Assembly: GCA_003169735.1 (NCBI GenBank)
Contig: PNAP01000031.1
Span: 20,844 to 84,843, forward strand
Origin: Chloroflexota bacterium
Lineage (GTDB): Bacteria > Chloroflexota > Limnocylindria > Limnocylindrales > CSP1-4
Reading direction: 5' to 3'
Length of the DNA stretch: 64,000 nucleotides
This document shows, in pieces, positions 1 through 64,000 of this stretch. Every line of letters begins with the position of its first letter. Positions within the stretch are counted from its first letter, which is position 1. Made by a program: the position numbers and the translations under genes. The notes beneath the pieces are model-generated. The model saw only the letters and a list, made by a program, of their open reading frames with translations. It was not told the DNA's origin and did no database searches.

Positions 1-518
1 TAGTCGACGAGCCGAACGCCGGCGCCGAAGCGGCTGGCCAGCGCGTCGAGGAAGGCTGGCAGGAACGTCACGTCCTTCTGGGCGAACGGGGCGTTGGCGA
101 TGCGAAGCGTGACGTCGTGCGACTGACCGCCTGGATCGGTGAAGCTGCCGCTCCGTCCGGCCAATGCCTGGTCGAGGGCATTGATGGCTGAGGCCATGGC
201 ATCGGACCCAACGCCATGCAACACCGTGTCCATCTCGGTGGCGGTCTGGCCGACGGCACCCGCACGCGCCATCGAGAGCGCGAGAGCGATGCTGGCGGGC
301 GAGAAGACGAGATTGCCGTCGGTCGCGGCGAGGCGCTTGTAGAAGTCGATGCCGAAGGCGTCGATGGCCGCTGCAGCAGCGTTCGCGTCAGCCGGCGACG
401 CCGAGGCCCGGGCGACATCCGACTTCGCGAGCGCGACGGCTTCTGGTTCGACGGCACTTCCGCAGCCGATCGATGAGACGAGGACGAACGCGACGAGGGC
501 AACGAGTGGGGTCTTCAT
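1..518 (-). CDS. Serpin family protein, N-terminal part with lipoprotein signal (3' end runs off window)
   Basis: Reverse translation from ATG at 518: MKTPLVALVAFVLVSSIGCGS...DFYKRLAATDGNLVFSPASIALALSMARAGAVGQTATEMDTVL; NLVFSPxSIxxALSMxxxGAxGxTxxEM is the serpin N-terminal signature. Missing from the ORF track because it is open at the window edge. Confidence 0.8.
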   Translation of the reverse strand, partial: MKTPLVALVAFVLVSSIGCGSAVEPEAVALAKSDVARASASPADANAAAAAIDAFGIDFYKRLAATDGNLVFSPASIALALSMARAGAVGQTATEMDTVLHGVGSDAMASAINALDQALAGRSGSFTDPGGQSHDVTLRIANAPFAQKDVTFLPAFLDALASRFGAGVRLVD

Positions 519-543
519 GGCCGAAGGACGGATTCGACGCATG

Positions 544-1626
544 TCAGGTTCCGGGCGGCAGGATCCGCTCGGCGGGTCCGGCACCCGTCACTGCGCCCGC
601 CGCAGCTCCCCCTGAGGCGATCGAGGATGCCGCGATTCCCCCGCGCAGACGGGTCTCAGCGGCGGGCCGGTCCACGATCTCGAGCTGGTCGAGCGCCAGC
701 AGAGCCGCGCCGGTCACCGGCAGCGCATCGAGGGTGACGACCGTGGCCGCCGGCGCGATGGATCGGACACCGGACTCGACGCGGGACTGGAACGCCGGCC
801 CAGCGTTGCGCATGATCGAACCGGCGAGGGTGACCACGACGTCGGTGCTCGAGAGATCGAGGCGTCGGATGGCACCGGCGGCGAACGCGATGACCTCATC
901 GGCCATCGAGGCGACGATGGCCTGCGCCTCTGCATCGCCGGCATGCGCTGCGCCAAGCACGATCGGCGCCAGGCCGCGCACGGCGTCCTCAGCGAGGAGG
1001 TCGGCGTAGAAGGCATTCGTGACGTCCTCCGGCGTGGCCAATCCGAAGTACTCGGGCACCAGTCGCTCGAGCGTCGTCGGGCCGCCACGTCCGTCGCGAG
1101 CACGGGCGGCGGCCGCGAGCCCCTGCCAACCGACCTCCTCGCCGCCGCCCTTGTCGCCGGAGATACGGCCCAACGCAGCGAACCGCGCAACGTCACCGTT
1201 GGGCGCCACGCCGACGGCGTTGATGCCCGCGCCCCCGATGATAGCCACGCCCCACGTCCGATCGGTTCCCGCGCGCAGTGCGGCGAACGCGTCGTTGCGA
1301 AGCATCCCGTGGGCGGTCAGGTGGCGCGCGGCGAGCGCCGAGTCGAGCATCCGCTCGTCGGTCGGAGAGTCGGCGCCGGCCAGGCAGAAGACGCCGTACG
1401 CCGCAGCCGGACGGACACCGACCGCCAGGCCGGCCTCGGCCAGTGCGCGATCGATGAGACTTTCGAGGCGCTCCAGCCCCTCCTCCAGCGGGATCTGCTG
1501 GTGCGAGACGGTCGGGCCGCGAAGGCATGCCAGCACCGTGCCGTCGGCAGCCGCCAGGACCAGGTCGACCTTGGAGTTGCCACCGTCCACGGCCAAGATG
1601 GCGGCCGGCGGCCGAGTCTCGGTCAT
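544..1626 (-). CDS. BadF/BadG/BcrA/BcrD-type ATPase family kinase (N-acetylglucosamine kinase-like)
   Basis: MTETRPPAAILAVDGGNSKVDLVLA...; DGGxSK phosphate motif and GGAGINAVG. Confidence 0.8.
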   Translation of the reverse strand: MTETRPPAAILAVDGGNSKVDLVLAAADGTVLACLRGPTVSHQQIPLEEGLERLESLIDRALAEAGLAVGVRPAAAYGVFCLAGADSPTDERMLDSALAARHLTAHGMLRNDAFAALRAGTDRTWGVAIIGGAGINAVGVAPNGDVARFAALGRISGDKGGGEEVGWQGLAAAARARDGRGGPTTLERLVPEYFGLATPEDVTNAFYADLLAEDAVRGLAPIVLGAAHAGDAEAQAIVASMADEVIAFAAGAIRRLDLSSTDVVVTLAGSIMRNAGPAFQSRVESGVRSIAPAATVVTLDALPVTGAALLALDQLEIVDRPAAETRLRGGIAASSIASGGAAAGAVTGAGPAERILPPGT

Positions 1627-1706
1627 CCCCTCTCCCCCTCCTCATCCCAGACCACCACGGTCGCGCCGCAGGGGGCCAACTCTATCCGGCGTTCGGCCTC
1701 GCCCGC

Positions 1707-1907
1707 TCAGCCCGTCAGGCGCAGCCGCAGAGCTTCGGTGTGCCTGGTCATGACCAAGAGGCCGTCATCCGGCCATGCCGAACGCGCGAGATCCCGTTCC
1801 AGGTAGGTCCTCGTCCGGTCACCGCGGACCCACGAGCGGCCGTATTGGGTCGGCTCGCCCGACGAGTCGTAGGCGATGCCCTCGATCTCGAGTCGATAGC
1901 GCACCAT
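1707..1907 (-). CDS. Hypothetical small protein
   Basis: MVRYRLEIEGIAYDSSGEPTQYGRSWVRGDRTRTYLERDLARS...; ORF with protein-like composition. Confidence 0.4.
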   Translation of the reverse strand: MVRYRLEIEGIAYDSSGEPTQYGRSWVRGDRTRTYLERDLARSAWPDDGLLVMTRHTEALRLRLTG

Positions 1908-1950
1908 GGGTCGTGTCAAGTCGGTCGCCGATCTCACTCAAGGAGGCTCG

Positions 1951-3222
1951 ATGGGCCTGAAGTTGGCCATCGTCGGTGGCGGAAGCACCTACACGCCGGA
2001 GTTGATCGAGGGCATCGCCGCTCGATCGGCCGTCCTGCCGGTCGATGAGCTGGTCCTCCTCGATCCCGACCTGGAACGGCAGGCGGTGGTCGCCGGCCTC
2101 GCGCGACGGATCCTCGCGCGGACGGGTAGCTCGGTCACGCTGGTCGAGACGGCGGATGAGCATCGCGCCCTTGACGGGGCCGACTTCGTCTTGCTCCAAC
2201 TGCGCGTCGGCGGCCAGGCGACACGCCTCGTGGACGAGACGCTGCCACTGCGATTCGGCTGCATCGGCCAGGAGACGACCGGGCCGGGCGGTTTCGCCAA
2301 GGCGCTCCGGACGGTCCCCGTGGTGATGGCGCTGGCCGACGAGGTGCGTCGACGTTCGGCAAAGGATGCCTGGCTCATCGACTTCACCAACCCGGTGGGC
2401 ATCGTGACGCAGGCGCTGCTGGATGCCGGGCATCGCGCCATCGGCCTATGCAATGTGGCCATCGGCATGCAGCGGACGCTCGCCGCACACTTCGGGATAT
2501 CGCCGGAGCGCGTCGAGCTGGAGCACGTTGGCTTGAACCACCTGACATGGGTACGGGCGGTGCGCGTGGACGGCGTCGATCGGTTGCCGGAGTTGCTGGT
2601 CAGCGGCGCCGAGGCGGTCATGGACGAGGACGAGATGCCCATCGAGCTGATGCGGACGCTCGGGGCCATCCCGTCCTACTACCTCCGCTACTACTACTTC
2701 ACGGGTGCGGTGCTCGAGGAACAGCGCCACGAACCGAGCCGCGCCGAGGAGGTGATGCGCATCGAGGCGGAGTTGCTGGACCTCTATCGCGACCCGACCC
2801 TCGATCGAAAGCCGGCGCTGCTGGAGAAGCGCGGCGGCGCCTTCTACAGCGAGGCGGCCGCGCAGCTCATCACCTCGCTCCACAACGGGACGGGCGACGT
2901 GCAGGTGGTCGACGTGCGCGGTGGAGGCGCGTTCCCGGACCTGCCACCCGATTCCGTCGTCGAGGTGCCCGCCCGGATCACCCGGGATGGCGCGATGCCC
3001 GTGACGGTCGCGCCGCTCGCGCCGGAGCTGCGCGGGCTGGTCCAACATGCCAAGGCCTATGAGCAACTGACCATCGCGGCCGCCATGAGCGGCGACCGCC
3101 AGGTCGCTCTGAAGGCGCTGATGACCAATCCCCTGGTCCCCGACGCGCCGACGGCGATCGGCCTGCTCGATGCCATCCTGACGACCGATCGGGCGCATCT
3201 CCCGCGCTTCTGGCGTTCGTGA
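1951..3222 (+). CDS. Family 4 glycoside hydrolase (6-phospho-beta-glucosidase-like)
   Basis: MGLKLAIVGGGSTYTPELIEG..., DFTNPVGIVTQAL, CNVAIGMQ, GLNHLTW; Shine-Dalgarno AGGAGG at 1941. Confidence 0.9.
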   Translation: MGLKLAIVGGGSTYTPELIEGIAARSAVLPVDELVLLDPDLERQAVVAGLARRILARTGSSVTLVETADEHRALDGADFVLLQLRVGGQATRLVDETLPLRFGCIGQETTGPGGFAKALRTVPVVMALADEVRRRSAKDAWLIDFTNPVGIVTQALLDAGHRAIGLCNVAIGMQRTLAAHFGISPERVELEHVGLNHLTWVRAVRVDGVDRLPELLVSGAEAVMDEDEMPIELMRTLGAIPSYYLRYYYFTGAVLEEQRHEPSRAEEVMRIEAELLDLYRDPTLDRKPALLEKRGGAFYSEAAAQLITSLHNGTGDVQVVDVRGGGAFPDLPPDSVVEVPARITRDGAMPVTVAPLAPELRGLVQHAKAYEQLTIAAAMSGDRQVALKALMTNPLVPDAPTAIGLLDAILTTDRAHLPRFWRS

Positions 3223-4181
3223 AGAGGGCGGGCGCGGGCGAGCGATACATCGTCGGCATCGACCTCGGTGGCACGAACCTTCGCGGGGCGCTCGCCGATG
3301 ATTCAGGTGAGATCCTGGGCGAGCTGCGCGAGCCGACTGCGCAGGGATCGGCCGAGGTGATGATCGGCCAGGTGGCCGCGCTGGTCGAACGGCTGGCCGA
3401 GGGTCACGCCGTTGCGGCCGTGGGCGTCAGCGCGGCGGTGGCCGTCGACCCGGAGACCGGCGCGGTCGATTCGACCGCCAACGTTCCCGGCCTCGCGGGC
3501 GTGAGGCTGGCCGCGGAGCTGGAGCGCGCCATCGGCCACCCGGTCGTGGTCGCGAACGATGCCGATCTGGCGGCGCTCGCCGAGGGTCGCTCGGGCGTCG
3601 CTGTCGGCGTTCGCGACTACGTGGTGATCGCCATCGGGACCGGTATCGGGATGGGCATCGTCGCCAACGGGGAGTTGCGCCGCGGCTGGCGCGGCATGGC
3701 CGGCGAGATCGGCTTGGTGCCGATGCCGGACGGATCGAACTACGAAGCGGCGGCCGCCGGTCCGGCGCTCCGAGCCCGGATCGCCGAGGGCGTGGCGTGG
3801 TCCGCCGGGACGAGGCTATCGGCCGAGGCTTCGCTCTCGGACCTGATCGAGGCTGCGGAGCTGGCCGACCCCGTGGCTGCCCGGATCCTCGCCGAACAAG
3901 TTCGGCTCGTCGCCTGGGGCATCGCCACCGCCGCGTTCATCGTCGACCCTGAGCTGGTCATCCTCAGCGGCGGCATCGGCGCCGTCCCGGGCCTGCTTGA
4001 CCCGGTGCGCGCCGCCGTCGGCGCGCTGATGAGCCTCCCGCCGCGCATCGAGACGAGTGCCCTGGGCGATCGCGGACCGTTGCTCGGCGCGCTGGATGCG
4101 GCCGCGTCCCTGGGGCGCAGCGCGTCCCTGGAACATGGCCGGACCGCGCGCCCGGTCATCGACCGGGCAGGATCCCGCTGA
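3219..4181 (+). CDS. ROK family protein / sugar kinase
   Basis: YIVGIDLGGTNLRGALAD, IGTGIGMGIVANGELRRGWRGMAGEIGLV; overlaps preceding stop by 4 nt. Confidence 0.9.
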   Translation: MKRAGAGERYIVGIDLGGTNLRGALADDSGEILGELREPTAQGSAEVMIGQVAALVERLAEGHAVAAVGVSAAVAVDPETGAVDSTANVPGLAGVRLAAELERAIGHPVVVANDADLAALAEGRSGVAVGVRDYVVIAIGTGIGMGIVANGELRRGWRGMAGEIGLVPMPDGSNYEAAAAGPALRARIAEGVAWSAGTRLSAEASLSDLIEAAELADPVAARILAEQVRLVAWGIATAAFIVDPELVILSGGIGAVPGLLDPVRAAVGALMSLPPRIETSALGDRGPLLGALDAAASLGRSASLEHGRTARPVIDRAGSR

Positions 4182-5442
4182 CCCGGCCGAGGCGGCGGAC
4201 GCTTCGGCCGATGAGGGAGCCGGCTTTGCGCGGCACGGTCGGCAGGGTCGGCCGCGGGAGGACGCCGGATGAACGGCCGGCCTGGAACCGCTCCAGCAAC
4301 CCATCGACATCGAGATTCTCGGAGACGAGGTTCCGGATGAGGGCGATCTTGGCGGTATCCGATGGGTGCGTCTTGACCAGCAGGTCGTGGACATTCGACG
4401 CAGCGCGGTACGTGTCCTCGGCGACGAGGTAGGCGAAGAGGCCCGAGGAGCGGATCGCCTCGAGGTCGTGCTGGCGCGGCCGGTAACCGCCCGTGAAGAC
4501 CATCCCGGCCAACTCGATCGAGGACGGATCGCTGGCGGCGCGGCCGAATCGAGAGCGGCCGCGCAATCGATCGAGCAGGCCCGGCTGGGAGTGGATGCGG
4601 CGCTGCATCCGGTTGGCGGCGATGGTCGCCTGGATGACATCCTCGCGATCGCCCGGCACGATCAGCAGACTTCCCGGGCCGATCCGCTCAAGAAGATGAC
4701 GCGGCTGCATAGCACCGATGGCGACATGCTCGATGGCGCGGCCGAGATCGTTGCCCTCGTTGAGCACCTCGCCGGGCATCTGCTCGACGAGCATGGTCAG
4801 CGTCGGGTTGGAGAGGAGCGGCCGGTACGGGATCGTGCCGAGCAGGTCGATGCCGTGACGGGCCAGGCCCCTGCGCAGGATGTCCGGCAGGCTCGGATGG
4901 GCGTCCGCATCGACCTTGTTGACGACCGCGCCGACGACATCGACCCCGTGGCGCGCGAAGAGCGCCCGGTTGAGGACGATCTCATCGATCGGCCGGCCGA
5001 CGCCCGCCTCGCTGATGATCACGACCGGCGCGCCGAGCATCGAGGCGACCTCGGCGTTGGAAAGCCCGATGACCGCGCCCACGCCCGCATGCCCCGTGCC
5101 CTCCACGAGGATGACCTCCCGACCTTCGGCGACGCGCCGATGGGCGGTCCTGATGCGAGCCCCGAGATCCTCGACGACCTCGCCCGAGATGAAGGCCTTG
5201 GTGAAGCCGCGCGGGATATGGATCGGGCTCATCGCCTCGAGCGGATCGGTGATGCCGAAGACGCTGCGCACGAGGATGGCGTCCTCGTCGGCGGGCACAC
5301 CATCGACGACGTCGTAGCGCTGCCCGACCGGCTTGATGAAGCCGGTCTTGAGGCCGCGATCGATGAGCGCGGCGAACAGCCCGAGGGAGACGGTCGTCTT
5401 GCCGCGGTTCATGCCGGTCGCGGCGAGATAGACCTGGCGCAT
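4156..5442 (-). CDS. Phosphotransacetylase N-terminal-like P-loop protein (BioD-like + DRTGG domains)
   Basis: MRQVYLAATGMNRGKTTVSLGLFAALIDRGLKTGFIKPVGQ; central region resembles DRTGG domain. Confidence 0.7.
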   Translation of the reverse strand: MRQVYLAATGMNRGKTTVSLGLFAALIDRGLKTGFIKPVGQRYDVVDGVPADEDAILVRSVFGITDPLEAMSPIHIPRGFTKAFISGEVVEDLGARIRTAHRRVAEGREVILVEGTGHAGVGAVIGLSNAEVASMLGAPVVIISEAGVGRPIDEIVLNRALFARHGVDVVGAVVNKVDADAHPSLPDILRRGLARHGIDLLGTIPYRPLLSNPTLTMLVEQMPGEVLNEGNDLGRAIEHVAIGAMQPRHLLERIGPGSLLIVPGDREDVIQATIAANRMQRRIHSQPGLLDRLRGRSRFGRAASDPSSIELAGMVFTGGYRPRQHDLEAIRSSGLFAYLVAEDTYRAASNVHDLLVKTHPSDTAKIALIRNLVSENLDVDGLLERFQAGRSSGVLPRPTLPTVPRKAGSLIGRSVRRLGRVSGILPGR

Positions 5443-5530
5443 CAATGGAGAGTAGCGCCGCGCCGCGGGCTGAGCGGCCGAAGTGGCGCTCGACGCGGCG
5501 CGCGGAGCGGCGCCGCTCGCCGCTCGCGGA

Positions 5531-6142
5531 TCAGCTGCGGTCGCGTGCCAGTTGCTTGCGCTCGATGAGGGCGATGGCGTCCTTGATGCGCGTCAATGTC
5601 TCGGCATCGACGGTTTCGGCGTCCGTGTGCGGCCCGAGCCGATCGAGCAGGTCGGCGATGAGGCCGTAGAAGACACCCGCATCGGCCAGGAAGAACTGTG
5701 GCTCGTTGTTGTACCGGACGAGGGTCAGGCGGCCCTGGAGCACGCGGCGGTCCTCGACATGGGCGATCTGGGTCGAGAAGTTGTGGCCCTGGATGCCGTC
5801 GGGGTTGTTGAGGAAGTTGAGCGCGTTGTCGATGGCCAGGCCGAAGCGGGCGCGCCATGCGACCAAGCGCTCATGGACCTCGGCCGGGATCTGCACCTCG
5901 GCGACCTGGTCGAAGACCTCGGGCGTGACCGTCAGCAGCCCCACCAGCGTCGTCCCGGCGCGCGCGCCAAGCATGACCTGGAGCGACCGCTCGAGGGTGA
6001 AGACCTCCGAGTCGAAGCGCGGGCTGGTGATGACGTCCGTAAGCAGATCCTCGACGTTGTCGAGCACGCCCGGCTCGGTCACCGAGTTCGCGAGGTGGAG
6101 GATCTCCTCCTTGAACAGGAACTGTTCTTCGTGGTCGAGCAT
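5531..6142 (-). CDS. Hypothetical protein
   Basis: 203-aa ORF with coherent composition; no family recognised. Confidence 0.65.
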   Translation of the reverse strand: MLDHEEQFLFKEEILHLANSVTEPGVLDNVEDLLTDVITSPRFDSEVFTLERSLQVMLGARAGTTLVGLLTVTPEVFDQVAEVQIPAEVHERLVAWRARFGLAIDNALNFLNNPDGIQGHNFSTQIAHVEDRRVLQGRLTLVRYNNEPQFFLADAGVFYGLIADLLDRLGPHTDAETVDAETLTRIKDAIALIERKQLARDRS

Positions 6143-6208
6143 GGCCCGCCGATGGTAGCACCGGGTTCCTGCCGGACCCAGACCGACTCATGGTGCGACG
6201 CGGCGCTC

Positions 6209-6457
6209 GATGGCACCGACCACGATTGGTTCGAAACGGGTTGGTGTTCCTGGCTTGCCGTCTTGGCGCTCCCGTCGAGCCCATGTTGGTCGATGGCATC
6301 GAGCAGTTCCCGCTCGAAGGCGGCCCGAAACCGTGGATCGGTGGTCGTCGCGTCGTCCCGAGCCGATCCTGGTCGATGGCATGGAGCACTCGCCGTTAGG
6401 GAGGGTCGCCGGCTACTTCCCGTCAGCCAGTTCTCGCCGGAGTGATAAGGAAGGTCG
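6209..6457. repeat. Degenerate tandem repeat, ~83-bp period, three units
   Basis: GATGGCAyCGA... starts at 6209, 6292 and 6375 (exact 83-bp spacing); 29-bp blocks at 6276-6304 and 6359-6387 match 25/29. Confidence 0.5.
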
Positions 6458-6692
6458 GGGCGCCGGACCCAGGGTTTCGGCGAGTCAGTCGCGGCCATCG
6501 ACGCTCAGCTCGATCGTGATTCGGGCAAGGCCGACCGATTCGAGCCCCGACATCTTACTTTGCACTTTGCCCACTGCTGGCTGACGGGAACCCGGTGGTT
6601 GCTGACGAATGTCTGTCGGTACGGACCGACGTCATGCCGGGCGGACTCACGGCAGGAGACAGTCGATCTCAGAACGTCGCGGCGGACACCGA

Positions 6693-6721
6693 ACGACGCG
6701 GCAGGTTCGCTGCCGCGTCGT
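6693..6721 (-). terminator. Hairpin terminator-like element downstream of glutamate dehydrogenase
   Basis: ACGACGCGGCAG-gttcg-CTGCCGCGTCGT perfect 12-bp stem, 31 nt past the stop; no clear U-tract. Confidence 0.6.
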
Positions 6722-6751
6722 CGGGAGGGAGGACCGGGGAAGGACCGCTCT

Positions 6752-8017
6752 CTACGGGTAGAGGCCACGCAGCGCGGTCGCCGAGGCGACGCGATCCACG
6801 GCCAGCAGATAGGCGGCCATACGCATGTTGACCGATTCACGAAGGGACATGGTCAGCACTTCCTTGAAGGAACGGACCATGATCTCCTTGAGCTTGCTGT
6901 TGACGTAACCCTCGGACCACTGATCGCGGTTGAGGTCCTGGACCCACTCGAAGTAACTGACCGTGACGCCGCCGGCGTTGCACAGGATGTCGGGGATCAG
7001 GAAGACGCCGCGCTCGAAGAGGATGTCGTCCGCCTCGGGCGTCGTCGGGCCGTTGGCGGCCTCGGCCACGATCTTGGCCTTGATGTTGGCCGCGTTGCGT
7101 GCCGAGATCTGGTTCTCGAGCGCGGCCGGGATGAGGATGTCGCAATCCACCTCGAGCAGGGCCGGGTTGCTGATGGATTGGGCGCCGGGGAACCCGACCA
7201 CGGTGCCGTGCTCGGCCTTCCAGGCGATGACGCGCGCGACATCGAGGCCCTTGGCGTTGTGGATGCCGCCGGACGAGTCGGAGACGGCGACGACCGTCGC
7301 GCCCTGTTCGGCGATGAGCGTGGCAGCGATCGAGCCGGCGTTGCCGAAGCCCTGAACGGCCACGCGCGCGCTCTTGAGATCCATGCCCAGGTGCTGCGCG
7401 GCTTCGACGATGCAGAAGACGGCGCCGCGAGCGGTCGCCTCATTGCGACCTTCGGAGCCGCCCAGGCTGATGGGCTTGCCGGTGACGACACCCGGCACGG
7501 TGTACCCGACATGCATCGAGTACGTGTCCATGATCCAGGCCATCGTCTGGGAGTTGGTGTTGACGTCCGGCGCCGGGATGTCCTTCTCGGGGCCGATCAG
7601 GACGCTGATCTCCGTCGCGTAACGGCGGGTCAGACCCTCCAGCTCACGCTGGCTCAGCTTCTTCGGGTCGACGATGACGCCGCCCTTGCCGCCGCCGTAC
7701 GGGATGCCGACCACGGCGCACTTCCAGGTCATCCACATGGACAGTGCCTTGACCTCGTCAAGCGACACGTCCTGGTGGTAACGGATGCCGCCTTTGGCCG
7801 GTCCGCGGCCGAGATTGTGCTGGACGCGATAGCCGGTGAAGACCTTGACCGTGCCATCGTCCAATTTGACCGGGAAATGGACGGTCAACTCACGTCGCGG
7901 CTCCCGCAGGACCTGACGCAGTCCTGGGTCCAGGTTCAGCTTCTCAGCGGCTAGGTCGAACTGGCGTTGCGCCACATGCCATGGGTTGATAGCAGCGGTG
8001 GCCTGCTCCGTAGTCAT
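6752..8017 (-). CDS. Glu/Leu/Phe/Val family amino-acid dehydrogenase (glutamate dehydrogenase)
   Basis: MTTEQATAAINPWHVAQRQFD..., GYRVQHNLGRGPAKGGIRYH, PYGGGKGGVIVDP, VQGFGNAGS; SD GGAGGG upstream of ATG 8017. Confidence 0.92.
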   Translation of the reverse strand: MTTEQATAAINPWHVAQRQFDLAAEKLNLDPGLRQVLREPRRELTVHFPVKLDDGTVKVFTGYRVQHNLGRGPAKGGIRYHQDVSLDEVKALSMWMTWKCAVVGIPYGGGKGGVIVDPKKLSQRELEGLTRRYATEISVLIGPEKDIPAPDVNTNSQTMAWIMDTYSMHVGYTVPGVVTGKPISLGGSEGRNEATARGAVFCIVEAAQHLGMDLKSARVAVQGFGNAGSIAATLIAEQGATVVAVSDSSGGIHNAKGLDVARVIAWKAEHGTVVGFPGAQSISNPALLEVDCDILIPAALENQISARNAANIKAKIVAEAANGPTTPEADDILFERGVFLIPDILCNAGGVTVSYFEWVQDLNRDQWSEGYVNSKLKEIMVRSFKEVLTMSLRESVNMRMAAYLLAVDRVASATALRGLYP

Positions 8018-8154
8018 GGGAATGGGGACCCTCCAAGCGCGAGCGCCGAGCCCGGAAAGCGCGGTCGGGCGGGCTGGCTCGCTTAGGTTCGAAGCGGCCG
8101 AAGTGTACACCGGCCCGAGCTCGCCACGACCTGCCGAAGGTCACGACTCAGGCG

Positions 8155-9003
8155 TCAAGTGACCCGGGTCAGGACGGCCGCTCCGACCCCCCCGGGACCG
8201 ACGTGGGGCGCGATCGAAGGGCCCATCAGCGAAACCGGAATCGCCGATCGCGGGAGGCCAAGACTGACCGCGACTCCCTCGGCGAAGGGTTCGATGTCAT
8301 CGACCCCGGAGTGGAGGATCCACGCCCGCTCGGCAGGGAGGTGGGTAAGCATCTGGAGGAGGCGCTCCCGTGCGCGCGTCCGTGTGCGCGGCTTGTCGAG
8401 CGTCTCGACCACGCCATCCGCGATGGTGATGATCGGCTTGACCGAAAGGACCGAGCCGATGGCGGCCTGGGCACCGCTGATGCGGCCGCCTCGACGCAGG
8501 TATTCGAGCGTGTCGAGGGCGAAGACCACGCGGATGTCGGCCACGCGGCGGCGGATCGCCTCGGCGATGGCAGCGGGTTCGTCGCCGCGTGTCGCCATCT
8601 CTGCCCCGAGGAGTGCAAGGAGCCCCTCCCCGAGCGACGCCGTCTGGCTGTCGATGACGTGGACGTCTCGGCTCGGCAGCGCGTCGCGGGCGAGTTCGGC
8701 CGAGCGATGGGTGGCCGAGAGCCGGCTCCCGACCGTGATGCAGACCACCGCGTCGTTGCCGGCCTCGAACGCTGCCTCGAACGCGCGCTGGAAATCGCCC
8801 GGGCTGCAGGCGGCCGTCTTGGGAAAGGCGGCTCCCGGGGCCGTCAATCGGGCGTAGAAATCAGCCATCGAAAGGTCGACGCCGGCCCGGAACTCCTCGG
8901 CGCCGAAGCTCACGGTGAGCGGCACGACCGTGATGCTGGCCGTCGCCGCCACGTCAGGCGGCAGGTCGCCGGCGGAGTCCGTGACGATCGCGGTGCGTGC
9001 CAC
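8155..9003 (-). CDS. DegV family protein (fatty-acid binding)
   Basis: VARTAIVTDSAGDLPPDVA...ITVVPLTVSFG...; FALDTLEYLRRGGRISGAQAAIGSVLSVKPII. Confidence 0.9.
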   Translation of the reverse strand: MARTAIVTDSAGDLPPDVAATASITVVPLTVSFGAEEFRAGVDLSMADFYARLTAPGAAFPKTAACSPGDFQRAFEAAFEAGNDAVVCITVGSRLSATHRSAELARDALPSRDVHVIDSQTASLGEGLLALLGAEMATRGDEPAAIAEAIRRRVADIRVVFALDTLEYLRRGGRISGAQAAIGSVLSVKPIITIADGVVETLDKPRTRTRARERLLQMLTHLPAERAWILHSGVDDIEPFAEGVAVSLGLPRSAIPVSLMGPSIAPHVGPGGVGAAVLTRVT

Positions 9004-9010
9004 GGGCGGG

Positions 9011-10252
9011 TCAGGGCACCCGTTCGAAAGCCATCGCCACCGAGCCGCCGCCACCCAGGCAGAGGGTCGCGAGACCGTAGCGGCCCTGCCGCCGCTCCAA
9101 TTCATGGAGCAACGTCGCCACGATGCGTGCCCCGCTCGCGCCGATCGGATGGCCGAGCGCGATGGCCCCGCCATTGACGTTGACGCGTGACCAGTCGAAG
9201 CCGAGTTCGCGGCCGTCCGCCAGCACCTGGGCCGCGAACGCCTCGTTGATCTCGATCAGGTCGAACGCCTCGATGGGCAGCTCGATGCGGGCGAGCAGCT
9301 TGCGCACGCCTTGGATCGGGGCGAGGAAGAGCCACTTGGGCTCCACCTCCGCCTGGCTGTAGCCGATGATCCGGGCGAGTGGCTTGAGGCCGAGCCGCTC
9401 CACGGTGCGCTCGCTCACGACGACGGTCGCGGCCGCGCCATCGGTGATTCCGGGAGCGTTGCCGGCGGTGACGCTCCCCATCGCCGGAGGCGCTTCGCCG
9501 GGCTCCGGTTCTGGCAGCGTGAAGACGGGCTTGAGCCGGGCGAGTGCCTCGATCGTGGAGTCGCGACGCGGCCCTTCGTCGGTCGTGAAGAGCGTCTCGA
9601 CCTTGCCGCTGCGAACCGGGACGGGCACGATCTCCGCCTCGAACCGGCCGGCGTCGATGGCCGCGATCGCCTTCTGCTGGCTGTCGAGGGCGAACCGGTC
9701 CTGGTCCTCGCGGCTGACGTGGTCGTGGTTGGCGACACGCTCGGCGTGCGTGCCCATGTGGCAATCCTCGAACGCGCACCAGAGGCCGTCATGGACGGTC
9801 GCGTCCACGAGTTCCGCGTTGCCGAGGCGGTACCCGAATCGTGCCTTCGGGACCAGGTATGGCCCCTGGTTCATGCTCTCCATGCCGCCCGCGACGACGA
9901 TCTCGGCATCGCCGCCACGGATCTCGGCCGCGGCCAACATGATCGCCTTGAGGCCGGAACCGCACACGCGGTTGATGGTCGTGGCGCTGGTCGTCGCGGC
10001 AAGGCCCGCCTTGAGCGCGGCCTGTCGGGCGGGCGCCTGGCCGACCCCAGCCTGCAGCACCTGGCCCATCAGGACCTCGTCGACCTGGTCGGTCGGGACG
10101 CCGGCGCGCTCCACGGCCGCTTTGATGGCGATGCCGCCGAGCGTGGTCGCAGGTGTGTCCGCGAGCGTGCCACCGAACTTGCCGATGGGCGTGCGCATCG
10201 CCGACACGAGGTAGACGCCGCCGTTGCGGCTGTTGGGAATGGCGTGATCCAT
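9011..10252 (-). CDS. Acetyl-CoA acetyltransferase / thiolase
   Basis: [65 protein letters not shown]. Confidence 0.93.
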
Positions 10253-10288
10253 GCGGCCATTCTTGCACCGCACTCTTGGGCGCGCCGA

Positions 10289-10294
10289 TACGAT
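10289..10294 (+). promoter_or_regulatory. Putative -10 element (TACGAT), 7 nt before ATG 10302: leaderless promoter candidate
   Basis: TACGAT-gtgcgcc-ATG. Confidence 0.45.
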
Positions 10295-10301
10295 GTGCGC
10301 C

Positions 10302-10994
10302 ATGCAGCCCATGACGCATGCCCGGCCTCTTCCGACCGGCCTTGATGTGGTGCGTGTCTTCCTCGGCCCGGACGGGGGCGGCGGGAACTTATTAGGGGTA
10401 TTCCTCGACGGGTCGCTCGTGCCGTCGTCCGAACGCCAGGCGATGGCCACCCGCCTCGGATATCCAGAGACCGTGTATGTCGACTCGGTCGCGGATGGCG
10501 CGGCCAGCATCGCGATCTTCACGCCGACTCGGGAGCTCGCCTTCGCCGGCCATCCAACCGTCGGGACATCCGGGCTGCTCCGAAGCAGAGGCTTCGCCGT
10601 CGATCGACTGATCGTTCCAGCCGGCGAGGTCGAGGTCTGGCAGGAGGGCGAACTCGCCTTCATCCGCGCTCGCGCTGGGTGGGGGCACGAGATCACGGCC
10701 GTTCGATACGACAGCCCCGCCGAGGTCGATGCCATGACCGGTGCGCCGGACGGGCAGGCGTCCTACTACGCCTGGGCATGGATCGATGAAGCGGAAGGCA
10801 TCATGCGCTCCCGGTACTTCGCGGCCAGCGTCGGCATCCAGGAGGACGAGGCGACCGGTCTCGCGGCCGTCGAGATGGGTCACCGCATCCGGCGGGCGTT
10901 CACCATCCGGCAGGGCGTCGGCTCGGAGCTGTACGTCCGGCCAGGCCCCGACGGGACCGTGGAGGTCGGCGGTCGATGCGCATCCTCCTTCTGA
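10302..10994 (+). CDS. PhzF family isomerase-like protein
   Basis: DVVRVFLG...NLLGVFLDG...ETVYVD...IFTPTRELAFAGHPTVGTSGLL; PhzF fold motifs. Confidence 0.85.
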   Translation: MQPMTHARPLPTGLDVVRVFLGPDGGGGNLLGVFLDGSLVPSSERQAMATRLGYPETVYVDSVADGAASIAIFTPTRELAFAGHPTVGTSGLLRSRGFAVDRLIVPAGEVEVWQEGELAFIRARAGWGHEITAVRYDSPAEVDAMTGAPDGQASYYAWAWIDEAEGIMRSRYFAASVGIQEDEATGLAAVEMGHRIRRAFTIRQGVGSELYVRPGPDGTVEVGGRCASSF

Positions 10995-11422
10995 ACGGTC
11001 CCAACCTCGGTCGATTGGGGTTGCGCCAGCCCGAGATCTACGGCACGACGACCCTGGCCGAGGTTGTCGCGGCGGTGCGCGCGCGGGCCGAGGCGGCCGG
11101 CTCGAGCGTGGAGGCGTTCCAATCGAACCACGAGGGCGCCCTGATCGATCGCCTCGAGCAGCGCGACTACGACGGCGTGATCATCAACCCGGGCGCATTG
11201 GCCCACACGAGTTACGCCCTGCACGACGCGCTGCTCGGCTGCGAACGGCCGGTCATCGAGGTCCACGTATCCGACATCCGCTCACGCGAAGCCTGGCGGC
11301 GCGTCTCGGTGATCGAGCCGGTCGTCACCGGCCAGGTCATCGGCCACGGCTGGCACGGCTACATCGAGGCCGTGGATCTGTTGCTCTCGGCTGCTGCGAC
11401 GGAGGGCGGAGGCCGGTCATGA
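10976..11422 (+). CDS. aroQ: Type II 3-dehydroquinate dehydratase
   Basis: MRILLLNGPNLGRLGLRQPEIYG..., NHEGALIDRL, INPGALAHTSYALHDAL, EVHVSDIRSRE. Confidence 0.95.
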   Translation: MRILLLNGPNLGRLGLRQPEIYGTTTLAEVVAAVRARAEAAGSSVEAFQSNHEGALIDRLEQRDYDGVIINPGALAHTSYALHDALLGCERPVIEVHVSDIRSREAWRRVSVIEPVVTGQVIGHGWHGYIEAVDLLLSAAATEGGGRS

Positions 11423-11997
11423 GACTCATCAGGCGGGTCGACCGTCGAGTGTGGGAGGTCATCGGCCCGGTCGGGGTGATTGGCGCCGCGGCATCGCTGA
11501 TCCTCTTCTGCACCAGCCAACCGCCGATCTTCTCGTCGGCGGCCCTGGCGATCGTGGGGGCTGTTGGTGCGGTCGGCCTGCGCCGCTTCGGCCACCGGCT
11601 CCTGGCTTCGTTTGCCGCGCTCTGCACGTTCATGACGTCGGGCCACCCGGTCTGGAGCCTGTTCGATGACGTCACGAACCCACATGTGACCCAATCGGGC
11701 GAAACGTTCCACATCTATGACCCGGCCCAAGTACCGACGCTCGCGGTGCTAAGCGCGGCTCTCGTTGTATTCGCCCTGATCATGTGTGCCGCGTACTTCT
11801 GGCAACCTCAACGGCCCTCAAGCGAACCGCTTCCTGGATGGCCGCAACCTCCCGCGGCGTCTCTGCCGCAGGGTGCCGCGTTGGACCGCCCGGCGTTCAA
11901 GACCGACAGGCAGGCCGGCGCCGGGGCCCCAGATCTGCCCGTCTCGAGCTCCGGGGACATCGAGCCAACCGTGGCGCAGGCCGAACCGAGTCGATAG
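11419..11997 (+). CDS. Hypothetical membrane protein; C-terminal tail lies inside a repeat element
   Basis: MRLIRRVDRRVWEVIGPVGVIGAAASLILFC... with hydrophobic segments; start overlaps aroQ stop. Confidence 0.6.
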   Translation: MRLIRRVDRRVWEVIGPVGVIGAAASLILFCTSQPPIFSSAALAIVGAVGAVGLRRFGHRLLASFAALCTFMTSGHPVWSLFDDVTNPHVTQSGETFHIYDPAQVPTLAVLSAALVVFALIMCAAYFWQPQRPSSEPLPGWPQPPAASLPQGAALDRPAFKTDRQAGAGAPDLPVSSSGDIEPTVAQAEPSR

Positions 11998-12078
11998 CCC
12001 GGTCGATTCGACCCTTGGCTCTGGCGAACGCGATCCGTAGTCCGAGGACCTGTCGCTCTTGAACGGCCAGCGGTCCAA
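11881..12078. mobile_element. ~198-bp MITE-like element with 30-bp terminal inverted repeats (copy 1)
   Basis: Left TIR TTGGACCGCCCGGCGTTCAAGACCGACAGG (11881-11910); right TIR 12049-12078, reverse complement TTGGACCGCTGGCCGTTCAAGAGCGACAGG, 26/30 match. Confidence 0.55.
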
Positions 12079-12103
12079 CCGCCGGGCGGGCGTTGCCGTC
12101 GTC

Positions 12104-12703
12104 CTAGAGAAAGACGATCGCGTCGCCACCTGGATCGTGCCCTTGTTGAAGGGCTTTCAGAGCGACGTGTCCGGGAACGGGGAAGTCCGTTAGGAACTCG
12201 GCCGCGGCGTCGCGCATGAAGCGGCGATTCGTTCGGGTATCGGCGAGCAGCAGGATCAACCGGTCGACTCCCCCGTCGCGCCGTTTCTGGCCGAGCCGCC
12301 TCTTCAGTTCCTGCCCGTCGCGAGGGCGCGTCTCGCTCTCGATCCCGATCCTCCACTTAGCGACTCGGGCGAGCGCATCCCAAGCCCTCAGATCGCCAGG
12401 ATTCGGGAATGGGACCTCCGTGCGCCAAGCGACGTCCGGATGGAGTCGACCCCTCAGTCGGTCCAACAGCGCGGCATGTGCTCGATCCCGACGAGGCGAA
12501 CCTGCCGGGTAGGGCCGTGCGCGAAGGGTGAGTCCCACGACCGCGACGAGTCGGGTCGCCAGGACCACACCAACATCGGCGAGTTCGCCTCGCTCGATTC
12601 GCCCGACCGTCGAGTGCGACACTCCAATGGCCCGCCCGACATCCCTCTGGCTAAGACCGGCTGCGACTCGAGAACGGCGAAGTTCCTCCCCGAGGTCGCG
12701 CAT
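12104..12703 (-). CDS. XRE/HTH_3 family transcriptional regulator with C-terminal domain
   Basis: MRDLGEELRRSRVAAGLSQRDVGRAIGVSHSTVGRIERGEL = canonical helix-turn-helix. Confidence 0.8.
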   Translation of the reverse strand: MRDLGEELRRSRVAAGLSQRDVGRAIGVSHSTVGRIERGELADVGVVLATRLVAVVGLTLRARPYPAGSPRRDRAHAALLDRLRGRLHPDVAWRTEVPFPNPGDLRAWDALARVAKWRIGIESETRPRDGQELKRRLGQKRRDGGVDRLILLLADTRTNRRFMRDAAAEFLTDFPVPGHVALKALQQGHDPGGDAIVFL

Positions 12704-12832
12704 CGTTCGCCGACCGTCGCGAAGACCACGGTCGGCAGGGCGTTCGGTCGCTGGCACAGGACCACGGTGAGCCTCGCCGCTCTACTGCGACTTGTGCGTA
12801 GCCGCGTTCGTGCGTGCCGGCCAGCTGCGGGC

Positions 12833-13032
12833 CCGGACCGCCCAGCGTTCAAGACCGACCGATCGCCCACCGAGTCGCGACGGTCCCCACATGGGGATCG
12901 GCCGTTCTGGCACCCGGAAGCTGTCCACTGAGCGTCGAAACCGATGGCGCCACCAACGAAAGACACCCGATCCGAGTCCGGGACCCCATCAGGGAGCGTC
13001 GACTCGTCGGTCTTGAACATGCAGCGGTCCAG
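12833..13032. mobile_element. ~200-bp MITE-like element with terminal inverted repeats (copy 2)
   Basis: Left CCGGACCGCCCAGCGTTCAAGACCGACCGA (12833-12862); right 13003-13032, reverse complement CTGGACCGCTGCATGTTCAAGACCGACGAG. Both ends match copy 1 TIRs. Confidence 0.55.
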
Positions 13033-13122
13033 AAGGACGCCACACGCGATCGAACCGCGGCGATTGGCGATGCTTGCCGCCCAACGCCCGACCGGGCCGG
13101 CCCATACGCCCGAGTCGAGCCG

Positions 13123-14298
13123 CTACTCCCCCTTGATCCGCATCAATACGTGGTCGGCGACGATCAGGCGGTGGATCTGGTTCGTGCCCTCATAGATCTG
13201 GGCGCCTTTCGCGTCGCGCATCATCCGCTCGACGGGGAACTCGCGCGAGTAGCCGCTCCCCCCGAAGAGCTGCACCGCGTCGGTGGTGACGCTCATCGCG
13301 GCGTCCGAGGCGGTCCACTTGGCGAGTGACGAGGCCTCCGCGATGGGCTCGCCGCGATCCTTGGCCTCGGCCGCCGCCCTCGTCAGGGCACGCGCCGCGG
13401 CGACCCGCTGCGCCATCTCGGCGAGCATGAAGCGCAGACCTTGCTGCTCCGCCAGGACTCCACCAAACGCCCGCCGCTCCGTGAGGTAGCGCGCGGCGGC
13501 GTCCAACGCCGCCTGTGCCAGCCCGCAGCACGCCGCCGCGATCGAGATCCGGCCCTCCCCCAGCGCCGACAGCGCGATGCGCAGGCCCTGCCCTTCCTCA
13601 CCCAGCCGGTTCGCGACCAGCACCTCGCAGCCCTCGAAGATGAGCTCGGATGCCGTGTCGGAGCGGATCCCGAGCTTCCGCTCTTTCCGCCCGAACCGGA
13701 ACCCGGCCGTGCCGGCCTCGACCAGGAACGCCGTCACGCCCTTCGCCCCGGCGGCCGGGTCGACTGTCGCGAAGACCAGGTATCGCTCCGCTTCCCCTGC
13801 ATTGGTGATCCAGATCTTGGTCCCGGTCAGCCGATATGCGGTGGGCGCTTCCGTCGGTCCGACACGGTCGGCGGACAGCCGCAGCGCGGCGGCGTCCGAT
13901 CCAGCGCCGGGCTCGGTGAGGGCGAACGCACCGAGCTTCCGCCCCGCCAGCATCTCCGGCAGCCATCGCGCGCGCTGCTCGTCCGAGCCCCACGTCACGA
14001 CCGGGAACTGCGACAGGATGTGGACGCTCAGCGAGACCGCCATCGCCATGTCGGCGTACGCGATCTCCTCCATGACCAGCGTCCATGCTCGATACGAGAA
14101 CCCGGCCCCGCCGACCGATTCGGGAAACGGCAGCCCGGTCAGACCGAGTTCGCCCATGCGCGTGAAGAGCGAGCGGTCATAACGCTCCTCCTCATCGCGC
14201 GCGGCCGCTCCCGGCGCGATCTCCTTGGCCGCGAACTCGCGCACCGTCTCCTTGAGGAGGCGCTCCTCAGGCGTCAGTCCACCCGCGACGGCCGTCAT
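13123..14298 (-). CDS. Acyl-CoA dehydrogenase
   Basis: FALTEPGAGSDAAALR, ITNAGEAERYLVFA, QLFGGSGYSREFPVERMMRDAKGAQIYEGTNQIHR. Confidence 0.93.
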   Translation of the reverse strand: MTAVAGGLTPEERLLKETVREFAAKEIAPGAAARDEEERYDRSLFTRMGELGLTGLPFPESVGGAGFSYRAWTLVMEEIAYADMAMAVSLSVHILSQFPVVTWGSDEQRARWLPEMLAGRKLGAFALTEPGAGSDAAALRLSADRVGPTEAPTAYRLTGTKIWITNAGEAERYLVFATVDPAAGAKGVTAFLVEAGTAGFRFGRKERKLGIRSDTASELIFEGCEVLVANRLGEEGQGLRIALSALGEGRISIAAACCGLAQAALDAAARYLTERRAFGGVLAEQQGLRFMLAEMAQRVAAARALTRAAAEAKDRGEPIAEASSLAKWTASDAAMSVTTDAVQLFGGSGYSREFPVERMMRDAKGAQIYEGTNQIHRLIVADHVLMRIKGE

Positions 14299-15161
14299 CC
14301 GCGCGGATACGTGTAGAAGCCGCGTCCCGTCTTCTGGCCGAGATGCCCGGCCGCGACCAGGTCGTGCAGCACCGCCGGCGGCGCGAAATGCGCCTGGCCG
14401 AACCCCTCGAAGAGCACCTCCATGATGCTCAGGCAGACGTCCAGCCCGATGAAATCGGCCAATTCGAGCGGTCCCATCGGGTGATTCAGGCCGACCTTCG
14501 CGCCCGTGTCGATATCCTCGGCCGTTCCCAGGCCCTGCTCGTATGCCCGCATCGCCTCTGCCAGGAACGGCATCAGGATGCGGTTGACGATGAACCCCGG
14601 CCGATCCTGGCTGACGATGACCTGCTTGCCGAGTTCGGCCGCGACCGCCCGCACGGTCAACTCCGTCTCGTCGCTCGTGTCCGTGTTGCGGATCAGCTCG
14701 ATGAGCGGCATCACGGGCACGGGGCTGAAGAAGTGCATGCCAACGACCATCGGCCGGCGAGCTGCCCGGACCGCTTCGGCCAACCGAGCGATGGAGATGG
14801 AGCTCGTGTTGGAGGCGAGGACAGCCGATTCGGGCGCACCGGCATCCAGTCGGGCGAAGAGGTCGCGCTTGACGGCTTCGTCCTCGAAGACGGCTTCGAC
14901 GGCCAAGTCGACCCCGCGCGCTCCATCCTCTACCGATCCGGCGATCGAGATCCGGCCCAGCGTGGCCAGGCGCTCGGCGTCGGTCATCCGACCCTTGGCG
15001 ACCGACCGGTCGAGGTTGCCGGCGATGCGCTTGATACCGGCCTCGGCGCGCGCCCGCTCAGGCTCGAAGACTCGGACGTCGTGGCCGGCCATGGCCATGA
15101 CCTGGGCGATGCCGTGCCCCATCAGCCCGACGCCGCACACCAGGACGGTTCGCTCAGTCAC
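14295..15161 (-). CDS. 3-hydroxyacyl-CoA dehydrogenase (3-hydroxybutyryl-CoA dehydrogenase-like)
   Basis: VCGVGLMGHGIAQVMAMAGHDV, ASNTSSISIARLA, MHFFSPVPVMPLIELI, DRPGFIVNRILMPFLAEA. Confidence 0.93.
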   Translation of the reverse strand: MTERTVLVCGVGLMGHGIAQVMAMAGHDVRVFEPERARAEAGIKRIAGNLDRSVAKGRMTDAERLATLGRISIAGSVEDGARGVDLAVEAVFEDEAVKRDLFARLDAGAPESAVLASNTSSISIARLAEAVRAARRPMVVGMHFFSPVPVMPLIELIRNTDTSDETELTVRAVAAELGKQVIVSQDRPGFIVNRILMPFLAEAMRAYEQGLGTAEDIDTGAKVGLNHPMGPLELADFIGLDVCLSIMEVLFEGFGQAHFAPPAVLHDLVAAGHLGQKTGRGFYTYPRG

Positions 15162-15240
15162 GTGGCACAGGGTATCGCCGCGTGCCTCATCCGCGCCACC
15201 GGTTCAGGTGCGCGGCACGTCACTGCCGATCGCCAGTCGG

Positions 15241-16308
15241 TCAGTCGCCGCCCGGGACGTCCGCGGCGCCACCGCCCGCTGCGATGAGGAGTCGTTCCGC
15301 CGCCGTATACGGATCCAGATCGTGGGCCGCGACCGCGCTCAGCGTCGCGGCGGTTCCGGCGGCCAGGGATCCGTCGCGCAACCGATCCCACAGCCGCTCA
15401 GCGAGGATGCCGGCGACCTGCGCTTCGGCGCGTTTGAGCCTCGCGGCATCGCCGGCCGCCGCTCCAGGCACGGAGCCGTCGGATCGCGCCGCGTGTCGCC
15501 GATCCAGCGCGGCCAGCAATTCGGGCACGCCGGCGCCGGTCATCCCGGAAACGAGCAGCACGTCGGGGCGCTTCGGTCGAGGGCGATCGCCCATCGCGCG
15601 GTCGCGCGACACGCCGACGGTGAGCATCGCGCGCAGGTTCGCCGCTGCCCGGTCGGCGCCCGGGCGATCCGCCTTGTTGACGGCCACGATGTCGGCCACC
15701 TCGAGCAACCCGGCCTTGATGGCCTGCACCTCGTCGCCCATCTCGGGCGCCTGGACGACGAGCGTCGTGTCGGCCACGGCCGCCACCTCGACCTCGCTCT
15801 GGCCCGTCCCGACCGTCTCGATGAAGATCAGCGGGAACCCGCACGCATCAAGGACTGCCGCTGCCGCGACGGAACTCGTGGCCAGCCCGCCGACGTGGCC
15901 GCGGGAAGCCATGGAGCGGATGAAGACGTCCGCGTCACCGGCGAACTGTTGCATCCGCACCCGATCGCCGAGGATGGCACCACCCGTGATCGGACTGGAC
16001 GGATCGACGGCGATGACGGCGACCGGTCGGCCCGTGGCGCGTGCCTCGGCGATCAACCCGGCGACGAGCGTGCTCTTGCCGGCCCCTGGCGCACCCGTCA
16101 CGCCCACGAGATGCGCGCCGCCGGCCAGCGGATAGAGGATGCGCATGGCCACCTCTGCGACCCGCGTTCGAGCTTCGACTTCGGTGAGCAGTCGAGCCAG
16201 GGCGCGCCGGCTGCCGGCTCGGGCTTCCTCCGCCAGGCGCTCGCCCCGCGCCCGAGGGTCGAGCTGGGCGGTCATATCGGCCTTGGCGGTCGAGTCAGCC
16301 GACGTCAC
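15241..16308 (-). CDS. meaB: Methylmalonyl-CoA mutase-associated GTPase MeaB
   Basis: [78 protein letters not shown]. Confidence 0.92.
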
Positions 16309-16721
16309 GCGTCCCGGTGCCGCGCGCTGGCGCGCAGGTAGTCGGCCACCTCGCGGATGGTCGTGCCCGGCCCGAAGATGCGGCTGATGCCCGCCGCCTC
16401 GAGGGCCGGGATGTCGTCGTCCGGGATGATCCCGCCGGCCGTGACCAGGACGTCGTCCAGCCCCTGCGCCCGAAGCCCCTCGGCGATGCGCGGCAGGAGC
16501 GTCATATGCGCGCCCGACAGGATGGAGAGGCCTACCACGTCCACATCTTCCTGGAGTGCCGCCGTCACGACCATCTCCGGCGTCTGTCGCAGGCCCGTAT
16601 AGATGACCTCGAAACCCTCGTCGCGAAGGCCGCGCGCCAGCACCTTGGCGCCTCGGTCGTGCCCATCCAGGCCCGGTTTGGCGATGAGGACCTTGATCGG
16701 GCGTTCCTTCGTATTCGGCAT
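16305..16721 (-). CDS. B12-binding (cobalamin) small subunit of acyl-CoA mutase
   Basis: [64 protein letters not shown]; DxHxxG B12 motif. Confidence 0.92.
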
Positions 16722-16801
16722 GCCCGGATGATAGGCGCGTCGACGGTCACCGGGCGCTAGCGCCAGCCCACTCCAGGCCCGCGCGTCGCCCGGCCACTCC
16801 C

Positions 16802-17533
16802 CTACGGCGCTCCGGGAGCCGGTCGTGCCAGGTGGGAGAAGAATTCGGCGCGCGTCTTGTCGTTCGAGCGGAAGATGCCGAGCACCGCGCTCGTGGTCAT
16901 GATCGTGCCGGGCTTGCGCACGCCGCGCATCACCGCGCAGAGGTGCGTCGCCTCGATGACCACGCCGACGCCCTTGGGAGCCAGCCGCTCCATCAGCAGA
17001 TCCGCGACCTGGGACGTCAACCGTTCCTGGACCTGGAGCCGTCGGGCGAACGTCTCCACGATGCGCGGGATCTTGGACAGCCCGATGACCCGGCCGTTCG
17101 GGATGTAGGCGACCCCGGCGGTGCCGAAGAACGGCAGCAGGTGGTGCTCGCACAGCGAGTAGAACGGGATCTCCTTGACGACCACCATCTCGCTGTAATC
17201 GACCTCGAAGATCGCACCGTTGATGAGGCGGTCCGTGTCGACGTGATAGCCGGCAGTCAACTCGGTGTACATGCGGTGCACGCGGTCGGGCGTGCCGGCA
17301 AGGCCGGCTCGGTCGGGGTCCTCACCGATCTCGACCAGGATCTGGCGAACGGCTGCCTCGACCGGCCGGTCAGCCTCTTCCGTGGTGCCGACACTATCGA
17401 GGTGCGGCACGACCGAACCCTCGATGTCCCCGGTGACGGCGTCCTCGCCGATCTCGCGCTCGATCTCGTCGACCAGGGCGCGCACGTTCGCAGGCAGCTC
17501 GGGTCTGGTCGGTCTGGTCGGGCGGTCGCTCAT
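16802..17533 (-). CDS. folE: GTP cyclohydrolase I
   Basis: [42 protein letters not shown]...QERLT...[11 protein letters not shown]. Confidence 0.95.
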
Positions 17534-17706
17534 CCGGTCGGAGGCTGGTCGCCGTCCTTGTCGTGGTCCGTGTCACGCGACACCGCGTCGCGCGCTTCCT
17601 TGACGCCCCGGCCGAGCGCCGCGCCCAACGCGGGCAGGGTCTTCTTGCCACGCACCGCCAGGACGATGATCAGGATCAGCACCAGCAGCAGGGCAACGTC
17701 GCTCAT
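17530..17706 (-). CDS. TatA/TatE-like twin-arginine translocase subunit (short)
   Basis: [44 protein letters not shown] helix followed by amphipathic helix as in TatA. Confidence 0.65.
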
Positions 17707-17712
17707 GCGCGC

Positions 17713-17718
17713 ATCGTA
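17713..17718 (-). promoter_or_regulatory. -10 element TACGAT, 6 nt before ATG 17706 (leaderless candidate)
   Basis: TACGAT-gcgcgc-ATG on minus strand; divergent from the TAGTCT of the 17756 gene. Confidence 0.5.
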
Positions 17719-17742
17719 GCGGTACGGTGGAAGCGGACGCGG

Positions 17743-17748
17743 TAGTCT
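17743..17748 (+). promoter_or_regulatory. -10 element TAGTCT, 7 nt before ATG 17756 (leaderless candidate)
   Basis: TAGTCT-cgccggt-ATG. Confidence 0.5.
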
Positions 17749-17755
17749 CGCCGGT

Positions 17756-18256
17756 ATGCCCGACCAGAGCCTCCAGGAACGGTACGCACCGGACTCGATC
17801 TGTTTCGGCTGCGGGCCCGCCAATCCCGAGGGTCTCCATATCCGATCCTTCGCCGCGTCCGACCTGGGTGCCGACCCGGACGCCGGCAAGGACGGGAGCG
17901 AGTGCGTCTGCGACTGGACGCCATCGCCACATCACGACGCTTTCCCCGGCACGCTCAACGGCGGCATGATCGGCACGCTCATGGATTGCCACTCCAACTG
18001 GACGGCGGCGCGTCACCTGATGCGTCAGGCGGGCGCGACCAAGGCGCCGACGACGGTGACGGCGGACTACCACGTTCGACTTCGGAAGCCCACACCGTCC
18101 GATCGACCGGTGCACGTTCGGGCGTGGGTGGTCGAGTCGACCGCCGACCGCGCCACCATCGACGCCGAGATGTCATCAGGCGGCGTCGTGACCGCGACCT
18201 GTCGCGGCCTGTTCGTGGCCGTCAGGCCGGGCCATCCGGCATACGAGCGCTGGTAG
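17756..18256 (+). CDS. PaaI-like hotdog-fold thioesterase
   Basis: CFGCGPANPEGLHIRSF, HHDAFPGTLNGGMIGTLMDCHSNWTA, TADYHVRLRKPTP. Confidence 0.82.
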   Translation: MPDQSLQERYAPDSICFGCGPANPEGLHIRSFAASDLGADPDAGKDGSECVCDWTPSPHHDAFPGTLNGGMIGTLMDCHSNWTAARHLMRQAGATKAPTTVTADYHVRLRKPTPSDRPVHVRAWVVESTADRATIDAEMSSGGVVTATCRGLFVAVRPGHPAYERW

Positions 18257-19199
18257 CGACGCTCTCGAGCAACGCGCGAAGCTCAGAGGCGACCTCCGCC
18301 GGCCGGTAGCGCATCAGGTTGTGGCCCGATCCGGGATAGCGCACGACGCGCGGAGCCACCAACCCGACCGAGGCTCGTGCCCGGACGACGTCATCGAGCG
18401 CCAGATCACGCTCGCGAGCGTCCTCGTCGTCGGCCGTGGCCGCTTCCGCGACGAGCACCAGCATCGGCACGGCGGCGCGGGTCAGCGCTTCCAGCGGACG
18501 GTACGAGTACATCGCTTCGACCGACCCGCGGACCGCCGCCGACCGACTGACCAGCCCGACGTGACCGGCGTGCTTCTGGTCGACCTGGGCGCGGGCGGCC
18601 GCTTCTTGGTCGGCGTCCCACGTCGCTGGGTCGAACGCCTCCCGGTCGGCGAGGAAGGCGTCCATCGAGCTCATCACTTCCGGCGGGTCGGCGAGGCCGG
18701 CGAGGAACTCGGATTGGCTCGCGCGGGTCGCTTCGGCGATGTCCTCCCAGCCGCCGTCGACGAGGGCGATCGCCGCCACCGATGCGGGTCGGAGTGCCGC
18801 CATCGTGGCCGCGATCATCGCCCCGAACCCGTGACCCGCCACGACCGCGGGCGGGCCATCCATCGCATCCCCCCAGCCATGGCCGGTCATCACGGTGAGC
18901 ACGTCCATCGCCAGCGACGACAGGTCGTAGCCGCTTCGGGCCGGATCGGAGAGGCCGTGGCCGCGCAAGTCGACCGCGATGACGTCGGTGACGTCCTGGA
19001 GGCGGCGAGCCACCGGGGCCCAGATGCGCGCCGTCTGCGTGATGCCGTGGAGGAGGACCAGCGGGGGGAGCGGCGGCGCGCCGGGCCGGTCCGCGGCGAC
19101 GCCCCAATCGAGGTAGTGGATCCGGTCGCCGGTCTCGAGTCGGATGACGAACGATTCGGGCTCGCCCGCGTTGGCTTCGGGCGGGGGCGCGTCGCTCAC
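18222..19199 (-). CDS. Alpha/beta hydrolase
   Basis: PLVLLHGITQTARIWAPVARRL, VIAVDLRGHGLSDPARSGYDLSSLAMDV, VVAGHGFGAMIA (nucleophile elbow GHGFG, atypical Gly at nucleophile position). Confidence 0.85.
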   Translation of the reverse strand: MSDAPPPEANAGEPESFVIRLETGDRIHYLDWGVAADRPGAPPLPPLVLLHGITQTARIWAPVARRLQDVTDVIAVDLRGHGLSDPARSGYDLSSLAMDVLTVMTGHGWGDAMDGPPAVVAGHGFGAMIAATMAALRPASVAAIALVDGGWEDIAEATRASQSEFLAGLADPPEVMSSMDAFLADREAFDPATWDADQEAAARAQVDQKHAGHVGLVSRSAAVRGSVEAMYSYRPLEALTRAAVPMLVLVAEAATADDEDARERDLALDDVVRARASVGLVAPRVVRYPGSGHNLMRYRPAEVASELRALLESVATSARMPDGPA

Positions 19200-19204
19200 C
19201 CGAC

Positions 19205-19211
19205 TAGCATA
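19205..19211. promoter_or_regulatory. Overlapping divergent -10 elements (plus TAGCAT, minus TATGCT)
   Basis: Plus: TAGCAT-8 nt-ATG 19219; minus: TATGCT-agtcgg-GTG 19199. Confidence 0.5.
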
Positions 19212-19218
19212 GGCAGCG

Positions 19219-19665
19219 ATGCCCATCCGTCGCCGCGGGTCGCTGGCCCGCCGCCATGTCCATCGCCGCTCGGCGCTCGGCGTGGACGCGGGCGGCAGCG
19301 CGGCCGGTGCGGGATATGGGCACTTCGAGGACCTCGTGGCACAGGCGCTCGACACGCTGCCGGCTCCGTTCGCGGCACTGCTCGAAAATGTGGCCGTGGT
19401 GATCGAAGACGAGCCGTCGGCCGAGCAGCTGCGGGGCGGCGACGGCGAAACGCTGTATGGCCTCTACGAGGGCACGCCGGCCGTGGAATATGCGGCCGAC
19501 TGGGTGCCCTTCCCGAACAAGATCACGCTCTTCCGCTTCCCGCTCGAGGAAGACTTCCCCGATCCGATCGAACTGGCAGAGGAGGTGCGCCGGACCGTCA
19601 TCCACGAGCTGGCCCATCACGCCGGTATCGGCGAAGAGCGCCTGCGCGAACTCGGCTACGACTGA
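19219..19665 (+). CDS. Metallopeptidase family protein (zincin, HExxH)
   Basis: FEDLVAQALDTLPAPFAALLENVAVVIEDEPS...LYGLYEGTP...VRRTVIHELAHHAGIGEERLRELGYD. Confidence 0.88.
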   Translation: MPIRRRGSLARRHVHRRSALGVDAGGSAAGAGYGHFEDLVAQALDTLPAPFAALLENVAVVIEDEPSAEQLRGGDGETLYGLYEGTPAVEYAADWVPFPNKITLFRFPLEEDFPDPIELAEEVRRTVIHELAHHAGIGEERLRELGYD

Positions 19666-20693
19666 GGCGGAGCGGCAAGCAGCTCGCCGAGGCGCGCCAA
19701 GTCGACATTGCCGCCGGAAGCGATCACGCAGACGGTCTCGCCGTCGTGGATGGGTACCTGGCCGGAGATGACCGCACCGAGCGCGGTCGCGCCGGCTGGT
19801 TCGAGGACCTGCTTCATCCGCTCCATCGCGAAGCGCATGCCGCCCACGATCGTCGGCTCATCGACCAGGAGGATGTCGTCCACGTAGCGACGCACGAGGT
19901 CGAGCGTCCAGGCCCCGGCGAACGGCGCCCCGAGACCATCGGCGATGGAAACCGGATGGATCTGGACCGGCTTGCCAGCCGCCAGGCCAAGCGTGATGGC
20001 GTTGCTGCGCTCCGGCTCGATGCCGATGACGCGGACGCTCGGGCGGAGCTGCTTGGCGGCGGCCGAGACACCCGAGATGAGGCCGCCACCACCGACGCCG
20101 ACGACGATGACATCGACGTCGGGCAGGTCCTCGACGATCTCGAGCCCGACGGTCCCCTGCCCGGCGATGATCTCGGGGTCATCGAACGGCGGGACGTAGA
20201 CGAGGCCGCGTTCCTCCTGGAGTTCCTGCATCCGGATGAGCGTCTCGCCCACGTGCGCACCGTGGAGCACGACTTCGGCGCCGTAGCCGGCCGCGGCGTC
20301 CGCCTTGGAGCGCGATGCGCCGGTCGGCATGCACACCGTCACTGGCACGCCGGCCGACGCGCCGACATAGGCGAGCGCGGCGGCATGGTTGCCGGCCGAG
20401 ATGGTGATGAGGCCGCGAGCACGTTCGTCGGGAGTGAGTTGGAGGACGCGGTTCGTGGCGCCGCGCGGCTTGAACGAGCCGGTGACCTGGAGATGCTCCG
20501 CCTTGAGGAAGAGGCGCGGCCTGGCGTCGCGTGACGGCCCGTCGCCGATCCGGATCCCGAGGCGCGCGCCGAGGAGGCGTGCCGCAGTTCGGGAGCTGAG
20601 CATCGGCGTTCGGTGGACGCGGCCGGCGATCCGCGCACGTGCCTCGTGGATCGCCGCGAGGGACACATCGCGAAGCGCGCGCTCGTCAGTCAC
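19656..20693 (-). CDS. Threonine ammonia-lyase / threonine-serine dehydratase (PLP)
   Basis: RTPMLSSRTA, KAEHLQVTGSFKPRGATNRV (PLP Lys), SAGNHAAALAY, VGVGGGGLISG. Confidence 0.92.
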   Translation of the reverse strand: MTDERALRDVSLAAIHEARARIAGRVHRTPMLSSRTAARLLGARLGIRIGDGPSRDARPRLFLKAEHLQVTGSFKPRGATNRVLQLTPDERARGLITISAGNHAAALAYVGASAGVPVTVCMPTGASRSKADAAAGYGAEVVLHGAHVGETLIRMQELQEERGLVYVPPFDDPEIIAGQGTVGLEIVEDLPDVDVIVVGVGGGGLISGVSAAAKQLRPSVRVIGIEPERSNAITLGLAAGKPVQIHPVSIADGLGAPFAGAWTLDLVRRYVDDILLVDEPTIVGGMRFAMERMKQVLEPAGATALGAVISGQVPIHDGETVCVIASGGNVDLARLGELLAAPPQS

Positions 20694-20699
20694 CCGAGG

Positions 20700-20705
20700 A
20701 GTCTA
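20700..20705 (-). promoter_or_regulatory. -10 element TAGACT, 6 nt before GTG 20693 (leaderless candidate)
   Basis: TAGACT-cctcgg-GTG on minus strand. Confidence 0.5.
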
Positions 20706-20780
20706 GAGCGCGAGAGCATGGTCATCGAGCGCCACAAGTCGATCAGCTGGTCGATGCGGCCGCGAGTCGCCGGGCGATGC

Positions 20781-20914
20781 GCTTACCTCCAAATGGGCAC
20801 CATGAAGCCACTGTTCACGGAATCGGAGCCATTTCCCGCCAGCCCGACCCCTTGATGCCCCTTTGGCGGCAAGCACCAGAACCGCGGCCGTCTGGTGCGC
20901 ATTTGGCGAGAAAC
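20781..20914. repeat. 134-bp REPIN/MITE-like inverted-repeat element (copy 1)
   Basis: 21-mers GGTGCCCATTTGGAGGTAAGC (rc, 20781-20801), GATGCCCCTTTGGCGGCAAGC (20854-20874), GGTGCGCATTTGGCGAGAAAC (20894-20914) plus a degenerate rc copy ~20831-20850. Confidence 0.55.
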
Positions 20915-20995
20915 GGAAGCGTCGGGCGCCCAGCCGGCAGTGCGAAGGTAGGATTCAACAATGGCTGCCGGCGACGTCGGACTCAGGTATGCGCG

Positions 20996-21172
20996 ATGGC
21001 GAGCGTGGCTTCGGACCTGTATGTCGGATGTCCTGTACCACCGGCTGGGCCTGCGGGTGCCAAGGCTCGCGACTGCGGCGACCACGACTGGTACAGCCGG
21101 GGAGATGGGATCGACGCGTGCTACCACTGCCGTGTCGAGCGTGCGACGCCAGACGACGCGCCGTGGGTTTGA
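20996..21172 (+). CDS. Candidate small Cys/His-rich protein (zinc-knuckle-like)
   Basis: MASVASDLYVGCPVPPAGPAGAKARDCGDHDWYSRGDGIDACYHCRVERATPDDAPWV; C-x2-H and CYHC spacing; no strong start signal. Confidence 0.35.
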   Translation: MASVASDLYVGCPVPPAGPAGAKARDCGDHDWYSRGDGIDACYHCRVERATPDDAPWV

Positions 21173-21181
21173 CCCAGACGC

Positions 21182-21213
21182 TACTTGCGTACTTGCGCAA
21201 TCAATGAGACACT
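21182..21213 (+). promoter_or_regulatory. arsR-type promoter/operator: tandem TACTTGCG repeat overlapping a -35/-10
   Basis: TACTTGCGTACTTGCG (21182-21197); TTGCGT-17 bp-GACACT then 6 nt to GTG 21220. Confidence 0.4.
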
Positions 21214-21219
21214 ACGGGC

Positions 21220-21555
21220 GTGACTTTGGCGACAGCACCCGACCTCTCGACCGAGACCGATGATTGCACGGACGTCTCGAGCGAGGCCGACCGGCAGCGA
21301 TTCGCAGCCATCGGTCGGGCGCTGGCCGATCCGAAGCGACTGTGCGTCCTCGAGATCCTTGCCGGCGGTGAACGCTCGGTGAGCGACCTCTCACGGGAAG
21401 CCAGCTGTCACGTCCCGAACATGAGCCAACACCTGGCGGTCCTCCGCTCGGCGGGCCTGGTCGAGACGCGGCGCGAGGGCAACGCCGTCCTCTATCGCCT
21501 CGCGAACCCACACGTCCTCGAGACTTATCGCCTCATCCAGGCGCTGGCCGGATAG
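21220..21555 (+). CDS. ArsR/SmtB family winged-helix transcriptional regulator
   Basis: FAAIGRALADPKRLCVLEILAGGERSVSDLSREASCHVPNMSQHLAVLRSAGLVETRREGNAVLYRLANP. Confidence 0.9.
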   Translation: MTLATAPDLSTETDDCTDVSSEADRQRFAAIGRALADPKRLCVLEILAGGERSVSDLSREASCHVPNMSQHLAVLRSAGLVETRREGNAVLYRLANPHVLETYRLIQALAG

Positions 21556-21578
21556 CCAGCAGAAAGGAACCCATTCCC

Positions 21579-21962
21579 ATGGCCATCAAGGAAGCGACCG
21601 ACGCGACATTCGAAGAGATGGTGCTTCACAGCGAGCGTCCAGTGGTCGTTGACTTCTGGGCGACGTGGTGCGGACCCTGCAAGATGGTCGCCCCCGAGAT
21701 GGTGAAGCTCGCCGCGAAGTACGAGGGCGCGGTCGATGTCGTCAAGGTCGATGTCGACGCCAACCCCGGCATCTCGCAGGCGTTCAACATCATGAGCATC
21801 CCCACCATCGCGTTCTTCCGGCCCGGCGCAACGCCCCAGGGCGTCGTCGGCTTCCGCCAGCTCGAGCAGCTCGAGCAGCAGTTCGGACTGGCCCAGTTCA
21901 TCCCCGCCCCGGCCGCTCCGGTCGCCACGGCGACGCCCACCTCGGGCGACTCCGCCACCTGA
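21579..21962 (+). CDS. trxA: Thioredoxin
   Basis: VVDFWATWCGPCKMVAPEM (WCGPC), VDVDANPGISQAFNIMSIPTIAFF. Confidence 0.94.
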   Translation: MAIKEATDATFEEMVLHSERPVVVDFWATWCGPCKMVAPEMVKLAAKYEGAVDVVKVDVDANPGISQAFNIMSIPTIAFFRPGATPQGVVGFRQLEQLEQQFGLAQFIPAPAAPVATATPTSGDSAT

Positions 21963-21983
21963 CCTCGCTCTCCGCACACCCCG

Positions 21984-22016
21984 ACGCCCCGGCCGACCCC
22001 CGGGGCGTTTCCTTTT
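21984..22016 (+). terminator. Rho-independent terminator after thioredoxin
   Basis: ACGCCCCGG-ccgaccc-CCGGGGCGT followed by TTCCTTTTG. Confidence 0.75.
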
Positions 22017-22045
22017 GCCCCGAGCTGTTCGACGGCATCGACCAG

Positions 22046-22531
22046 TCACTCAGGACCGCTGGGTTCGGACAGCCGCATCAGGAGCGCGGGACCATCGGGG
22101 TGATCGTCCCAGGGGCGGTCGATGCTGAACCCGGCCTTCTCCCAGGCACGGATGGCTCGAGGGTTGTCCTGCGCCGGGTCCACGGTGATGTCGCGCCAAC
22201 CGCGGTCGCGCACCAGATGCGAGATCAGCAGTCGCGCCGCCATCGGCCCCAAGCCCTGGTCCCGCCACTCGGGCACCAGCATCATGTCGAGCCCTGCGTC
22301 ACCCGGGCCTTCGAGGTGGTACTGGATGTAGCCGATGGGCTGCTCCGCGGACTCGACGATGAAAGACTCGACTCGTGGACATCGAAGGCCGATGTACTTG
22401 GTTGCCACTTCATCTCTGGTGAGCGCCCGTCCGCCCCACCATCGATAGATCTCCAGCTCGGCAAACCAATGTGCAAGCAGGTCGAGGTCCCGCGAGGTCG
22501 ATGGCCGAAGTCGGAGCCCACCGGCTTCCAA
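22046..22531 (-). CDS. GNAT acetyltransferase, AAC(6')-like
   Basis: LRLRPSTSRDLDLLAHWF..., QPIGYIQYHLEG, WRDQGLGPMAARLLISHLV, DPAQDNPRAIRAWEKAGF, HPDGPALLMRL. Confidence 0.8.
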   Translation of the reverse strand: MEAGGLRLRPSTSRDLDLLAHWFAELEIYRWWGGRALTRDEVATKYIGLRCPRVESFIVESAEQPIGYIQYHLEGPGDAGLDMMLVPEWRDQGLGPMAARLLISHLVRDRGWRDITVDPAQDNPRAIRAWEKAGFSIDRPWDDHPDGPALLMRLSEPSGPE

Positions 22532-22567
22532 GATGGGGTGAGGATGGTCCAGTTGCCGCCCTCCGAT

Positions 22568-22888
22568 CTAGGACTCGGCGGCGCGCCAGGCGCTCAGGAA
22601 CCAGGCTTCGGCTCGGTCAAGGACGAACTGATCGACCGTCGGCGGGGCGAAACGGATCCAGCCGCCGCCGCGGCGGGAGGCGGACACGTTGGGCGTCGCC
22701 TCGACGGCCTCCGCGACATCGGGATCGAGGCGAAGCTCGATGGCTCGCCCGTCGGTGATCGCGAACGCGACGTCGTCGCGCCGATACTCGATGACATCGT
22801 CGAGGTGGTGGGCGCTCGCCGAGTCCAGATCGGCCGCTAATCGGGCGAACAGGTCTGCCATGGTGGCACCCGCTCCGCCGCCGTTCAT
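22568..22888 (-). CDS. Hypothetical protein
   Basis: MNGGGAGATMADLFARLAADLDSASAHHLDDVIEYRRDDVAFAITDG...; start overlaps upstream stop. Confidence 0.6.
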   Translation of the reverse strand: MNGGGAGATMADLFARLAADLDSASAHHLDDVIEYRRDDVAFAITDGRAIELRLDPDVAEAVEATPNVSASRRGGGWIRFAPPTVDQFVLDRAEAWFLSAWRAAES

Positions 22889-23331
22889 CGGCCCCAGCTC
22901 AGGATCCGCTCCGGGTCGACGATGATGACGATCGGCGTGCCCTTCTCGGCCATCTTGTTGGCCATCTCGATGGGGGGACGGTCGGGCAGGTAGCGGCGGA
23001 TCTGGGCCTGGCTGATGCGGATGTACTCGGCCCTGCCGTCGTCCCCGTCGACGATCCAGGCGCTGCCGCGGACAAGGATGCCGCGCTTTCGCCGGAGGTC
23101 TCCATCGATCTCCAGTGCCGCGCGGCCGGTTCGCCGGATATTCGCGACCTTGTGGTCCGTGGCGTCCGTGCCGATGGAGAACCGCTCGCCGTCCCAGTGG
23201 AACCAGGCCGGCACCACGTGAGCATCGCCGTTCTTCTCGATGGTCCCGATGCGGCACAGGTTCGGCTCGTCGAGGAAACCGGTCAGCGCGTTCGGATCGG
23301 CGGCCCAGCCGCCAACCTTGATGGCCGCCAT
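22885..23331 (-). CDS. Pyridoxamine 5'-phosphate oxidase-like / F420-binding split-barrel protein
   Basis: GFLDEPNLCRIGTIEKNGDAHVVPAWFHWDGERFSIGTDATDHKVANIRRTGRAALEID. Confidence 0.85.
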   Translation of the reverse strand: MAAIKVGGWAADPNALTGFLDEPNLCRIGTIEKNGDAHVVPAWFHWDGERFSIGTDATDHKVANIRRTGRAALEIDGDLRRKRGILVRGSAWIVDGDDGRAEYIRISQAQIRRYLPDRPPIEMANKMAEKGTPIVIIVDPERILSWGR

Positions 23332-25091
23332 CAGACCGCGACCGGCTCTCGATACTCGCCGAACACGGCGCGCAGCACCCCGCACATCTCGCCGAGCGTG
23401 GCATACGCGACCGCGCATTCCACCAGCGCCGGCATCACGTTCGCTTCCGAGGATCCGGGCCGCGCTGCCAGGTCGCGCAACCGTGCCAGCGCCTGCGAGA
23501 CCGCGTCCGGGTCGCGCTCCAGCCGCACCCGCGCCAATCTCGCCAGGTGCCGCTGCTTACTCTCCTCGCTGACCACGAGCAGCGGGATCTCCACCTTCTC
23601 GTCCGGATCCGCGTACACGTTTACGCCGACCATCTCGCGCTCGCCCGCGTCCAGCTCACGCTGGAAGCGATACGCCGCGTCGGCGATCTCCTTCTGCGGA
23701 TAGCCCGTCGCGATGGCCGCGACCATGCCGCCAAGGGCATCGATCTCGTCGAGGTACCGCCACACCTGCCGCTCGACCTCGTTGGTCAGCGACTCCACGA
23801 ACCACGACCCGCCGAGCGGATCCACCGTATTCGTCACGCCACTCTCCGCGGCGATGATCTGCTGCTGCCTGAGCGCCAGCAACGCGGCCTCTGCCGAGGG
23901 CACCGCCCATGCCTCGTCGTACGCGTCGGTGTGCAGTGACTGCGACCCTCCCAGGACGCCCGCCAGGGCCTGCAGCGCGACCCGCGTGAGATTGTTCAAG
24001 GGCTGCTGGGCGGTCAGCGACACGCCGGCGGTCTGCGTGTGGAAGCGCATCCAGGTCGAGCGTTCGTTCTCGGCGCGGTAGCGCTGCGTCATCAGCTTCC
24101 ACCAGATGCGCCGCGCGGCCCGGAACTTGGCGATCTCCTCGAAGAAGTCGCTGTGGCTGTTGAAGAAGAACGACAGCCGCGGCGCGAACTCATCGACGCG
24201 CAAGCCCCGGCGCAGCGCTTCCTCCACGTAGGCCATGCCGTCGGCGATGGTGAAGGCGAGCTCCTGGACGGCGGTCGAGCCAGCCTCGCGGATGTGGTAG
24301 CCCGAGATCGAGATCGTGTTCCAGCGCGGCATCTCGCGCGTCCCGAACTCGATCGTGTCGGTGACCAGGCGGATCGAGGGTTCGGGCGGGAAGAGGAATT
24401 CCTTCTGGGCAACGAACTCCTTGAGGATGTCGTTCTGGAGCGTGCCCTCCAGGATCGCCCGCGGGAAGCCGCGCTTCTCGGCCGCCGCGATGTACATCGC
24501 CCAGATCGGCGCGGCCGGCGAATTGATGGTCATCGAGGTCGACACGCGGTCCAGGGGGATCTCGTCGAGCAGGATCTCCATGTCCGCGAGGGAACTGACC
24601 GCAACGCCGCACGTGCCGAACTCCCCATCCGCCTCGGGATCGTCGGTGTCGTAGCCATACAGCGTGGGCATGTCGTAGGCGATCGAGAGGCCGGTCTGGC
24701 CGGCCCGCAGGAGCTGGTGGAATCGAGCGTTCGTGTCCTCCGCCGCACCGAAGCCCGCGAACATGCGCATCGTCCACAGGCGCGTCCGATAGCCCGTCGG
24801 GTGGACGCCGCGGGTGAACGGTGGCTCGCCCGGGAAGCCGACATCGCGCAGCGGATCGAAACCGGACCACGCGCCAGCGCCCGTGCGCAGCGGTTCACCG
24901 AGATGGTCGACCGCGGTCGGGCCGCCACCACCGGCACTCGTCCCCTGCCAATCCACCGGCGAGTACAGCCGAGCGATCTCGACATCGCTCATCGTGCTGA
25001 AGCGCGGCCGGCGTTCCGGCGTCCGAGCCTGGGCCTCGTGCAGCGTCCGGCGCTCCCAGCTGCGTTGTCGCTGGGCCCAGTCGTCGGTCAT
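23331..25091 (-). CDS. Acyl-CoA mutase large (catalytic) subunit, methylmalonyl-CoA mutase family
   Basis: [100 protein letters not shown]. Confidence 0.95.
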
Positions 25092-25098
25092 GGCGGCG

Positions 25099-25104
25099 AC
25101 TCTA
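25099..25104 (-). promoter_or_regulatory. -10 element TAGAGT, 7 nt before ATG 25091 (leaderless candidate)
   Basis: TAGAGT-cgccgcc-ATG on minus strand. Confidence 0.45.
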
Positions 25105-25244
25105 GCACGGGCCCAGTCACCGACCGGCTGGGCCGTTCGGCGGCGTTCCATGCGGGCCTGATGCGCCTACGCATGGTCTGGTGCATAGAGGCTCGGTTGA
25201 TGCACGTGTGATACAGTCCGGCCCGTGCCCCCATTGCTGGGGCG

Positions 25245-26030
25245 ATGCAAGCCGTGTTGCGTCGTCTCCTGAGGCCACGTGGGCGATCACGACCCGTGTC
25301 CCGGACGTCGATCGTTTCCCTCGTCGCCATCCTCACCATCGTCGGTGGCCAGGTTTCGCCAGTCGCGACCCAGACGCCGACCACATCGTTCGACGGCAAT
25401 GCCGATCGAGCCGCCGCCAGCCGCCGGATCGCGTTCCTGCCGATGCTCGGGTTCGACTCGATGTCGGTAGCGACGACGAGCCGGGCCGGCGTCGGCGCCT
25501 CGGACGCGCAGTGGGTCTCGCTGGCACCGACGCCCATCGGTGAGGCGATCGCCTTGCCGCCATCAAGTCCATCGGTCGTTTCGAGCGCCGGTTCCGCAAC
25601 CGCGTTCGGTGCGGTCGCCGCGGCCGCTGCCAAGGCGCGGGCTCACACCCACACGTCCCGGCACGAACCGCAACTCAAACCCAAGCCCGCGGCGCCGCGC
25701 TACACCGCCGTGGGCGCTTGGCATATGGCGCCGAGTGCCAGTTGGTACGGGCCCGACTTCTACGGCCACCAGACGGCCTGCGGCCAGCGGTATACCCGTC
25801 GCATCGTCGGCGTGGCCAGTCGCACCTTGCCGTGCGGCACGCTCGTGCAGCTCCATTGGCACGGCATCACCGTCGTGGCGCCGGTCATCGACCGTGGCCC
25901 GTACGGCGCGGCGACCAACATCTTCGACCTGAGTCATGCCCTGGCGTGCAGGCTCCTCCGCCCGAGCAGCAACTCCAACGGCTGCTTCACTCGCTACGAC
26001 GTGGCCTGGCGCATCGTCCGGCGCGACTGA
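25245..26030 (+). CDS. Secreted RlpA-like double-psi beta-barrel protein
   Basis: N-terminal hydrophobic segment; ASWYGPDFYGHQTACGQRYTRRIVGVASRTLPCGTLVQLHWHGITVVAPVIDRGPYGAATNIFDLSHALA. Confidence 0.85.
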   Translation: MQAVLRRLLRPRGRSRPVSRTSIVSLVAILTIVGGQVSPVATQTPTTSFDGNADRAAASRRIAFLPMLGFDSMSVATTSRAGVGASDAQWVSLAPTPIGEAIALPPSSPSVVSSAGSATAFGAVAAAAAKARAHTHTSRHEPQLKPKPAAPRYTAVGAWHMAPSASWYGPDFYGHQTACGQRYTRRIVGVASRTLPCGTLVQLHWHGITVVAPVIDRGPYGAATNIFDLSHALACRLLRPSSNSNGCFTRYDVAWRIVRRD

Positions 26031-26378
26031 CCGATCGGGCCCCGGCGGAGGCACGACCGGGCCACACCACCCTCTTTGCCAGTGCTCTGCCCATGGACCC
26101 GGTCCCATGGTCCGGTGTCGCCGAGTACCGCGTCGCCATTGGAACCACGTGGCGCCGACGGTAACGTTCAGCTCGCCGTCGTCTCCGATCCATTGGGGGC
26201 GGCCCGAGGCGTCGACCACCGAGTCAGGGAACGAACGCGATCCGGCCAGGGAACTACAAGATCGCCGCTCCCGGAAGACGAGTCGAATAACTGGAACCAT
26301 CCGGCCAAACCGGACCGACCAGGGAACAGGGCCGACGGCGGAATCATCGGATCATCGCTCCCGCCATCGGGCGCCAGG

Positions 26379-26397
26379 TCGAGTCGAGCAGACTCGA
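26379..26397 (-). terminator. Hairpin downstream of DnaJ-domain gene
   Basis: TCGAGTC-gagca-GACTCGA perfect 7-bp stem. Confidence 0.4.
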
Positions 26398-26427
26398 GCC
26401 TCAGATGATCAAGCCCCGGCTCGTCGC

Positions 26428-27243
26428 CTACGAACCGGTCGCCGATGTCTCCGACTCGGTCGCCCGATCCCGTCCCTCCCCGAAGCCGGTCCGTGAAGGG
26501 CGCAGGATGCGCGGCACGCCACGCTCGTCCATGTCCGCCTGGATCACGCGCGCTCCCATCACCAGATCACGGTCGCGGGTGATGGTGTGGGCGATCCAAT
26601 CGATGTACGTCGGTTCATGGTCGGCGACCTCGCCGAGCGTCCGGCCGTGGAAACGCCCGAAGACGAGCGGCGTCTCGCGTGCTTCCTGGAGTGAAGGAAG
26701 CCGCGCCGAGGGGCCGGAAGCACGCCGCCTGACCGGGCCGGTCGGCGTGCTCGCGCGCAGGTCCGAGTCGGGATAGCGGCGGCCGGTCGGCGCATGGCCC
26801 GACAACGGCGATCGGCCGGGGCTCGTCGTCGCGTTGCGGCGATGGAACGCGGCGCTGGTGTCGAAGCGGGCGGTGACCGGTCGTGACACCGGAGGTGGCG
26901 GCGGACCGCCACTCCCGCCGCTCCCGGCCCAGTCGGTCGATGCGCCGGGGTCGAAACCCGCCGCGCCCGGGTGCGGTTGCGGGTCATGGGCGCTCGCCCG
27001 CCGTGCCTGGGGAGAGGCGTCATATCGAGCGCGCCGGATCGGGTCGCGCAACAGGTCGTAAGCGGCATTGATGCGCGCCATGCGCGCCGTCAGGCGCTTG
27101 GTCTCGCTGCCCTCGCCGCCGGCACGATCGGGGTGGTGCTCGCGCGCGAGCGCGCGCCATCGTCGCTTGATGACCGGCTCGGCCGCGTCGTGCGCAACGC
27201 CGAGGACGCTGTACGGGTCGCCTCTGAAAGTCGATACGGGCAT
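26428..27243 (-). CDS. DnaJ-domain protein
   Basis: DPYSVLGVAHDAAEPVIKRRWRALAREHHPDRAGG (HPD motif); C-terminal LPSLQEARETPLVFGRFHGRTLGEVADHEPTYIDWIA. Confidence 0.88.
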   Translation of the reverse strand: MPVSTFRGDPYSVLGVAHDAAEPVIKRRWRALAREHHPDRAGGEGSETKRLTARMARINAAYDLLRDPIRRARYDASPQARRASAHDPQPHPGAAGFDPGASTDWAGSGGSGGPPPPPVSRPVTARFDTSAAFHRRNATTSPGRSPLSGHAPTGRRYPDSDLRASTPTGPVRRRASGPSARLPSLQEARETPLVFGRFHGRTLGEVADHEPTYIDWIAHTITRDRDLVMGARVIQADMDERGVPRILRPSRTGFGEGRDRATESETSATGS

Positions 27244-27251
27244 ACCCTCCG

Positions 27252-27257
27252 AGGCTA
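27252..27257 (-). promoter_or_regulatory. -10 element TAGCCT, 8 nt before ATG 27243
   Basis: TAGCCT-cggagggt-ATG on minus strand. Confidence 0.4.
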
Positions 27258-27299
27258 CCACGCGCAGTGCGAGTCAACCCCGCGGCGCCGCGCGCGACC

Positions 27300-27305
27300 T
27301 ACACT
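27300..27305 (+). promoter_or_regulatory. -10 element TACACT, 6 nt before GTG 27312 (leaderless candidate)
   Basis: TACACT-gaatgc-GTG. Confidence 0.5.
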
Positions 27306-27311
27306 GAATGC

Positions 27312-28409
<1,098 letters not shown>

Positions 28410-28448
28410 CGCCTCGTACACTCACGCCACCAGACCGGGAGGAGATGC

Positions 28449-29786
28449 ATGTCCGATACGATTCGACCCGAAGACGAGCCGATCTCCGACGCTGCGCCAG
28501 CCGAGCCCGAGCCGGCGTCCGTCACGGCTGATCCCGGAGCCGCTGACCCCGTCACCTCGCCGCAGCCGACCTACATCGTCCCCGGCCTCGACGACGCAGC
28601 ACCCACGAGTGCCCCGCCCCCTGCTTCGCCGGCGCAGCCGGCCTGGATGGCGGCGCTCGGCCCGACACCGACGATCGCGCCACCGGCGCCCCCCGCGCCC
28701 GTGGACGCGCCGCCGCCCGTTGCGCCGCCCGCGTCCCCGAAGCCGGCCTGGTTGGAGGCCCTCGGCCCGACACCCCCGGTCGCGCCACCACCGGCGCCGC
28801 TCGGCCCTGTCCCTGCCCAGCCCTCGTGGGTGTCGACGCCCAGCCAGGCGGTCGATCCCCGGCCCTCCGCGCCGGCCTGGCCGCCGGCTCCGATCGCACC
28901 GCCCGTGCTGCCACCGATCGCGCCGCTCCCTTCGGTATCGGCCGACTCTCCGACCGAGACGGCCTTCCAGCCCGTCGTGGCTCCACCGGCCATCAGCACA
29001 CCGCCGGCGTACGTGGCGCCCCCGGCGCAAGTGGCTCCGCCCGTGTACGTGGCTCCGCCTGTGTACGTGGCACCACCGACGTTCGCCCCGCTCCCGGGTG
29101 CGGCCCCGCCACAGCCGTACGGCCAAGAGGGAACGGCCACGTATCCGATCGGCGGTCAACCACAGCCTCAGCCGACGGCCTATCCGCCGACCTACCAGCA
29201 ACCGAACTTCCAACAACCACCAGGCCCGGGCGGATACCCGCCGCCCTACCCGCCCGCCGGACAGCCGTGGGCGCAACCGCCAGCGGCGGGCTGGACCCAG
29301 ACGCCGACCGGCCCGACCGGCGTCATGCGATACGGAAACTCGGTCGTGGCCAAGTTCGCGGCACTGCTGCTGTTCGTCGTAGCGGCAACCGTCATCGGGC
29401 TGGGCATCGCGCTGGTCGCGTTCGCGAAGAGCGCCGGGCCGGTCAACGATCTCGGGGTCGGCACGCCGATCGCCGCGAGCATCGTGATCTTCGGCGTCGT
29501 TGCCCTCCTGGCGGTGATCGGCATCCTCTTCCACCGCGGCTGGGCCAGAGGCCTCGGGCTCCTCGTGTCGCTGGCCGGGATGGTGCTCGGCGGGGCCATC
29601 GTCTGGGCCGCACGATCGAACTTCAGTGGCGACTTCGATCTCGGGTCTGGGACGCGCCACTACGCGGTGAGCGCCCCCGATACCGCGACGCTGGCCGCCG
29701 CCGCCATCCCGCTGGTCGTCTTCGCGCTGATCTTCCTGGCGCTGCTCATCGGCGGCAAGCATTTCCGCAAGGTTCGGGTCACGTAA
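28449..29786 (+). CDS. Proline-rich membrane protein
   Basis: Long Pro/Ala-rich N-terminus, then four hydrophobic helices; SD GGGAGGAG. Confidence 0.75.
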   Translation: MSDTIRPEDEPISDAAPAEPEPASVTADPGAADPVTSPQPTYIVPGLDDAAPTSAPPPASPAQPAWMAALGPTPTIAPPAPPAPVDAPPPVAPPASPKPAWLEALGPTPPVAPPPAPLGPVPAQPSWVSTPSQAVDPRPSAPAWPPAPIAPPVLPPIAPLPSVSADSPTETAFQPVVAPPAISTPPAYVAPPAQVAPPVYVAPPVYVAPPTFAPLPGAAPPQPYGQEGTATYPIGGQPQPQPTAYPPTYQQPNFQQPPGPGGYPPPYPPAGQPWAQPPAAGWTQTPTGPTGVMRYGNSVVAKFAALLLFVVAATVIGLGIALVAFAKSAGPVNDLGVGTPIAASIVIFGVVALLAVIGILFHRGWARGLGLLVSLAGMVLGGAIVWAARSNFSGDFDLGSGTRHYAVSAPDTATLAAAAIPLVVFALIFLALLIGGKHFRKVRVT

Positions 29787-29845
29787 GGCGTGCGCGTGCC
29801 GTAGTCTGGAGACGCACCAGTCGATCGATACGGGAGGCGACCGAG

Positions 29846-30535
29846 ATGTCCGGACCGCAGCAACCCCCTGGCGACCCACAACAACCACCGTGGGGCCAGC
29901 CCCAGACGACACCGACCGAACCCGCGCCACCGTGGCCGCAACCGCCTGCCCAGCAGGCGCCTCAGTGGGGTCAAGCGCAGCAGCCAGCCCCGCCGTGGCC
30001 TCAGCAGCCACAGCAGGCCCCGCCCGGCTGGGCACAGCAGCCGCCGAGCAGCTGGGGACCGCCGCCGCAGAGCGGTTGGGGTCAACCCGAGATGGCGCAG
30101 GCGCAGAGCACGTCGCTCCTCGTCGTGCTCGCTGGCGTGGTCTTCCTGATCTGGGGCCTGGTCATCACCCTTATCGGCGTGGGCCTGACCGCCGGCGGTC
30201 AGGCCATCAGGGACTACCTTGTGAACCATGGATACACGGTGGACTTCGGAGGCGCGATCACCGTGATCGGCATCGTCGTCCTCGTTGTCGGCATCCTGCA
30301 CTTGATCGTGGCCGTGTTCTCCTGGGCGCATCGAGCGTTCGCGCGATATACGGGAATCGCCATCGCGGCGATCTTCGTGCTCTTCGGCATCCTCGCCCTC
30401 GCCAGCTCATCGAATTCGGACAGCGTCTCTGGCACGCGCTCGTCGGTCGGTGGTGACCTCGTCTTCCTCCTGGTCCCGTACGGCTTCTGCCTCATCGCGC
30501 TGATCGTCGGAGGTCGCCACTTCCGACGCGCCTGA
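29846..30535 (+). CDS. Proline/glutamine-rich membrane protein, architecture similar to the preceding gene
   Basis: MSGPQQPPGDPQQPPWGQPQ... followed by TM helices; ends GGRHFRRA vs GGKHFRKVRVT in the neighbour; SD GGGAGG. Confidence 0.75.
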   Translation: MSGPQQPPGDPQQPPWGQPQTTPTEPAPPWPQPPAQQAPQWGQAQQPAPPWPQQPQQAPPGWAQQPPSSWGPPPQSGWGQPEMAQAQSTSLLVVLAGVVFLIWGLVITLIGVGLTAGGQAIRDYLVNHGYTVDFGGAITVIGIVVLVVGILHLIVAVFSWAHRAFARYTGIAIAAIFVLFGILALASSSNSDSVSGTRSSVGGDLVFLLVPYGFCLIALIVGGRHFRRA

Positions 30536-30719
30536 ACAGGCCTGACGGCCGGGACGAACCGGCAGCCACCGCCGGTTCAGTGTCCTCGGCGCTCGCTCCA
30601 GTCGGCCCGACGGGCGACGAATGGCTTGTGTCGGCCCGGCGTCGACGGAGCCATTGACCGGAGCCGACATCGCGGCTACGTTGTCGTTCCTCCGTCGTGC
30701 CGGTGAGCGATCCTGAAGG

Positions 30720-31664
30720 GTGGACAAAAAGGTGCATCAGCTTGCGAGTCGGGTCACCACCCGGCACCTGTCGCGCCGAGGACGTGCGTCCCTTGCTTTG
30801 CTGGCGGCCATGCTCCTCATCGTGGCCACGAGCGGCCTCGCCACGGCGGTATTCCATCCTGGCGAATACGTCGCGGTACACCGCGGCCGGACCATCCAGT
30901 CCGTCAAGGAGGGCCTCGTCCGGGTCGCCTGTCCGTCCGGCGATCGGGTCGTCAGCGGCGGGGCCTATTGGCATCGCCAGGGGCAGAACGGCGATCCAAC
31001 GCTGAATGCCGTCATCGTCAGTTCCTCGCCCTCGACCGACACGCTCGGCTGGTTCGCCGTGGGTGCGAACCAGGACAACGAGCCGCTCGTGTTCACCGTG
31101 GAGGCTCAGTGCCTGCCACGTGGATCCATCGGCAAGTACCACGTCTTCACGGCAGACCGGACCGTAGCCGCCCACACCACCGTCGAGGCTCAGCCGCTGT
31201 GTCCCTCGGGCGAGGTCGTCGTGACCGGCGGGGCAGCGTGGCATCGGACGGGGCACGCCCCAGCGAGCGGCCTGTCCGCGGAGCTGACGACGTCGGTCCG
31301 CTGGGAGAGTTGGGATGCCGCCGGCTACAACACCGGCTCGTCGCCGCTGCACCTCTTGGTCACTTCGCTCTGCCGACCGCTGGCCGCCGTGGGCAGCGCC
31401 GTCCTCGAGTCGGACACACGCACGCTCGCCTACGGGGCATCCGCCGAGATCTACCTTGCGTGCGCCTCCGGCTATCGCATCGTCGGGGGCGGGGTCTACT
31501 GGACACAGTCGGGTTCGGAGGTCAAGGATGGTCAGGTCCGCGCGGCCATCCTGAGCTCGACACCGACCGGTGACGGAACGAGCTGGTACGGCTCGGGCGT
31601 TCAACGCGACAGTCGCTACCTCGAACTCGTGCTCAACGTATTCGCGTATTGCTATCCGGCGTGA
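30720..31664 (+). CDS. Secreted protein with three internal ~70-aa repeats
   Basis: Signal-like segment; repeats VACPSGDRVVSGGAYWHRQG / PLCPSGEVVVTGGAAWHRTG / LACASGYRIVGGGVYWTQSG. Confidence 0.65.
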   Translation: MDKKVHQLASRVTTRHLSRRGRASLALLAAMLLIVATSGLATAVFHPGEYVAVHRGRTIQSVKEGLVRVACPSGDRVVSGGAYWHRQGQNGDPTLNAVIVSSSPSTDTLGWFAVGANQDNEPLVFTVEAQCLPRGSIGKYHVFTADRTVAAHTTVEAQPLCPSGEVVVTGGAAWHRTGHAPASGLSAELTTSVRWESWDAAGYNTGSSPLHLLVTSLCRPLAAVGSAVLESDTRTLAYGASAEIYLACASGYRIVGGGVYWTQSGSEVKDGQVRAAILSSTPTGDGTSWYGSGVQRDSRYLELVLNVFAYCYPA

Positions 31665-31690
31665 GTCGAGGCGACAGAGCGCGACGCCAC

Positions 31691-33076
31691 CTACCAGGGA
31701 CTGTAATCCGGGTCGATGGGTTCCTGTGGAGGGCGATCGGCTTCGGGCACGTTCTGGAGGTTTACGCGGACGCGGTACCAGAGGGTTGAGCGGCCCCGCA
31801 TCCCATCCACCAGGACGTCGGCGATGTCGAGGTGCTCGGCGGCCTTCGGCCAGCGTGCTTTCCAGCGCTCAAGCCCCTCCAGCGCGTCGTCCTTCTTCGC
31901 GGCGCGCGAGATCTCGATGACCGGGATGGTGCTCTTCCGACGGCCGGTCGGTGTCGGTCGCGTGCCGCCGCCTTGCGCGCGCTCCTCGATCACCTTTGCG
32001 AACCGGCGCTCCAACGCAGCTCGCGCCTTCTCGCGTTTCGCTTCAGCCTCGGGCGTGTCGTAGGCGGCTTCGGGTTGCCGCTGGCGCGACGGTTGGACAC
32101 GGGGCGGCTCGCCTTCCTGCTTCCGGTAGTTCGGTGGCCAGGGGGCGTCGGCCAGGCCGTCCTTCTCATCCCGAGCCGACAGCTCGAGCAGGGAATCGAG
32201 CGACCCGACCGCTTCATCGATGCCGGCCGCTGCGTCGCCGGACGCGGCGAAGATGGCGGGCACGGTCGCGAGCGTGAACGCTTCCATCTCGACGTTGGGC
32301 AGGTCATCCCACGAGACGGGCATGGAAACGCGAGCGTCCGGCGTGGGTCGGACGGAGTACGCGGACGCGACCGTCCGATCCTTGGCGTTCTGGTTGTAGT
32401 CGAGGAAGACGCCGTGGCGCTCCTCCTTCCACCATTTGCTGGTGGCGATGGCGGGTGCGCGGCGTTCCACGTCACGGGCGAGAGCCAGCGCCGCGCGGCG
32501 CACCTCCGGGAACGTCCAGCGAGTCTCGATGCGGACGTTGATGTGGATGCCGCGCGAGCCCGATGTCTTCGGCCAGCCCACGAGTCCGTGTTCGGCGAGC
32601 GATTCGCGCGCCACCAACGCCACCCGGCGGATGTCGTCCCACGGCACGCCGGGTCCCGGATCAAGGTCGACACGCAACTCGTCCGGGTGATCCAGATCGT
32701 CCGCTCGGACCGGATGCGGGTTCAGGTCGATGCAGGCGAGATTGATGATCCAGGCCAGCTGCGCCGCATCGCGGATGACGATCTCATCGGCCGTCCGCCC
32801 GCTGGGAAAGCTGAGCTCGACCGTCTCGATCCAGTCTGGCCTGGGGTCGGGCGCCCGCTTCTGGAAGAACGCTTCGTTATCGACCCCGTTGACGAACCGC
32901 TTGAGGGCCATGGGTCGGCCGCCGGCGCCACGCAGCGCTCCGTTCGCGACGGCCATGTAGTAGTTGACGAGGTCGATCTTCGTGTAGCCCGCGGCCGGGA
33001 AACAGACCTTGTCGGGGTTGGAGATGCTCACCTCGCGGCCGGCGACGGTGAGGACCTCTACCTTCCGTGCCGCCAC
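31691..33076 (-). CDS. LigD polymerase (primase-polymerase) domain protein
   Basis: [106 protein letters not shown]. Confidence 0.92.
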
Positions 33077-33423
33077 CGCTCCCGGTCCTCGTTGAGCACC
33101 TCGCGCGCACGCTCGACGTCGAGCCAGCCGACGACCTCGGTCGCCTTGTCCTCGAGGCCACCGACCGGCCGCGCCTGCACGTGGCAGCCCGGGAATGTCG
33201 GTTCGTCGATGAGCAGGAGCGTATCGGTCGGATCGCCGTCGCCGTGGGTCGTGTCGAGCGCGAAGCCGTAGTCGAAGTTGTAGAAGACGGCCGAGGAGAG
33301 CACGCGGTCGAGGCGGAAAACGCCGGCCGCCATGTCCCACTCGTACTTGTTGCGGCTGCCGCGCGGGATCTCCACGACGACCTCGATCACGTCGGGGAAC
33401 GCGGCGGCATCCGGCGCAGGCAT
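33058..33423 (-). CDS. ppa: Family I inorganic pyrophosphatase homolog, internally shortened
   Basis: [56 protein letters not shown] then directly [20 protein letters not shown]; ~121 aa. Confidence 0.8.
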
Positions 33424-33430
33424 GGGCAAG

Positions 33431-33436
33431 AGTCTA
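33431..33436 (-). promoter_or_regulatory. -10 element TAGACT, 7 nt before ATG 33423 (leaderless candidate)
   Basis: TAGACT-cttgccc-ATG on minus strand. Confidence 0.5.
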
Positions 33437-33467
33437 CGTCGGGGCCGTGGGCGTGAGTGATGCGGCC

Positions 33468-33473
33468 TAGACT
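33468..33473 (+). promoter_or_regulatory. -10 element TAGACT, 6 nt before GTG 33480 (leaderless candidate)
   Basis: TAGACT-gactcc-GTG. Confidence 0.5.
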
Positions 33474-33479
33474 GACTCC

Positions 33480-33998
33480 GTGGAAATCCTCGAGGCGATC
33501 CGGACCATGCGGGTCATCCGGCGCTTCAGCCCGGAGCCGATCCCGGCGGAGCTGCTCGACACCATCATTCGAGCTGGTCGACACGCCGGTTCATCGAAGA
33601 ACCTCCAGCGCTGGGCGTTCATCGTCGTGCATGACCGCTCGACCCTGGAACGCCTCTCGAAGGTGGGAGCGTTCGCGGGACACGTCGCCGGTGCCACCGT
33701 CGCGATCGCGCTCGTGACGCCCGCTGTCGGCCCGAACGACCCGTGGTCGATCATGTGGGACCTCGGGCGGACGGCTCAGAACATGACCCTCGCGGCGTGG
33801 AGTCTTGGCATCGGCTCGGTGCCGGCCACGGTCTACGACCAGCCGCTCGCGCGCAGCATCCTCGGTTATCCCGAGGATCATTGGTGCGAGTACATCCTCA
33901 GCCTCGGTTACCCCGCCGACCCGTCCGATCTGACCCGGTCTCCCAAGGCCGGCGGCCGCCGCCCGCTCGACGAGATGCTTCACGACGAGCGCTGGTAG
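33480..33998 (+). CDS. Nitroreductase family protein
   Basis: [50 protein letters not shown]...[15 protein letters not shown]...LGYPAD. Confidence 0.9.
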
Positions 33999-34007
33999 GA
34001 GCCTGAC

Positions 34008-34616
34008 TCACTCCGATCCGGTCACGATCAGGTACGGCCCCGAGACCTGAGCCGGACGAAGGAGTCGTCCCGGGCGACCCAGCGGGGTGGGGTGCGGCGG
34101 CGACGCATCTGCGACGTCCGGCGCGCCGCCGACTCCGTCGAGATAGATGGCGACCGGCCCTTCGCCGTGACGCGCGAGAGCCCCAGCAAGGCGGCCTTCG
34201 GTGGAGGGTTCGAGCGTGATCAGGCGCAGGGTCGGCGCACCGGCCGTCCGCGAAACGTCGGCGCTCAGGAGTCGGGCTCTGGCACCGAGGTCGGGCTCAT
34301 CGTAGACCTCGGTCGAGAGGGAGCGGCCAAGCTCATCGGCGAATCGCTCCGCATCGACCGTCGCCCAACCGAGCGCGAGGACGGCTGGGCCACCGGCGGG
34401 AGCTGCTTCGTCCTCGGCGGACGGCTCGAGCGGGCCTTCGATGATGAGTCGGTCGGCGGGGCTCGTTCGATCCGATCGGACCGTGACGACGACCGGGCCG
34501 GCCGACAGGCTGCCGTCGGACCGGGGAGGCAGGCCAAGTCCGAGCAGCAGGTCCCGCACGCGGTCGAGCTCGGCCGTGACCCAGGCGACCTCGAGCGGCC
34601 CGAGCTCAGCGGGCAA
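34008..34616 (-). CDS. Hypothetical protein (start uncertain; glyoxalase/VOC-like beginning)
   Basis: LPAELGPLEVAWVTAELDRVRDLLLGLGLPPRSDGSL...; overlaps upstream stop; TTG start proposed. Confidence 0.5.
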   Translation of the reverse strand: MPAELGPLEVAWVTAELDRVRDLLLGLGLPPRSDGSLSAGPVVVTVRSDRTSPADRLIIEGPLEPSAEDEAAPAGGPAVLALGWATVDAERFADELGRSLSTEVYDEPDLGARARLLSADVSRTAGAPTLRLITLEPSTEGRLAGALARHGEGPVAIYLDGVGGAPDVADASPPHPTPLGRPGRLLRPAQVSGPYLIVTGSE

Positions 34617-35463
34617 GGATGGCCTGACCGAGAAGGCTTGACGAGACCGCGATGGTGACGCTGGCGAGCGTCCCGAGGAGGTAGTACTCGGCGAACTCGC
34701 GATCATCGAGCTGCTTGAAGCGTGCCAAGGTCTTGGCAGCGATGACGAGGCCGATGGTGGCCACCGCGCCACCGACCACCAGGGCGCAGATGAGCAGCCG
34801 CTCCAGGATGCCGATGACGGCACCGACCCGCGCCTCTGAGGCGTCCGTTCCGGGACGGCGCGCGGCCGGTGGGCGGACGAGCGTGGCGATGAAGAGGGAC
34901 GCGGCACGCACGTTGACGATGAGCAGCGCCACGACCACGACCCCGGCCGTGACCAGGTGGTGGAACGTGGCTGGATCGGTCGTGCCGCGGATGGTGGTGG
35001 CGATGTCGGTGAACACTCCGAGCGGCGCGGCGTTGGCCAGCAGGACCGCCCAGCCGACGAGCAGCACGACGAGGTGGGCGGCCTGGTCGAGGAGGAAGAG
35101 CGCGCCGGGTACCGCCGTCCACCTGGGGTCGAGAGCTGGGCCGGCGGCGACCTCCTCGGTGGTTCGCTCGGCACCGGACGCCGGCCGCGGCTCGACAAGA
35201 CGTGTCAGCACGATCTTCGTCCGGTCGATGGCGATATGAGCGACCACGGTCAGCGCGACGAAAACGAGTCCGGGCAGGCCGAATACCAGGAAGGCCGGCG
35301 CAACCAGGAGGCCGACCACGGCGACGTGAGAAGCGAGCGCGCGCCACGCTTCGCGCCCATCGCCGAACTTGGCCGTCGCCATGTGCTCGGTCTGGAGGAC
35401 GAAATCGGCCGCCAGGTGCGCCAGGACCAGCCAGGACAGGACGAGGATGGGGTCGGCGGTCAT
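34606..35463 (-). CDS. DUF3307 domain-containing membrane protein
   Basis: MTADPILVLSWLVLAHLAADFVLQTEHMATAKFGD...WRALASHVAVVGLLV...AHIAIDRTKI. Confidence 0.8.
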   Translation of the reverse strand: MTADPILVLSWLVLAHLAADFVLQTEHMATAKFGDGREAWRALASHVAVVGLLVAPAFLVFGLPGLVFVALTVVAHIAIDRTKIVLTRLVEPRPASGAERTTEEVAAGPALDPRWTAVPGALFLLDQAAHLVVLLVGWAVLLANAAPLGVFTDIATTIRGTTDPATFHHLVTAGVVVVALLIVNVRAASLFIATLVRPPAARRPGTDASEARVGAVIGILERLLICALVVGGAVATIGLVIAAKTLARFKQLDDREFAEYYLLGTLASVTIAVSSSLLGQAILAR

Positions 35464-36122
35464 CCGTCGGGCGACCCGACTGGCTGGATCTCTCGCATCG
35501 TCCGCGACCACAGGGCACGGACGGCGGCAAGAAGTCGGGCCAGGGATCTCACGTCGGCGCGGGCGAAGGCGACCGAGATGGTCGCTGGGCGGACGTGCAG
35601 CCGGTCGGCGATCTCCGATTGGCGGAGGCCGTCGATGAGCGAGAGGCGGGCGATCTCGCGCTGCCGATCGGAGAGACGGACGAACAGCGAGCCGAGGACT
35701 GGCGCGGTGCCATCAAGGAGGGCGTCGGAAGGTTCGTGGCCGGTGCGCACGAGGAGAGTGTCCTTCTGGTGCCGTGCCAGGTTGATCGTCGCGCGGGCCG
35801 TCACGAAGGCAGGACCGCTGCGCCGCGTGGCCGGGCCGCTGCCAGGATCCACGGCACCGGCGACGACGGCCCAGCGCATCTGCGGGACCTCCGCGCTCGG
35901 GCGAAGTGCGGCCGAGAGCACGGCTCGGAACGGATCGGCCGAGGGCGCGAGCAGGCCCTGGATCTCGTCGCCCTGGGTGAACTCGAAGCCGGCCAGCTGC
36001 TCAGCCGAGTAGTCCGCGTCAAGCTCGCGGCAGAGTTGCTCCAGCCAGTCAGCGGTGGGGCGAGGCCAGCGGCGCGAATGGACGACGTCACCGAAAAGCA
36101 CGACGCCGAGCTGTGTTGGCAC
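35460..36122 (-). CDS. SatD family protein (with C-terminal HTH)
   Basis: GVVLFGDVVHSRRW...FEFTQGDEIQGLL...; HTH LSDRQREIARLSLIDGLRQSEIADRLHVRPATISVAF; overlaps DUF3307 start by 4 nt. Confidence 0.8.
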   Translation of the reverse strand: MPTQLGVVLFGDVVHSRRWPRPTADWLEQLCRELDADYSAEQLAGFEFTQGDEIQGLLAPSADPFRAVLSAALRPSAEVPQMRWAVVAGAVDPGSGPATRRSGPAFVTARATINLARHQKDTLLVRTGHEPSDALLDGTAPVLGSLFVRLSDRQREIARLSLIDGLRQSEIADRLHVRPATISVAFARADVRSLARLLAAVRALWSRTMREIQPVGSPDG

Positions 36123-36128
36123 TCGGTG

Positions 36129-36157
36129 AGGCTAACCATGACAGAAGTAGCTGTCAA
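36129..36157 (-). promoter_or_regulatory. satD promoter: TTGACA-17 bp-TAGCCT, leaderless GTG 6 nt downstream
   Basis: Minus strand TTGACA-gctacttctgtcatggt-TAGCCT-caccga-GTG(36122). Confidence 0.65.
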
Positions 36158-36163
36158 CGGCTA
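36148..36163. promoter_or_regulatory. Dyad operator 1, TAGCTG-TCAA-CGGCTA
   Basis: Imperfect inverted repeat; overlaps the -35 TTGACA. Confidence 0.55.
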
Positions 36164-36176
36164 AGTGTGCAGGAAG

Positions 36177-36192
36177 TAGCCGCCAACGGCTA
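36177..36192. promoter_or_regulatory. Dyad operator 2, TAGCCG-CCAA-CGGCTA
   Basis: Perfect 6-bp inverted repeat, 29 bp from operator 1. Confidence 0.55.
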
Positions 36193-36229
36193 TCAGTTTG
36201 GAACTGGCGCCTGTGGCGCTTTGGGCGAG

Positions 36230-37450
36230 CTAGCCGCGCTCGCCCAAGGGCGCCCCGAACCCCTGCGCCGGCACGGGCGGGCAGCGGAGCGGCCGGTCCT
36301 CGCGATAGCCGAGCAGGTAGTCGGCCTGGATGAGCGTGTGGAGCTGACTCGTGCCTTCGTAGATGACCGCGGCCTTGGAGTTGCGCAGGTACCGCTCGAC
36401 GGGGTACTCGTTGGAGTAGCCGTAGGCGCCGTGAATCTGGATGGCGTCCATCGCCGACTGGACGGCATGATCGGTGGCGAACCACTTCGCGAGACTCGTC
36501 TCGCGGGTGTTGCGCTCGCCGCGGTTCTTGAGCCACGCGACCTGGCGGCAGAGCAGGCGCCCAGCTTCGATCCCGGCACCCATCTTGGCGATCATCTGCT
36601 TGACCAGCTGGTGCTGGCCGATCTCCTGGCCGAACGTCTGGCGCTGGTGGGCGTACGCCAGTGAAGCATCAAGGCAGGCCTGCGCCAGCCCGACCGCGCC
36701 GGACGCGACCGTGTAGCGGCCCTGGTCGATGGCGCTCATGGCGATGGTGAACCCCTCGCCCTCCTCCCCGATCCGGTTCTCGATGGGCACGCGGACCTGG
36801 TCGAAGAAGATGGATCCGGTGTTGCCGGCGTTGATGCCGAGCTTGCCGTGGATAGTGCCGGTGGTCAGCCCGTCCATCCCGCGCTCGACCACGAAGGCGG
36901 TGATCCCCTTGTGGCCGGCGGCCTTGTCGACGGTCGCGAAGACGAGAAAGTGATCGGCGAGATCCGCCAGCGAGATCCACAGCTTGGAACCGTTCAGCAC
37001 GTACGAATCGCCATCGCGCCGCGCGGTCGTCGCGAGGCTCGCGGCGTCCGTCCCGACGCCCGGCTCCGTCAGCCCGAACGTGGCCAGTTTCTGGCCGCGC
37101 GCCTGCGGCACGAGCCAGCGCCGCTTCTGCTCCTCGGTGCCCCACTGGAGCAGCGTCAGGGAGTTGAGCCCGACGTGGACGCTCATCACCACGCGGAAGG
37201 CCGTATCCGCCCGCTCCAACTCCTCGCACAAGATGCCGAAGCTGACGTAGTCCATGCCCGCTCCCCCGTACGCCTCGGGAACGGGGGCGCCCAGGAACCC
37301 GACGGCGCCCATGCGGGCGAAGACCTCGGGGTGGGCCTCGTGGCGCTCATCCCAGTCACGGATGTGCGGCAGGATCTCAGCCGCGGCGAAATCGCGCGCC
37401 GTCTGCTGGACGAGCAGGTTCTCGGGCGTCAGCGAAAGGTCGATGGGCAT
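36230..37450 (-). CDS. Acyl-CoA dehydrogenase
   Basis: FGLTEPGVGTDAASLATTARRDGDSYVLNGSKLWISLADLADHFLVFA, IHGAYGYSNEYPVERYLRNSKAAVIYEGTSQLH. Confidence 0.93.
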   Translation of the reverse strand: MPIDLSLTPENLLVQQTARDFAAAEILPHIRDWDERHEAHPEVFARMGAVGFLGAPVPEAYGGAGMDYVSFGILCEELERADTAFRVVMSVHVGLNSLTLLQWGTEEQKRRWLVPQARGQKLATFGLTEPGVGTDAASLATTARRDGDSYVLNGSKLWISLADLADHFLVFATVDKAAGHKGITAFVVERGMDGLTTGTIHGKLGINAGNTGSIFFDQVRVPIENRIGEEGEGFTIAMSAIDQGRYTVASGAVGLAQACLDASLAYAHQRQTFGQEIGQHQLVKQMIAKMGAGIEAGRLLCRQVAWLKNRGERNTRETSLAKWFATDHAVQSAMDAIQIHGAYGYSNEYPVERYLRNSKAAVIYEGTSQLHTLIQADYLLGYREDRPLRCPPVPAQGFGAPLGERG

Positions 37451-37558
37451 CGGGCCCGGAACATACAGCAACGCCGCCGGGTCGGTCCGGCAGCGTCAAG
37501 GGCTCGGGAGGTCGGTGTCGTGGAGCGGTCAGGCGATCTCGGCCCGATCGTCGACGGT

Positions 37559-37753
37559 CTAGCGGTTTCGGGAGAGGAACGCCATCACGTCTTCGGCTCG
37601 GAAGCGTCGATCGCCTCGCTTGCAGACGCGGAAGAAGGGCAGATCGCCACGGTCGCCAAGTCGCTTGACGGTGTTGACATGCAGGTGCAGGAGGTCCGCG
37701 ACCTCACTGGCGGTCAGCATGGGTCCGAGTTCGTGAACTGCCATCGAAGCCAT
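37559..37753 (-). CDS. Helix-turn-helix (MerR/excisionase-type) DNA-binding protein
   Basis: MLTASEVADLLHLHVNTVKRLGDRGDLPFFRVCKRGDRRFRAEDVMAFL. Confidence 0.85.
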   Translation of the reverse strand: MASMAVHELGPMLTASEVADLLHLHVNTVKRLGDRGDLPFFRVCKRGDRRFRAEDVMAFLSRNR

Positions 37754-37963
37754 GGCGGTGGTGTACCTCGCGGTGCGGTCTGTTTGGGTCGCCTGCTCGG
37801 ATGGGTGTCAGTCCGGTCTGGTTGGGGCACGAACCGTGTGGTGGGCCTGACTGACGGGTGCACTGTAGCCTTGCGGGTGAGCCCGGACCAAGCCGTACTT
37901 GCGTCATTCGGAGGGCGTACCGAGGGTGTTGCGTGCGGTCCACACTCGGTAGACTCGCTCGTC

Positions 37964-38329
37964 GTGACGGCCAGAACGAAGCGACCGGAGCTCGCCACGC
38001 GATCAGCGCGGGCCACCGACGCCGAGGCTATCGCGCGCATCTACAACGAAGGGATCGAGGACCGGACGTCGACCTTCGAGACGGCGCCGCGCGACGCGTC
38101 GGTGATCCTCGGCTGGCTCGGGGCCCGTTACCCCATCGTGGTCGCCGAGCTGTCCGGCTCGACCGCTTCAGGCGACCCGGTGGTGGTGGGCTGGGCCTCG
38201 GCGCCACCCTATCGTCCTTCCCGCGCTGCCTACCGCGGGGTGGCCGACTTCTCGGTCCAATCGCGCCGGCGATGGTGGGGCGATTTCGACAGTCGGTGGG
38301 TCGATTCAGGCGGTCGCGACTCGTCGTAG
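37964..38329 (+). pseudogene. GNAT/phosphinothricin acetyltransferase-like gene, C-terminally truncated
   Basis: VTARTKRPELATRSARATDAEAIARIYNEGIEDRTSTFETAPRD...YPIVVAELSG...VVGWASAPPYRPSRAAYRGVADFSVQ then SRRRWWGDFDSRWVDSGG*; acetyl-CoA P-loop (RGxGxG/A) missing. Confidence 0.55.
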
Positions 38330-38375
38330 AGGTAACAACGGCCGATCGGCCGCCAGCACGATGGGAGAAGACGAG

Positions 38376-38723
38376 ATGGCAACACGCATCAGGCACGTGG
38401 AAGTGACCGGCCGGGACGGCCTGGCGCTCCAGCGCTTCTATGCCGAGCTCTTCGACTGGACGATCAACAACGACAATCCGACCAAGTACGGCTTCGTCTC
38501 GCCTGACGAGGCGGGCATCGACGTCGGCATCGGCACGACTCATGACGGCTCCGGCGGCTTCGTGACCTACTACGCGGCGGTGTCGGACATCGATGCCACG
38601 CTGGCCAAGGTCGCGAAGCTCGGCGGCACGACGGTCATGCCCAAGTTCAGTCCGGGCGGCGGTGCGACGCTGGCGCTCTTCGCCGATCCGGAAGGCCACG
38701 TCATCGGCCTTACCGAGGTCTGA
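38376..38723 (+). CDS. VOC family (glyoxalase-like) protein
   Basis: IRHVEVTGRDGLALQRFYAELFDWTINND...VSDIDATLAKVAKLGGTTVMPKF...LALFADPEGHVIGL. Confidence 0.9.
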   Translation: MATRIRHVEVTGRDGLALQRFYAELFDWTINNDNPTKYGFVSPDEAGIDVGIGTTHDGSGGFVTYYAAVSDIDATLAKVAKLGGTTVMPKFSPGGGATLALFADPEGHVIGLTEV

Positions 38724-38799
38724 CAGTCGGCACGAAGCTCGTGCAGGTGCTCGGCCCTGACCGCCCGGACGACGGCGCGGCCGAGCACCTGTTCCGGCT

Positions 38800-38805
38800 T
38801 ATCAT
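38800..38805 (+). promoter_or_regulatory. -10 element TATCAT, 6 nt before ATG 38812 (leaderless candidate)
   Basis: TATCAT-cggccg-ATG. Confidence 0.5.
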
Positions 38806-38811
38806 CGGCCG

Positions 38812-39342
38812 ATGAGCGTCTCCATCGACCCGGTCGATTCACCCGCCGCCTACCAGCAGTACCTCCTGAGCGCGCTCGGCGATGACGACCCGGCCGTCGC
38901 CCAGGCCGAAGCCATCACCGAGGTCGAGTCGCTCGTCGCCGAGGCAGGTGACCTCCTCCGAGTGCGCCCGGAACCGGGCGAGTGGTCGGTCATGGAGTGC
39001 ATCGGGCACATCCTCGATGGCGAGCTGGTCGCATCGGGGCGGTACCGCTGGATCGTCGCGCACGATGAGCCGGCCATCGCCGGTTACGACCAGGATCTGT
39101 GGGTCACCCGCCTGCACCACGACGACGCCGATCGGGCACTCCAGATCGCCCTGTATGCGGCGCTGCGGCGCTCCAACCTCGAGCTTTGGGCTCGGCTATC
39201 GCACGAGGACCGGGCTCGCATCGGCCATCACTCGGAGCGTGGCCCGGAGAGTTACGAGCTGACCTTCCGCCTCATCGCCGGCCACGACCGGATCCACCTG
39301 GCCCAGGCTCGTCGCGCGCTCGAGGCTGTCCGCGCTTGCTGA
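38812..39342 (+). CDS. DinB family protein
   Basis: VRPEPGEWSVMECIGHILDGELVASGRYRWIVAHDEPAIAGYDQD...RLIAGHDRIHLAQARRAL. Confidence 0.85.
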   Translation: MSVSIDPVDSPAAYQQYLLSALGDDDPAVAQAEAITEVESLVAEAGDLLRVRPEPGEWSVMECIGHILDGELVASGRYRWIVAHDEPAIAGYDQDLWVTRLHHDDADRALQIALYAALRRSNLELWARLSHEDRARIGHHSERGPESYELTFRLIAGHDRIHLAQARRALEAVRAC

Positions 39343-39368
39343 CCCGTCCGCGCTCGCTGGATCGACCG

Positions 39369-40220
39369 TCAGTGTCCGGGCGCCGGTGGCGGCGGCACGG
39401 GGACGTTGGGACCACATGCATCGGTGCCGGTCGCCAGGACCTTGACGGTCAGTGCCGCAGGGTTGATGCGCACGTCGGTCCAGCGCTGATCGTTCGTGGT
39501 ATCGGACTGCTCGAACTGGCCGAGCGGGTCGACCGTCGCGCAGATGCGGTATTTGCCCTTGGCAGCGTCGGTGACGTCGATCCACTGGTCCTTGCCGGTC
39601 GTCGGATTGTCTTCGCCGTAGCCGACCGAGATGCCCATGGTCACGCTGGTCGATGACCGGTTCCCGCACGATGTGTAGACCGGATCGGGCGGCGATGCGT
39701 CGGGCGGGCTGGCCATCTGGGCACCGTCGCGGACGCAGTAGGCGATCTTGCGCATGCCGAACTCATCGAGCTCGGGGTGGTTGGCCTTGTACAGATCGAC
39801 GGTCATGAAGTTGACGATCTGGTACTGCTTCTGCTGGTGGAGGAGATCGTCGGCCATGACCGACGGCGTGCGTCGCGTGTGCGAGCCGGCCGCCGAGTCA
39901 TAGATGCGCTGGCGGACGACCATGTAGTCATCGTTCGGGTCGACCATCACGCCATCCGCCTCGAATGGCCCGGCGCCGACGTTCAGCGTGGTCGTGCCGA
40001 TGCGGAGGCGGACGTGCCCATTAGGCGCCGTGACAAGGCTCAGGTCGTAGAACGGCGCCACCTGGAGGTCGGGCAGCAGGTCAGTGACCGTGCCGGCCGG
40101 GACGATGCCGCTCGACGTGGTGGGGCCGCTGGCCGCCCAGACCGCGGTCGCCTGCCAGGCGAGGACGACGCATAGCGTTACGACCGCGGCGCAAGCCTTG
40201 ACCCTTCGTGCGATGCCCAT
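39369..40220 (-). CDS. Secreted lysyl-oxidase-family (PF01186-like) protein, atypical copper site
   Basis: Signal peptide; LLPDLQVAPFYDL, LRIGTTTLNVGAGPFEADG, IAYCVRDGAQ, YGEDNPTTGKDQWIDVTDAAKGKYRICATVDPLGQFEQSDTTNDQRWTDVRI. Confidence 0.7.
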   Translation of the reverse strand: MGIARRVKACAAVVTLCVVLAWQATAVWAASGPTTSSGIVPAGTVTDLLPDLQVAPFYDLSLVTAPNGHVRLRIGTTTLNVGAGPFEADGVMVDPNDDYMVVRQRIYDSAAGSHTRRTPSVMADDLLHQQKQYQIVNFMTVDLYKANHPELDEFGMRKIAYCVRDGAQMASPPDASPPDPVYTSCGNRSSTSVTMGISVGYGEDNPTTGKDQWIDVTDAAKGKYRICATVDPLGQFEQSDTTNDQRWTDVRINPAALTVKVLATGTDACGPNVPVPPPPAPGH

Positions 40221-40385
40221 CGACGCAGCCCTCTCGTCTTCCTCCGGTAGCCGGACTCCGCCGGCCCCCGTAGCAGGGACTCTAGACCCTTCGGCCGGGT
40301 CACGTCCGACGGCGCGGCCAAGGAAGCTGGCCATCGCCGCGCCTCGTACCATCTCGGTGTCGTCATCCGCCCCCAGGAGGCATCG

Positions 40386-41270
40386 ATGGAGCAATCGAGC
40401 GCGTCCCCTGCCCCGCGCCTCACGGTCGCGCTGACTTTCGACCACGACGCGATGTCATCGGAGGTGAATCGCGGCGGAGGCGCGGTGATGATCTCCCGCG
40501 GAGAGTTCGGGCCGCGCGTTGGAGTCGGCCGGATCCTGGCGCTGCTCGAGCGGCATGGGGTCGATGCCACGTTCTTCGTGCCGGGGCACACGGCGGTGAC
40601 GTTCCCGGACAGCGTGGCCGCGATCGTCGCCGCAGGCCATGAACTGGGCTGCCACGGCTGGACGCACGAGGACCTCGCCTCGCTCGACGAAGCGGCCGAG
40701 CGCGAGGTGCTCGTCCGGAGCCGCGACCAGATCGCACGCGCGTGGGGTCGCGTGCCGGCGGGCTTCCGGGCGCCGTACTGGTCGCTTTCGCCGAGGACCC
40801 TGGCGACCGTCGAAGAGCTCGGCTTCCGCTACGACTCGTCGCTGATGGCCGATGACGTCCGCCTCTATCGGGTCCGGCATGGTGTCGTCCACGGCACGTG
40901 GGAGGGCTCCCACCTGGGCGCGCCCGGCAGGCTCATCGAGGTGCCCATCAGCTGGACGCTCGATGATTGGCCGCACTTCGAGCCTGGCCGCCTCGGCCTC
41001 GGCCCGATGTCTGCGCCGTCGAAGGTGCTCGAGATCTGGACCGAGGAGTTGCGCTGGGCACACGCCAACGAACCCGGTGGTCTGTTGACCATCACGATGC
41101 ACCCTGAGGCCATCGGCCGGTCGAGCCGGATCGCCATGCTCGAGCGCTTCATCGAGACCGCCAAAGGGCTGGGCAGCGTGACCTTCGACCGGCTCGACCG
41201 CGCCGTCGAGCGCTGGGAAGCCGCAGGCGGCGTGGAGCGCGCGGCGTTCCAGGCGCGGGAGATCGTGTAA
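40386..41270 (+). CDS. Polysaccharide deacetylase family protein
   Basis: VALTFDHDAMSSEVNRGG, GRILALLERHGVDATFFVPGHTAVTFPDSVAAIVAAGHELGCHGWTHEDL, FRAPYWSLSPRTL; SD AGGAGG. Confidence 0.93.
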   Translation: MEQSSASPAPRLTVALTFDHDAMSSEVNRGGGAVMISRGEFGPRVGVGRILALLERHGVDATFFVPGHTAVTFPDSVAAIVAAGHELGCHGWTHEDLASLDEAAEREVLVRSRDQIARAWGRVPAGFRAPYWSLSPRTLATVEELGFRYDSSLMADDVRLYRVRHGVVHGTWEGSHLGAPGRLIEVPISWTLDDWPHFEPGRLGLGPMSAPSKVLEIWTEELRWAHANEPGGLLTITMHPEAIGRSSRIAMLERFIETAKGLGSVTFDRLDRAVERWEAAGGVERAAFQAREIV

Positions 41271-41467
41271 ACGGGATCCGTTCCCGACGTCTACGACGGC
41301 GGCAGGGCCACGGCCATGAACGTCACGCTCGACGTGCGCTCGCAGTACCAAGGTCCGGCCCGCCGAGGTTGGCGCTGCGGCGACGAATAGCCGTCGACGG
41401 CGCAGCATTGTCGGCGACCAGTGTGGAGCACCACGCGTCGACGAGTCCAGCAGATCGAGGGACGAAC

Positions 41468-41959
41468 ATGGCCACCACCGACATCCTGCGAGAGCAGCTC
41501 CTCGCGCTCATCGACGGTCGGGGTGCGCACATGCCGTTCGATGCCGCCGTGGCGGACTTTCCGGACGACGCCATCAACCGGCGGCCGCCGAACGTCCCCT
41601 ACACGCCCTGGCACCTGCTCGAGCACATCAGGTTCGCCCAGTCGGACCTCCTCGCCTACATGCGCGACCGCGCCTATCTCGCGCCCAGCTGGCCGGAGGA
41701 GTACTGGCCGGCGCGCGACGCCACGGCGACGCCAGAGCAGTTCGCGCTGACCGTCGAGGGCTTCAGGGCCGATCGCACGGCGCTGCACGATCTGGTGGCC
41801 GACCCCGCCACCGACCTGCTGGCGACGATCCCGAACACGTCCGGGCACACCATCCTGCGCGAGGTGCGCCTGGTCGGCGACCACAACGCCTACCACCTCG
41901 GCGAGTTCGCGATCCTCCGCCAGGTCATGGGAACCTGGCCGCCCGATCGGAAGGAGTAG
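41468..41959 (+). CDS. DinB family protein
   Basis: NRRPPNVPYTPWHLLEHIRFAQSDLLAYMRD...REVRLVGDHNAYHLGEFAILRQVMGTW. Confidence 0.88.
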   Translation: MATTDILREQLLALIDGRGAHMPFDAAVADFPDDAINRRPPNVPYTPWHLLEHIRFAQSDLLAYMRDRAYLAPSWPEEYWPARDATATPEQFALTVEGFRADRTALHDLVADPATDLLATIPNTSGHTILREVRLVGDHNAYHLGEFAILRQVMGTWPPDRKE

Positions 41960-42008
41960 GCACTGGAACCGACGGCCACGGCCCCTCCGGAGTGCTCCGA
42001 CCGGGCTA

Positions 42009-42085
42009 TGGCGTCCCCGGCAGGATTCGAACCTGCGACCGGCCGCTTAGAAGGCGGCTGCTCTGGTCCACTGAGCTACGGGGAC
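42009..42085 (-). tRNA. tRNA-Arg (anticodon TCT), CCA encoded
   Basis: GTCCCCGTAGCTCAGTGGACCAGAGCAGCCGCCTTCTAAGCGGCCGGTCGCAGGTTCGAATCCTGCCGGGGACGCCA folds as cloverleaf with TTCGAATC T-loop. Confidence 0.95.
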
Positions 42086-42143
42086 GAGGCAAACATGGTA
42101 CCCGCGGCACGAGGCGGACTCGCGGCACGGATGGGGCCACCGA

Positions 42144-42377
42144 TCATCTCTTTGGCCGAACCTCGACCGTGACGTCCGCCCCATCAGCGATGCTGCCGAA
42201 CGTGTTGCCGAGCTCGTGATGCAGCGTCCACAGCTCCCGCGCAGGCACCACCTTGCAGGTGCGCGCTCCGATCGCGCTGCCCTTGAGGCCAAGGAAGGGA
42301 TCGAACAAGAGCGCCTCGTCCGAGCCGATTCGTTGAATCGCTCGTTGGCGTTCGGGGAGCGATCTGCTATTCCGCAT
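42144..42377 (-). CDS. Hypothetical small protein
   Basis: MRNSRSLPERQRAIQRIGSDEALLFDPFLGLKGSAIGARTCKVVPARELWTLHHELGNTFGSIADGADVTVEVRPKR. Confidence 0.4.
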   Translation of the reverse strand: MRNSRSLPERQRAIQRIGSDEALLFDPFLGLKGSAIGARTCKVVPARELWTLHHELGNTFGSIADGADVTVEVRPKR

Positions 42378-42389
42378 CTGCGCATCTGG

Positions 42390-42399
42390 ATGCTAGCAT
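42390..42399. promoter_or_regulatory. vapB promoter/operator: 10-bp palindrome ATGCTAGCAT containing the -10
   Basis: Perfect palindrome; TAGCAT 6 nt upstream of ATG 42406. Confidence 0.55.
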
Positions 42400-42405
42400 T
42401 CCTGC

Positions 42406-42636
42406 ATGCGTACGACAGTGACGTTGGATGATGATGTCGCAGCGGCCGTCGAGAAGGTGAGGCGGGAGCGAGGCGTCGGTGTCAGTGAGGCGGTCAATCG
42501 TCTCGCCCGTGCCGGGCTGACTGTCCGAACCGACCAGAAGCCCTTCAAGCAGAGAACCGTCGCGATCGGCCTGAAGGTGGACGTGACCAACGTGGCGGAA
42601 ACGCTGGAACTGCTCGATGGTCCGGGCGCACGCTAG
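42406..42636 (+). CDS. vapB: VapB-type ribbon-helix-helix antitoxin
   Basis: MRTTVTLDDDVAAAVEKVRRERGVGVSEAVNRLARAGL. Confidence 0.88.
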   Translation: MRTTVTLDDDVAAAVEKVRRERGVGVSEAVNRLARAGLTVRTDQKPFKQRTVAIGLKVDVTNVAETLELLDGPGAR

Positions 42637-43065
42637 ATGCTCGTTGACGCCAACCTGCTGCTTTATGCCGTCGATGAGAGCGCGACCGCGCATGTCCGAG
42701 CGAGTCAGTGGCTCGTTGAGCAGCTGAATGGAGACCGACGAGTCGGCCTGCCCTGGGAATCACTGACCGCTTTCGTCCGGATCGCGACTCATCCTCGGGC
42801 TGCGCGCGACCCAATGACGCCGGATGACGCATGGCGGATCGTCGATCGGTGGCTCGCGGCACCGACTGTCTGGATCCCGTGCCCGACCGACCGACACGCG
42901 GACGTGCTCGGCGGCTTGATTCGTCGATACCAGCTGTCCGGCAACCTCATCCCGGACGCGCATCTCGCCGCGATGGCGATCGAGCACGGCCTTGAGATCT
43001 GCTCGGCCGACACCGACTTCGCCCGCTTCACCGAGATCCACTGGCGAAACCCTTTGGCCGGGTAG
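42637..43065 (+). CDS. vapC: VapC-type PIN-domain toxin ribonuclease
   Basis: MLVDANLLLYAVDESATAHVRASQWL..., GNLIPDAHLAAMAIEHGLEICSADTDFARF; conserved PIN acidic residues. Confidence 0.92.
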   Translation: MLVDANLLLYAVDESATAHVRASQWLVEQLNGDRRVGLPWESLTAFVRIATHPRAARDPMTPDDAWRIVDRWLAAPTVWIPCPTDRHADVLGGLIRRYQLSGNLIPDAHLAAMAIEHGLEICSADTDFARFTEIHWRNPLAG

Positions 43066-43090
43066 AGTTGCGGCTGGAGCCGGTGAGCGC

Positions 43091-43224
43091 GTCTCCCGCC
43101 AGATGGGCATGACGGCGCCATCGTTTTGCTGTCTCTTGACAACGATGCGACCTGATGCCCGACTGGCGAGTCGCGCAGCTATCCACCGGGATCGTGGCTC
43201 CAGGATGCCCCTCTGGCGAGAAGC
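43091..43224. repeat. 134-bp REPIN/MITE-like inverted-repeat element (copy 2)
   Basis: CATGCCCATCTGGCGGGAGAC (rc, 43091-43111), GATGCCCGACTGGCGAGTCGC (43154-43174), GATGCCCCTCTGGCGAGAAGC (43204-43224). Confidence 0.55.
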
Positions 43225-43332
43225 GAGCGGTGGCTGACGAGCGGTGGCGCATCCACAGCGCCATCCGAGCCCGCCACTCGCCCTATTGCCGCTCGCCCCA
43301 CGGAGTGCTACGTTCCGCGGCCCTGACCTCCC

Positions 43333-44895
43333 GTGCCCCGGAGGAAACGCTCGGCAGTGCCCGTCGTGCGATTCGTCCTGGCCGATGCGCCGACGCTCGG
43401 CCTGGACTTCCCCTGCCCGCCAGAGCCGCTCGCGCATCTGCCGCTCGAGCGCGACTGGAAGGACCAGCAGCGGCTGTGGGGCCACGCGTACCATCCGATG
43501 TGCAGCTATTTCGGGTCGTTCCCCGCGACGCTGGCGCACGCGGCCATCGCCCGATGGAGCCGGCCGGGTGATGTGGTCCTCGACCTGTTCAGCGGTCGCG
43601 GCACGGTGCCGCTCCAGGCGTGCGCGGAACGGCGCATCGGGGTCGGGCTCGATCTCAACCCGCTGGCGGCGCTGCTGACGGGCGCCAAGGTCGACCCTCC
43701 GACCCTCCTGGAGGCGGAGGCCCGACTGGCTCACCTGCGCATCGACTGGTCGCTGACCTCGATCGATTGGCTCGGCCTCGCCCGGGCGGCGATGACCCAG
43801 CCTGACCAGGCGCTCGTCCCAGCCCCATCGGGAGCCAGCCATCGCCTCGAACCGCTGACGGAGGGCGTCGCCTTCGCCTTCCATCCGCGCACCCTGGCGC
43901 AGTTGCTCTTCCTCCGGACAGCGTTTCGACTCGATGCGCGGGCCGATCGCTTCCTGGCTGGCGCGACAGTGGGCATCCTCCACGGCCGGAGCGCGAGCTA
44001 TCTCTCGACGGCGATGCCGAACACCTTCAGCCTGCCTCCCGAGTACGCCCGCCGCTATCTCGAATCGAGCGGCCATCAGCCGCCTGATCGGGACGTATTC
44101 ACGCTGCTGAGCCAAAAGCTGCGCCGCTTGTACCGTGACGGCCGGCCGGCGACGCGCGGCATCGCCATCGAGGGCGACGCGAGAGAGGCCGGGCCGCTCA
44201 TCCAAGCAGCACTCCGTTCCAGAGGCCTGCCCGATCGCGCTCGCCTCGTCGTCGCGAGTCCGCCGTACCTCGGCCTCATCCGCTACGGCGCGGCCAACTG
44301 GCTACGACTGTGGTTCCTCGGCGAGGACGCGACAGATATCGATCGCCGGCTCGCCACCCCGCACCAGCCGGAGGCTTATGGCCGATTCATCGGCCAGGTG
44401 CTCGAGTCGCTGCGCGAGGTGCTCGCCGAGGATGCGGTCGTGGCCCTCGTCATCGGCGACGTGGCAACGGATCGCGGAAGGCGCGCCCGACCGAGCCAGC
44501 CGCTCGCCGAGACCGCCTGGTCGCTCGGTGCCGAACCTGCCGGGTATCGCCTTGCCGGCATCTCGGCTGACCCGATCCGCGCCGACCGAAAAGCCACCCG
44601 GCTCTGGGGTGAGGAGGCCGGTCGGGCGACCGACACGGACCGGTTGCTGGTCATCGCACCGACCGAAGTCGGGCGTCGGCGAGCGCTCGCAGCGGTCGGC
44701 ACACCCATCGATTGGAGTGGCGGAAAGCGCTTCGAGCGCCCGTCTATACTCCCGCCGTATGCGCCAGATGTATCACCCGGACGACCTCGGATCGATGGAT
44801 CCACTCGTCCTGATGAAGAACCTCGACCACGCGCGGATGACCAGTCGCAGACTGAGCTACGTCCTGCAGCAGCAGGTGCACTTGTACCAGCCTGA
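43333..44895 (+). CDS. DNA methyltransferase (SAM-dependent, SPPY motif)
   Basis: GDVVLDLFSGRGTVPLQACAERRIGVGLDLNP (SAM motif), RLVVASPPYLGLIRYG (catalytic motif IV), LVIGDVATDRG. Confidence 0.82.
   Translation: MPRRKRSAVPVVRFVLADAPTLGLDFPCPPEPLAHLPLERDWKDQQRLWGHAYHPMCSYFGSFPATLAHAAIARWSRPGDVVLDLFSGRGTVPLQACAERRIGVGLDLNPLAALLTGAKVDPPTLLEAEARLAHLRIDWSLTSIDWLGLARAAMTQPDQALVPAPSGASHRLEPLTEGVAFAFHPRTLAQLLFLRTAFRLDARADRFLAGATVGILHGRSASYLSTAMPNTFSLPPEYARRYLESSGHQPPDRDVFTLLSQKLRRLYRDGRPATRGIAIEGDAREAGPLIQAALRSRGLPDRARLVVASPPYLGLIRYGAANWLRLWFLGEDATDIDRRLATPHQPEAYGRFIGQVLESLREVLAEDAVVALVIGDVATDRGRRARPSQPLAETAWSLGAEPAGYRLAGISADPIRADRKATRLWGEEAGRATDTDRLLVIAPTEVGRRRALAAVGTPIDWSGGKRFERPSILPPYAPDVSPGRPRIDGSTRPDEEPRPRADDQSQTELRPAAAGALVPA
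44745..44750 (+). promoter_or_regulatory. -10 element TATACT inside methyltransferase ORF, 8 nt before ATG 44759
   Basis: TATACT-cccgccgt-ATG. Confidence 0.5.
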
Positions 44896-44986
44896 GGCCA
44901 ACGAGTTGCGCGAAGAGATCGACCGCTACGTCGAGGCCGAGCGCCAGATCGAAGCCGAACTCGCGCGTCGCCAGATCCGCGCCTGA
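44759..44986 (+). CDS. Hypothetical 75-aa helical protein overlapping the methyltransferase 3' end
   Basis: MRQMYHPDDLGSMDPLVLMKNLDHARMTSRRLSYVLQQQVHLYQPEANELREEIDRYVEAERQIEAELARRQIRA. Confidence 0.65.
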   Translation: MRQMYHPDDLGSMDPLVLMKNLDHARMTSRRLSYVLQQQVHLYQPEANELREEIDRYVEAERQIEAELARRQIRA

Positions 44987-45013
44987 TCAACCGGTAGACG
45001 TGGCCCGGCCGCG

Positions 45014-45331
45014 TCAGGCGGTCTGTCTGACCGCCCGCTCCTCGGCCACCACCCGATGGGTGATAGCGGCCAGTCGTGGCAGCTCCATCAGCGCGAAGCT
45101 GATGCCGAACTCCGACAGGTCGTCATAGCTGAGTCCGCGGAATGAGCCGCGGGAGGCGACCGCACACATCTCGTCGTACAGGTCGGGCCAGGTCACGCCG
45201 CTCCGCAGGTAGCAGTAGCGGACGAACTCGACGGCTTCCTGGCTCGGGGCCGACTCCTCCGCAACGGGCAATGCGACCATCTCGCGGACTACGACGGGAC
45301 CGGCCGCGCGGCGGCCTCCAACGACACTCAC
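45014..45331 (-). CDS. Hypothetical protein
   Basis: VSVVGGRRAAGPVVVREMVALPVAEESAPSQEAVEFVRYCYLRSGVTWPDLYDEMCAVAS...; SD GAGGAGAG before GTG 45331. Confidence 0.65.
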   Translation of the reverse strand: MSVVGGRRAAGPVVVREMVALPVAEESAPSQEAVEFVRYCYLRSGVTWPDLYDEMCAVASRGSFRGLSYDDLSEFGISFALMELPRLAAITHRVVAEERAVRQTA

Positions 45332-45441
45332 CCTCTCCTCGCCTCGATTCTGGGCATGCGCAGTCGGCACGCAAGGCCCGTAAGAACGAATATGAACCGC
45401 CGCTCTCAGCCACTCCATGCGGCGATCCGAAGCCTCGGTCG

Positions 45442-45465
45442 ATGCCCCACGATGGGGGTCGGGGC
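45442..45465 (-). terminator. Hairpin downstream of dipeptide epimerase
   Basis: TGCCCC...GGGGCA stem immediately after the stop at 45471. Confidence 0.35.
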
Positions 45466-45470
45466 ACTCC

Positions 45471-46607
45471 TCAGCCGGTCCCTGTCATGGTACGTCGCGG
45501 GGCCGAAACCTCGCTAGGCGCTTCGTCCACGAAGTTGTCCACCGTCTTTTCCACACGTCCGCGGGCTCGCTCGATCCCCAGCCCAGGCGTACGCGGAAGC
45601 ACCCAGCGGCAGGTTTCGTCCAGCTCAAGGCCACTGAATGGATCGTCCGCCAGCAGCAGGTTGCCGTCCAGGTCGACCCAGTCGGCGAGTCCGGCGACGG
45701 CGGCCGCGGCAGCGATGCCGACGCTCGTCTCCTCCATGCAGCCGAGCATCACCTTGAAGCCGAGCTCGCGGGCCCGCCGCATCATCCGCAGCGCCGGACC
45801 GACGCCGCCGCACTTCATCAACTTCACGTTGACCGCCGCGACCACGCCGACCAGCCGCTCCAGGTCCGCCTCGGTCTCGGAGCTCTCGTCGGTCACGATG
45901 GGCAGCGAGCTGCGCTCCTGGAGCCAGCGGAGTCGGGCGAAGTCGGTCGCCGGGAAGGGCTGCTCGATCAGTTCGACGCCGAGCCGGATCAGTTCGGGCA
46001 GGAGCCGCTCAGCGGAATCGGCGGTCCAGCCGGTGTTGGCGTCGACGCGGATGGGACCGCCGTAGACGGCACGAACCTTCTCCAGCGTCTCGAGGTCGTC
46101 AGGGCCGCCGCACTTGATCTTCAGCGCCGGGAAGCGGGCCGCCCGTGCCGCGCGCTGGGCCACCACGTCGGGCGTGTCGATGCCGATCGAGAAGTCAGTC
46201 GGCGGGATCTCGGCGGGCGTGCCAAGCAACTCGTGGAGCGGCATCCCCAGGCCGCGTGCCACGAGATCGTGCAGCGCGATGTCCAGGCCTGCCTTCGCGC
46301 CGCCATTGCGGCCGACGACCCGCGCCATCGCCGCATCGGCGGCCGCGAGCCAGAGTAGGGCGGCCTCCCGCTCCTTCAACGGCGGATCACCCAACGCATC
46401 GACCGCCTCAGCGAGCGCCGGGATGACGGCCGCGACCGTGCCCACCGTCTCGCCGTAGTACGCGGTCGGATAGGCCTCGCCCAGACCCCGCGACCCGGCC
46501 ATCTCGATATCGACGATGACGGTGGTCGCCTGGCGGTCATCTTCGTGACGGGCGATGCGGAACGGGTCGCGCAGCGGCAGGTGGAGAACGTCGAGCGAGA
46601 GGTTCAT
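45471..46607 (-). CDS. Dipeptide epimerase / enolase-superfamily protein (DgcA-like)
   Basis: GLGEAYPTAYYGET, ALKIKCGGPDDLETLEKVRAVYGGPIRVDANTGWT, LIEQPFPATD, PIVTDESSETEADL, VNVKLMKCGGVGPALRM. Confidence 0.9.
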   Translation of the reverse strand: MNLSLDVLHLPLRDPFRIARHEDDRQATTVIVDIEMAGSRGLGEAYPTAYYGETVGTVAAVIPALAEAVDALGDPPLKEREAALLWLAAADAAMARVVGRNGGAKAGLDIALHDLVARGLGMPLHELLGTPAEIPPTDFSIGIDTPDVVAQRAARAARFPALKIKCGGPDDLETLEKVRAVYGGPIRVDANTGWTADSAERLLPELIRLGVELIEQPFPATDFARLRWLQERSSLPIVTDESSETEADLERLVGVVAAVNVKLMKCGGVGPALRMMRRARELGFKVMLGCMEETSVGIAAAAAVAGLADWVDLDGNLLLADDPFSGLELDETCRWVLPRTPGLGIERARGRVEKTVDNFVDEAPSEVSAPRRTMTGTG

Positions 46608-47677
46608 CCGAGCGCCGCTCGGACCGCGTCGAAGAGACGCTCGCCGCCGAACCGGACCGGATCGTCGGTCGTGAGACCCGTCTCGGCGGCGACGCGCGCG
46701 ATCTCGGCGCGGGCGGCCGATTCATCGAGCCGATGCGTGTACAACGCGACGCCGACGACCCTGGACGGACGGACGAGCCCCGCCACCGCCTCGTGCATGG
46801 CGATGGTCTCGGGGAGCGCCTTCAGGAACGAGCCGCGGCCTTCCCAGCCGTGGTGCTCGAGACGGCCGGGCTCATGGACGAGCACCATGCCGTGCGGCGT
46901 CGCGCCATGGATGAGCCCGAAGGTGACCGACGAGTAGGCCGGATGGTCGATGCTGCCCTGGCCCTCCACGAAGACCCAGTCGCCCTGCGCCTCGCCCTGC
47001 TCGACCAGCCACTCGACCGTGCCGTTGGTGAAGTCGCTGACGAGTCGATCGACAGCAGCTCCCCACCCCTCGATCATGATGCCGGTCTGGCCCGTGGCCA
47101 CGAACGAGGTGCTGAGCCCGGCGTCGAGCGCAGCACGACGCAACTCCAGCGCGACGCTCATCTTGCCGATGGCGCAATCCGTGCCGACCGTCAGCACGAC
47201 GTGCGAACCCGGCCGATGCCGTCGCCCGGTCGAGACATCGTGGAACGCCGGCGGACGGCGGTGATCCACCAGCTCGACGCCGCGCACCGCGGCCGCCGCC
47301 GCGAACTCGGGATCGTCACTGACGAACTCGTGCAGCCCCGAAATGATGTCAAGCCCCGCGTCGATGGCGGCGAGGATGGTGCGGCGCCAATCGGGCGGGA
47401 GGCGGCCGCCGGGCGGCGCGATGCCGATGAGCAGCGCCGTCGGACGGAGCGGCAGCGCCTCGGCCAGCGTGGCGACGACGGGGATGTCGAAGCCTTCGCC
47501 GAGCCACTCTCCGACGTTGCGGCCGGCCCGCGTCGAGTCGATGACGGCGAGGACAGGATCGCGGCCGTAGCGGATGACGCCGATAGCGGTCTTGGATGGC
47601 AGCTCGCCGAACTCACCCTCGGCGAGGATGACGTAGCGGCGGCGCTCGGGCGGTGACGGGAGCGGGCGGACGGTCAC
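46604..47677 (-). CDS. DUF1611 domain-containing protein (DgcN-like)
   Basis: KTAIGVIRYGRDPVLAVIDSTRAGRNV, VGTDCAIGKMSVALELRRAALDAGLSTSFVATGQTGIMIEGWGAAVDRLVSDF, EGQGSIDHPAYSSVTFGLIHG. Confidence 0.9.
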   Translation of the reverse strand: MTVRPLPSPPERRRYVILAEGEFGELPSKTAIGVIRYGRDPVLAVIDSTRAGRNVGEWLGEGFDIPVVATLAEALPLRPTALLIGIAPPGGRLPPDWRRTILAAIDAGLDIISGLHEFVSDDPEFAAAAAVRGVELVDHRRPPAFHDVSTGRRHRPGSHVVLTVGTDCAIGKMSVALELRRAALDAGLSTSFVATGQTGIMIEGWGAAVDRLVSDFTNGTVEWLVEQGEAQGDWVFVEGQGSIDHPAYSSVTFGLIHGATPHGMVLVHEPGRLEHHGWEGRGSFLKALPETIAMHEAVAGLVRPSRVVGVALYTHRLDESAARAEIARVAAETGLTTDDPVRFGGERLFDAVRAALG

Positions 47678-47741
47678 GTGGCGCAGTGTAGGCAACTGCT
47701 GGCCGCGCGTGGGCCAGCGGGCACCCGCCCAGGACATGAAG

Positions 47742-47771
47742 GACGCCCCCGGGGCGCGGTCCGGGGGCGTC
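47742..47771 (-). terminator. Strong hairpin downstream of tRNA-Glu
   Basis: GACGCCCCCGG-ggcgcggt-CCGGGGGCGTC perfect 11-bp stem. Confidence 0.6.
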
Positions 47772-47784
47772 GGGGAGATTCGTT

Positions 47785-47861
47785 TGGTACCGCATACCGG
47801 ATTCGAACCGGTGGTCTCCGCCTTGAGAGGGCGGTGTCCTGGGCCTCTAGACGAATGCGGC
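47785..47861 (-). tRNA. tRNA-Glu (anticodon CTC), CCA encoded
   Basis: GCCGCATTCGTCTAGAGGCCCAGGACACCGCCCTCTCAAGGCGGAGACCACCGGTTCGAATCCGGTATGCGGTACCA. Confidence 0.94.
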
Positions 47862-47913
47862 GCAATGCCTCGAGGGCACGGGCGAGTCTAGCACGGCCTC
47901 TCGGCGACGCATC

Positions 47914-48798
47914 CTACAGGCGATGCGCCTCCAGGAAGGCACGGATCGCGTCCGCGGCTTGCTCGTGGCTCTCCTCGCCCAGCACCAGGCCGTAGTGCGA
48001 ATGGGCACCGAACGGCAGGTACTCAGCCCCAAGCCAGTGGGCGAGACGCTCGCTGTCCGCCTCGGCGAAGAGGCGATCCAGTCCGCCGCCGAGGACGAGC
48101 GTCGGGATCTCGGCCACGGCGTCGGGGTCCACGAGCAGTCCCTCGAGCATCTGGCGCCGCGCCAGGCCCGACTCGGCACCCATCAGGTGCTGGATGCGGA
48201 CGATGTCGGCGCGCGTCAGATCGACGTTCTGCCGTGCCACGATGGCCGGCGCACCGGCCCAACCGATGAGCTCGGAGCGGAACATCGCCGGCACGAGTCG
48301 GGCGATGTGCGGCGGCGGGTCGGTGCGGATGGGGCGCGGCAGCGCAGGGCTGATGAGGACGAGCCCGAGCACGTCCATCGATTCGGCGATCTTCAGGGCG
48401 AGCAGGCCGCCGAGGCCATGCCCGACGACCACGGCCGGCCGCCCGAGCGCCGCCAGGCCGGCCGCCGCATCAGCCACGTAGCTGGCCAGGTCGAGTTCGG
48501 TCAGGTCGGCCGTGTCGGACCAGAAGTGGGCCCGCAGGTTGAGCGCGTGCCCTTCCCAACCGCGCTGCGCGAAGTAGGAGAGATACCGCTCCCAGAGCCA
48601 CGAGCCGCCGAGTTCGCCGTGGAGGAAGAACAGCGGCCGCCGTCGCGAGCGGCGTTCCGGCAGCCAGGATTCGATGTAGAGGCCGCGCTCCTCGACGAGG
48701 ATCTCGTCCTTGCGTATGGGGCGAAGCGGGCGAGGTTCGCCGGCGATGCCCTCGGTCGATTCCTCGACCGCCTCCGGCCCTGGGCCCCGGGTACCCAT
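47914..48798 (-). CDS. Alpha/beta hydrolase
   Basis: PLFFLHGELGGSWLWERYLSYFAQRGWEGHALNLRAHFWSD, VVVGHGLGGLLALKIAE, PTLVLGGGLDRLF. Confidence 0.85.
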   Translation of the reverse strand: MGTRGPGPEAVEESTEGIAGEPRPLRPIRKDEILVEERGLYIESWLPERRSRRRPLFFLHGELGGSWLWERYLSYFAQRGWEGHALNLRAHFWSDTADLTELDLASYVADAAAGLAALGRPAVVVGHGLGGLLALKIAESMDVLGLVLISPALPRPIRTDPPPHIARLVPAMFRSELIGWAGAPAIVARQNVDLTRADIVRIQHLMGAESGLARRQMLEGLLVDPDAVAEIPTLVLGGGLDRLFAEADSERLAHWLGAEYLPFGAHSHYGLVLGEESHEQAADAIRAFLEAHRL

Positions 48799-48800
48799 GG

Positions 48801-50123
48801 TCACGGCTCGAGCGGGTTGAAGAGCAGGCCGGTCGGGGCCTTCGGAAAGAAGTAGGTCGACTTCTGGGGCATCACGCCGCCAACGTCGGCAACGCGGATG
48901 ACGTCCGCTACCGGTGTCGGATCGAGCAGGAACGCGGCATCGGCGCGGCCTTCGTCGACCTGGGCGATGGCGTCCGCGGCGTCCTTCGTGTACGTCACGC
49001 GCTCGCCGCCGACGAGCGCGACGGCGTCGATGCCGGCGAGCGGTCCGAGCGCCGCCGCGAGCACTGCCGCGTCGATCCAGCGGGCGGCTTCCGGGACGGC
49101 CGCGTCCAGCAATGGCGACATCTGGTCGCGCCGGACGGTCAGGATCGCACCGCCGTCCTGCGTCCACACCCCGAACCGGCCACGCCCTCCCGCGCCCGCG
49201 CCCGCGCTCGGCCGAGACATCCGCGCGAGCAGGTCGACCGCGTCCGCGACTCGCTCGACCTGGAAGAGGTCCGCCGCGGCGCCGAGCAGGCCCGCGCCAC
49301 CCGCCGGCAGCTCGTGGATCAGCCGATGGGTCGCGAGGAGGGCCGGGGCATCCGCCACGTCGTAGACGAGCGCGAGCACGTAGTCGTACGGCGGATCGCT
49401 CTCGCAGGCCTGGTTCTTGCTGCGTTCCTCGCGGTAGCGCAGCGCGGTCTCGTAGCGGTGATGGCCATCGGCGATGGTCAGCGGCCGCCCGGTGATAGCC
49501 GTGACGAGCGCCTCTGCCGCACCCGGCGGTTCGCCTTCTCCCGCGGTCGGGCAGGCCCACAGGCGATGGTGGATACCGTCGTGGTCGGTCGCCTCGACGG
49601 TCGGCGCGCCTGCCGTCACCGTGGCGATCACATCCGCGGCCGCCGAATCTTCCTGGACGAAGACGATGGGGCTGAGGTTGGTGCCGGTCGCCTTCAGCAG
49701 CCGGTAGCGATCCTCCTTGGGCCCACTCATCGTCCGTTCGTGGGGGCGAACGTCGCTCTCCGGCCCGAACGCCGCGAGGCGGAGGCGAACCATGGCGCCG
49801 CGGGTGACGCGCTCGCGGCCGCTCCCCGGCTCTCGGTAGCGCATCTCATGGACGTAGACCGACGCCCGCGGATCCTTGCGCAGCGTCCCGTCCGAGCGCC
49901 ACTCAGCGAGCGTCCGGGCTGCCGCTCGATAGCGGCCGTCGGCATCGGCCGGATCGGGGCTGGTGGGCAGTTCCAGGCGGACGGCGTTGCGCGCGTCACG
50001 TTCCAGCAGCGCCTGCTGTTCGGCGGGCGAGATGATGTCGTACGGCGGGCAGAGCACGGCCGCGATGTCAGGCACGCGCGAAGGCTCGTAGCGGAGCGCC
50101 CGAAACGGGCGGACGGTGGGCAT
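48801..50123 (-). CDS. DUF1015 domain-containing protein
   Basis: MPTVRPFRALRYEPSRVPDIAAVLCPPYDIISPAEQQALLERDARNAVRLELP...LTIADGHHRYETALRYREE. Confidence 0.9.
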   Translation of the reverse strand: MPTVRPFRALRYEPSRVPDIAAVLCPPYDIISPAEQQALLERDARNAVRLELPTSPDPADADGRYRAAARTLAEWRSDGTLRKDPRASVYVHEMRYREPGSGRERVTRGAMVRLRLAAFGPESDVRPHERTMSGPKEDRYRLLKATGTNLSPIVFVQEDSAAADVIATVTAGAPTVEATDHDGIHHRLWACPTAGEGEPPGAAEALVTAITGRPLTIADGHHRYETALRYREERSKNQACESDPPYDYVLALVYDVADAPALLATHRLIHELPAGGAGLLGAAADLFQVERVADAVDLLARMSRPSAGAGAGGRGRFGVWTQDGGAILTVRRDQMSPLLDAAVPEAARWIDAAVLAAALGPLAGIDAVALVGGERVTYTKDAADAIAQVDEGRADAAFLLDPTPVADVIRVADVGGVMPQKSTYFFPKAPTGLLFNPLEP

Positions 50124-50214
50124 CGCGCGCATGGTACCCGGCGCGGCCGCACGACCCGTGGCAAGGCTCACGACCTCCGGCGGATGGCGACGCACGTGGA
50201 TGGCGCCACTCCCC

Positions 50215-50220
50215 TAGCAT
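50215..50220 (+). promoter_or_regulatory. -10 element TAGCAT, 6 nt before GTG 50227 (leaderless candidate)
   Basis: TAGCAT-cggcgg-GTG. Confidence 0.5.
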
Positions 50221-50226
50221 CGGCGG

Positions 50227-51168
50227 GTGAAGCCGTTCCGTTTCCTGGCCGATGCGACCGAGGTGGTCGACGGCAAGACGCTCACCGAGCGCGCCCGCCG
50301 CGCCGAAGACCTCGGCTACGACGCGCTCGTCTCGCCCGACCACCTGCTCGAGATGCTGGCGCCGATCCCGGCCATGGCCCACATCGCCGCCGTGACCGAG
50401 ACACTGCGCATCGGGTTCTTCGTGCTCAACAACGACCTGCGGCATCCGGCCGTCGTGGCGCAGGACCTGGCCACGCTCGACATCCTGAGTGGCGGTCGGC
50501 TGGACGTGGGCATCGGCGCCGGGTGGAACGTGCCGGAATACGAGCAGACGGGCATCCCGTTCGATCCGGTCGGCGTCCGTGTCAGCCGCCTCGAGGAAGG
50601 CATCGCCGTCCTCAAGGGCCTCTTCGCCGACGGCCCGTTCTCGTTCAAGGGCACGTACTACACGATCACCGAGATGGACGGCCAACCCAAGCCCGTCCAG
50701 AAGCCGCACCCGCCGTTCATGATCGGCGGCGGAGGCAAACGGGTCCTGTCGCTGGCCGGCCGCGAGGCGGACATCGTCAGCCTGGCGCCACGCATCGCCA
50801 AGAACCGCCGGAGCGATCCTCGCAGCGTCACCTTCGAGGCGACCGCCGAGAAGATCGACTGGGTCCGGGAGGCGGCCGGCGATCGATTCGACCAGATCGA
50901 GTTCAACATCTATCCGTCGCTGTCGGACGTCATCGTGACCGACGATGCCCGCGGTGAGGCGGCCAAGCTCCAGGATCGCGTCAGGGAGCGCACCGGAGTC
51001 GAGATGTCGATCGAGGACCTGCTTCACTCGCCGCAGGTCTACATCGGGTCGCTGGACGGCCTGACCGAGAAGTTCATCGAACTGCGCGAAGTGCTCGGCA
51101 TCACCTCGATCATGGTCGGCGAGATCGAACAACTGGCACCCATCGTGGCGCGCCTCAAGGGCACGTGA
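50227..51168 (+). CDS. LLM-class F420-dependent oxidoreductase
   Basis: RAEDLGYDALVSPDHLLE, LRIGFFVLNNDLRHPAVVAQDLATLDILSGGRLDVGIGAGWNVPEYEQTGIPFD, PPFMIGGGGKRVLSLAGREADIV. Confidence 0.92.
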   Translation: MKPFRFLADATEVVDGKTLTERARRAEDLGYDALVSPDHLLEMLAPIPAMAHIAAVTETLRIGFFVLNNDLRHPAVVAQDLATLDILSGGRLDVGIGAGWNVPEYEQTGIPFDPVGVRVSRLEEGIAVLKGLFADGPFSFKGTYYTITEMDGQPKPVQKPHPPFMIGGGGKRVLSLAGREADIVSLAPRIAKNRRSDPRSVTFEATAEKIDWVREAAGDRFDQIEFNIYPSLSDVIVTDDARGEAAKLQDRVRERTGVEMSIEDLLHSPQVYIGSLDGLTEKFIELREVLGITSIMVGEIEQLAPIVARLKGT

Positions 51169-51224
51169 CGCGCGCGCATGTCCGTGGCGCTGGCCGCAAG
51201 ATTCGACCGATGCGGTGCCTGGGC

Positions 51225-51230
51225 TAGGCT
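51225..51230 (+). promoter_or_regulatory. -10 element TAGGCT, 6 nt before ATG 51237 (leaderless candidate)
   Basis: TAGGCT-tggccg-ATG. Confidence 0.45.
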
Positions 51231-51236
51231 TGGCCG

Positions 51237-51707
51237 ATGCGGCATCGCCGATCCCGCCTGCGTGTCTTGGCGATCGTCGGATTCGCGGCGTGCCTGGCGG
51301 CCTTTATCTCGGGGTGTGATGAGACGCCGACCTCGAGCGGCGACCTGCTCGACATACCGAGCGCCATGGCCCGCAACGGCGTGACCATCACCAATTCGAT
51401 CGCCGGCGGTTCGGCCTGCCCTTCTCAGGCTCTCGCTGACAACGCGCTCCACCTGACGGTCGCGACTGCCGCCGACCCCCAGCCGCGCGATGTCTATCTC
51501 TACGACTTCCGAGCGGCGAGCTTCGCCTCGACCGACCCGCAGGTGGACGCCTGCGTGACCGAGTACGAGCTTGCCAACGGCGGCCAGACGGCTGACCGGA
51601 TCGACGTGGCACCGTTCCGAGCGATCGGCATGGGCTGGTCCGACGACTTGAAGCGGGACATCCAAGCGGCGCTGCTCGATTCGCTGACGGGGGGCGCGGG
51701 CCAATGA
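51237..51707 (+). CDS. Hypothetical lipoprotein
   Basis: MRHRRSRLRVLAIVGFAACLAAFISGCDETPTSSG (lipobox-like). Confidence 0.65.
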   Translation: MRHRRSRLRVLAIVGFAACLAAFISGCDETPTSSGDLLDIPSAMARNGVTITNSIAGGSACPSQALADNALHLTVATAADPQPRDVYLYDFRAASFASTDPQVDACVTEYELANGGQTADRIDVAPFRAIGMGWSDDLKRDIQAALLDSLTGGAGQ

Positions 51708-53704
51708 GCGGGCACATGAGCGATCACCCGATCTTCGGCCGGGACGTGCCCGAAGCGGCATGGCGCCCTACGCCGGAGCTCCTGGCGAGCAGCCGATTGG
51801 CTCGCTTCCTGCGCGCCTCGGGCGAGCCGGACCTCGAGGCGCTCCAAGCGCACGCCACGGCGGATCCTGCGTGGTTCTGGGGTGCGGCCGCGGCCGACCT
51901 GGGATTCGACTGGCAGCGACCCTTCCGCGAGGTGGTCGATCTGTCCCGTGGCCCCGAATGGTCGCGCTGGTGGATCGGCGGCGCGTTCAACTACGCGGCG
52001 GCAGCCGTCGACCCGCGAGCGACGAAAGATCCCGAGGGCCTGGCGCTCACGTGGGAAGGCGAGGACGGCGAGATCCGGCGGTTGACGAACGCGGAGCTCA
52101 AGCGCCAGGTCGACCGCGCGGCCGGCATGTTCGCCAACGAGGGCGTCAAGGCCGACGATCGCGTGGGCATCTTCCTGCCGCTGCTGGTCGAGACCGTCGT
52201 CGCCGTGCTGGCCCTTGGCCGCCTCGGCGCGATCTACACGCCCATCTTCTCCGGGTATGCGGCACCGGCGGTGGCGAGTCGCCTCAACGATTGCGGCGCC
52301 ACGGTCCTCGTGACGGCCGACGGGTTCCGCCGCCGCGGCGGGATCGTGCCGCTCAAGCAGACCGCCGATGCTGCGGTCGAAGCTGCCCCGTCGGTCGCCC
52401 GCGTGCTCGTCGTGCGCCGCCTCGGCGCATCGGCCCCGGAAACGCCGTGGCGGGATGGAAGGGATCGCTGGTGGGACGAAGCGATGGCGAACCCAGCTGT
52501 CCGCCCGCTGACCGAGGCGCCCGAAACGGACCCCGAAACGCCGTACATGATCATCTACACCTCGGGCACCACCGGCCGGCCGAAGGGCGCCGTCCACGTC
52601 CACGGCGGCTTCCCCATCAAGGGCGCGCAGGATCTCGCCCACTGCTTCGACCTCGGACGTGGCGACACGCTCTTCTGGTTCACCGACCTCGGCTGGATGA
52701 TGGGCCCGTGGGCCATCTCCGGCGCGCTCCTGCTCGGCGCGAGCCTCGTCATCTACGAGGGCACACCCGATTTCCCGGGGCCCGACCGGCTGTGGGCGAT
52801 GGTGGCTCGCCACCGCGTCACCCACCTGGGTCTCTCCCCGACGGTCATCCGTGCCCTGATGGCGCACGGCACGGAGCCGCTGCGTGGCCACGATCGGTCG
52901 TCCCTGCGCGTCCTCGGGTCGACCGGCGAGCCGTGGAACCCCGAACCCTGGTGGTGGTTCTTCCGTGAGGTCGGCGAGGGGCGCTGTCCGGTCATCAACT
53001 ACAGCGGCGGCACGGAGGTCAGCGGCGGCATCGTGTCGTGCAACCCGCTGACGCCCATCAAAGCGACTTCCTTCGGTGGCCCGAGCGTGGGTACCGCCGC
53101 CGATGTCATCGGGCCGGATGGGTCGAGTGTGCGCGGACAGGTCGGTGAGCTGGCCATCCGCCAGCCGTTGCCGGGCATGACGCGCGGGTTCTGGAACGAC
53201 GCGGAGCGCTATCTCGAGGCGTACTGGTCGCGCTTCCCGGGCACGTGGGTGCATGGCGACTGGGCGCGCATCGATGACGACGGCTACTGGTACATCCAGG
53301 GCCGCTCCGACGACACGCTCAAGGTCGCAGGCAAGCGCGTCGGACCGGCCGAGGTCGAGAGCGCAGCGGTGGCCCATCCATCGGTGCTGGAGGCGGCCGC
53401 GGTCGGCGTCCCGCACGAGATCAAGGGCGAGGCCATCGTCCTCTTCTGCGTCCTTCGTCGCGGCGAGACGGATTCGCCAGGGTTGCGCGCCTCGATCTCG
53501 GCGCGCGTCGTGGCGGAGATGGGCAAGGCGCTCAAGCCAGAGGCCGTGATCGTGGTCACGGAGCTGCCCAAGACGCGTAGCGGCAAGGTCATGCGCCGGG
53601 TGGCGCGCGCGGCGTACATCGGTGCGGACCCGGGCGACATCTCGGCGCTGGAGAATCCGCTCGCGGTCGAGGCGATCCGGGCGACCGGCGAGCCGACCGG
53701 GTGA
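51704..53704 (+). CDS. AMP-forming acyl-CoA synthetase (acetyl-CoA synthetase-like)
   Basis: MIIYTSGTTGRPKGAVHVHGGFPIKGAQDLAHCFDLGRGDTLFWFTDLGWMMGPW, VINYSGGTEVSGG, YWYIQGRSDDTLKVAGKRVGPAEVESA, PKTRSGKVMRRVAR. Confidence 0.94.
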   Translation: MSGHMSDHPIFGRDVPEAAWRPTPELLASSRLARFLRASGEPDLEALQAHATADPAWFWGAAAADLGFDWQRPFREVVDLSRGPEWSRWWIGGAFNYAAAAVDPRATKDPEGLALTWEGEDGEIRRLTNAELKRQVDRAAGMFANEGVKADDRVGIFLPLLVETVVAVLALGRLGAIYTPIFSGYAAPAVASRLNDCGATVLVTADGFRRRGGIVPLKQTADAAVEAAPSVARVLVVRRLGASAPETPWRDGRDRWWDEAMANPAVRPLTEAPETDPETPYMIIYTSGTTGRPKGAVHVHGGFPIKGAQDLAHCFDLGRGDTLFWFTDLGWMMGPWAISGALLLGASLVIYEGTPDFPGPDRLWAMVARHRVTHLGLSPTVIRALMAHGTEPLRGHDRSSLRVLGSTGEPWNPEPWWWFFREVGEGRCPVINYSGGTEVSGGIVSCNPLTPIKATSFGGPSVGTAADVIGPDGSSVRGQVGELAIRQPLPGMTRGFWNDAERYLEAYWSRFPGTWVHGDWARIDDDGYWYIQGRSDDTLKVAGKRVGPAEVESAAVAHPSVLEAAAVGVPHEIKGEAIVLFCVLRRGETDSPGLRASISARVVAEMGKALKPEAVIVVTELPKTRSGKVMRRVARAAYIGADPGDISALENPLAVEAIRATGEPTG

Positions 53705-53720
53705 TGACGCGATCTCGGCG

Positions 53721-54551
53721 ATGAGCGACGACCGGCACGCGTCGGTGCTCACCAGCACGCGCAACCCGCGCTTCCGCGCCGCGCTGGAGCTGCGCGAGGG
53801 GCGCGAGCGGCGCCGCCAGGACCGCATCCTCATCGATGGCCTGCGCGAGATCGAGCGTGCCCTGGAAGCCGGCGTGCGCCCGGTCGAGGCCTACGTCGAC
53901 ATCGACCGGATGGGCGGTCCCGGCCTGACCGAGCTGCTCGATCGCCTGGCCGCTGCCGGAGCGGCCATCGTCGAGGTCACGCCGCGACTCCTCGACCGTC
54001 TCGCCTACGGCGATCGCGATGTCGGCGTCGTGGTCGTGGCCGAGACGCCGCACGCCGCCCTGGATGGGCTACGTCTTCCCGTCGAGCCGCTCATCGGCGT
54101 CATCGAAGGGGTCGAGAAGCCAGGCAACCTGGGCGCCATCCTGCGCACGGCCGATGGTGCTGGGCTCTCGGCGCTCATCGTCGCCGAGCCGGGCACGGAC
54201 CTATTCAATCCCAACGTCATCCGCGCCAGTCTTGGCACTGTCTTCAGCGTGCCCGTTGCGGTGGCATCGACCGGCGAGGTGCTGGAGTGGCTGGGCAGCC
54301 GCGGCATCGCTATCGTCGCGGCGCGCGTCGAGGGGGCGGTGGACTACGCCGACGCCGACCTGACCGGGCCGCTCGCCATCGCCCTCGGCAGCGAAGCGCG
54401 CGGGCTGAGCGATGCATGGGCGGAACTCGCCGTCGCCGCGGTCCACATCCCGATGCTCGGCGTCGTCGACAGCCTCAACGTCTCGGCGACCGCCGCCGTC
54501 CTGTTCTACGAGGCATTGCGCCAGCGCCGCGCGAAGAACCGCGCCCGCTGA
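53721..54551 (+). CDS. SpoU/TrmH family RNA 2'-O-methyltransferase
   Basis: STRNPRFRAALELREGRERRRQDRILIDGLREIERAL, GVIEGVEKPGNLGAILRTADGAG, IALGSEARGLSDAW, IPMLGVVDSLNVSATAAVLFYEALRQR. Confidence 0.93.
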   Translation: MSDDRHASVLTSTRNPRFRAALELREGRERRRQDRILIDGLREIERALEAGVRPVEAYVDIDRMGGPGLTELLDRLAAAGAAIVEVTPRLLDRLAYGDRDVGVVVVAETPHAALDGLRLPVEPLIGVIEGVEKPGNLGAILRTADGAGLSALIVAEPGTDLFNPNVIRASLGTVFSVPVAVASTGEVLEWLGSRGIAIVAARVEGAVDYADADLTGPLAIALGSEARGLSDAWAELAVAAVHIPMLGVVDSLNVSATAAVLFYEALRQRRAKNRAR

Positions 54552-54568
54552 GCGGATCGGCAGGCACG

Positions 54569-55741
54569 CTATTGGACTCGAAGGTCGAGCACCTTGCGGC
54601 CGATGACGAGGCGCTGGATCTGGCTGGTCCCTTCGCCGATCTCGGTCAGCTTCGCATCGCGCAGGTAGCGCTCGACCTTGTATTCCTCGACGTAGCCGTA
54701 GCCGCCGTGGATCTGCACGGCGTTGTTGGTGGCGCGCTGGCTGACCTCGGACGCGAAGAGCTTCGCCTGGGCAGCGGCAAGACCGTAGTCGCGCCCCTGA
54801 TCCTTCAACCACGCGGCGCGATAGACCATCTGGCGAGCAGCTTCGATCTCGGTCGACATGTCGGCGACCATGAAGGCGACACCCTGGAAGGTGCCGATGG
54901 GACGGCCGAACTGCTTGCGCTCGCGCGCGTAGGCGATGGCGGCGTCGAGGGAGGCCTGCGCGATGCCGACCGCCATGGCGCCGATGGAGATGCGACCTCC
55001 GTCGAGGATCTTGAGGAACGTCTTCCAGCCATCGCCGCGACCGCCGAGCATCTGGTCGGCCGGGATGCGGCACTCTTCGAAGAGCAGCTCCCCGGTGGCG
55101 CTTGCGTGGAGGCCCATCTTCTCCTCGAGCCGACCGACGGAGAAACCGGGCGTATCGGCCGGGACGATATAGGCACTTATCTCGGGCGTGCCATCGTCGC
55201 GCGCTCCGGAGCGGGCGGTGACGATGTACGTGGCTGCCTGGCCGGCATTGGTGATGAAGCGCTTGCGGCCGTTGAGCACCCAGTGGTCGCCGGTACCGTT
55301 GGTGGCCATCTCGAATCGGGCGATCGTTCGCGTCCCGCCGGAGTCGGAACCCGCCTCCGGCTCGGTCAGGCCGTACGCACCGAGGACGTGGCCCTGGGCC
55401 ATCGGCCGGAGGTAGCGCTGCTTCTGCTCCGGCGACCCAGCCAGGTGGAGCGGCCCGCAACCGAGCGAAGTGTGCGCGGCAACGATGATGCCGAGCGAGC
55501 CCCAGCTGCGCGACAGCTCCTCGATGGCGATGGCGTAGGCCAGCGTGTCGAGGCCGGCGCCGCCTTCATCCTCGGGGATGTTGACGCCGAGCAGGCCCAT
55601 CGGGCCGAGCATGGCCACGATGTCAGTCGGGAAGCGCCTCTCGCGTTCGTGCTCCTCGATGACCCCTTCGACCTCACGTGCGCAGAAGTCCTGGATCGTC
55701 TGACGCAGCAGGATGTGCTCGGGCGAGAGGTCAAAGTCCAA
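54569..55741 (-). CDS. Acyl-CoA dehydrogenase
   Basis: AYGLTEPEAGSDSGGTRT, LNGRKRFITNAGQAATYIVTA, IHGGYGYVEEYKVERYLRDAKLTEIGEGTSQIQRLVIGRKVL. Confidence 0.94.
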   Translation of the reverse strand: MDFDLSPEHILLRQTIQDFCAREVEGVIEEHERERRFPTDIVAMLGPMGLLGVNIPEDEGGAGLDTLAYAIAIEELSRSWGSLGIIVAAHTSLGCGPLHLAGSPEQKQRYLRPMAQGHVLGAYGLTEPEAGSDSGGTRTIARFEMATNGTGDHWVLNGRKRFITNAGQAATYIVTARSGARDDGTPEISAYIVPADTPGFSVGRLEEKMGLHASATGELLFEECRIPADQMLGGRGDGWKTFLKILDGGRISIGAMAVGIAQASLDAAIAYARERKQFGRPIGTFQGVAFMVADMSTEIEAARQMVYRAAWLKDQGRDYGLAAAQAKLFASEVSQRATNNAVQIHGGYGYVEEYKVERYLRDAKLTEIGEGTSQIQRLVIGRKVLDLRVQ

Positions 55742-55827
55742 TCAGGGCTCCTTGGCGTTGGCGGCGTCGCCTCGGATGGTAGCCCTCCCGACGCGACGCC
55801 GCTGCCGTATGCACCCTCGCTCGGAGG

Positions 55828-58422
55828 CTACGGCGTGTACTGCCAGAGCTCAGCACCGTGCTCGCCATCGTCAGCAGTGAAGTAAAGGGAATCGCCGGCC
55901 TTGAGAAGCGAGCTGGGGCTTGAACTGCCGTTCGGATCGATGTCCGAGATCTGGATGGTGCCACCATCCGTGCCGTCGCTCGTCCACAACTCCATGCCAC
56001 TCGCGGTGTCGGCGGCGTCCTGGGCCGCGAAGTAGAGGGTCCCGCCGAAGTTGGTCAGGCCGGACGGGTTGGCCGAGTACGGATAGCCGGACGAGCTGGG
56101 CCCGAAGAACTTGTCGCTCACCTTGGTCGTGCCAACGACGCTGCCGTCACTCCGCCATAGCTGGTATCCGCAGCAACCGTTCGTGCCATCGTCCGCCGCG
56201 AAGTAGACGGAGCTACCGACGGCCGTCACCTCGCCCAGTCGGCGACCGGTGGCAAATGTGCCGAGAGGCTTGGTGCCCGCCTTGGTGCCGTCGCTCGTCC
56301 AAAGTTGTGGCACCCCGTCGTCTGCCCCGGAGTCGTAAGGGTTGGCGGAGAAGAACAACCTGCCGCCGGCGCTCGTCACGTTGTCGAGCGGGTCGTAGGA
56401 GGAGATCGTTCGCACTCGGCGAGTGCCAGCCGCGGTGCCGTCGCTGGCCCACAGCTGCGAGCTCTCGTACACCAGGTAGAGGGTGTTGCCGACAGCCGTC
56501 AGGCTCGAGTAGCCCAAGCCGAAGTCCTTCGACGAGACCCGGCGCGTGCCTCCCACCGTCCCGTCGGTCTTCCAGAGGCGCACGCTCTCGCCGTAGCATG
56601 GCGAGGGCGCGCAAGGGGTCGAGACCGTGAAGAAGAGCTTGGTTCCGACGCGTGTCAGGTCGCGGATGGATCCCGGCGTGGGCCCGCTCGTGAGGGGCAT
56701 GGTGCCGGGCCCTGTGCCATCGCTCACCCAGAGCGTCCCGACGAGGTCTGTGAAATAGACCTTCCCACCAGCCGAGGCCATGAGGCTCGCGTAACTCAGG
56801 CTGCTGTCCGGGCCGGGCGTCGCATCGGTGACCTGGCCGGTGCCTCCGGGCGTCCCATCGGTCCTCCAGAGTTCCACGCCGTGCGTGCCATCGTCGGCGG
56901 CGAAGTAGAGGAAGCCGCCCTGCGAGGTCGTCGGGGTTTCCTGATAGAAGCTGTGGAGCATCACCGTCTGCGGTTCCGTGCCATCGGTCGCCCAGAGTTC
57001 CGAGCCAGCGCTGAAGACGACGTTCGGCCCGAGGCTGGCAAGCGCGACCGGGTTCGAGCCGAGATCGGCCGCATTGACATCCTTGACGAGCGCGACCGTG
57101 GTGGCCGCAGCATCGCTCGTCCACAGTTCCACGCCGTGGATCCCGTCGTCGGCGCTGAATAGCACTTGGTCACCCACGGTGGTGAAGAAGCGGGGACTTG
57201 AATCGCCGCCGGCGTTGATATCGGCAGCCTGGTCCGTGCCCAGCGGCGTGCCATCACTCGACCACAATTCGTCGCCGTCAGGGCCGACCGCGCTGAAGAA
57301 CAAGGTGGTGCCGATCGCAGCCTGATAGGTCGGCTGGTATGGGTCGTGCGAGGGGATGATGTCCTTGACGACGGTCGTGCCCGGCGCGGTGCCGTCCGAC
57401 GCCCAGAGCTCGCGGCCGTGAATGCCGTCATCGGCGGTGAACGAGACCCGATCGCCGACGGCGATGAGGTTCCGGGGATCCGAAGATCCGGGCGAGGCGA
57501 TGTCCTTGACCATCCTCGTCCCTGTGGATGTCCCGTCGGTGATCCAGAGCTCCTTGCCATGGGTCGCGTCACGAGAAACGAAGAAGACCTCGTTGCCCAG
57601 TGCGACCAGCGACCCCACCTTGTCCGGTCCGGACGTGTCGATGTTCTTGACGCGGTGGGTGCCGCCTTCCGAGCCATCGCTCGTCCAGAGTTGCGAGCCG
57701 TCCGTGCCCGGGTTGGCCACGAAGAACAGCCGGCTTCCCGCGACGATCATGTCGCTGAAGCTGGAGCGGCCACTCGGGGTGACGTCGTTGACGAGGACCG
57801 TGCCCTCGGGCGTGCCATCGCTCGTCCACAGATCGCCGTTGTGATCGAAGTACAGCGTCCCGCCCATCGCGACGAGCTCCATCGCGCGGCCGGGTTTGAT
57901 CAGGACCGTTCCCTCCGGCGTGCCATCGCTCGTCCACAGGCCGTTCCCATTGGAGAAGTAGAGCGTTCCGTCGACATCGGTCAGCCAGTCCGGGAAGAGC
58001 AAGTCGTCGTTGAGGATCGACGTTCCACCGGGCGTTCCGTCGCTGACCCAGAGGGTGTCCCCCGCAAGATTCGAATCTCGGGTGGTGAAGAAGAGCCGGG
58101 AGCCGACTGCGACCGGGTCGATGTCGTAGGCCGGCTTGTCGCTCTCGCCGCAATTGCCGACGGTCTTGACGCGGGTCGTTCCGGGCCCACTGTCGTCCGT
58201 CGTGTAGAGGGCCATCAGATGGCTCCCGTCGCAGGCGAAGAAGTAGGCGGTACCGTCGACATCGGTGATCGCGGCCGGATCCGACCCGGCGGCGGTCGTC
58301 TCAAGGTTCGCGACCATGTGCGGCTGCGAGCTTGCCGAGGCCGGCAGGGCCAGCGCCGTGATGGCGAGTGCGGCTGCGAGCATGGCGGTGCCAAATGAGT
58401 AGCGGACGTGCTGTGTCTTCAT
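55828..58422 (-). CDS. Secreted ELWxxDGT-repeat protein
   Basis: Signal MKTQHVRYSFGTAMLAAALAITALALPASA; many tandem repeats of the type FFxADDGxHGxELWxxDGTxxGTxxVKDI. Confidence 0.9.
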   Translation of the reverse strand: MKTQHVRYSFGTAMLAAALAITALALPASASSQPHMVANLETTAAGSDPAAITDVDGTAYFFACDGSHLMALYTTDDSGPGTTRVKTVGNCGESDKPAYDIDPVAVGSRLFFTTRDSNLAGDTLWVSDGTPGGTSILNDDLLFPDWLTDVDGTLYFSNGNGLWTSDGTPEGTVLIKPGRAMELVAMGGTLYFDHNGDLWTSDGTPEGTVLVNDVTPSGRSSFSDMIVAGSRLFFVANPGTDGSQLWTSDGSEGGTHRVKNIDTSGPDKVGSLVALGNEVFFVSRDATHGKELWITDGTSTGTRMVKDIASPGSSDPRNLIAVGDRVSFTADDGIHGRELWASDGTAPGTTVVKDIIPSHDPYQPTYQAAIGTTLFFSAVGPDGDELWSSDGTPLGTDQAADINAGGDSSPRFFTTVGDQVLFSADDGIHGVELWTSDAAATTVALVKDVNAADLGSNPVALASLGPNVVFSAGSELWATDGTEPQTVMLHSFYQETPTTSQGGFLYFAADDGTHGVELWRTDGTPGGTGQVTDATPGPDSSLSYASLMASAGGKVYFTDLVGTLWVSDGTGPGTMPLTSGPTPGSIRDLTRVGTKLFFTVSTPCAPSPCYGESVRLWKTDGTVGGTRRVSSKDFGLGYSSLTAVGNTLYLVYESSQLWASDGTAAGTRRVRTISSYDPLDNVTSAGGRLFFSANPYDSGADDGVPQLWTSDGTKAGTKPLGTFATGRRLGEVTAVGSSVYFAADDGTNGCCGYQLWRSDGSVVGTTKVSDKFFGPSSSGYPYSANPSGLTNFGGTLYFAAQDAADTASGMELWTSDGTDGGTIQISDIDPNGSSSPSSLLKAGDSLYFTADDGEHGAELWQYTP

Positions 58423-58582
58423 GATCCGGCTCCGATCGTCTGGACGGCCGACGCGCTTGGGCTCGGCAGCGGTGGCCGCACGATGGCCCCCTGTGACGCT
58501 GGCGCCATCCGTGGAGGTACGGATGCAGGTACCCGGCCGCCTCGAGGAAACGACGGGGCATCCGTATCCCATGCGTAGCTCT

Positions 58583-59638
58583 TCACGCCTCCTCGCGCTC
58601 GACCTGGGCGCGGGCCGCGGGCGCGTGCCGTGGCAGGGGCAGGTCGCTGACGCCGGCCACGAACGATGCCTGCCGCGCCCACTCGGCTGACTGGAGTTGC
58701 TCCTCCACCGACAGGATGCCGAGGCGGCCCAGTGTCGCCAGTTCATCCCGGATGTAGGTCTTGAGCATCTCCGGACCGTCGGTGTTGATGGTGTAGCGGA
58801 CGCCATTGCGGCGGAACGTGTCGAAGATCCAGCGGAATTCCTCCCAGCCGGAGACGACGCGCGTGTTGAGGTTGCTGGTCGGGCAGATCTCAAGGGTGAT
58901 CCCGCGCTCCCGGATCATCGCCATCGTGCGCGGGTCAAAGGCCGACTTGACGCCATGGCCGATGCGGCTCGGCTCGAGGTGCTCGATGACCTGGGCGATC
59001 TCCTCGATGGGACCCGATTCGCCGGTGTGGACGGTGATGCCGAGGCCCTGACGCCGGAGGCGCTGGAAGAGGCGCCGGTATTCCGATGGGTCGAACGTCG
59101 CGGCTTCCGGCCCGGCGATATCGATGCCGACCACGCCCCGATCGCGATACGTGATGGCCTTCTCGGCCATGATCTCGTTGAGGGCGAAGGGGAAGCTGCG
59201 GTCGAGGCAGATGATCAGCCCCGGACGGACCGGGTACTCCAGCCGTGCCCGATCCATGCCGCGGATGGCGGCCGAGATGATGTGGTCGAGATCCTGCTCG
59301 CCGCCGCGGTTGCGCTTCATCGGGTTGAAACGGAGTTCGATGGTCGTGACGTTGTTCTTGCGATAGGCGCCGCCGACCACCTCGTAGACGGACCGCTCGA
59401 CCGCCAGGGGCGAGGACTGGATCAGCTCGGTCCAATGGAAGAGTTCGAGATAGCCGTCGAACGATCGGCCGCGGCGTGCCGAGACGGTGATCATCTCCCG
59501 GAATTCCCAGTAGTCCTTGGTCGGCAGCCGGATGCCCTGCGAGTGGGCGATGCCCCACATGATGGCGGGCGCGACGGCACCGCCGAGATGGCAATGCAGC
59601 TCGGTCAGCGGGACCTTTCGGGGAAGGGCGCCTGGCAC
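58583..59638 (-). CDS. add: Adenosine deaminase family protein
   Basis: VPLTELHCHLGGAVAP, DIAGPEAATF, ITVHTGESGPIEEI, RIGHGVKSAFD, LEICPTSNLNT, YTINTDGPEMLKT. Confidence 0.9.
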   Translation of the reverse strand: MPGALPRKVPLTELHCHLGGAVAPAIMWGIAHSQGIRLPTKDYWEFREMITVSARRGRSFDGYLELFHWTELIQSSPLAVERSVYEVVGGAYRKNNVTTIELRFNPMKRNRGGEQDLDHIISAAIRGMDRARLEYPVRPGLIICLDRSFPFALNEIMAEKAITYRDRGVVGIDIAGPEAATFDPSEYRRLFQRLRRQGLGITVHTGESGPIEEIAQVIEHLEPSRIGHGVKSAFDPRTMAMIRERGITLEICPTSNLNTRVVSGWEEFRWIFDTFRRNGVRYTINTDGPEMLKTYIRDELATLGRLGILSVEEQLQSAEWARQASFVAGVSDLPLPRHAPAARAQVEREEA

Positions 59639-59645
59639 GCGCCCA

Positions 59646-59651
59646 ATGCTA
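59646..59651 (-). promoter_or_regulatory. -10 element TAGCAT, 7 nt before GTG 59638 (leaderless candidate)
   Basis: TAGCAT-tgggcgc-GTG on minus strand. Confidence 0.45.
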
Positions 59652-59695
59652 CTTGGGCGGTTCGATGCCGGCTATATCGGGAGCTGCGTCGGCAG

Positions 59696-61444
59696 CTATC
59701 TCGGCGGCGTGGTCCCGGTCAACTGATCCAGGTAGGTCTGGAGATCCTCAGCGCCCGGGGGGACGACGACCGATGATGCTCCGACGACTCCGACGCAGAA
59801 GACCAGGTGCTCGGGCTTCGACGCTCCCGTGAACGCGAGCTCGTAGTACCCGGCCGGCCACGTCGGCGTGTGTAGCGGCGCGACCAGCACTCGGCCGGGG
59901 AATGGATCGATGGCCGCCTCGGAATCGATGCGGATGCTCGACCCGCCCGTGAATAGTCGCGACACCGAGACACCGGACACGGGAGCGTCAGCATGTTCGG
60001 CGCTGATGACCCGCTGCGGCCCCAGAAGCTGGCCGCCGCGGCAGGTGTCACCCAGTTTCGCCGGGTCCAGCGGCGCCGTGTTCGGCTGCTGGCTCGTCGT
60101 CGCCTGGGAAAGCTCGGGCGCGATGCCCCACTCCCGGACGCCCGAGTCGGCCGTCGCCGCAGAGCGTACGGCGTCGATCAGCGGCGACAGGCTGCCGTCC
60201 GCGGACGGATAGACATCGAGCAGCCAGGACGCCCGGTCTTCGACCGCGCCGGCATGCCACGTCGCATCGATGCGGTAGGTGCCCGCACCAAAGCCGGTCT
60301 CGGGCTGCCGGAAGGCCACGACGACATGACCGCTTGTGTCGCCCGAACCTCGGACGGTGATGACTTCCCCCTGTGTCGACAGGCGGACGGCTAGAGGAGC
60401 GATCTCGGATAGCACGGCCGTGTCCACCGTCACCGCAGCCAGGTCGACGCCAAGGATCGACGCTCCCTCGAGCGGCGTCTCGAACTGGCCGAGGTCTCCC
60501 GGTGCAGCGGTGCTCAGGCCCGTCCACGCGGTCCTCGCATCGACCTTGCCTTGGATCGGCTGGCCGAGGAACGCGGTCATCGTGATGAGCGGCCCGCTGG
60601 CCCGCGAGGCGGTCAGCGCGAACGCGCCGACGGGCCACATCGCCGAATCGTTCGTGATCGTGGTGTCGTCGAGGTTGGCGAATGGCAGCGCGGGTGCATT
60701 CGCCGCTACGTCGCCGCGGATATCGAGCTGGATGGTGACGATGCAGGCGCTGGTCAGGACGTCGATCCGATACGAACCAGGACGCCAGGTGCGATCCGCG
60801 GACAGGCTCGCCGGTGGCAGGAAGACGAGCTCGGTGCCTTCGCCGGGGAGCGCCACGCCCGTGGTCGGTACGTACCGCATGTCACCGCCCAGCCAGATGC
60901 GCACGTCGAGGACCGCGTCCTGGTGCGGCGTCGTGACGCCGATGGCGACGATCGGTCGCTGCGCGGACGTCGTCAGCCAGATCGCTTGCGAATGGGGAGC
61001 CGTGCAAGGGTCGCCCGCGTTTCGAGCGCTCTGCTGAGCCGCGACCCATGTCTCGGCCAGGGTCGGCCCGCCCGTCGGGCTGTCCGTGAAGGCGCGGACG
61101 CCCCACGCATCGTGGTCGCGCGTGGCGGACGCGACCTCGGGCTGCCAACTCGCGAGTTCGAGGCCGTTCGGGGTCGGCGACGGCACGGGCGCGTCGGCGG
61201 GTGCACTCGGCGACGGCGTGGGGCCCGTGGGCGCCACTGACGCCGAGGGGATGGCGCTCGGTCGCGGCGTCCCGATGGCGGTCACCGGCGAACTCGGTCC
61301 GGGCCGCCCGAACTCCCACGGTTTGGCAACGGCAACGACCAGGAAGACGACGATGAACACGACCACGATCGACGCCGGATCAGGTCCGCGCCGCGGCTTC
61401 CCGATGCGCTGGATCGTCGGCATCTCCGAGCGGCGGTCGATCAT
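59696..61444 (-). CDS. Secreted/membrane-anchored protein of unknown function, paralog A
   Basis: IVVVFIVVFLVVAVAKPWEFGRPGPSSP...; Pro/Ser linker; ends VFCVGVVGASSVVVPPGAEDL. Confidence 0.8.
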   Translation of the reverse strand: MIDRRSEMPTIQRIGKPRRGPDPASIVVVFIVVFLVVAVAKPWEFGRPGPSSPVTAIGTPRPSAIPSASVAPTGPTPSPSAPADAPVPSPTPNGLELASWQPEVASATRDHDAWGVRAFTDSPTGGPTLAETWVAAQQSARNAGDPCTAPHSQAIWLTTSAQRPIVAIGVTTPHQDAVLDVRIWLGGDMRYVPTTGVALPGEGTELVFLPPASLSADRTWRPGSYRIDVLTSACIVTIQLDIRGDVAANAPALPFANLDDTTITNDSAMWPVGAFALTASRASGPLITMTAFLGQPIQGKVDARTAWTGLSTAAPGDLGQFETPLEGASILGVDLAAVTVDTAVLSEIAPLAVRLSTQGEVITVRGSGDTSGHVVVAFRQPETGFGAGTYRIDATWHAGAVEDRASWLLDVYPSADGSLSPLIDAVRSAATADSGVREWGIAPELSQATTSQQPNTAPLDPAKLGDTCRGGQLLGPQRVISAEHADAPVSGVSVSRLFTGGSSIRIDSEAAIDPFPGRVLVAPLHTPTWPAGYYELAFTGASKPEHLVFCVGVVGASSVVVPPGAEDLQTYLDQLTGTTPPR

Positions 61445-61450
61445 CGGCGC

Positions 61451-61456
61451 ATCCTA
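61451..61456 (-). promoter_or_regulatory. -10 element TAGGAT, 6 nt before ATG 61444 (leaderless candidate)
   Basis: TAGGAT-gcgccg-ATG on minus strand. Confidence 0.45.
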
Positions 61457-61459
61457 AAC

Positions 61460-63202
61460 CTAAGTGGCACCGCCATCGACGCAGAAGACGAGCACCGACG
61501 ACCCGACCCCGACATCAAGACCGCTGTGGACGATGGTCACGGCGTAGACTCCCGGCGCCCACGTCGGCGTGGAGAGTGGTGCCATGACCGCCAGTCCGTC
61601 GACCGTGGTCGAGTCGATATTCGCGGCGACGTGCAGCGGCGCCCCATCGGCCGCGATCCGATCGACGGTCACGCCGTGTCGGGCCTGGTCCGGGAACGCT
61701 ACGCCGACGATGGTCGTGCCGGGCGGCACGATCGTGCCCCGGTGACACGTCGGACCGACCTGCGCGAGTGTCGGCATCGTGCGCCACCGCGGAGGCTGCG
61801 TGCTCACGACCCCGTCGCCGACGCGGGTGAGTACCGCCCAATCGCCGGCGAACGGTGCGAAAGCACGCACACCGTCGAGCAGCGGCGATGGGTCGGGGCT
61901 GCCGCCGTCGAGCGATAACTCGAGGTTGTACGAGCCCTGGCTATCGATCCGCTTCACCGTCCGCCAACGCACGTCCAGCCGGTAGGTCCCGGCCGCGAAT
62001 TCCGACCCCGTCGGCAGGAAGATGATGATCGACCCGATGGCGCCGCGGCCGGCCGTGACCAGCGTCGGCTGGACCGGATCCGCGCCGGTGTCCAGATCGG
62101 TGAGAGTCGCCGACTTGAACACTTCGCCCGCCGCCATGCCGAGGGTGATGGCGATGACGGACGTTCCAGGCGACGGCCCGGACGTAACCGTCAGCGGTGG
62201 CGTCGCGGCGCCTCCGAGGTCGAGCCAGGCGGACGCATCGTCCAGTGGGGCGCTGGCCTGGACCGGCAGCAGCTCGGCGTCGAGCCCCGATCGCGGCAGC
62301 CCGTCCGAGGTGCGGACCACGACGAGCCCGGGACCGAGGCCGTGGACGAGCCCCTCGATCTCGTCCGCGGTGTACAGGCCCACCCCCGACGAAGCGGAGA
62401 CACGAACCGCACCCGGCACGAGGATGGGAAAACGGAGGATGTCGTGTCCGGTCAGCACCTCGAGGCGGTACGGTCCGGGCAGCCAGACCGCGGTTCCGCT
62501 TCCGGCAAGTGCGGGCGGCAGGACGACCGTGCTCGCGCCGCCCGAGATGTCGGGGAGTTCCCGCACAGCGACGTAGCCACCGTCACCGGCGGAACTCCAC
62601 ACGCGGAGGCCGAGGATCGGGTCATGCGGCGGTGACGTCACGGCCAGGGCGACGACCGGCGAGTCACCCGTCGCCAGCGGGTAGGGGTTTGGGTCCGTCG
62701 GCTCGAATCCGTGCCAGAACGCCTGGAAGGTGTGGGGCGGCTCAGATGGCGTCACGACGCTGGCGCCCGGCGGCAGCGACGCGGGGAGCGGCGCCTCCGG
62801 TACCAGTGCGCCGACACCCCACCCACCACCGAAGCCGCTCTGGTGCCACGCGGCCGAGAGCGTCGCCGGATCGGCCTGAAGATCCGACAGGGGCGTTGGC
62901 GTTGGCAACGGCCCTGACGTTGGCAGCGGCACCGGTGTTGGCAACGCGACCGGTCCCGGGAATGGCATGTGCGAGGGCGCGGCGGCCACGGTCGTCGAAG
63001 TCGGCGCGGGTGAGCGCGAAGCCAGGGCGGCGATGGTCGGTCCGGGCTTGCCGAAGTCCCACGGTTTGGCGACGGCGAGTGCGACGAACGCGATCAGCCC
63101 GACCGCGACCACGACCCCGCGATCCACTCCGCGACGGCGGCGGATCGGCTTGGCGATCGGGACGCCGATGAACGGCTGGGGATCCTGGGTCGGGAGCGGC
63201 AT
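61460..63202 (-). CDS. Secreted/membrane-anchored protein of unknown function, paralog B
   Basis: VVVAVGLIAFVALAVAKPWDFGKPGPTIAAL...; CHRGTIVPPGTTIVGVAFPD; VFCVDGGAT; colinear with paralog A. Confidence 0.8.
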   Translation of the reverse strand: MPLPTQDPQPFIGVPIAKPIRRRRGVDRGVVVAVGLIAFVALAVAKPWDFGKPGPTIAALASRSPAPTSTTVAAAPSHMPFPGPVALPTPVPLPTSGPLPTPTPLSDLQADPATLSAAWHQSGFGGGWGVGALVPEAPLPASLPPGASVVTPSEPPHTFQAFWHGFEPTDPNPYPLATGDSPVVALAVTSPPHDPILGLRVWSSAGDGGYVAVRELPDISGGASTVVLPPALAGSGTAVWLPGPYRLEVLTGHDILRFPILVPGAVRVSASSGVGLYTADEIEGLVHGLGPGLVVVRTSDGLPRSGLDAELLPVQASAPLDDASAWLDLGGAATPPLTVTSGPSPGTSVIAITLGMAAGEVFKSATLTDLDTGADPVQPTLVTAGRGAIGSIIIFLPTGSEFAAGTYRLDVRWRTVKRIDSQGSYNLELSLDGGSPDPSPLLDGVRAFAPFAGDWAVLTRVGDGVVSTQPPRWRTMPTLAQVGPTCHRGTIVPPGTTIVGVAFPDQARHGVTVDRIAADGAPLHVAANIDSTTVDGLAVMAPLSTPTWAPGVYAVTIVHSGLDVGVGSSVLVFCVDGGAT

Positions 63203-63223
63203 GACCGATCCGCCATCAGCCGA

Positions 63224-64000
63224 TCAGGCCACGCCGTTGGCGGCCAGCGCTGCCGCGACGGACGAACGGCGTTGTCGCGCGGCGACGGGGACCTGGTCGC
63301 GAGCGTGGTACGAGGAGCGCACCAACGGCCCCGATTCGACGTGCTTGAAGCCAAGCTCGAGCGCCTCGGCCTTCATCTCCGCGAACTCCGTCGGGTGGTA
63401 GTAGCGCACCAGCGGCAGGTGGTTCGTGGTCGGGCGCAGGTACTGCCCGACGGTCAGGATGTCGCAGTCGACCACGCGCAGGTCGCGGAACGCCTGGCTC
63501 AGCTCCTCACGGGTCTCGCCGAGGCCGACCATCAGGCTCGACTTCGTGTGCACCGTGCCCGTGTTGCCGGTGATCTCGACGGCATATGCCTTAGCGCGCT
63601 CGAGGACGCCGAGCGAGCGGTCGTAGCGGGCTCGCTTGCGGACGGCCCTCTGGAGCCGCTCGACCGTCTCGATGTTGTGGTTGAGGATGTCAGGCTGAGC
63701 GGCCATGACGGTCCGCAGCGGCGCCTCGTCACCGTTGAAGTCGGGGATCAGCACTTCGACGCCCATGCCGGGTGATTCGCGGCGAAGGGCACGAATGGTT
63801 TCAGCGAAGATGTGCGCGCCGCCATCGGGCAGATCGTCGCGCGCGACGCTCGTCACGACGCAGTGCTCGAGGGCCATCCGCCGGACCGCCTCGGCGACCC
63901 GGCGTGGCTCGTCCTCGTCGTTCCAGGTCGGGCGGCCGGTCTTGACCGCGCAGAAGCCGCAGGCTCGGGTGCAGACGTCGCCGAGGATCATGATCGTCGC
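63224..64000 (-). CDS. lipA: Lipoyl synthase (radical SAM), 5' end beyond window
   Basis: [21 protein letters not shown] (CxxxCxxC), [59 protein letters not shown]. Confidence 0.95.

Follow-up and report, generated by a model that had tools for sequence, protein, structure and literature searches.

Bacterial genomes commonly carry short dispersed repeats of palindromic or inverted type, and for the REPs linked to RAYTs the partner protein is known. REPINs with RAYT (TnpA-REP) genes have been described, for example, in Pseudomonas fluorescens SBW25; there, as in the system reported here, two short inverted repeats form a non-autonomous unit with dispersed copies, and each distinct single-copy gene adjoins its own group of repeats (PMC3116915); the partly palindromic nature of those repeats is matched here by the arms of several loci. 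TIRtrons resemble the present case in that genes are decorated with gene-specific inverted repeats, some families of which are dispersed, but TIRYTs differ in that the HUH motif and the catalytic tyrosine are kept (PMC3733652). CGTC-tagged REPs are reported to have no dedicated transposase (PMC3733652); many of the arms found here carry a CGAC motif at their end, which recalls the tagged palindrome. Classical MITEs and composite transposons share with the present elements the short inverted ends, the non-coding nature, the occurrence in several copies and the direct copies around a gene.

The locus is part of a window of 64,000 nucleotides, the whole stretch of DNA that was analysed, from a Chloroflexota bacterium; gene content and a sister family with genomes of ~1.1 Mb also point to Chloroflexota, perhaps to Limnocylindria. 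Two elements, E1 and E2, flank a gene for an XRE-type protein in the window, and a search of the same 3.06-Mb genome recovered two more copies, E3 and E4, outside the window. The features are as follows.

11880-12079, no strand: element E1, ~200 bp, inverted arms of 25-31 bp, interior of 144 bp
11880-11910, plus strand: left arm of E1, core GGACCGCCCGGCGTTCAAGACCGAC
12049-12079, minus strand: right arm of E1, GGACCGCTGGCCGTTCAAGAGCGAC
12104-12757, minus strand: XRE/Cro-C1 HTH protein, 217 aa, GTG start, HTH_31/HTH_3 (aa 21-77)
12832-13033, no strand: element E2, ~200 bp, same arms, interior of 146 bp
12835-12859, plus strand: left arm of E2, GGACCGCCCAGCGTTCAAGACCGAC, 24/25 identical to the left arm of E1
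13006-13030, minus strand: right arm of E2, GGACCGCTGCATGTTCAAGACCGAC
C111:7482-7682: element E3, between an ORF and nuoA, upstream of nuoA
C76:14442-14658: element E4, upstream of ffh

The preliminary description had reported four arms in plus/minus/plus/minus order that make up two elements of 198 and 200 bp with matching ends. A pattern search of the window bears out the four arms, with 25-bp cores at 11883-11907, 12052-12076, 12835-12859 and 13006-13030, and a length of ~200 bp holds for each element; the interior lengths are measured between these cores. With up to 3 mismatches allowed, the arm pattern has exactly 4 matches in the window, against 0 expected from shuffles, which rules out chance repeats. 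The arms are complementary at 87% over 31 bp in E1 and at 80% over 25 bp in E2. E1 begins 25 bp beyond the stop of the XRE gene, on its 3' side, and E2, in the same orientation, sits ~75 bp upstream of the start. The interior blocks said to be shared by E1 and E2 are present as quoted, but the interiors of E1-E4 are not detectably similar when compared with shuffled sequence (best pair, p = 0.17). A membrane-protein ORF (11419-11997), downstream of the dehydroquinase gene, overlaps E1 with its 3' end, so that E1 supplies the final ~40 codons of this ORF.

A sequence model of the eight ends of E1-E4 matches those 8 and nothing else in this genome; all of them belong to ~200-bp elements (the assembly is ~93% complete). 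Fifteen of 25 arm positions do not vary among the ends, and the arms are kept as sequence, beyond complementarity alone, with a mismatched C/C at the variable position. This bears on a reading in which a structured RNA arises beside the XRE gene, with the inverted pair as the stem that closes it. The elements fold strongly (z about -5.1, -3.7 and -3.8), which is what such an RNA would lead one to expect, but most of the folding energy comes from the long arm stem, variable arm positions are uncompensated across the stem, the interiors are not conserved here, and no Rfam family matches at the elements; we consider the reading very improbable. There is no tRNA at the site either.

Among the other genomes searched (106 of the family and class, and a 400-genome sample of the phylum), full ends of the E1-E4 type are absent, and only isolated single ends, weak and at chance level, were met with. 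The intergenic region that holds E3 is ~245-270 bp shorter in two genomes of the same genus, in which the exact empty sites are obscured by too diverged flanks; a precise empty site for E1 and E2 was likewise not found in relatives. Since same-genus genomes have no matches and show shorter sites, a conserved regulatory pair at orthologous loci is rejected. No target-site duplication is visible by eye at E1-E4, and neither a transposase with matching terminal inverted repeats nor an autonomous element with these ends is among this genome's matches. Current activity of the elements in this genome is doubtful, because only four diverged copies exist.

Two of the sites differ in content between relatives. 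E2 and the XRE gene occupy the space that follows the acyl-CoA dehydrogenase gene on its downstream side, a variable spot, and in the relative G001 (L125 1-1336, C86) the same spot holds, by sequence, an apparent VOC protein and a RES/Xre-like toxin-antitoxin pair. The genes ffh and ftsY lie ~3 kb apart here (L128 4376-7414, G000 C76), with two ORFs without Pfam match and E4 between them; they are adjacent in G001 and G002, where the ~3-kb stretch with E4 is missing.

The XRE gene had been placed at 12104-12703. It extends over 12104-12757 instead, because the N-terminus read from the GTG start, MPATERPADRG, aligns with MATRERPADRG of homologues. HTH_31/HTH_3 is present in 29/30 members of the XRE family. 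The C-terminal domain (aa ~85-217) carries conserved E114, D122-x-RAWD127, E140-A-E142-TR, D147xQ and K158xRD; in the alignment of homologues R90, D91, E114, D122, R124, D147, K158 and D161, among others, are invariant, and D127, E140 and E142 are nearly so. These C-terminal ~130 residues have no match beyond chance in Pfam, NCBIfam, PHROGs or PDB sequences, and no nuclease or transposase model matched in profile searches. As read from the alignment, the succession is helix-strand-strand(D)-strand(ExE)-helix(K). BamHI has a PD-(D/E)XK core in its ExE variant, and we take the helix and strand order together with the D..ExE acidic residues to be a likeness to this core, at the level of motif only. 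Structure models of the protein from single sequence are too poor for judging the fold. No viral homologue was found, and plasmid matches are confined to the HTH part. A second homologue in this genome (L129 3833-4386; G000 C19:16832-17385) is split over two frames, and an inverted-repeat pair with different arms lies on its 3' side (L129 4492-4738).

While XRE homologues were being checked, inverted-repeat pairs with gaps of ~90-180 bp and differing arms were first seen to adjoin many of them. The comparison, for which all genomes are draft assemblies, covers 62 loci, 60 of them fetched with ~5-kb flanks and two from this genome, and counts pairs at a score cut of 15 at a distance of no more than 250 bp from the gene. 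Such a pair is found at 31/62 XRE loci and at 13/161 other predicted genes nearby (p = 3e-11), about half of the XRE loci having no detectable pair; at random positions in the same loci the rate is 8.6%, and the highest of 500 draws gave 18%. Because 30 of the loci had brought the pattern to light, 31 others were counted separately, with 12/31 against 13/161 (p = 5e-5). A palindrome within the arms is clear in several loci (e.g. L203, L239, L213, L248) and weak on average and in E1-E4.

Long direct repeats (score ≥30) bracket the XRE gene at 6 loci, compared with 0/177 control positions. These repeats, in G016 twice, G005, G004, G031 and G123 (another family), are 82-198 bp long and coincide with a detected inverted-repeat element in 5/6 cases. 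The direct copies are spaced by 860-1460 bp and E1 and E2 by 952 bp; E1-XRE-E2 in the window has this element-gene-element layout too, in a more diverged form. Thus the proposal that the two elements form a composite mobile unit around one HTH gene was largely right, as direct copies bracket homologues in other genera, except that neither a transposase whose ends match nor an exact empty site for E1 and E2 was found. No clear enrichment (20% vs 14%) is seen for genes with inverted arms on both flanks, and a classical transposon of the type TIR-gene-TIR was set aside on that count. In G031 (C140; L216 2793-2990 and 3932-4129) the similarity between the direct copies that bracket the XRE gene extends ~20-30 bp past the arms at each end, and the elements hold extra internal arm-like palindromes; because of these two features the unit there may be larger or nested.

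The arms of 22 loci, combined into a single query, were compared with 21 genomes. In G041, G031, G005, G016, G019, G013 and G045 there are dispersed matches on other contigs, frequently in the form of inverted pairs, and nearly all listed dispersed matches fall on the genome's own arms. Most G041 copies have a length of 160 bp, a conserved interior, sharp near-identical ends and unrelated flanks; the copies in G031 measure 149-159 bp. No target-site duplication was seen by eye in either set, and both behave as mobile repeat families rather than as operators. The term MITE-like, applied to E1 and E2 at the outset, is supported by the copies E3 and E4, by the shorter E3 site in the same genus and by the clean multi-copy families in relatives, and is weakened by the lack of target-site duplications.

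The arms of each locus were further compared with the flanks of all others. Over all loci, the more identical the HTH recognition helices of two loci are, the more similar are their arms (permutation p = 0.001): at an identity of at least 0.8, 50% of pairs, few in number (n = 10), share arms, versus ~7% otherwise. The best examples of like helix with like arms are G034 (SHQQLRR) with G043 (SHQQLLR); G045 (SHAQVGR) groups with G010 and G029 by helix and arms, and the protein in the window (SHSTVGR) has GCGTTCAA in common with this group. When the test is confined to loci with detected pairs it is not significant (p = 0.12 for the recognition helix), and covariation of HTH and arms is therefore likely rather than certain.

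Covariation of this kind requires binding alone and would suit an ordinary XRE regulator or silencer, of which the neighbouring arms would be the operators and the dispersed elements a regulon, or else repressed mobile elements moved by an unrelated enzyme. The HTH is of regulator type, and the positions of E3 and E4 upstream of nuoA and ffh point the same way. Against this, the pairs are found 3' and 5' of the XRE gene at similar frequency (20 vs 15 cases), which does not suit a plain operator; in G041 and G031 whole elements of ~160 bp have spread, sharp at their ends and conserved inside, which is unlike operators; XRE genes are bracketed by whole direct copies; the E3 copy is missing in same-genus relatives; and the long conserved C-terminal domain is left unexplained. 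We regard such a regulator as unlikely, and the cis-regulatory pair offered as an alternative in the preliminary description is the weaker rival, given the 3' placement and the spread of elements as mobile families elsewhere.

Ordinary MITEs of a lost DDE transposon, with XRE genes as preferred landing sites or as cargo of a composite unit, would account for the inverted arms, for the non-coding, dispersed, intergenic and lineage-specific copies and for the composite direct-repeat arrangement. Yet a separate lost transposon would have to be assumed for every genome, and all of them would have to target the same gene family; the arms track the HTH sequence, no target-site duplications are seen, and own-genome matches include no autonomous element with these ends. 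We hold this explanation to be improbable. Unlike in classical MITEs and composite transposons, no link to target-site duplication or a DDE transposase was found here, and the ends track a regulator-like gene.

The partner protein also separates the system from REPINs. A search of 19 of these genomes for PF01797 (Y1 transposase) found none, while the positive control worked, and so RAYT is not the partner in them. The partner is instead an HTH_31/HTH_3 protein whose C-terminal domain matches no known family, and not a Y1 (HUH) transposase; spacers are about 80-180 bp, and copy number is low in most genomes. The system works like REPIN/RAYT, yet it is not counted as a member, because its partner is not the enzyme that defines membership (PMC3116915, PMC3733652). 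The literature searched contained no report of repeats like these with an XRE or HTH protein as partner. Searched against IMG/VR and 84,980 species genomes of GTDB, the pattern of exact ends gave 22 single half-sites, which are taken as chance because none has a partner end (up to 3 mismatches, inverted, at element distance). The paired pattern is absent from IMG/VR, and plasmids and phages gave weak partial matches only.

We propose, at a probability of about 0.6, that E1 and E2 represent a miniature non-coding family of REPIN/MITE-like elements that is the partner of the XRE gene between them. The unit consists of two inverted arms of ~25 bp, which may be partly self-palindromic, around a spacer of ~90-180 bp. 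Each such XRE gene in this bacterial class has its own arm sequence and tends to lie beside or between full copies of the element, and in many genomes further copies are dispersed in the genome of the XRE gene. The HTH domain would recognise the arms as DNA, and the C-terminal domain would cut or join DNA at the paired arms and thereby copy or move elements in trans; recombination between direct copies would carry the gene along as an element-gene-element unit. That E1 and E2 belong to a mobile repeat family is highly probable, and we are equally confident that such families are partnered with this family of XRE genes. The HTH domain probably binds the arms. Whether the XRE protein itself mobilises the elements is put at a little under even odds. 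At somewhat less than even odds, the protein, with an XRE-type HTH and a nuclease-like C-terminal domain, stands for a new class of prokaryotic enzymes for transposition or repeat propagation. Such an enzyme would recognise inverted repeats in pairs and would spread both these and, as element-gene-element units, its own gene, with no HUH or DDE transposase involved.

The elements thus look like small mobile repeats of a kind not described so far, which have a protein partner of their own. A protein family that would be annotated just as an XRE regulator is linked in many genomes to its own repeat family. This offers a testable candidate for another route, beside that of the RAYTs, by which repeats of this sort are recognised and spread, and it suggests a likely function for an uncharacterised domain that occurs in many copies per genome.
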